Shown in pieces: positions 1 through 23,633 of a DNA stretch of 23,633 nucleotides. The notes below the pieces were generated by a model. That model had not been told where the DNA came from. It worked only from the letters and a program-made list of their open reading frames with translations, and did no database searches. How positions within the stretch are numbered: position 1 is the first letter of the stretch; every line of letters starts with the position of its first letter. The stretch is taken from positions 1-23,633 of the forward strand of contig JAUXGF010000001.1 of the NCBI GenBank assembly GCA_030622395.1. Reading direction: 5' to 3'. A program made the translations under genes and the position numbers. The DNA comes from Calditrichaceae bacterium (GTDB taxonomy: Bacteria > Calditrichota > Calditrichia > Calditrichales > Calditrichaceae).

Positions 1-957
1 ATTCATCTTAACACTCCTAAGTAATTTTGAATTGGTTTCTGAAAGATATTGTTGAAAGGATTTTATCGCTGCTTGGTAACCAATTTCTATTAGTTCTTTT
101 CCTTTTAGAAAATCGAAAAGCGTATATTGCGTAGTATCCGGTTCGATAAGAATATCAGGTCTGGTAATTTGCATAGTTAAATCCGCCATCTGAATTTGTA
201 CGATTACGAACATCTGATACAAGATTTTTCCGAATCCTGGTAAATCCTGCTTTGAATCTATAGAAATATTTTCTTTTATTTTTAGAGGATTTTTGATAAA
301 GTACCGCATCTTTTTATTGAGAGTCATTTTGTGTACTGTTGAGGAATCGTCTCTATTGTCATTATATTCTTTATTATTAAAAACAACTTGCTGCGGATTA
401 AATGCTCTCAGATTCACAGCGATAATCTTATCGGCGCCCATTGCTCGCGTTACATCGACCGGCGTGGGGTTTACCAAACCGCCGTCAACCAAGTGATATG
501 ACTTGTGAACTACTGGCGAAAAAATAACGGGTACAGAAATACTGGACCGTACAGCTTTTAAAATGCTTCCACTATTTAGGACTACCATTTTTCCGCTTTC
601 AATATCAGCGGCAACAACGCTTAAAGGAATTTTCAAATCGTCAAAGGTTTTATCGCCAAAAATGCTGTATAAAAACTCATTTAGATAACGGTCATTTGTC
701 AGTGCTGAAAGCGATAGTGTTGGCGAAAACACTTTTGCCATTAACCTCCAATCGGTTTTCAGGGCGATTTCCTCAATTTCCTGTAAAGACATACCCATAG
801 CGTAAGCCCCGCCGATTAATGCTCCGATACTTGACCCGCCGATGCAGTCAATTTTAATATTTTTTTCCTCTATTGCTTTTATGACGCCTATATGTGTCAA
901 TCCTCTGGCGGCGCCGCTGCCTAAAGTGAGGCCTGTTTTCATTGTAAATAATTCCAT
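1..957 (-). CDS. Patatin-like phospholipase, copy 1 (C-terminus cut by window edge)
   Basis: Serine hydrolase of the patatin/RssA type, expected to cleave acyl esters of phospholipids. The reading frame is open from the ATG at 957 to base 1 (319 codons, no stop), so the C-terminus lies outside the window. Visible motifs are the glycine-rich oxyanion loop GSGAARG (about residues 13-19), the nucleophile elbow GSSIG (41-45, Ser43) and the catalytic aspartate in VDGG (157-160, Asp158), the complete Ser-Asp dyad. No signal peptide is seen, so it is probably cytoplasmic or membrane-associated. A second ATG at 942 with GGAA upstream is an alternative start that begins closer to the conserved core. 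It is a paralogue of the gene at 9149-10108. It follows the acyl-CoA ligase by about 120 bp and is probably in the same transcript. Family assignment is secure; substrate is unknown. Confidence 0.9.
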   Translation of the reverse strand, partial: MELFTMKTGLTLGSGAARGLTHIGVIKAIEEKNIKIDCIGGSSIGALIGGAYAMGMSLQEIEEIALKTDWRLMAKVFSPTLSLSALTNDRYLNEFLYSIFGDKTFDDLKIPLSVVAADIESGKMVVLNSGSILKAVRSSISVPVIFSPVVHKSYHLVDGGLVNPTPVDVTRAMGADKIIAVNLRAFNPQQVVFNNKEYNDNRDDSSTVHKMTLNKKMRYFIKNPLKIKENISIDSKQDLPGFGKILYQMFVIVQIQMADLTMQITRPDILIEPDTTQYTLFDFLKGKELIEIGYQAAIKSFQQYLSETNSKLLRSVKMN

Positions 958-975
958 AATATCTCAATTTATTGT

Positions 976-1059
976 TTATAATATGTAAGCCGGTTCGAGC
1001 TCCTGATTAACTCTTCCCGTTTCACTGCCAAATTCTTTTGCCGCTTGTACAGACCGCAT
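976..1059 (-). CDS. Possible 27-codon ORF between acyl-CoA ligase and patatin 1
   Basis: An ATG-to-TAA frame of 27 codons occupies most of the gap between the acyl-CoA ligase stop and the patatin start. Composition looks protein-like (charged residues, Gln, Glu and Ala, few Lys/Asn runs), but there is no good ribosome site close upstream. The frame also reads open upstream of the ATG as ...KIIMRS, which faintly resembles the end of the PlsC-like acyltransferase (KINVMRS) that precedes the other patatin at 10095. It could therefore be the tail of a lost gene rather than a real small protein. The resemblance covers only a few residues and could be chance. Confidence 0.2.
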   Translation of the reverse strand: MRSVQAAKEFGSETGRVNQELEPAYIL

Positions 1060-1078
1060 AATAATTTTATATGACAAC

Positions 1079-2731
1079 CTAAATATCATACAAGAACCGT
1101 TTAACTTTCTTTGTTGGCGTCTTTTCAAATTCTTTGGGATACAGTTTAATTTTTATTATCTGACTGAATTTAGGCAGTGTTTCATTTACCTGCTTTCTGT
1201 TATCTTCCATTATTGTATCCAAATTTTCCACAGGAATGGCTTTTGCATCAACCAACTCATAGTCAGGGTAGACTAAAGCAAATATCTTTCCTTCCTTCTC
1301 CAAAACAAGGGATTCCTGAACAAAAGACATATTGTTCAACTTAGCCTCAATTTCTTCCGGGTAAATATTCTGGCCCGAGGGGCCTAAAATCATATTCTTT
1401 TCCCTGCCGTGAATATAAATGTAATTATCTTCATCTATCACACCCATATCACCAGTGTGTAACCAGCCGTTGGAATCGATGGCAGCTTCGGTGGCTTCTT
1501 CATTTTTGTAATAACCTGTCATCATATTTTCACCACGGACCAAAATTTCTCCGTCAATCAAAAAAGGATCGTCCGAATCTATTTTTACTTCTAAGTATTC
1601 AATAGTCTTGCCTACAGAGCCAATTTTTTGTGCTTGCCATCCCGAATAACTAATGAGCGGACCAAATTCAGTCATACCATATCCAACTGTGACAGGGAAA
1701 TCAATCTCTTTGAAAAATCGCTCTACTTCATCATTCAGCCCCGCGCCGCCAACCACAATTTCAATTAGATTTCCGCCAAAAACAGTCAATATTTTTTCGC
1801 GAATCCGCGTTTTAAGAATAGTATTAATTTTAGGTGACTTGCATATAAATTGAATGATTTTTTTGTTCAACAGCGGTTTAATCTGTGCTTTATAAATCTT
1901 TTCAATTATTAAAGGGACTGTGAGAAATAATTTGGGACGCACATCAGCGAGCGCATTAAGCAGAATTTTTGGAGTAGGCGTTTTATTAAGAAAAGTTGTA
2001 TGAACGCCAAGACTAAACGGAAACAGAAATTCAAAAGCGCAGCCAAATGCATGGGCCATGGGTAAAATAGAAAGCATATTATCGCCTGCTTTCAAATCAA
2101 AATGATTCATGGCATAAACCACATTAACGGTCAGGCTTTGCAGTGGCAGCATTACCCCTTTGGAGAAACCAGTTGTGCCCGATGTATAAACTAAAGCGCT
2201 TAATTCAGAATTGTCTATTTTTGGTAAACTAAAATTTTCCGCTTTAACCCCATCTTTGACTTTACCTTTAAATTGCTCAATAGCTGCTTCAATATTTTTA
2301 CGGGTACTTTTTTTGCAGGAAGCAGCACACTGCATATCTTTTAACGAAATTACAGCTTCCAGCTTTTTCAGTTTTGTTATATTAATGGACTCTAATATCT
2401 TTTTGTCAGCAAAGAGCCACCTGGATTCGGAATGATTGATTAAATGTTCCACATCATCCGAACTAAAATCAGGCAAGATAGGGACAATCACAGCGCCATA
2501 AGATATAGCTGATAGATAGGTCAACGCCCAGTTAACGGAATTTTGGCCAATCACTGTAATTTTATCGCCCTTTTTAAGTCCGCACTTCTGAAAAACCAGA
2601 TGCTGCTTTAAAATATTTTCAGCAGCCTCCCCGTAGCTAACTGTCTCTCCTTCATAGTTTGAAAAAGCGGGTGCATACCAGTTTTGTTTTATGCTTTTTT
2701 GAAGCAGTTCTATTAAGTTTTCTCGTATCAT
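1079..2731 (-). CDS. AMP-dependent acyl-CoA synthetase (long-chain fatty acid ligase type)
   Basis: ATP-dependent activation of a carboxylic acid, probably a fatty acid, to the acyl-adenylate and then acyl-CoA or another thioester. From the ATG at 2731 the protein has 550 residues, normal for the family. The motifs appear in order: P-loop YTSGTTGFSKG (182-192), YGMTE (350-354), WLHTGD (422-427), GREKNMIL (441-448) and a C-terminal KTPTKKVKR containing the expected catalytic lysine. The frame could start at 2800, overlapping the upstream gene by 17 bp, but the ATG at 2731 has AGGGA at a good distance and the family-like N-terminus begins there, so I prefer it. There is no transmembrane segment or signal peptide. 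Downstream patatin and upstream LysE and helical-protein genes are co-directional. The exact acid cannot be read from sequence. Confidence 0.93.
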   Translation of the reverse strand: MIRENLIELLQKSIKQNWYAPAFSNYEGETVSYGEAAENILKQHLVFQKCGLKKGDKITVIGQNSVNWALTYLSAISYGAVIVPILPDFSSDDVEHLINHSESRWLFADKKILESINITKLKKLEAVISLKDMQCAASCKKSTRKNIEAAIEQFKGKVKDGVKAENFSLPKIDNSELSALVYTSGTTGFSKGVMLPLQSLTVNVVYAMNHFDLKAGDNMLSILPMAHAFGCAFEFLFPFSLGVHTTFLNKTPTPKILLNALADVRPKLFLTVPLIIEKIYKAQIKPLLNKKIIQFICKSPKINTILKTRIREKILTVFGGNLIEIVVGGAGLNDEVERFFKEIDFPVTVGYGMTEFGPLISYSGWQAQKIGSVGKTIEYLEVKIDSDDPFLIDGEILVRGENMMTGYYKNEEATEAAIDSNGWLHTGDMGVIDEDNYIYIHGREKNMILGPSGQNIYPEEIEAKLNNMSFVQESLVLEKEGKIFALVYPDYELVDAKAIPVENLDTIMEDNRKQVNETLPKFSQIIKIKLYPKEFEKTPTKKVKRFLYDI

Positions 2732-2737
2732 CCTTAA

Positions 2738-2742
2738 TCCCT
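2738..2742 (-). promoter_or_regulatory. Ribosome binding site deciding the acyl-CoA ligase start
   Basis: Read on the minus strand this is AGGGA, 6 bases upstream of the ATG at 2731. The alternative upstream ATG at 2800 has no purine-rich site in front of it, so this element favours the shorter protein. Confidence 0.55.
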
Positions 2743-2783
2743 GTCCTGAAATTTTGCTTATATATCCAACAGAAAACACATTT

Positions 2784-3224
2784 TTATTCTGCCGGCTCAT
2801 TTAGCGTATTAACCACATCTAATAAATGATCCCTTGTTTGTTCATTGTGTTTCGTAAACCTTTTCAAATGAATGTTTAGTTGTTTAATTGAATTCCTTTG
2901 GGAGTCTGCTAAGTCATATTCTGTTTTTATCTGCTTGACGTCGTCATATATATTATAGAGAAGTCTATATGCCTGATGAATAGCAGAATCCATTTCTTTT
3001 CTTGATATTTTTGATGATAATTCCAAATGAGCCTGTGATATATGCGACAGAATCTCGGCAAGCGCTTCATTCATTTCTTGTAAAATTGTTTTTGAAAAGT
3101 CATATTCCACTTCGCCTGCGGCAAATCCTGGATATTTTTCATTTTTTTCATTAAGCTTTTTGACTAATTGATTAGCCCGTTCTAAGGACATTTCCAGATT
3201 TTTAAATGATTCTTTATTAATCAT
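2784..3224 (-). CDS. Hypothetical helical protein, 146 residues
   Basis: I do not recognise this family. The protein is hydrophilic, rich in Glu, Lys, Leu and Asn, lacks Cys, signal peptide and membrane segments, and has heptad-like spacing of hydrophobic residues over most of its length, suggesting a bundle of long helices or a coiled coil. A four-helix regulatory or scaffold fold would fit, but no motif decides it. AGGAG lies 11 bases upstream of the start. It sits 23 bp downstream of the LysE-type transporter and about 50 bp upstream of the acyl-CoA ligase start, so it is probably co-transcribed with both. It has no counterpart in the other copy of the duplicated module. Confidence 0.75.
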   Translation of the reverse strand: MINKESFKNLEMSLERANQLVKKLNEKNEKYPGFAAGEVEYDFSKTILQEMNEALAEILSHISQAHLELSSKISRKEMDSAIHQAYRLLYNIYDDVKQIKTEYDLADSQRNSIKQLNIHLKRFTKHNEQTRDHLLDVVNTLNEPAE

Positions 3225-3247
3225 TTTATCATTTTCTCCTACTTTAT

Positions 3248-3901
3248 TTAATGAAAGATTTGTTCTATGGTATACCAGTGCGCCGTCAAATCCTGAATGG
3301 TTAAATAGAAGAAATAACTTATCGTTATTATTATCGCGCCTGAAGACGCAAATTTTATTGCGGTCTTCGCCTTTTCAAACCGTCCTATGTTTTTAAATAG
3401 AAGGATAGCTAAATATTGACAGGTTAGAACTCCAAGCGCATATAATGCGCTGAATAGTATATAATTAAACAAATTCTGCTGAACGATGATCGTTTCATTT
3501 ATAAAAGCAGAAAAATTGATCCAGAATGCCCAGGTTGTCGGATTGGAAACGTAATAACCGAGCACTAAAAACAAATTGCCGATTACCATACCTCTGCTTA
3601 AAGAAAATTCTTTTTTAACGCTCTTTCTTTGGGGCGAAAAGAATATTTCCCTTATTCCCATAAAAAGCAGAAATAACAGACCGGCAATCTGGGCTGTCAG
3701 TTTCACAATCGGGTTCAGAGCTAATTGTTCCATTCCAATCAGAAAAACAACACTGAAAGCAAAGCCGGCCATTGCATCGAAAATCGCAATCGAGAAACCA
3801 TGCCAAAATCCACGATTCAGAACCCGCTTCAACATTATTTGTCCTAATGGACCCAGGGGAATCGAAATCACTAATCCTAAGAAAAAAGCCGCTAAAATCA
3901 T
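3248..3901 (-). CDS. LysE/RhtB-family transporter (intact copy)
   Basis: Inner-membrane exporter of the LysE superfamily, known for exporting amino acids and similar small solutes. The 217-residue length is typical. The N-terminus carries the family signature SIPLGPLG (13-20), followed by about six hydrophobic segments with a short charged loop (SPQRKSVKKE) near the middle and a conserved-looking SNPTTWAFW stretch. The start codon lies one base after the stop of the decayed glycosyltransferase reading frame (TAA, G, ATG). The same one-base spacing is seen between the intact glycosyltransferase and the LysE stub at 6841-6918, which shows that the two junctions are homologous. Exported substrate is unknown. 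In a lipid-centred cluster it may have a specialised role, but that is inference. Confidence 0.88.
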   Translation of the reverse strand: MILAAFFLGLVISIPLGPLGQIMLKRVLNRGFWHGFSIAIFDAMAGFAFSVVFLIGMEQLALNPIVKLTAQIAGLLFLLFMGIREIFFSPQRKSVKKEFSLSRGMVIGNLFLVLGYYVSNPTTWAFWINFSAFINETIIVQQNLFNYILFSALYALGVLTCQYLAILLFKNIGRFEKAKTAIKFASSGAIIITISYFFYLTIQDLTAHWYTIEQIFH

Positions 3902-3902
3902 C

Positions 3903-4077
3903 TTAAAACCTTATCCCTTTAATAATTGTTCTTAATGCCATAAAAACCAGAAAATAATTGGCCACAGATGACTTCATTAACCATCCGGCACTTCAGCGCG
4001 GTTTTTGTGACTCCATGAATAGTACTCTCTTCATTCAGGGCAGATATTATAACTGTTACTTTTAGCTTATCCTTCAT
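3903..4077 (-). pseudogene. Glycosyltransferase family 2 remnant with internal deletion and frameshift
   Basis: The ATG at 4077, preceded by AAAGGA, starts a frame matching the N-terminus of the intact glycosyltransferase at 6920-7621: VIISALNEESTI against VISVLNEESTV, and MVNEVI against MVDEVI. Immediately afterwards the DNA jumps to sequence matching the last ~20 codons of that gene, in a different frame: ANYFLVFMALRT...RF-stop against ANYILVFMAIRT...RF-stop. About 527 bp corresponding to the catalytic core (DGSTD, DAD and beyond) are missing, and 527 is not a multiple of three. The original frame runs out of phase to a stop at 3919. An open frame starting at 4200 covers this region but is not a natural gene. 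The remnant stop lies one base before LysE. Called a pseudogene with high confidence. Confidence 0.88.
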
Positions 4078-4165
4078 TTCTTTATCCTTTATAAAATTAT
4101 ATTTTTCATATTTGTATTTTTTTTGTACATGGTCAGTTTTACCTGAATTCACCCCCGCTTTATAT

Positions 4166-5122
4166 TTAGAACGGCAATTTATTTCCAGGTGTATATACAT
4201 TTCGCATATGCTCGGATTTTTGAATTAAATTTTTTATATAAATAATGTCTCTTTCTTTTATTCCTAAAAAACAAACAATGTCTAAAATTTCCCACCCTTC
4301 TTCTAATGCCAATAAAATTAAATCTAATTTTTCATAAGGAATTCCTATTGCTTTTTCATCAGTAATGCCAGGAAGAATATCCGGTGATGGAGATTTTTCT
4401 ATAATTCTTGATGGGATCTCCAAATATTTAGCAAGTTCTCTTACCTGAGTTTTATATAAATTTAGAAGCGGCATAATATCGGCGGCATCGTCGCATCCGT
4501 GTTTTACAAAGAAGCCGATTTTATATTCGCTTTTATTTGCCGCTCCAACTATTAATCTATTTTCAAGTTCTCCCTGAAGATAAAGCAGTGTCATTCTCAA
4601 CCTGTGCTTTATTCGATAGTAGGCATTGGCTTTTTTAAGATAAGAGCCAAATTTATTATCTTTAAATCCTAAAACACTTGTTGAAAAAGGAGTTTCTCCT
4701 GTTTTTTCTTTATAAAAATTATAAGCTCTTTTAATTAAAAATCCTTTTAATTCTCCAGGAATATGAACTTTATTTAACGGGAGTAATTTATATATGCTTA
4801 GTTTTTTTAGATAGGGACTTATATCAACCAATTTTGTCTCGATATTTAATACTTCAGCAATATCTTGAGCGTCTTTTAAATGTTCTTTGTCTGAGTCCTT
4901 ATCGGGCATTATTAAGGCTAAAGTTTTTTTGGAACCCACTGCTCTTTTACATAAAGCGGCAACCACTGCGGAATCGAGTCCCCCGCTAAGCCCCAGAACC
5001 ACACTCTCTCTTTCTAACTTTTCCATATATTCTTTGATATAATTTTCTAAAAAAACAGAAATCCTTTCCGGCTCTATTTTCATTTTAGACTGAAGCTCTT
5101 TTAATTTGATATTAATATTCAT
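4166..5122 (-). CDS. nadE: NAD+ synthetase-like ATP pyrophosphatase (NadE family)
   Basis: Adenylates a carboxylate with ATP and transfers ammonia; canonical NadE makes NAD+ from nicotinate adenine dinucleotide. The PP-loop SGGLDSA (46-52) is intact, and the C-terminal part carries VGAANKSEY (192-200) and LYKTQVRELA (222-231), diagnostic of the family. At 318 residues it is longer than a typical ammonia-dependent NadE. The excess falls mainly between about residues 105 and 168, a basic, loop-like insertion. The stretch usually read as KYGDGGxD is KHGCDDAAD here. There is no glutaminase domain. A second ATG at residue 14 is possible; neither start has a strong ribosome site. It lies between radical SAM copy 1 and the glycosyltransferase remnant, where copy 2 of the module has nothing. 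It may be a housekeeping NadE or a divergent relative. Confidence 0.82.
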   Translation of the reverse strand: MNINIKLKELQSKMKIEPERISVFLENYIKEYMEKLERESVVLGLSGGLDSAVVAALCKRAVGSKKTLALIMPDKDSDKEHLKDAQDIAEVLNIETKLVDISPYLKKLSIYKLLPLNKVHIPGELKGFLIKRAYNFYKEKTGETPFSTSVLGFKDNKFGSYLKKANAYYRIKHRLRMTLLYLQGELENRLIVGAANKSEYKIGFFVKHGCDDAADIMPLLNLYKTQVRELAKYLEIPSRIIEKSPSPDILPGITDEKAIGIPYEKLDLILLALEEGWEILDIVCFLGIKERDIIYIKNLIQKSEHMRNVYTPGNKLPF

Positions 5123-5281
5123 TTTCTGGCTTATATTAAATTTTTTCTACATTTATTGTACTAAATTTAAAATGTAATACAGTCACATTTAGTACAAATC
5201 CAATTATAAAACCTGTAGAAACTACGAAGCTTATTAGTACATTCGAAGCTTTTAACAGGTTATTGCTTTTTAGACTCTGGT

Positions 5282-6721
5282 TTATCCTGCCTTTCGAATT
5301 TCCATTTTTTCCTTCTCCGGTCCTATATAATTTTTTTCCCAAATTGGTCCAGTAAGGCGCTCGACTTCATCGCCATAGGCTGCTAAGCCTTCGGCATACT
5401 TTTGATCTTTCAAAGCTTCGGCGGCAGCTTTATCGGCAGGTTTTGCGCCGGTATCTTCAATAGTTTTTCTGGCGTCACGGTAATGATCTTTAATAGCGCA
5501 GGGACATATCTGGTTGCCAACCTCATCAGCCGGCTTCATATAGCTGTAATCACGCTGCCATCTACGAATAGACTGAAAGAATGGACTCATCAAAGCTGTG
5601 TTCAGATCGCCACCCTTTTTATAGATTTCATAGATATTGTCAGTAGTGTAAGGATAAAAGGCACAGGGCAGGCAGTTTCCATTCCAGTCGATGTAGAAAT
5701 ATCCGCCGGAACGGCCTCCAGAGATACAGCCGTTAGATGTGGCGCCGCTGTTCCAAAAATCGGCGATGAATAGTTTCTTATCACGTACCAGATGCTGTTC
5801 CTGATCATACATCCATTTTCTCTGTTCCGGAGTAACCATCAAATCCAGCGTGTACTTTCGTCCGATTGGCATGTATTGAAAAATCCAGCCGTAAACAGCT
5901 CCTTGCCGATCAAAGTAAAAATCCATAAATTCATCACTAATAACAAACTCAGCGTTATTCCTCATTGCGGTAATGGAAATACCAAAAGGTACGCCATAAT
6001 TCCGCAAGTTTTCGAATGCCTTGAGAATACGTTTATGAACTCCTTTACCCCTCCGGGAATCAGTCTCTTTTTCAAAACCTTCAACAGATATAGCTGGAGT
6101 GATATTGCCTACCTCAGCTATTCTTTGCGCCATCTTTTTATCTATAAGGGTTCCATTTGTATACATTAAGAAAAAATTATCGTTATGTTTGGCGGCAATG
6201 TCAATGATATCCTTTCCATCACTTTTCCACATCAGCGGTTCTCCACCGGAAATTACAGTAAAATGGGATCCCCATAGCTTCCGTTTTTCCGTTATAATGC
6301 GGTCAAAAGTATTAAAATCTAATTGTTCCGCATCACGTGAAGAACTGCAAGCATAACATCCAACACAGCGAAGATTGCAGCGTTTCGTGGGGCTAATGAG
6401 TAAAAAACTAGGAGCGTCAATTCCATTAGTTTCCTTAAAAGTTCTTCTTGTGGGATTATCCTCAAATATTACATTACCAACCAGAATCTTGAGAAGTCCG
6501 CGGCGCACAGCAGGCGAAATCCTTTTATTTTCCAAAGCTCTATTAATTGAATAAAGCAAATTCCGAATCAAATAATACTTATCTTCCTGAACCTTAAAAG
6601 GTCTGTCATCCTCGTTTTTTTCAACAAGCGTGTGATAGATTGTCCTATCTCCAATTTTAACGGCCATGCCACGCAGAGCATCATTGGCTAAAACAGCATC
6701 GGCAAGGCTGAATGTCGGCAT
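5282..6721 (-). CDS. Radical SAM protein with SPASM-like C-terminal cysteines, copy 1
   Basis: Predicted to bind a [4Fe-4S] cluster and cleave S-adenosylmethionine to start radical chemistry. It has 479 residues. The cluster motif CNLRCVGC (Cys115, 119, 122) is followed by the SAM-binding GGEP (159-162). A C-terminal region has NGC (332), WNGNCLPC (350 and 353) and ICPCAI (406 and 408), resembling the auxiliary-cluster ligands of SPASM/Twitch enzymes. It aligns with the paralogue at 7664-9121 across its length, including the shared block NITPAISVEGFE. The N-terminus is uncertain: no good ribosome site precedes the ATG at 6721, and the frame stays open to about 6790 with coding-like codons but no upstream ATG. 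It is the first gene after a 22 bp palindrome. Reaction and substrate are unknown. Confidence 0.9.
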   Translation of the reverse strand: MPTFSLADAVLANDALRGMAVKIGDRTIYHTLVEKNEDDRPFKVQEDKYYLIRNLLYSINRALENKRISPAVRRGLLKILVGNVIFEDNPTRRTFKETNGIDAPSFLLISPTKRCNLRCVGCYACSSSRDAEQLDFNTFDRIITEKRKLWGSHFTVISGGEPLMWKSDGKDIIDIAAKHNDNFFLMYTNGTLIDKKMAQRIAEVGNITPAISVEGFEKETDSRRGKGVHKRILKAFENLRNYGVPFGISITAMRNNAEFVISDEFMDFYFDRQGAVYGWIFQYMPIGRKYTLDLMVTPEQRKWMYDQEQHLVRDKKLFIADFWNSGATSNGCISGGRSGGYFYIDWNGNCLPCAFYPYTTDNIYEIYKKGGDLNTALMSPFFQSIRRWQRDYSYMKPADEVGNQICPCAIKDHYRDARKTIEDTGAKPADKAAAEALKDQKYAEGLAAYGDEVERLTGPIWEKNYIGPEKEKMEIRKAG

Positions 6722-6787
6722 TGTAAGTAATGATTTAATTATTGGTTTTATAATAATTTCATCCTCTACAGCTTTAAAATAATTTTT

Positions 6788-6809
6788 TAACTACTTATAT
6801 AAGTAGTTA
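6788..6809. promoter_or_regulatory. Perfect 22 bp palindrome upstream of radical SAM copy 1 (candidate operator)
   Basis: The left half is TAACTACTTAT and the right half is its exact reverse complement, with no spacer and no mismatch. On the minus strand a TTGACT hexamer (6814-6809) abuts it, so the palindrome would lie between the -35 and -10 boxes of a promoter firing into radical SAM copy 1; no convincing -10 is seen. It is not followed by a T-run, so a terminator is unlikely. A dimeric regulator site is the simplest reading. Confidence 0.5.
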
Positions 6810-6840
6810 GTCAAACAGTGATTAAAACAATATGTTTTTC

Positions 6841-6918
6841 TTATAGAAAACATCCTTTGCCCAGCGGCCCTAATGGTATTGAAAATAATAATCCCATAAA
6901 GAATGCTGCAATGATCAT
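6841..6918 (-). pseudogene. LysE transporter stub (first ~20 codons of a truncated copy)
   Basis: The ATG at 6918 lies one base after the glycosyltransferase stop. The next 20 codons match the start of the intact LysE gene at 3248-3901: AAFF-GL--SIPLGPLG appears in both. After SIPLGPLG the similarity stops and five unrelated codons lead to TAA at 6841. The rest of the transporter (about 195 codons) is gone. A 25-residue product would be one hydrophobic helix and is not expected to function. It marks the end of copy 2 of the duplicated module. Confidence 0.88.
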
Positions 6919-6919
6919 T

Positions 6920-7621
6920 TTAGAACCTTAATCCTTGCAGAGCGGTTCTGATAGCCATAAATACCAGTATATAATTGGCTGCCAGGGTGCAGGAAATATG
7001 TTTTACTTCAATAACATAGTTTTTAAGAGATGAGTTCAATGTCTCTTTGCGAAATTTTATCAAATGATAAATATCCCATAAATATTCGTATTTAACTTTT
7101 TTTCCCTTACTCTTATAATACAGGTTTATAAGCGTTTCCACGCCGTATTTGGCTGTTCTCATTTTTTCCAGAATGGGCATTATATCCTGTTTAAAAACAG
7201 CGCGCTCGCCGGAAAGCATTTGCAGTGGATTTAACTTTTCATCCAATTTGTTCTCAACCGGAGGGCCTATAACCATATCCGCTTCGCCTTTGATGAGCGG
7301 TTTTAAAAGCTGCTCAATATGTTCTTTTTTAAATCCAAGCAGGTCGGCGTCCACAAATACAATAATTTCGCCTTCCGAAGCTTCCACACCAGCTACCATA
7401 GCGTACGACTTTCCTTTGTTTTGCTCGAACTCGATATAGCTGTATTTAGGATGGCTTAAAAAGGGTTCTAACTTTTTCGCCGTATGATCGGTTGAGCCGT
7501 CGTTAACAACGATGACTTCATCAACCATTTGGCATTGCAGCGATGTTTTCACAACATCGCCTACCGTACTCTCTTCGTTTAAGACAGAGATTACAATGGA
7601 TACTCCAGGTTTATCAATCAT
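6920..7621 (-). CDS. Glycosyltransferase family 2 (intact copy)
   Basis: Inverting sugar transferase with a GT-A fold, using a nucleotide-activated sugar; family members make dolichyl- or polyprenyl-phosphate sugars, glycolipids and glucosyl-3-phosphoglycerate. It has 233 residues. VSIVISVLNEEST (7-19) is the nucleotide-binding start, VVNDGSTD (38-45) follows, and the metal-binding DAD is at 91-93. KGKSYAMVAGVE (69-80) and LSGERAV (136-142) fit the polyprenyl-phosphate sugar and phosphoglycerate sugar transferase subgroups. A hydrophobic stretch near the C-terminus (about 209-225) could anchor it to the membrane. AAAGGAGAG gives a strong ribosome site. It follows radical SAM copy 2 by 42 bp and directly precedes the LysE stub. 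Its partner copy at 3903-4077 is decayed, so this is the only working version of the pair. Acceptor and donor are unknown. Confidence 0.88.
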   Translation of the reverse strand: MIDKPGVSIVISVLNEESTVGDVVKTSLQCQMVDEVIVVNDGSTDHTAKKLEPFLSHPKYSYIEFEQNKGKSYAMVAGVEASEGEIIVFVDADLLGFKKEHIEQLLKPLIKGEADMVIGPPVENKLDEKLNPLQMLSGERAVFKQDIMPILEKMRTAKYGVETLINLYYKSKGKKVKYEYLWDIYHLIKFRKETLNSSLKNYVIEVKHISCTLAANYILVFMAIRTALQGLRF

Positions 7622-7663
7622 CTTTACTCTCCTTTATAGTAACTATATTTATTTGATCTCATT

Positions 7664-9121
7664 TTAATTATATTCTTTATATACTAATTTTCGTTTCTGA
7701 TAATACGTTTCCCAAATGGGATCCATTATTTGCTTTAAACGGCGACCGTATTGTCTCATTCTTTTTGCATATTCCGGATCACTTATTGCCTGCGTTGCCG
7801 CTTCATCTTCAGAATGGGCCCCGTTTTTTTGTACAATCCGCTTAAGCATCGGATTATGATCACGGATGGCGCATTCAGCTAACATGTTTCCCATTTTTTC
7901 AGGAGGACGTCCATCAATATAACTATGATGCCATTTTCTTAAGTCATCGTAAAACGGGCATGAAAGGATGCTATTTAAATTATCTCCTGATTGGTAGATA
8001 TTTTTTATATTGTGCGTATAGTAGGGGATGAATACACAAGGCATTATATTGCCGTTCCAGTCAATATGAAAATAACCGGTTCGGGGCCTGCCTGAACATA
8101 TACATCCGTTGCTTAAGGGACCGCCGTTCCAAAAATCTGCAAGAAGGCGTTTTTGTTCGCGCACCAGTTCCCGTTCACGCATCCACATGTATAAACGTTC
8201 TTCCGGCGTTGGCATCAGGTCCACAGTGAAAGAGCGGCCGATGGGCATGTAGTGAAATATCCAGGCATATATTGCGCCCTGCTGATCCATAAAGTATTCA
8301 TAGAATTCATCGCTGACAACAGTTTTATAATTATTGCGGGTAGCTGTTACAGAAAGTCCAAAGGGCACGCCCACCTCTCGAAGATTTTCCATAGCCGCCA
8401 GGATTTTTTTAAATGTTCCTTCACCGCGGCGTTCGTCGGTTTCTCTCTCAAAACCTTCCACCGAGATAGCCGGTGTAATGTTACCAATATCGGCTAATCT
8501 GGCAGCCACTTTTTTACTTATCAGCGTTCCATTAGTATAAACCAAAAACAGATGATCGGGGAACTCTGCGGCAAGATCAATAATATCTTTTCCATTATCG
8601 CGGTAAACAAAAGGTTCGCCGCCGGAGATAACCGTAAAATGCCGTCCCCACAATTCCCGCTGTTCTGTTATTATTTTTATAATTAAGCCATAATCAAGTT
8701 TATTTCGGGTAAAATCTGAACTGCTGGCATAGCAGCCTTTACATTTAAGATTGCATGCTTTAGTGGGAGAAATGGTTAAAAATTGAGGCGCTTTGAAGCC
8801 ATGGCTTTCTTCAAAAGCAATTTCTTTATCGTTATTAGCATATATTTTATCAATTACAGGCGCCAGATTTGTTAAGACTTTTTCGGATATTAATCCTTTT
8901 TTAATGCCCCTGGCGAGGGCGTTCAAATAAGCGACGGCAAAATAATACTTATCCTCTTGAACGCCGGCTGGGTAATTATACTTAGTATCCTCAATAATCT
9001 TTTTCCATAATTTTTTTTCCGCAACCTTAATTCCTATTTGCCGGATGATTTTTATTTTAACCAGGTTTGCCAGCAAAATTAACAATACTTCTCTTTCTAT
9101 TTCTTTTATTGAAAGTTTCAT
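7664..9121 (-). CDS. Radical SAM protein with SPASM-like C-terminal cysteines, copy 2
   Basis: Paralogue of the radical SAM protein at 5282-6721. I start it at the ATG at 9121 (485 residues) because AGAGG sits about 7 bases upstream; the frame also has an ATG at 9136 with no ribosome site. The cluster motif is CNLKCKGC (Cys123, 127, 130 from this start), followed by SGGEP. Near the C-terminus are NGCICSG, WNGNIMPC and AECAIRD, so three cysteine positions are shared with copy 1, while the extra cysteines of copy 1 (YACSSS, NGNC, ICPC) are absent and an extra one appears in NGCIC. The N-terminal ~35 residues are hydrophobic and basic, suggesting membrane association. It follows patatin 2 by 27 bp and precedes the glycosyltransferase. 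Possible analogues are lipid-modifying radical SAM enzymes such as HpnH, but that is inference from context. Confidence 0.9.
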   Translation of the reverse strand: MKLSIKEIEREVLLILLANLVKIKIIRQIGIKVAEKKLWKKIIEDTKYNYPAGVQEDKYYFAVAYLNALARGIKKGLISEKVLTNLAPVIDKIYANNDKEIAFEESHGFKAPQFLTISPTKACNLKCKGCYASSSDFTRNKLDYGLIIKIITEQRELWGRHFTVISGGEPFVYRDNGKDIIDLAAEFPDHLFLVYTNGTLISKKVAARLADIGNITPAISVEGFERETDERRGEGTFKKILAAMENLREVGVPFGLSVTATRNNYKTVVSDEFYEYFMDQQGAIYAWIFHYMPIGRSFTVDLMPTPEERLYMWMRERELVREQKRLLADFWNGGPLSNGCICSGRPRTGYFHIDWNGNIMPCVFIPYYTHNIKNIYQSGDNLNSILSCPFYDDLRKWHHSYIDGRPPEKMGNMLAECAIRDHNPMLKRIVQKNGAHSEDEAATQAISDPEYAKRMRQYGRRLKQIMDPIWETYYQKRKLVYKEYN

Positions 9122-9128
9122 TATTACA

Positions 9129-9133
9129 CCTCT
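9129..9133 (-). promoter_or_regulatory. Ribosome binding site deciding the radical SAM copy 2 start
   Basis: AGAGG on the minus strand, about 7 bases before the ATG at 9121. It overlaps the codons just after the alternative ATG at 9136, which has no purine-rich site of its own. Confidence 0.55.
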
Positions 9134-9148
9134 CATTTTAATACGTAA

Positions 9149-10108
9149 TCATAGATCATATATGAGTGATCCCGCCGCTTTCTTACCGGCGGCGATAATT
9201 TTTTCTGCTTTGGTAAAATCGAAAAACTGATAATTATTCAATTGAGGCTGAATTAAAATATCCGCCGGATTTTCCTTTAATTGAAGTGTCATAATCATAT
9301 TTTCCATTGTAGTCCCAATTTGGATCATTTGCCGCCGTATACCGGGTTTTGATAAATTTTGAAATTCAGCTTGTTTACTATTATTCTTTGCCGTTCCGTT
9401 TTCATTAAAAATGCTTAGAAGTCTTTGAAAAAATGATGATGAGCTGGATGCGGCTAAAATATTCCTTGGCGCACTTATATTTCCAGAATTCAATTTATGA
9501 ATATGGCGGTCAATCGGAGGCATAACGTTCACTGCAATAATGAAATCCGCTCCCATTTCTCTGGCAATATTTATGGGCAAGGGGTTAACCACACCTCCGT
9601 CCACAAGGTAACGGCCGTCTATTTTCATCGGCGTAAACAAAAAAGGAAAGGAAATACTGGCCCGAATGGCATTAACCAGCGATCCTGAATTAAGAATAAT
9701 TTCTTCACCTGTCCAGATATCTGTCGCCACGCTGGCAAAAGGAATTTTCAGGCGCTCTATTTTTTGCTCGCCCAAAAGGGCGATAAGAAATTTTTGCACC
9801 CTTTTACCATCTAATAAACCATCCAGTTGTAAACGCTTAGGGAATAAAATTTGCGCTATTTTAAGCCGGTTGGTTTGGCAGGCAATTTCTTCTATCTGTC
9901 CGGGACTTAAACCGGCGGCATAGGCTCCGCCTATCATTGCGCCCATACTGGATCCAACTACAATATCAATCGGAATATGATGTTCCGTTAGCGCTTTCAG
10001 TACTCCTATATGCGCTAACCCTCTGGCTGCGCCGCTGCCCAAAACCAGAGCCGTTTTCGGACGGTTTCGGGTTCCCTTTATCCCTTTTATAATTTTAACA
10101 TTTTCCAT
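9149..10108 (-). CDS. Patatin-like phospholipase, copy 2
   Basis: Complete 319-residue patatin/RssA-type acyl hydrolase. The oxyanion loop GSGAARG (24-30), nucleophile elbow GSSMG (52-56, Ser54) and VDGG (169-172, Asp170) are all present, so the Ser-Asp dyad is intact. Compared with copy 1 it has about 14 extra N-terminal residues and an extra low-complexity stretch rich in Ser (about residues 216-226) before the C-terminal region. The C-terminal segment, IQPQLNNYQFFDFTKAEKII, corresponds to IEPDTTQYTLFDFLKGKELI in copy 1, so the two are paralogues along their length. The start overlaps the acyltransferase stop by 14 bp, indicating translational coupling: one protein adds acyl chains and the other can remove them. 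GAGAAG precedes the start. Substrate is unknown. Confidence 0.92.
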   Translation of the reverse strand: MENVKIIKGIKGTRNRPKTALVLGSGAARGLAHIGVLKALTEHHIPIDIVVGSSMGAMIGGAYAAGLSPGQIEEIACQTNRLKIAQILFPKRLQLDGLLDGKRVQKFLIALLGEQKIERLKIPFASVATDIWTGEEIILNSGSLVNAIRASISFPFLFTPMKIDGRYLVDGGVVNPLPINIAREMGADFIIAVNVMPPIDRHIHKLNSGNISAPRNILAASSSSSFFQRLLSIFNENGTAKNNSKQAEFQNLSKPGIRRQMIQIGTTMENMIMTLQLKENPADILIQPQLNNYQFFDFTKAEKIIAAGKKAAGSLIYDL

Positions 10109-10724
10109 AAATGCTTCTCATAACATTAATTTTTTGTAAAATCTTTTTTCTTACTTCTTCTGTATGATTTTGAAGTTCTTTTTTATCTATGCGTACTCCT
10201 GGGATGCTAAACCGTATCGTATCTAAAAAGCTTATATATATATCAGACGGACGGGGGAAAAATTGCCCTGTACTCAACGCTTTCTCAGTTCCTATAATAG
10301 CCACAGGCACCACCGGTGCGTTACACTTAACAGCCAACCTTAAAAAGCCGCTTTTAAAAGGTAATAAATCAGGTTTGTCATTTAGTTTGCCTTCAGGAAA
10401 AATTAGTAGCAGCTTATTTTTTTCCAATAGTTGCTTAGCTTCAATCATAGCGTTTTTATTATCTTTTGCATCGCCAACTGGAATGCCCCCGATAACTTTC
10501 AAAAACAACATTTTTAATTTGCTGTTAAATACCCCAGCTTTAGCGAATGTATAAATTCTTCCTTTCATAACAGCCACCATTAAAAGACCGTCCAGTAAAC
10601 TAGGATGATTTGCCACCAAAATTGCCGGCCCTTTTTCCGGTATATTCTCCAAATTGCGTACGGATATGTCGAGCATTCCCCAAAAATAGAATTTTAGAAT
10701 ATTTTTTATTAAAAAGTAAATCAT
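10095..10724 (-). CDS. 1-acyl-sn-glycerol-3-phosphate acyltransferase-like protein (PlsC/LPLAT family)
   Basis: Transfers an acyl chain to lysophosphatidic acid or a related acceptor at the cytoplasmic membrane. At 209 residues it is at the short end of the family. The catalytic HX4D motif is NHPSLLD (His40, Asp45), and the acceptor-binding motif appears as FPEGKLND (109-116). A further block, PVVPVAIIGTE, matches the usual VPVxIxG motif. The N-terminal ~17 residues are hydrophobic and likely lie in the membrane. AGGA precedes the start at a normal distance. It begins 13 bp after the UbiB-type gene and overlaps patatin 2, so these three are almost certainly one transcript. It might be the housekeeping PlsC or a specialised acyltransferase for this cluster. 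Confidence 0.9.
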   Translation of the reverse strand: MIYFLIKNILKFYFWGMLDISVRNLENIPEKGPAILVANHPSLLDGLLMVAVMKGRIYTFAKAGVFNSKLKMLFLKVIGGIPVGDAKDNKNAMIEAKQLLEKNKLLLIFPEGKLNDKPDLLPFKSGFLRLAVKCNAPVVPVAIIGTEKALSTGQFFPRPSDIYISFLDTIRFSIPGVRIDKKELQNHTEEVRKKILQKINVMRSIYGKC

Positions 10725-10737
10725 GGCTTTATCCTAT

Positions 10738-12420
10738 TTACAACTTCCCCGATCTCAAGATTGAAATGAGCAGCCAAACCCCCAAGACGGAGGCTAATAC
10801 GTAACCAATAATGCCAAGCGCCGAGTAGTCCCAGATGAAAGGCCCCTTATCGAGTTGAATAACCAGCGATGAACCGACAATGAGCGATGCAATGATCATA
10901 GAAAAAGCGATACGATTGCTGGAACGGTCCAGCTCCCTCGTGAAATCATCCAGCCCCTGGTGCTGCAAATTCATTATTATGCGGTCATTTTTGATTTTTA
11001 GCAAAATATTATGGAGATCTTCCGGCAGACCCTTAAGCAGATCGACGCTTTGTTCTAAGATACGCAGAATTTGCCGGTACTGTTTTAGCGGGTTAAAACG
11101 ATCGAAAAATATGCCCTTGGTATAAGGTATAAGCAAATCAAACAGGTTGAATTCCGGATACAGTTGTACTCCAACCGCCTCAGAAATAACCAGGGCCTTA
11201 CCTATCATTACAAGATCCGGCGGAAGTTTAATACGATGCTCGCGTATTAGTTCCATAAATTCATTGAGCGGTACGGCAGTATCTATTTGGTATAAAGGGA
11301 TCTCATAATAACGGTCGATAAAATCCAAAATATCTCTTTTTAAAGCCCGGGAATTAATTTGATCTTCCACTAAACCTATCTTAAGTAAAACGCGGGTGAT
11401 ACGGTAAGCGTCTTTATCTACAATACCGTGTAAAATATCCAATAAATCCTCTCTCATTTCATCGTCAATCCGGCCCATTATACCAAAATCAATAGGGGCG
11501 ATAACATTATCAGGCAAAACGAAAATATTGCCCGGATGCGGATCAGCGTGGAAAAAACCATATTCAAAAATCTGCTTTAGAATGGAACTTGCTCCATTAT
11601 TTGCAACTTGTTTGCGGTCTATTCCGGAATCATCCATAGTTTGCAGATCGGAAATTTTAACACCCTGAATAAGTTCGGTCACCAGAATTTTCTCGGTGGT
11701 ATAATCCCAATAAACAAGCGGGGTTTTTATTGTGGGATCATCTTTGGTATTCCGGCGGAATATGTCGATATTACGACCTTCTAAAATAAGGTTTTGCTCT
11801 TTACGGATGGTTTTAGCAAATTCATTTACAATACCAACAGGATCGTATAACCTGCTTTCCGTAATGTGTTTTTCGATTAATTGGGCAAGGTTGAGTAATA
11901 TGTCCATATCCGTTTCAATCAGCCGCTTTATATTTGGGCGTAAAATCTTTACAGCCACTTCCTCACCGCTTTTTAATTTTGCTTTATGCACCTGAGCCAT
12001 GGACGCCGCCGCCAAAGGAGTTTTATCAAAATCGGCAAACATTTGCAAAAAGGGTTTTTTATATTCCTGATCCATTTGCTGTTCTACTTCCTCGAAGCGT
12101 TCCGGGGCTACATTATCCTGTAATTTTGAAAATTCCTGGGCAATTTCGGGTGGAATCAAATCCGGGCGCAGGCTTAACATCTGACCGAACTTGATGAATG
12201 TAGCGCCCAATTCATCGAAAGCCATTCTCAGCCGTACCGGTGCGCCTAATACAGCCAATTCCTTTTTTTCGATCTTTGGCAGGATTTTCTTAGCTATGTC
12301 CGGGATAAGTCCTATTTGAATTTTAGCTACGATATCCCAGAATCCGTATTTGACAAAAACCCGCAGAATATCCTGGTAACGGTTTAAATTGCGTATTGAC
12401 TTGCGAATATTTCTCTTCAT
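10738..12420 (-). CDS. ABC1/UbiB/ADCK-family atypical kinase
   Basis: Atypical protein-kinase-like ATPase of the UbiB family, which supports quinone and other isoprenoid-lipid metabolism, probably by moving or extracting lipids at the membrane. All family marks are visible in 560 residues: the KxGQ-type motif FIKFGQMLSLRPD (75-87), the alanine-rich loop AAASMAQVH (137-145), the lysine in VAVK (155-158), HADPHPGN (291-298) and DFG (311-313). Two hydrophobic segments near the C-terminus (about 505-522 and 533-555) form the usual membrane anchor. No other ubiquinone or menaquinone genes are nearby; neighbours are a phasin-like gene upstream and PlsC and patatin downstream. That favours a role in lipid handling in this cluster, though a general quinone role cannot be excluded. 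Confidence 0.93.
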   Translation of the reverse strand: MKRNIRKSIRNLNRYQDILRVFVKYGFWDIVAKIQIGLIPDIAKKILPKIEKKELAVLGAPVRLRMAFDELGATFIKFGQMLSLRPDLIPPEIAQEFSKLQDNVAPERFEEVEQQMDQEYKKPFLQMFADFDKTPLAAASMAQVHKAKLKSGEEVAVKILRPNIKRLIETDMDILLNLAQLIEKHITESRLYDPVGIVNEFAKTIRKEQNLILEGRNIDIFRRNTKDDPTIKTPLVYWDYTTEKILVTELIQGVKISDLQTMDDSGIDRKQVANNGASSILKQIFEYGFFHADPHPGNIFVLPDNVIAPIDFGIMGRIDDEMREDLLDILHGIVDKDAYRITRVLLKIGLVEDQINSRALKRDILDFIDRYYEIPLYQIDTAVPLNEFMELIREHRIKLPPDLVMIGKALVISEAVGVQLYPEFNLFDLLIPYTKGIFFDRFNPLKQYRQILRILEQSVDLLKGLPEDLHNILLKIKNDRIIMNLQHQGLDDFTRELDRSSNRIAFSMIIASLIVGSSLVIQLDKGPFIWDYSALGIIGYVLASVLGVWLLISILRSGKL

Positions 12421-12475
12421 CTTTTTTTCACTTTATTTATTTTTATTCTGTTTTTAAGTTTCTTTATTTAAGGTA

Positions 12476-12519
12476 ACACCAGGCACAATTTTCAACATGC
12501 TTTTCACTGAGCCCGGTGT
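12476..12519 (-). other. Hairpin between phasin-like gene and UbiB gene
   Basis: ACACCaGGC at 12476-12484 pairs with GCCcGGTGT at 12511-12519: nine positions with one mismatch around a 26-base loop. It is not followed by a T-run in either direction, so it is a poor intrinsic terminator. It could stabilise the 3' end of the phasin message or attenuate transcription into UbiB. Confidence 0.35.
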
Positions 12520-12539
12520 AAAATAAAATCAGAAAACCG

Positions 12540-12839
12540 TTATTTTTCAGCTAACTTCGATTCCAATTCCTTAACGCGTTTTTTTAAACTATCAATATCT
12601 TTTTGTGTGGCGACGCCAACCGTATCGGCGGCTTCTTTAACCATCGTCTTAATATTTTTTACAATTTCCTTTTCTTCCTTTTCAATTTTATCCATAACCT
12701 CTTTAATCGCCTTTGATTTTTCTTCTTTAGCTAACTGCCCTTTTTCAATTAACTCGTCAATCAGGCTTTCCACCTTTTCTTTGGTAACGGAAGCGGCGCC
12801 TAATCCCAAATAAATGCTTTTTTTGATAATGTCTAACAT
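12540..12839 (-). CDS. Phasin-like coiled-coil protein, 99 residues
   Basis: Small helical protein resembling phasin/PhaI-like proteins that coat polyhydroxyalkanoate granules or other hydrophobic bodies. The N-terminus IIKKSIYLGLGAASVTKE is typical of this group: a short amphipathic helix, a Gly-Leu-Gly turn and then a long helix. The rest is charged, with a heptad-patterned C-terminus (IDSLKKRVKELESKLAEK) forming a coiled coil. There are no Cys residues and no signal peptide. AAGGAG lies 7 bases upstream, a strong ribosome site. It precedes UbiB by about 120 bp. No PHA synthase is visible, so the granule role is uncertain; related proteins often sit beside UbiB-like genes in genomes that lack PHA genes. 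Its 5' 128 bp are repeated at 13869-13996. Confidence 0.75.
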   Translation of the reverse strand: MLDIIKKSIYLGLGAASVTKEKVESLIDELIEKGQLAKEEKSKAIKEVMDKIEKEEKEIVKNIKTMVKEAADTVGVATQKDIDSLKKRVKELESKLAEK

Positions 12840-12864
12840 GACTTTTCTCCTTGTTTTAGTTTGG
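12712..12864. repeat. Direct repeat, copy at the intact phasin gene
   Basis: 153 bp covering the leader, ribosome site and first 43 codons of the phasin gene. It recurs at 13869-14021 with five single-base differences and no gaps. Confidence 0.95.
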
Positions 12865-12873
12865 GTAGTGTCA

Positions 12874-12889
12874 TCCCGACCGGTCGGGA
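12874..12889. repeat. 16 bp perfect palindrome
   Basis: TCCCGACC followed by its exact complement GGTCGGGA, preceded by GTCA. It sits 34 bp upstream of the phasin start and has no T-run. It resembles short intergenic palindromes of the GTCATCCCGA type rather than an operator, but its place in the phasin leader leaves regulation possible. Confidence 0.5.
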
Positions 12890-13098
12890 CAATTATTTAA
12901 TTTGTATCTTTTAATATTTCAATAACTTACTTTAAAAATAACTTCTATCCTCCTGGATTCTTGTCTATCTTTTTTGTTTATGCTTCAGAAAATCTTATTT
13001 TCAAAACCTTTTAGCGGTATATTATATCCGAATAATGAACAATAAGCGATACCTGCGTATTTTTCCGAATTACATAACACATTTGTACATCTTCGTTG

Positions 13099-13218
13099 TG
13101 TCCGGCAGGTGGAGGCAGGGATTTTCCCACTCCACAGGAGTCCCCGTAGGACAGGGATCCCTTTTTCCGAGGGAACGCCTTCCCCACAGGGACTCCTGCG
13201 GAGCGGCGCGGAAGGGGG
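13099..13218. repeat. G+C-rich interspersed inverted repeat
   Basis: A block much richer in G+C than its surroundings. CAGGAGTCCC at 13135-13144 is inverted as GGGACTCCTG at 13189-13198, a 10 bp perfect pair, and AGGGATCCCT at 13153-13162 is an inner palindrome. On the minus strand it directly follows the oxidoreductase gene. It could form a stable 3' structure in the transcript. The composition suggests an interspersed repeat or imported sequence. No transposase is present. Confidence 0.6.
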
Positions 13219-13225
13219 TGAGTTC

Positions 13226-13807
13226 TCATTTCAACCGCTTACCGTATCTTTCGATTTTCCCCAGCCATTTCTGCCGCTGTGCCTCACACGCATCCTGTAC
13301 AGAACCAATAGAAGAAATGCGCACCGGCTTTATTCCACAAAACTCAAGCGTCATTTTTTTCATCGCTTTGTGTCCCGGGCTGCCGTTAACCAATCCCGAA
13401 TAATCTGACGGTGAATCCATTGTTACTATCAAATGCGCCGACTTGCCCTCCAGCAGCTTGTCTCCCCAAAGTGAATTCTCACTGCATTTAAACCAAAAAT
13501 CAGTTAAAAACACACGGTCTATAAATCCTTTAAGCAGCGCCGGGTATGTTCCCCACCAAACCGGGTACACAAGCACAATATGCTCAGCCCATTTAATTGA
13601 TTCCTGGGCATTTAGGATATCTTCCTCTATCTCCTGATCTCCTTCATAGCCTTCAAATAAATTCGGATTGAATTTTAAATCGGTAATAAATATTTCCCTC
13701 ACTTCCGTATCAGCGTTTAAGGCTCCTTGTTTATATGCCCGGGCAAGACTTGCACAAAAACTTGTTTTGTCCGGATGTCCCAATATGATTAAAATTTTAC
13801 GCTTCAT
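13226..13807 (-). CDS. Flavodoxin-fold NAD(P)H oxidoreductase (NQO1/MdaB/KefF-like)
   Basis: FMN- or FAD-dependent quinone or xenobiotic reductase that uses NAD(P)H. The 193-residue length is normal. The N-terminal phosphate-binding loop is HPDKTSFCASLA (11-22), and the flavin-ring loop VYPVWWGTYPALLKGFIDRV (80-99) is the standard signature of the flavodoxin_2 family. The C-terminus carries ..LEFCGIKPVR.., where the family usually has a hydrophobic, Cys-containing helix. AAGGAA precedes the start. The gene lies between the phasin fragment (36 bp upstream) and a G+C-rich repeat, and its codons look more G+C-rich than those of the phasin genes. It may have arrived with the repeat block, separating the two phasin copies. 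A quinone-reductase role would fit the nearby UbiB gene, but that is inference. Confidence 0.9.
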   Translation of the reverse strand: MKRKILIILGHPDKTSFCASLARAYKQGALNADTEVREIFITDLKFNPNLFEGYEGDQEIEEDILNAQESIKWAEHIVLVYPVWWGTYPALLKGFIDRVFLTDFWFKCSENSLWGDKLLEGKSAHLIVTMDSPSDYSGLVNGSPGHKAMKKMTLEFCGIKPVRISSIGSVQDACEAQRQKWLGKIERYGKRLK

Positions 13808-13843
13808 ATCAATTCCTTGTTGAAATTTCGACAGTTAGGATGT

Positions 13844-13996
13844 TTAATGAAAAAACAGGTTAATCGTATTTGATTTTTCTTCTTTAGCTAACTGTCCTTT
13901 TTCAATTAACTCGTCAATCAGGCTTTCCACCTTTTCTTTGGTAACGGAAGCGACGCCTAATCCCAAATAAATGCTTTTTTTGATAATGTCTAACAT
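13844..13996 (-). pseudogene. Truncated phasin-like gene (5' fragment duplicate)
   Basis: Starts with the same 43 codons as the phasin-like gene at 12540-12839 (one substitution, GLGVASV for GLGAASV), then diverges into about eight unrelated codons and stops, giving 50 residues instead of 99. The coiled-coil half is missing. Its ribosome site is damaged: AAGGAG in the intact gene is AAGTAG here. Only five of 153 bases differ, so the duplication is recent. It is probably not functional, although the ATG and open frame remain. Confidence 0.9.
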
Positions 13997-14021
13997 AACT
14001 TTTCTACTTGTTTTTGTTTGG
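13869..14021. repeat. Direct repeat, truncated phasin copy
   Basis: Second copy of the 153 bp segment at 12712-12864, in the same orientation at an offset of 1157 bp. Differences from the intact copy fall at 13895, 13953, 13997, 14006 and 14015; the 14006 change hits the ribosome site. Confidence 0.95.
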
Positions 14022-14036
14022 TGACTCTAATATTGA

Positions 14037-14888
14037 TCATATAACTTTCTTATCAATTTTATTTAAAATCTTTATTTTAAAACCAAAGTGTATGCAGAGG
14101 GCAAGGAATATTCCTGCAATCCCGTCTATTGCATAGTGATAACGTCCCCAAATAGTTCCTATAATCATCAAAAATATAAATGGCGTCATAATATGAAAAA
14201 ATCTTCTATGGCGTCTAAAAAGAGACGTCCAGCATAATATAGCTACGGCAATGTGCGCGCTGGGGAATGCTCCGCCCCGGTATGATCCTAAAGACATTAT
14301 TTGCTCTTTGAAGTTTGAGAAAAACAAACCGGTCATTTCCGATTGAATTAAATGTGCATGATAGAATCTTGGGCTTTGAGCCGGGAAAAAAATAAATAGA
14401 ATATATGAAATGCATAAAGCCATTATCACCTGGGCAAGCATTTGAGCATATTCAGTTTTATTGCCTGCAAAATAATGGATTGCAGCCGTCACAGGGATAA
14501 TCACAAAATAAATTATATATCCAAATGTGAAAATTTCATTCAATAGAGGATAATCGAATTGCTCAACCCATAGCGAGAAATTTACGCCAAAAATTTTTTG
14601 ATCGATAATACTTAAATATTCGTCACACCAATTGTTCGATATGAGATGAAGGAGCGGTTCAACTTCCTCATACATGAATGTAAAAAGAATAATCGGCGTC
14701 CAATAATATAAAAAAGTCGTCCACTTGTTTTGCCATATCTGAGCCGAACGCCTTGAAGACCAGAGAATAATTACAAAAAGTAAATTTATGGCAATACAAA
14801 GATATTCGTTGCTAAAAGGCTCTGCAAAGATAACTATTAACAAGCTTAAAAATGCGAAATATAGATAAAGTATTTTTTCAAACAACAT
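14037..14888 (-). CDS. PAP2-superfamily membrane phosphatase/phosphotransferase (IPC synthase-like)
   Basis: Integral membrane enzyme that removes or exchanges a phosphate on a lipid, acting on the periplasmic face. It has 283 residues with at least six hydrophobic segments. The three active-site regions are FPAQSPRF (168-175, in place of KxxxxxxRP), GGAFPSAHIAVA (205-216, the PSxH motif with His212) and GRYHYAIDGIAG (248-259, with His251 and Asp255). The FPAQSPRF form and late motif spacing resemble the PAP2_3/inositol-phosphorylceramide-synthase branch more than bacterial undecaprenyl phosphatases. Neighbours are DUF3108 upstream, separated by a 150 bp hairpin element, and the phasin fragment downstream. 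It could make diacylglycerol or a phosphosphingolipid-like head group; the substrate is not determined. Confidence 0.85.
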   Translation of the reverse strand: MLFEKILYLYFAFLSLLIVIFAEPFSNEYLCIAINLLFVIILWSSRRSAQIWQNKWTTFLYYWTPIILFTFMYEEVEPLLHLISNNWCDEYLSIIDQKIFGVNFSLWVEQFDYPLLNEIFTFGYIIYFVIIPVTAAIHYFAGNKTEYAQMLAQVIMALCISYILFIFFPAQSPRFYHAHLIQSEMTGLFFSNFKEQIMSLGSYRGGAFPSAHIAVAILCWTSLFRRHRRFFHIMTPFIFLMIIGTIWGRYHYAIDGIAGIFLALCIHFGFKIKILNKIDKKVI

Positions 14889-14919
14889 AAGATTATTATA
14901 CCTAATATAATTAAATTCT

Positions 14920-15069
14920 AATTAGTGCCTAAACGAAAAGTGGCTTTCTGTCATTTCGAGCGAAGGGAGAAATCTGTAACCTCAATAATTTAAAGGGGCG
15001 TAAGATTTCTCACCCGATGAATCGGGATTCGAAATGACAAGAAAAAGTGTTTTCGTTCAGACACTAATT
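14920..15069. mobile_element. 150 bp palindromic MITE-like element
   Basis: The ends are inverted repeats: AATTAGTGcCTaAACGAAAA at the left matches the complement of the right end (AATTAGTGtCTgAACGAAAA). Inside, TGTCATTTCGA and GAGAAATCT on the left are matched inverted on the right (AGATTTCTC, TCGAAATGACA), so the whole element can fold into a long hairpin around a 30-base centre. It encodes nothing. It lies between DUF3108 and the PAP2 gene. The GTCATTTCGA core resembles widespread intergenic palindromes. A flanking A+T-rich stretch extends the symmetry outward, so no clean target-site duplication can be called. Confidence 0.75.
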
Positions 15070-15084
15070 ATAAATTTTATTTCA

Positions 15085-15861
15085 TTATGGCGTCCATTTT
15101 ACCCATTTTTCCAACTCGAGGTATACACTGCCAACAAATACTTTCATCCGCGCAGCCAGCGGAACCCGACGGTTATCTATACTAAACCAGCCTTCAAATT
15201 CACCGCTGAATCCGGCTATAGCTTTGAAGTGCGCTTCCCCTTTTAAGTAGTAGGCTGGAATTTTGTCATCAGAAAACAGCACACTTACTGAATCCTTCGA
15301 GCCGGTGAAATTTATATTAAGAATACCCTCCTGCGCTTCATAAGTGACATGTAATTGCTCTTTTTTATTTTTATAACAATTAGCCCTGGCATAAAAAATA
15401 ATAGACATTCCGTCTTGAAGATGTTTTTTCATAGGCAGCCGTTTATCTATTTTTTGATCCGGATTCTCAGCGCCTTCATAATGAACTACTATTTCTTTAT
15501 TGTTATAATCAAAGCGGTATTCACTGTTATATTCTTCTCCGTCTATTTCTTCTTTGCATATCGATAAAAGGGGAAAAGTATCTCCCATTAAGTAACTGTC
15601 AAAAACGCTGTGCATATTAATAAAAAACAACCAGGGATTGGAATCGATTTTAAACTGTGTATGATATGTTTTAACTCCATCAATATTCGTAGTATCGATT
15701 ATGGACAAATGTAATGTTCCCAAACGAATAAATCCCCATGAAACCTTGTAAGTCAGCTCTTCGCCTGTTTGCCATTTAAAGCGTTCCTGGTTTCCCTGTC
15801 CTAATAAAATTGAGCTTGTCATAATTATTAGAATGATTGATTTTTGTATAATATTTTTCAT
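15085..15861 (-). CDS. DUF3108 domain-containing periplasmic protein
   Basis: 258 residues beginning with a signal peptide (MKNIIQKSIILIIMTSSILLG, cleavage near residue 21-23). The mature part opens with EELTYKVSWGFIRLGTLHLS, the typical start of DUF3108 proteins, which form a beta-rich fold related to lipid-binding LolA/LppX-like barrels. The rest alternates short hydrophobic strands and charged turns and ends in LELEKWVKW. It follows the LolA-like gene by 24 bp, and both lie downstream of the RND exporter, so a periplasmic role in handling whatever the exporter moves is likely. The family has no established reaction. Confidence 0.85.
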   Translation of the reverse strand: MKNIIQKSIILIIMTSSILLGQGNQERFKWQTGEELTYKVSWGFIRLGTLHLSIIDTTNIDGVKTYHTQFKIDSNPWLFFINMHSVFDSYLMGDTFPLLSICKEEIDGEEYNSEYRFDYNNKEIVVHYEGAENPDQKIDKRLPMKKHLQDGMSIIFYARANCYKNKKEQLHVTYEAQEGILNINFTGSKDSVSVLFSDDKIPAYYLKGEAHFKAIAGFSGEFEGWFSIDNRRVPLAARMKVFVGSVYLELEKWVKWTP

Positions 15862-15885
15862 CTCATCTCTTACTATAAAAGATTT

Positions 15886-16626
15886 TTACTTTGCTCGTTT
15901 CAAATAGCGTTTGGTAAATGTTTTATCCGAAATACCGGTATCAAATTCCACATTATCCAAAATCATTTTAGTGCTGTGTTCTTCTTTTAAATCTTTGATT
16001 TCCATTTCTTTTGAGAACCAGTATTTACCTATTTCTTCGATTTGACGACGGGTCATCACTTTCCACAGATTGCCGCCTTTATCGTAATATTCAATTTTTT
16101 CCGGATAGTAGTTATCCTTTCGGATCGACATCTTCAGCATACCGTAGTCTTTTTTGATGTCCGCTTTGGGCTTCAGCTCCATAACCCAGTGGGTATCATT
16201 TTCGCTGAGTTGTTTGGCGTCGTAGTCTTTAGCGTATTCAAAAGAGCTCAAATCATCATAAGTAAAATCGGTGCCCGCAAATTTGGTGTTTTTTACATGC
16301 GAAGCGATCCGGCGCACCTTATGAAAAGCCGGCATATAGAGATATTGGATATCATCGGGCAAACTCAAAAAAGCGATGCCTTTCTGATCCGCCGGGGCGG
16401 TAAAGCGCATAATACGTTTTTCGGTTCCTTTTTGCAGGAAGGTTGTTTCGCGCACTTTTTCTTTGCCGTTTTTATCAATCAAAATCATTTTCATGTTCGC
16501 GGTCTGATCCTGCGGTGCGTTTACCACAACATCGGCTTTGGCAACAATGGACTGGGCGTCCTGGGCAAACAATGAACCTGTTAATAATAATGTGAATAAG
16601 ACTAATAATAATGAATACGTTCTCAT
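15886..16626 (-). CDS. LolA-like outer membrane lipoprotein-sorting protein (periplasmic partner of RND exporter)
   Basis: Periplasmic carrier with a predicted LolA-like half-barrel fold, of the type usually encoded beside HAE3/MMPL RND exporters. I start it at the ATG at 16626 (246 residues) because AGGAG lies 8 bases upstream and the protein then begins with a clean signal peptide, MRTYSLLLVLFTLLLTGSLFA. The frame also extends to 16677 without a ribosome site. There is no lipobox cysteine, so it is soluble rather than a lipoprotein. Recognisable family stretches include VRETTFLQKGTEKRIMRF, IQYLYMPAFHKVRRI and FTYDDLSS. It starts 52 bp after the RND gene and precedes DUF3108. It is expected to receive a hydrophobic cargo from the RND protein. 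Confidence 0.87.
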   Translation of the reverse strand: MRTYSLLLVLFTLLLTGSLFAQDAQSIVAKADVVVNAPQDQTANMKMILIDKNGKEKVRETTFLQKGTEKRIMRFTAPADQKGIAFLSLPDDIQYLYMPAFHKVRRIASHVKNTKFAGTDFTYDDLSSFEYAKDYDAKQLSENDTHWVMELKPKADIKKDYGMLKMSIRKDNYYPEKIEYYDKGGNLWKVMTRRQIEEIGKYWFSKEMEIKDLKEEHSTKMILDNVEFDTGISDKTFTKRYLKRAK

Positions 16627-16634
16627 AGCAAATT

Positions 16635-16639
16635 CTCCT
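16635..16639 (-). promoter_or_regulatory. Ribosome binding site deciding the LolA-like protein start
   Basis: AGGAG on the minus strand inside AAAAGGAGAA, 8 bases before the ATG at 16626. It supports the start that gives a signal peptide. Confidence 0.7.
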
Positions 16640-16678
16640 TTTGATGATTGTATTAGGATTAGTTTGTTTAACTTCATT

Positions 16679-19630
16679 TTACTTTCTGTCCATTTTATTT
16701 TTGTAATTATTTACTACAGATTTGAATTTCTTTTTAGCGCCGTTGATCTTCTGCAGCGCTTCAAGGCGGTTAAAATCTCCTACAAATTTAGCTTTACTTA
16801 ACAGGATAAGCGCCGGCAGAAAAGTAATGGCGCCAAAAGCGCTGATCAACATACTGGCTGCCGTCAGCCATCCAAAACGCTGCATGGGTACTAGTTCACC
16901 TAAGACCAGCACGATAAAACCCATGGCTACTGTAAGAGCATTAATTAAGATTGCCCGCCCGGTGGTTTTTAGCGTTTTTTCTAATGCTTCAAACTCCGAT
17001 TTATTACGGGCAAATTCTTCTTTAAAGCGGGATGTAAAATGAATGGAATAATCGATGCCTATTCCGATGGCGATACTGGCGATCATGATCGTTGACATAT
17101 CGAGTGGTATATTTAGATAGGACATCAGCGCAAAATTCAGCAATACGGTTAAGGCAATAGGCGAAACGGCAATCAATCCGCCAATAAGCGACTTTAATTG
17201 TATCATCAGGATCAAAGTTACCAATGTAAAAGCGATGATCAGGCTTTGAAACTGGCTTTTCATAATGCTTTCATCCAGGCGGGTGAAAATAAGCGGCATA
17301 CCCGATTGTTCCGCCTTAAGTTCAATTTTTTCACCTTTTAAAGAATTCTTTTCAACAAGAGCAAGGGGCAGGGCTAAATTGTTATCATTCAGAACCCAAA
17401 GGTCGTCGCGTAATTCATCACGGAATTTGGCTTTCGATTGTAATTCCTGCGGGAACAAAGGCAGCAAACGCTCAACCCCCGCCATAATTTTTTCGTATTT
17501 GTAAGTTTCGTTTAAGATGACCTGTATGGAATGGGCGGTTTCCGGTAGTAATTCCTGATCTTCCGCAGAAAGAAAAGGAAGACGCCGCTTTAATATTTGC
17601 AGAAGGCTGCTCTGCGAAGGAAGGACGCCGCTTTCCAATTGTTTAACAATATCCCGCCGAATTAAGACGGCTCGTGTTTCATCTTCAATAATGATCTCGG
17701 ATTCATCAAGAAAAAAGTCGTCCATTTGCTCTCCGATTATTACCAGAGCATTATTATCAAATTGTACTGTTTTAATCTTCTGGATTGCCAGGATTTTGTT
17801 TTTTAATTCCTTTTTATTAACGTCTGCATCTTCATCGCGTTTATATGTATCCAAAAGAATTGATGATGCTATTTCATCAGTAAGATATTCCTGAATACCC
17901 GGCTGATTGACGTCAACATTTTGAATGGCGATAAGATTTTTATCTAACCTGTTAGTAACATAATCATTGATAGTATCTACAACCTTCAGGACTTCCTGGG
18001 TTTTCACCGTACCGAGATTAGCCTGTACAATACCTTCGCTGGCTTCGGCATTAACCAGTTGTTCCATTACCGATTCGCCCTCCATAAAAAACCACAAATT
18101 CGTAACGCCTTCGCGCCTATCGGGAATTGTATAATGCCGGTTCATTACTTTGTTCATTTCACAGATCAGGTCAGCCACTGATTGGGGATGATTCACATAG
18201 GGAACCGTTTCCATAAATTTTTCCAGTTTGCGCATTTCCTTTAACACAAAGGGATTTTTCATATCGCCGGTAACCACAATTTGAATCGGGGTCGAGCCGC
18301 CAAAATTTTCTTCCATCATTTCTTCGGCGAGACGAATATCCGTATCCTTCTTGAAATACTCCGTCATATTTACTTCACGATGCAGATTTGGGATACCGAT
18401 TACGGCAAGTACAATAATAATTCCGGCTGAGAATACAATCAGCTTTTCCTTTCTCAGAACAAAATGCGCTAATCGATCCATAAAACGTGCAAGTAAATTA
18501 TCCTCTTTACCCTGTGCTGTTTTTCTTATTTTAGGTTGTTTGAGATAGGATAAAATAGCCGGTATAAAGGTAATGGAAACGATTAGGGCAAAGCCCACGC
18601 CGATACCGGTGAATACGCCGAAGTGGGTGACTACTGTAAGATATGATCCTGCAAAAGCAAAAAAGCCGATCATCGTTGTCGCCCCGGCAAGAACAATGGG
18701 CACGCCCACTTCGGCCAGCGCGTCCTTAATGCAGGTTTCTTTATCCGGGCAGCTCAGAACGCTCTCTTTGTAACGGGCAATCATGTGAATACCGAATGCG
18801 GAACCGATGGCAATAAGAAGCACCGGCATCCCGTTCGATACGATAGATTGGTCAATACCGAGAAGCGTCATTAATCCCATTGCCCAGATAGTGCTGATAA
18901 GCACAGCGCTTAACGGTAACAATACGCCTCTCAGAGTGCGAAAACTAAAATAGAGTGTAATAAGTAACATGATGATGACAATCGGTATGAGCCGTGCCAT
19001 ATCAGTTTCCACTATATCGTTGATCTCCAGCATTTGCATGGGCATACCGGAAAAATAAATGCGGTAATCAGAGGCTGTATCCCAGGTAATTTTTTGTATC
19101 TCTTCTGCGATAGCTTCTTTTTCTGCCTGTTGCTTTAACCGGGCAATGATCAGTGTTATTTTACCATCAGGTGAAATAATGCGCCCGTTGTACATATCCT
19201 TGGCAAGCGCATATTCCCGAATATTCTGCAGCTCTTTAGGATCAGACGAAATATTGTTTTTATCAATGAGTCTTCCAACCTCCAAACCGCCTTCCACACT
19301 TTTAATATCCAGAATATCCGTTAGACTCATTACCGTAGCCACACCGTCAACAGCCTTAATTTTTTCAGTCAGGTTATTTATAGTTTGCAGGGTTTTATAC
19401 TCAAAAACATTGTCTGCTTCAATACCTACCAAAGTCAGAGCTGTACCGGCGTATTCATCCCCGATTCGATTAAACAGAACTACCGCAGGATCGTCCGGTT
19501 TGAGATATGTTAAAACATCGCTGTTTACTTTAGCGTCTTTTAATTGATATCCGAAAAATATTGTAATTATAATAGTGCCAATTATAATTATTAATCGATA
19601 TTTCATTACGAGATCGGCAATTTTCTTCAT
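16679..19630 (-). CDS. RND superfamily exporter (MMPL/HAE3-like, HpnN-like)
   Basis: Large inner-membrane transporter of 983 residues with two homologous halves. Each half has one N-terminal membrane helix, a large periplasmic domain and a five-helix block. Helix 1 is about 12-27; the first block starts near 213 and ends near 360; the second half starts near 393 and its block begins near 794. GSAFGIHMIARYKE in the first half and GIGIDYSIHFTSRFKEE in the second are matching family motifs, the latter with the aspartate expected for proton coupling. The second periplasmic domain is long, which explains the length. Members of this group export hydrophobic molecules such as mycobacterial lipids or hopanoids. 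GGAG five bases before the ATG is a good ribosome site. Upstream lie a weak terminator and a possible TetR site; downstream are LolA-like and DUF3108 genes. Confidence 0.92.
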   Translation of the reverse strand: MKKIADLVMKYRLIIIIGTIIITIFFGYQLKDAKVNSDVLTYLKPDDPAVVLFNRIGDEYAGTALTLVGIEADNVFEYKTLQTINNLTEKIKAVDGVATVMSLTDILDIKSVEGGLEVGRLIDKNNISSDPKELQNIREYALAKDMYNGRIISPDGKITLIIARLKQQAEKEAIAEEIQKITWDTASDYRIYFSGMPMQMLEINDIVETDMARLIPIVIIMLLITLYFSFRTLRGVLLPLSAVLISTIWAMGLMTLLGIDQSIVSNGMPVLLIAIGSAFGIHMIARYKESVLSCPDKETCIKDALAEVGVPIVLAGATTMIGFFAFAGSYLTVVTHFGVFTGIGVGFALIVSITFIPAILSYLKQPKIRKTAQGKEDNLLARFMDRLAHFVLRKEKLIVFSAGIIIVLAVIGIPNLHREVNMTEYFKKDTDIRLAEEMMEENFGGSTPIQIVVTGDMKNPFVLKEMRKLEKFMETVPYVNHPQSVADLICEMNKVMNRHYTIPDRREGVTNLWFFMEGESVMEQLVNAEASEGIVQANLGTVKTQEVLKVVDTINDYVTNRLDKNLIAIQNVDVNQPGIQEYLTDEIASSILLDTYKRDEDADVNKKELKNKILAIQKIKTVQFDNNALVIIGEQMDDFFLDESEIIIEDETRAVLIRRDIVKQLESGVLPSQSSLLQILKRRLPFLSAEDQELLPETAHSIQVILNETYKYEKIMAGVERLLPLFPQELQSKAKFRDELRDDLWVLNDNNLALPLALVEKNSLKGEKIELKAEQSGMPLIFTRLDESIMKSQFQSLIIAFTLVTLILMIQLKSLIGGLIAVSPIALTVLLNFALMSYLNIPLDMSTIMIASIAIGIGIDYSIHFTSRFKEEFARNKSEFEALEKTLKTTGRAILINALTVAMGFIVLVLGELVPMQRFGWLTAASMLISAFGAITFLPALILLSKAKFVGDFNRLEALQKINGAKKKFKSVVNNYKNKMDRK

Positions 19631-19658
19631 GTTTTCTCCATTTTGCTATTTGTTCAAC

Positions 19659-19667
19659 TATTCGACT
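19659..19667. promoter_or_regulatory. Candidate TetR-site motif upstream of RND gene
   Basis: TATTCGACT occurs here, 29-37 bases upstream of the RND start, and again at 20341-20349 upstream of the TetR gene. These are the two places where autoregulation and target regulation would be expected. The surrounding symmetry is imperfect, so the full operator is not defined. Confidence 0.35.
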
Positions 19668-19695
19668 GTTATCGTTTTTTTTTCGATTTTAGAGT

Positions 19696-19729
19696 AATAA
19701 AATTACTGCCTTTTTAAAATAAGCAGTAA
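19696..19729 (-). terminator. Weak intrinsic terminator after the TetR gene
   Basis: On the minus strand, just after the TetR stop, TTACTGC and GCAGTAA form a 7 bp stem around a 13-base loop, followed by TTTTATT. The stem is short and A+T-rich, so termination is probably partial. It would separate TetR from the exporter transcript. Confidence 0.4.
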
Positions 19730-19733
19730 GCGT

Positions 19734-20318
19734 TTAACTCCTCTTTTCAATTCCCTTAAATAAAATCTTTAGTAAAGTATTTATATTTGTTTCAATCTGT
19801 TCTGCGGGAATTTCAATTGTCCACTGAAATTCAAACCCCTTTAAAGCTGCCAGAATAGCTTCAGCCGCCAGCGCGGCATTCTCAACTTTAAAATCACCGC
19901 TTTGAATGCCTTCCTGTAAAATATTGCTGATCAGAGTGGTTTCGAATACGTCGAAAGACTGACGCGCTTTAGTCACGAAAGAATAATGATCTAAATACTC
20001 GTCGCGCAGTGCGCTGTAATAGTTAATAAGGTCTTTCAATGCGACCATACGCGTTATAAAATAAGCCTGCATTTTCTCTTGCGGCGATTTTTCAGTATTC
20101 ACAGCGACAAGTATCTTATCTTGCAGCGTCCGCCCCTCTTTATCTATCACTTCCTGAAATATAGATTCTTTACTTTTAAAATAATAGTATATACTGGCTT
20201 TCCCCATGCGCGCCTTTTTTGCTATATCATCAATGGTAGTTTTAGCCAGCCCGAATTTGGCGAACAAGTTTTGTGCGATTTCCAAAATAAATGTTTTTCT
20301 TTCAGCTCTGTCGATCAT
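19734..20318 (-). CDS. TetR/AcrR-family transcriptional regulator
   Basis: Dimeric one-component repressor of 194 residues, the usual length. The N-terminal DNA-binding domain runs from about residue 8 to 55: ILEIAQNLFAKFGLAKTTID, then DIAKKARMGKASIYYYFKSKE, the classic TetR helix-turn-helix ending in YYYFKSKE. The C-terminal all-helical part (about 65-190) binds the ligand and is not assignable by eye; it is rich in hydrophobic and aromatic residues, compatible with an acyl or lipid-like ligand. It is the first gene of the minus-strand run, 104 bp upstream of the RND exporter, so control of exporter expression is the likely role. GGAG lies just before the ATG. A shared TATTCGACT motif before both genes supports autoregulation. 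Confidence 0.9.
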   Translation of the reverse strand: MIDRAERKTFILEIAQNLFAKFGLAKTTIDDIAKKARMGKASIYYYFKSKESIFQEVIDKEGRTLQDKILVAVNTEKSPQEKMQAYFITRMVALKDLINYYSALRDEYLDHYSFVTKARQSFDVFETTLISNILQEGIQSGDFKVENAALAAEAILAALKGFEFQWTIEIPAEQIETNINTLLKILFKGIEKRS

Positions 20319-20340
20319 AACTCCATCTCGTTTTTTAAAT

Positions 20341-20349
20341 TATTCGACT
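20341..20349. promoter_or_regulatory. Candidate TetR-site motif upstream of TetR gene
   Basis: Second occurrence of TATTCGACT, 23-31 bases upstream of the TetR start. CGACTATTTTAG and the inverted TTATTTAATCG nearby (20345-20369) form a loose inverted repeat. Confidence 0.35.
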
Positions 20350-20816
20350 ATTTTAGTTATTTAATCGAAAAATAAGTAAAAAAGTTTCATTTTGCAAATA
20401 AATTCTCTAATTTTATCATTAAAAAACTATATGTTATTTTGTCTTTTATTGATATAGGGTTGAGTATATTTAGGCGGCAGGCACAGTAAGAATCCTTAGC
20501 ATGGGCTGCGGCCGGCAGTTTTTTTTGTATTGATAGACGGTTTAGGGTTAGCGATAGAGCAATTTTTAATTGGACATATTTTATTCCAGTTCTTATATTA
20601 TTGCGTTATTTTTTTTGAAGACTTTTTAAATAAAGCGATATAAGCAAAAAAATTCAAAGGATATTTTGCGGAACTTAAATAGATAATATGAAAAATTATG
20701 CTTTTGGGAATTATACGGAATGAATCAACGTAATATTAACTTGTTACTTAAATAATTATAAAACGATAAAGTTGCTTAGACTTTATTATGAAATTGTTGT
20801 ATTATGCAGAACCGTT

Positions 20817-20838
20817 CGGCTCACTTACAAGTTAGCCG
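20817..20838. repeat. Imperfect 22 bp palindrome upstream of the KTSC operon
   Basis: CGGCTcACTT, a two-base centre, and AAGTtAGCCG: nine of ten positions pair. It lies 106 bp before the KTSC start and stands out in G+C content from its A+T-rich surroundings. It could be an operator or the trace of a repeat. Confidence 0.4.
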
Positions 20839-20943
20839 TCCACAATATTCATATTAATTTAGAGCCATATTTTCTTTTCAAATTGAGTTTTATTAAAACT
20901 TTCTATTTGTTAATCGTCACATTAAATTTTAAGGAGAAAATAA

Positions 20944-21159
20944 ATGCAAAGAAAAAATGTCGTTTCCTCAAATCTGAAATCTGTTGGTTATGATGAAGAT
21001 TCAAATATTTTAGAAATTGAATTTTTAAGTGGAGGGATATATCAATATTTTAACGTTCCTCATAATGTTCATGCCGGTCTCATGAATGCAAGTTCTCATG
21101 GCACTTACTTTGACAGAAGCGTTAAAAAAGCTGGTTTTAAGTATAAACGTTTAAGGTAA
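20944..21159 (+). CDS. KTSC-domain protein, 71 residues
   Basis: Stand-alone KTSC domain, a small fold named for its resemblance to the lysyl-tRNA synthetase C-terminal region and found alone or fused to nuclease-type domains. Diagnostic stretches are SSNLKSVGYDEDSNILEIEF (8-27), GGIYQYFNVPHNVH (30-43) and SSHGTYFDRSVKKAGFKYKR (50-69), covering the whole domain; the protein has little else. Binding to nucleic acid or a protein partner is a guess. AAGGAG seven bases before the ATG is the strongest ribosome site of the cassette, so this looks like the first gene. It is followed after 11 bp by the GIY-YIG gene. Its function in the cassette is unknown. Confidence 0.85.
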   Translation: MQRKNVVSSNLKSVGYDEDSNILEIEFLSGGIYQYFNVPHNVHAGLMNASSHGTYFDRSVKKAGFKYKRLR

Positions 21160-21170
21160 GCGATTCATTT

Positions 21171-21623
21171 ATGAAATCTATAAAATTGTTTTTTGATGAA
21201 GCCAAAGAATTTGAACCCCGTTTTATTCAACCACTTATGGGCATAAGAGGCTTATATTTTATTTTTTCTAAAAAAACTGATATTAATTATCCTTTTAGGA
21301 AATCTAAATTGCTTTATATCGGAATGAGTGAAAAGAAAACCAATAGTATCGGAAAAAGATTATCCGATCATTATGATGGAAAATCAGGAAATATAGGTAT
21401 AACCAATTATAAGAACACAGAACAATTGTATCTCACTTACATTAATTATGAAATGTTGCAAAATCTGTGGGAATACAGAGTGGAAGATTTGGAAAGTTAT
21501 TATATATTGGATTTTGTAAAACACTATGGCGTTTATCCTATTTGTAATAATAAAACTGGATTTGATATTTTGAAGTCCAATTTGGATTTAACTATTGAAA
21601 TAGATTGGTCTTATTTTGAGTGA
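21171..21623 (+). CDS. GIY-YIG nuclease-like protein, 150 residues
   Basis: Single-domain GIY-YIG-type protein. The two name motifs are GLYFIF (27-32) and LLYIG (47-51). They are followed by the catalytic-type arginine in GKRLSDH (61-67, Arg63), a glutamate in DLESYYILDF (106-115, Glu108) that fits the metal-binding residue, and a closing asparagine in YPICNNK (122-128). All expected catalytic positions appear present, so DNA cleavage is plausible. The insert between YIG and the glutamate is longer than in minimal GIY-YIG domains. No DNA-binding domain is attached, so targeting would have to come from a partner. It is packed between the KTSC gene (11 bp) and a 61-residue gene (10 bp), in one operon with the SMC-like ATPase. 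The nuclease effector role is inference. Confidence 0.78.
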   Translation: MKSIKLFFDEAKEFEPRFIQPLMGIRGLYFIFSKKTDINYPFRKSKLLYIGMSEKKTNSIGKRLSDHYDGKSGNIGITNYKNTEQLYLTYINYEMLQNLWEYRVEDLESYYILDFVKHYGVYPICNNKTGFDILKSNLDLTIEIDWSYFE

Positions 21624-21633
21624 GGTTTTTTAA

Positions 21634-21819
21634 ATGAGTGATGAAATAAAAAGCGGAAAACAAATATTGGATGAGTATTTTCAGGAAATTAAAAGTATGC
21701 TTAATGTTGATGAGAATGTTGTTAATTGCATAATTGATTTATATGAGACGGGGAAGCTTTCTGATAAAAACCTGTCCAATGCACTTTTGGAATTACGGGA
21801 GAAACCCGCGAATGAATAA
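21634..21819 (+). CDS. Hypothetical protein, 61 residues, coupled to the ATPase
   Basis: Not recognised. It is a small acidic protein with two predicted helices: about residues 8-22 (KQILDEYFQEIKSML) and a C-terminal part with DLYETGKLSDKNLSNALLEL. There are no Cys residues or membrane segment. GAGG from the end of the preceding gene serves as its ribosome site, and its stop overlaps the ATPase start in ATGAATAA (8 bp), a sign of coupled translation and probably of stoichiometric partnership. It could be an adaptor between ATPase and nuclease or an inhibitor. The conserved-looking operon position, not the sequence, is the argument that it is real. Confidence 0.7.
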   Translation: MSDEIKSGKQILDEYFQEIKSMLNVDENVVNCIIDLYETGKLSDKNLSNALLELREKPANE

Positions 21820-23633
21820 AATAAAGAATCTTTCCATAAAAGGGCTGCGAGGAATAAAAAAGGAAATATCTTTTCCGTTAGATGGAAAATCAATTTTATT
21901 ATACGGTGAAAATGGTTCTGGCAAAAGCAGTTTTACGGATGCTCTGGAGTGGTTTTATTATGATAAAATAGAACATTTATCTAGCGAAGAAATAGGTAGA
22001 AAAGGAATCGAAGGATTAAGAAACATCCATATGGATGATACAGAAGATGGCAGTATTAAAATTGATTATTCAGATTCAAAATTTAACTCTTCTAAAACAA
22101 TAAATCCCAAATTAAGTACTGATTACACAAATACCTCAGCAGATTTTGTAACATTCTTACAGGAATTACAAAAAGAACAAATTATTCTTCGATACAGAGA
22201 TTTGGTTCATTTCATATTAGCTACCAAAGGAGAGAAATTAACCGCTCTTTCTGAAATCATAGGTTTTTCTGAGGTAATTAAAACCAGGGATGTACTAAGG
22301 AAATCATTTAAGGCGTTAAAAAAAGATATAAAAAGTTACAATTTTGAAGCACAAATAAATTATCAACAAAACCAAATAATAGAACAACTTGAACAAAATG
22401 TTGTTTCTGATGATCAATATTTTGGCGTCTTAAATACGATACTCAATAAAATTGCCTTGGGTAAAACAGTTTCTAAATTTGAAGATATTGACTCTATTCT
22501 TGAATTATTAAAGACATCTGATAATACACAAATAATTGAAAAACAAGTATTCCTTGAAAAAATAAAAACTACGACAAATCAGTTATTGATATTCACTGTA
22601 AATATTAAAAAAGATTATGAGAATTATTACAAACAATATCAGGTAATTAGCGCTGATATTGAGAAGCTTAACAAAATAAAACTGGGTTCTCTGCTTACAG
22701 AAGGCGAAAGAATTTTAAAGGATGAAATTATTAAAGAGGAAGTTTGCCCTTTATGCTTACAACCAAAAAAGAAAATAGAATTGTTAAGAGAACTGCAGAT
22801 AAGAATTGATGAATTACAAAAGTATAAAGAAGAAAAAAATACCTTAGATGTATTAAAGTCCGGTCTACTATCAGAACTTACCAAATGCGAAAATTCTATT
22901 TTGAATATTCTGAATGATACTAATATTGAATTAGAGGAAAATAAATTATTTAAAATCCAATTATTAAAAACTAATGAGGAATTAAAAAATTATCAGTTTG
23001 AGGTTAAGAAAGATATTTTGAAAGACGAAAAACTGATTGTCCCAAAAGAATTAATCATAAATAATGACAATTTTATAGGAATTGAAAAAGTTGCTAATGA
23101 ACAAATAGAACTACTTAAAGAAAGTAAAAAAGATGATGACAAATTTGATTTGCACAGCAAAATCGTCCTTTCAAAAAATGCCTATCTAGATATCAAGAAA
23201 TTAAAAAAATCAAAGAAATTAATTGAAAACCAACAATACACATTAGAAAAAATATACTCTGCATTTATAAAAAAAATGGAAAGTGGTTTTGAATCATTTC
23301 TAACCCATCTTTCTAAAGACATCAATGACCTTTATATCTTTATGAATCCGGGTGAACATATTGAAGATATTAGTTTAGTCTCATTGCAGAAAAATGATGA
23401 GTTTTCAGGTATTACAATTCAATTTAAGTTTTATGATAATGAAATAACTCCACCTAATAAATATTTGAGTGAATCACATCTAAATTGCTTAGGTATCGCC
23501 TTCTATTTAACATCAGTTAAAACATTTAATAAAACCAATAAATTCTTTGTAATGGATGATGTGATTTCCAGTTTTGATGGAACTCATAGGGCACGATTTG
23601 CTCATTTATTAAATGAGAAATTTTCAGATTATC
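21812..23633 (+). CDS. Rad50/SMC-like ATPase with CPLC hook (C-terminus cut by window edge)
   Basis: P-loop ATPase with an ABC-type head split by a long coiled coil; 607 codons are visible with no stop. Walker A is YGENGSGKSSF (31-41), after an N-terminal LSIKGLRGIKKEISF strand typical of RecF/SMC/AAA_15 proteins. The middle is lysine- and glutamate-rich helix with EEVCPLC (309-315), a CxxC hook like the Rad50 zinc hook, near the centre of the coil. The second half of the head has LSESHLNCLGIAF (552-564), a degenerate ABC signature, and Walker B FFVMDD (578-583), where aspartate replaces the usual catalytic glutamate, followed by the D-loop-like SSFD. Such ATPases sense or bind DNA in defence systems (Lamassu LmuB-like, RloC-like and others). 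Translation is coupled to the upstream small gene. Confidence 0.88.
   Translation, partial: MNKIKNLSIKGLRGIKKEISFPLDGKSILLYGENGSGKSSFTDALEWFYYDKIEHLSSEEIGRKGIEGLRNIHMDDTEDGSIKIDYSDSKFNSSKTINPKLSTDYTNTSADFVTFLQELQKEQIILRYRDLVHFILATKGEKLTALSEIIGFSEVIKTRDVLRKSFKALKKDIKSYNFEAQINYQQNQIIEQLEQNVVSDDQYFGVLNTILNKIALGKTVSKFEDIDSILELLKTSDNTQIIEKQVFLEKIKTTTNQLLIFTVNIKKDYENYYKQYQVISADIEKLNKIKLGSLLTEGERILKDEIIKEEVCPLCLQPKKKIELLRELQIRIDELQKYKEEKNTLDVLKSGLLSELTKCENSILNILNDTNIELEENKLFKIQLLKTNEELKNYQFEVKKDILKDEKLIVPKELIINNDNFIGIEKVANEQIELLKESKKDDDKFDLHSKIVLSKNAYLDIKKLKKSKKLIENQQYTLEKIYSAFIKKMESGFESFLTHLSKDINDLYIFMNPGEHIEDISLVSLQKNDEFSGITIQFKFYDNEITPPNKYLSESHLNCLGIAFYLTSVKTFNKTNKFFVMDDVISSFDGTHRARFAHLLNEKFSDY

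Follow-up and report, generated by a model that had tools for sequence, protein, structure and literature searches.

The window, by which we mean the whole 23,633-nucleotide stretch analysed here (contig JAUXGF010000001.1 of a Calditrichaceae bacterium), ends in four closely packed genes, coding in order for a KTSC-domain protein, a predicted GIY-YIG nuclease, a very small protein and a Rad50/SMC-like ATPase (Table 1). As the sequence-only reading of this DNA had described, the genes are tightly spaced, with gaps of 11 and 10 bases followed by an overlap of 8 bases, and all four run on the plus strand, opposite to the preceding gene (19734-20318, minus strand). Its impression of an A+T-rich segment also proved correct, GC being 0.281 across 20944-23633 against 0.382 across 1-20318. 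The window is a complete contig, and its 3'-most gene, that of the ATPase, runs off the end; because the contig stops there, this copy is without about 200 C-terminal residues and without the C-terminal domain found in complete relatives.

Table 1. Genes and sequence features at the right-hand end of the window.
Feature	Position	Strand	Basis or conservation
KTSC-domain protein, 71 aa	20944..21159	+	Pfam PF13619
Predicted GIY-YIG nuclease, 150 aa, core gene 1	21171..21623	+	
GIY motif G-L-Y	21249..21257	+	sequence; G27 and Y29 in 57/57 rows
YIG motif Y-I-G	21315..21323	+	sequence; Y49 and G51 in 57/57 rows
Glu108	21492..21494	+	57/57 rows
61-aa small protein, putative adaptor, core gene 2	21634..21819	+	homologue in 66/66 distinct genome loci
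Rad50/SMC-like ATPase, core gene 3, cut off after codon 607	21812..23633	+	ATG at 21812
Walker A G-E-N-G-S-G-K-S	21905..21928	+	G38, K39, S40 (L019 numbering) in 48/48
CPLC hook at coiled-coil tip	22745..22756	+	CPxC in 48/48 long relatives
ABC signature region S-E-S-H	23468..23479	+	S-E-S invariant in 48-row alignment
Walker B / D-loop D-D-V-I-S-S-F-D	23555..23578	+	D583, D584, D590 (L019 numbering) in 48/48

Profiles, motifs and the predicted fold of the nuclease agree with the identities proposed beforehand for these genes (KTSC, GIY-YIG, 61-residue protein and CxxC-hook ATPase). The KTSC call is firm, at 85.9 bits against a Pfam cut-off of 25, and the window's ATPase passes SMC_N with 44.2 bits (cut-off 40). 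The nuclease falls below the Pfam GIY-YIG cut-off (19.2 bits against 22.6), but the assignment stands because its motif residues are invariant and its predicted fold matches GIY-YIG nucleases. Indeed, the GIY and YIG motifs and the catalytic Arg, Glu and Asn are kept in all 57 aligned rows, and GIY-YIG nucleases are the best matches in the fold comparison. Glu108 stands where we take the metal-ligand glutamate of GIY-YIG nucleases to lie. A Foldseek search with the nuclease gave no significant match, T4 EndoII appearing at rank two, and sequence searches of solved structures returned only weak and unrelated matches.

A fold comparison covering residues 2-651 of the ATPase identifies heads of Rad50/SMC type; because its aligned span ends there, it is silent on the C-terminal domain, and the absence of RloC and PrrC rows from it carries no weight. 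In complete copies that extra domain bears an R-x3-E...S-H pattern and a zinc-ribbon-like end, with R676, E680 and S746 present in 48 of 48 rows and H747 in 47. One of eight C-terminal pieces matched AbiLi (E 0.0018) and JukA (0.023), both weakly. The window's ATPase has mad3, of the MADS system, as its top PADLOC row at 53.7 bits, one partial cross-match among many.

Further loci were collected through the full-length nuclease, and the 67 counted correspond to 66 distinct ones, L005 and L067 being a single locus. In every one of the 66, the nuclease, a gene of about 61 codons and the hook ATPase are adjacent and on the same strand, the small gene standing between the other two. Complete trios include L019 of Flavobacterium sp. 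I-STPP5a and L015 of Candidatus Brocadia pituitae. The expected conservation of a four-gene cassette therefore held for these three genes and failed for KTSC, which is present in only 6 of the 66 other trio loci, although a few copies could go uncounted because some contigs start within about 1 kb of the nuclease. It is the next gene upstream of the trio in L004, L015, L025 and L034, preceded in L015 and L034 by an OLD-TOPRIM-type gene. Accordingly, KTSC was rejected as a component; it is an occasional upstream passenger, and the core unit consists of three genes spanning about 3 kb.

The trio loci carry 11 phylum labels, and in 43 of 45 loci the trio is richer in A+T than its flanking DNA. 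Nuclease and ATPase co-vary, with a distance correlation of r 0.81 over 56 loci (0/2000 permutations). These observations speak for a conserved cassette, made up of nuclease, very small protein and hook ATPase, that has spread laterally. Phage collections gave no match, viral contigs no confirmed relative and plasmids one, and on this tally a phage or plasmid gene set was rejected. In the plasmid copy the nuclease is inverted yet still adjacent, and TniB, TniQ and Mu-transposase genes lie nearby.

For the 61-residue protein PADLOC gave no hit, and neither in Pfam nor in NCBIfam does a family match it above cut-off. Five weak matches tied it to the SRP54/Ffh N-domain (E 1.8e-4 to 8.5e-4), and three of those five loci, when read, presumably encode Ffh-like proteins (named by eye); the matches were put down to chance and the relationship rejected. 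NCBIfam as a whole gave no family above its cut-offs. The earlier suspicion that the set belongs to no named system is upheld by PADLOC, NCBIfam and Pfam scans, which give no system name, and a search of the open-access literature found no description of this gene set. Defence profile scans are likely to miss the trio across all these phylum labels, because PADLOC models name neither the nuclease nor the small gene.

Enrichment near known defence genes had been proposed as a check, and it was found. Restriction or defence genes lie within 10 kb of the trio in 23 of 60 loci, the other 37 having none of seven annotated defence clusters within that distance. Within about 10 kb of the trio fall 4 of the 11 genome-wide matches to SduA_C of Shedu (expected 0.07), 4 of 42 to HSDR_N at 60 bits or more (expected 0.26) and, among the matches listed, 9 of 150 to the N6_N4 methylase (expected 1.06). 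Shedu, HsdR and N6/N4-methylase genes thus occur 8 to 60 times above expectation, in families picked after the neighbours had been seen; the TetR control gave 0 of 150 among the matches listed (expected 0.84). In L030, L031, L036 and L069, 2-3 bp separate the trio from the end of type III Res-Mod genes upstream, and in L140 a Mod gene lies downstream.

Judged from its sequences and surroundings, the trio is likely to be a defence system not described before, whose ATPase would detect foreign DNA and so activate the nuclease. That the three proteins act as one anti-phage or anti-mobile-DNA complex, with KTSC a mere occasional neighbour, we would put at about an even chance. In the best reading, a Lamassu-like gene order is joined to an ATPase seemingly similar to RloC and to a free-standing GIY-YIG nuclease. 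Two ATPases would pair through their CPxC hooks, and their Rad50-type heads would clamp unusual foreign DNA, whether broken or replicating. Engagement of the heads, driven by ATP, would be relayed by the small middle protein, and the relayed signal would license the nuclease to cut the clamped DNA. The extra domain at the C-terminus of complete ATPases, with its zinc ribbon and a residue pattern like that of the anticodon nuclease RloC, would be a second effector, cutting RNA and stopping the cell if the attack on DNA fails. In its fullest form this would be a two-nuclease machine, in which the hook ATPase and its 61-residue adaptor drive the DNA-cutting GIY-YIG enzyme before the RloC-like domain halts translation, and in which adaptor and ATPase form a portable sensor core fitted elsewhere with other weapons (SNF2, AIPR, type III restriction). 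We offer this full form tentatively, as an account more readily doubted than believed.

The same C-terminal domain invites an alternative that we regard as unlikely, namely a translation-stopping system of RloC type in which a HEPN-like domain would be the principal effector, triggered by a GIY-YIG protein that only cuts or senses DNA ends. The trio shares with RloC and PrrC (PADLOC PDC-S06, Pfam AAA_13) a Rad50-like ATPase with a CxxC hook, a seemingly similar R-x3-E...(S)H pattern and restriction genes alongside, and lengths are alike, at 809 aa for L019 and 804 aa for the G. kaustophilus RloC. Of two copies scanned against AAA_13 (cut-off 36), the plasmid ATPase passes with 47.9 bits and L019 fails with 14.6, and in L056 an AAA_13 gene, AAA_13 being the Pfam family of RloC, lies upstream of the trio with one small gene between. 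A full-length local hhalign run places LGNPIRIYLE of the trio onto LPNAVRRFLE of RloC and SHDNPF onto SHQNQF, its score being equalled by 2 of 60 column shuffles (4 of 60 for the global runs); the global alignments leave S-H out of register, and the C-terminal parts alone, at default settings, align over 17 columns with probability 1.2. Arg, Glu and His of the pattern occur together in 47 of 48 rows, with a Glu-His spacing of 65-67 in 33 of 44 matched rows as against 36-52 in RloC. Taken on its own, the resemblance of the domain to the RloC anticodon nuclease is statistically weak. Eight C-terminal pieces matched no RloC or PrrC model in PADLOC. As regards the HEPN superfamily, DUF4145 appeared at E 0.12 in one of two pieces. 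Plain RloC membership was rejected on the PDC-S06 models, which give the trio ATPases at most 53.1 bits against 415-430 for three RloC controls with the best model and 119 for L075, a more distant AAA_13 protein. Moreover, the trio ATPase differs from RloC in its zinc-ribbon-like C-terminus and its constant small and GIY-YIG partners, and the nuclease, with a mean identity of 0.667, is better conserved than the ATPase at 0.441, so that a GIY-YIG protein serving as mere accessory looks odd.

Somewhat less probable again is a Lamassu or ABC-3C system in which the GIY-YIG nuclease replaces LmuA and the 61-residue protein is a very small LmuC. The order of effector, small middle gene and hook ATPase, constant throughout the distinct trio loci, is the layout that review passages give for Lamassu (LmuA-LmuC-LmuB), hook included, and in the PADLOC scans of trio ATPases LmuB ranks first or second among the names. 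The Lamassu-type logic that the sequence-only reading had seen here stands as regards this order, whereas membership was rejected by profile: the LmuB models PDLC03859 and PDLC03865 give 45-97 bits for seven trio ATPases (the window's incomplete one included), whereas nine high scorers, counted as LmuB by score and length alone, reach 184-488 on PDLC03859. Long SbcC-like background frames reach 82.8 in one comparison and 84.6 in another, the latter with three candidates scored per genome, and the L050 and L073 ATPases, at 92-97 bits, slightly exceed this background. The trio ATPase is also longer, usually about 808 aa with its extra C-terminal domain, than LmuB at about 650 aa. Its Walker B is Asp-Asp, with neither Glu nor Gln, in 48 of 48 ATPases, in place of the Gln that the review passages give as general, not universal, in LmuB. 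Finally, GIY-YIG is absent from the effectors named in those passages.

Two further explanations fare worse. A module for DNA repair or genome maintenance, in which a Rad50-like motor would serve a nuclease akin to SbcCD or UvrC, would suit the Rad50/SMC-type heads and the UvrC N-domains among the fold matches of the nuclease; it appears improbable for a trio that is A+T-rich against its flanks, has restriction and Shedu neighbours and is rare and scattered: of 97 other genomes among the relatives, 3 contain the full-length nuclease, and none of 294 other Bacteroidia matches the small gene strongly. Least probable by a little is an ordinary restriction-modification set with the GIY-YIG protein as restriction enzyme of adjoining methylases, for although 9 of 60 loci have an N6/N4-methylase or type III cluster no farther than 10 kb away (four at 2-3 bp upstream), the neighbours vary (type I, type III, Eco57I/MmeI-like), the type III sets have their own Res, and those 37 loci are without any of the seven clusters.

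Among other systems, PD-T4-3 and PD-lambda-1 have in common with the trio a GIY-YIG domain in a defence setting, and the passage that lists them mentions no ATPase or small partner matching the trio's (PMC10952713). Systems of a DndD/CxC ABC ATPase with DndE likewise combine a hook ATPase and a small partner, and the passages on them report URI (GIY-YIG) nucleases in their neighbourhoods; there DndE has two ribbon-helix-helix units and the hook is CxC, where that of the trio is CPxC (PMC10853773). PADLOC PbeC models give the trio ATPases scanned at most 41.5 bits. A further parallel is an operon in L137 that runs SNF2(DrmD-like), 72 aa, hook ATPase, AIPR, type III Mod, YhcG and type III Res, with similar frames in the same order in L138. 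As in the trio, a small gene (72-73 aa in L137 and L138) stands directly 5' of the hook ATPase, and the ATPase, of about 775 aa in L137 (the one scanned), ends in a C-terminal HEPN-pattern domain with zinc-ribbon-like cysteines. The partners differ, none of the frames named over 16 kb coding for GIY-YIG, and these distant ATPases have R-N-x4-H (R-N-E-V-G-C-H) where the trio has R-x3-E...S-H, the His aligning and the Arg not; Pfam HEPN found no match in L137. If the proposed reading is true, the trio, with three genes in about 3 kb and one partner of only 61 residues, would make a compact system for testing directly how nuclease activity is turned on by a Rad50-like sensor, and it would bridge two kinds of system so far treated apart, Lamassu-type complexes with three parts and RloC anticodon nucleases made of a single protein.

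The conserved unit is a trio of genes, encoding a GIY-YIG nuclease, a protein of about 61 residues and a Rad50-like hook ATPase, because these partners are constant across 66 loci and the KTSC gene, which the sequence-only reading had counted as a fourth member, occurs in 6 of 66. In the window itself that reading was exact: all four gene positions match the sequence (see the table), as do the two gaps (11 and 10 bases) and the 8-base overlap that closes the series, and the A+T-richness it claimed is borne out by a GC content of 28.1% across the cassette vs. 38.2% over bases 1-20318. The latter bases carry minus-strand genes of chromosomal appearance, and no defence-like gene was found among the ten proteins scanned there (AMP-binding, LysE, NAD synthase, two radical SAM, glycosyltransferase, ABC1, PAP2, LolA-like and TetR), a set that excludes a 983-aa membrane-protein frame at 16679-19630. 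The window is an entire contig from a genome that is 76.6% complete; it therefore lacks roughly 200 residues at the C-terminus of the ATPase and any DNA to the right of the cassette.

Searching for relatives of the nuclease, with one genome per species, yielded 65 loci, including one nuclease fragment without partner genes (L072); relatives of the window's genome supplied three more full-length nuclease loci, one identical with L067, and the 67 loci counted by script represent 66 distinct ones. A gene of about 61 codons and an ATPase match lie on the same strand as the nuclease in all 66, a linkage established from the nuclease side because the loci were collected through the nuclease. The ATPase frame is short or cut in some (e.g., L011, L014, L030, L035, L039, L052, L054, L059 and L071, the last a match of 46 aa), several of these at contig ends. 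KTSC is found in six (L004, L015, L025, L033, L034 and L063), in four of them as the next gene upstream of the nuclease, though some copies could be missed because a few contigs start within about 1 kb of the nuclease. The proposed neighbourhood is thus conserved for three of its genes and not for KTSC. From the ATPase side, 394 other genomes in the phylum of the host of locus L019 were surveyed, with no more than two candidates scored in each among the matches listed. Two of these genomes (G463 and G543) gave matches at E ≤ 1e-30, and the matching proteins belong to an operon other than the trio. From the small-gene side, 294 other Bacteroidia gave no strong match and five weak ones; a stretch of the small protein that weakly resembles the N-domain of SRP54/Ffh-like proteins in L087, L089 and L090 (E 1.8e-4 to 4.6e-4) is probably a chance likeness. 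The L072 fragment, from Endomicrobium (about 10080-10577), stands alone, a search for ATPase and small gene having found neither, and is possibly a decayed copy of the trio.

Coordinates of the genes and operons discussed (L-numbers denote individual loci)
Feature	Location	Positions	Remark
KTSC gene	window	20944-21159	
GIY-YIG gene	window	21171-21623	
Small ORF, 61 aa	window	21634-21819	
ATPase gene	window	start 21812	runs off contig end
Plasmid trio region	L073	4238-12450	nuclease divergent from small gene and ATPase
WYL-like protein	L008	1810-2468	
WYL-like protein	L010	3376-3717	
WYL-like protein	L013	3042-3365	
WYL-like protein	L018	2273-2587	
WYL-like protein	L026	4399-4734	
WYL-like protein	L033	5541-5888	
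WYL-like protein	L044	9674-9970	
WYL-like protein	L056	3064-3360	
WYL-like protein	L140	9002-9295	
SNF2/small/ATPase operon	L137	3248-15890	
SNF2/small/ATPase operon	L138	4914-16001	

The trio occurs in many phyla. Eleven phylum labels occur among the 56 loci of the nuclease tree, some rows being unlabelled, and full-length nucleases are 57-91% identical to that of the window. This quick tree, with many weak forks, does not fit the phyla cleanly (five changes for Bacteroidota, two for Planctomycetota). Nuclease and ATPase distances correlate over the 56 loci (r 0.81; 0 of 2000 permutations), as expected of genes travelling together, and in 43 of the 45 loci that are 12 kb or longer the trio has a lower GC content than the remaining sequence. 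A plasmid copy (L073) retains all three genes, with the nuclease on the opposite strand, near genes for TniB, TniQ, a Mu-transposase and a recombinase, presumably of Tn7/Tn5053-like type. No relatives matched in phage records, and none were confirmed in viral contigs. Three Pedobacter records (L064, L065, L066) hold trio ORFs with identical lengths and scores, which may reflect recent spread or shared descent.

The enrichment near defence genes that the sequence-only reading proposed to check is seen in part of the loci. Across 48 genomes with the trio located, matches to four Pfam families were placed and those within 10.5 kb of it counted; P values are optimistic because the three defence families were picked after being seen among neighbours: SduA_C (4 of 11 matches vs. 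0.07 expected), HSDR_N at 60 bits or more, weaker matches being excluded (4 of 42 vs. 0.26), and N6_N4 methylase (9 among 150 matches listed vs. 1.06), with none for the TetR control (150 matches listed; 0.84 expected). Of 60 loci, 23 have within 10 kb at least one of seven neighbour clusters classed as restriction or defence by their representatives, 13 of them within 200 bp; the other 37 have none of the seven within 10 kb. In L030 (assigned by cluster only), L031 (fused), L036 and L069, type III Res-Mod genes stop 2-3 bp short of the nuclease on its upstream side; Mod lies downstream in L140; L008, L009 and L010 carry SduA_C some 100 bp upstream; L015 and L034 (the latter by cluster) run OLD-TOPRIM-type gene, KTSC, trio; and in L056 a gene of AAA_13, the Pfam family to which RloC belongs (452.9 bits; 693-2954), precedes the trio with one small gene between them. 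A WYL-like protein of about 97-115 aa recurs directly before SduA_C or the nuclease, with weak Pfam WYL matches in two copies (E 0.003 and 0.02); the L140 copy, without a Pfam match, was grouped by eye.

Beyond what is directly observed (which genes occur together and in what order, how they are spread and co-vary, their conserved residues and their neighbours), we consider it likely that the trio defends against phages or mobile DNA. The hook ATPase would act as sensor, with the small protein coupling it to the GIY-YIG nuclease; that the ATPase's C-terminal domain cuts RNA is a tentative and somewhat doubtful prediction.

The operon in G463 and G543 resembles the trio in having a small gene (72-73 aa) directly upstream of a hook ATPase, here with a HEPN-pattern C-terminus. 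These ATPases (about 775 aa, CPVC hook, zinc-ribbon-like cysteines) follow the trio's C-terminal plan and carry R-N-E-V-G-C-H, the histidine aligning to H747 of L019. In G463 the order is SNF2 (DrmD, 714 bits), small gene, ATPase, AIPR, type III Mod (669), YhcG (PDC-S02, 483) and type III Res (609); G543, where the ATPase alone was scanned, has similarly sized frames in that order. PADLOC named the other operon parts in L137, with weak cross-matches for the ATPase and no match for the small gene. From position and size one might guess that the small proteins are homologous, and the pairing suggests that small protein and hook ATPase form a transferable sensor core to which different effectors are attached.

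We found no description of the trio in searches of the open-access literature. On the best PDC-S06 (RloC) model, controls related to proteins annotated as wobble nucleotide-excising tRNase, in one case as RloC, score 415-430 bits, a more distant AAA_13 protein 119 and trio ATPases at most 53; the plasmid ATPase passes the Pfam AAA_13 cut-off of 36 bits (47.9) and that of L019 falls below it. DndD/CxC-DndE neighbourhoods likewise include URI (GIY-YIG) nucleases, but their small partner is unlike that of the trio (PMC10853773). The sequence-only reading likened the cassette to Lamassu-type and related systems. A review of SMC-based immunity (PMC10586767) describes a Lamassu layout that the trio shares (effector, small middle protein, hook ATPase), but its LmuB, at about 650 aa and generally with Gln in Walker B, is not matched by the trio ATPase. 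On the LmuB models PDLC03859 and PDLC03865, seven trio ATPases score 45-97 bits; PDLC03865 finds some match in 233 of 247 genomes (best 84.6 bits), SbcC-looking frames above 1000 aa reach 83 bits on PDLC03859, and in 148 genomes of L019's phylum that model finds two proteins at 107 and 89 bits and nine of 634-776 aa at 184-488, taken as LmuB by score and length. The L050 and L073 ATPases (92-97 bits at best) thus stand slightly above the LmuB-model background and far below those nine.
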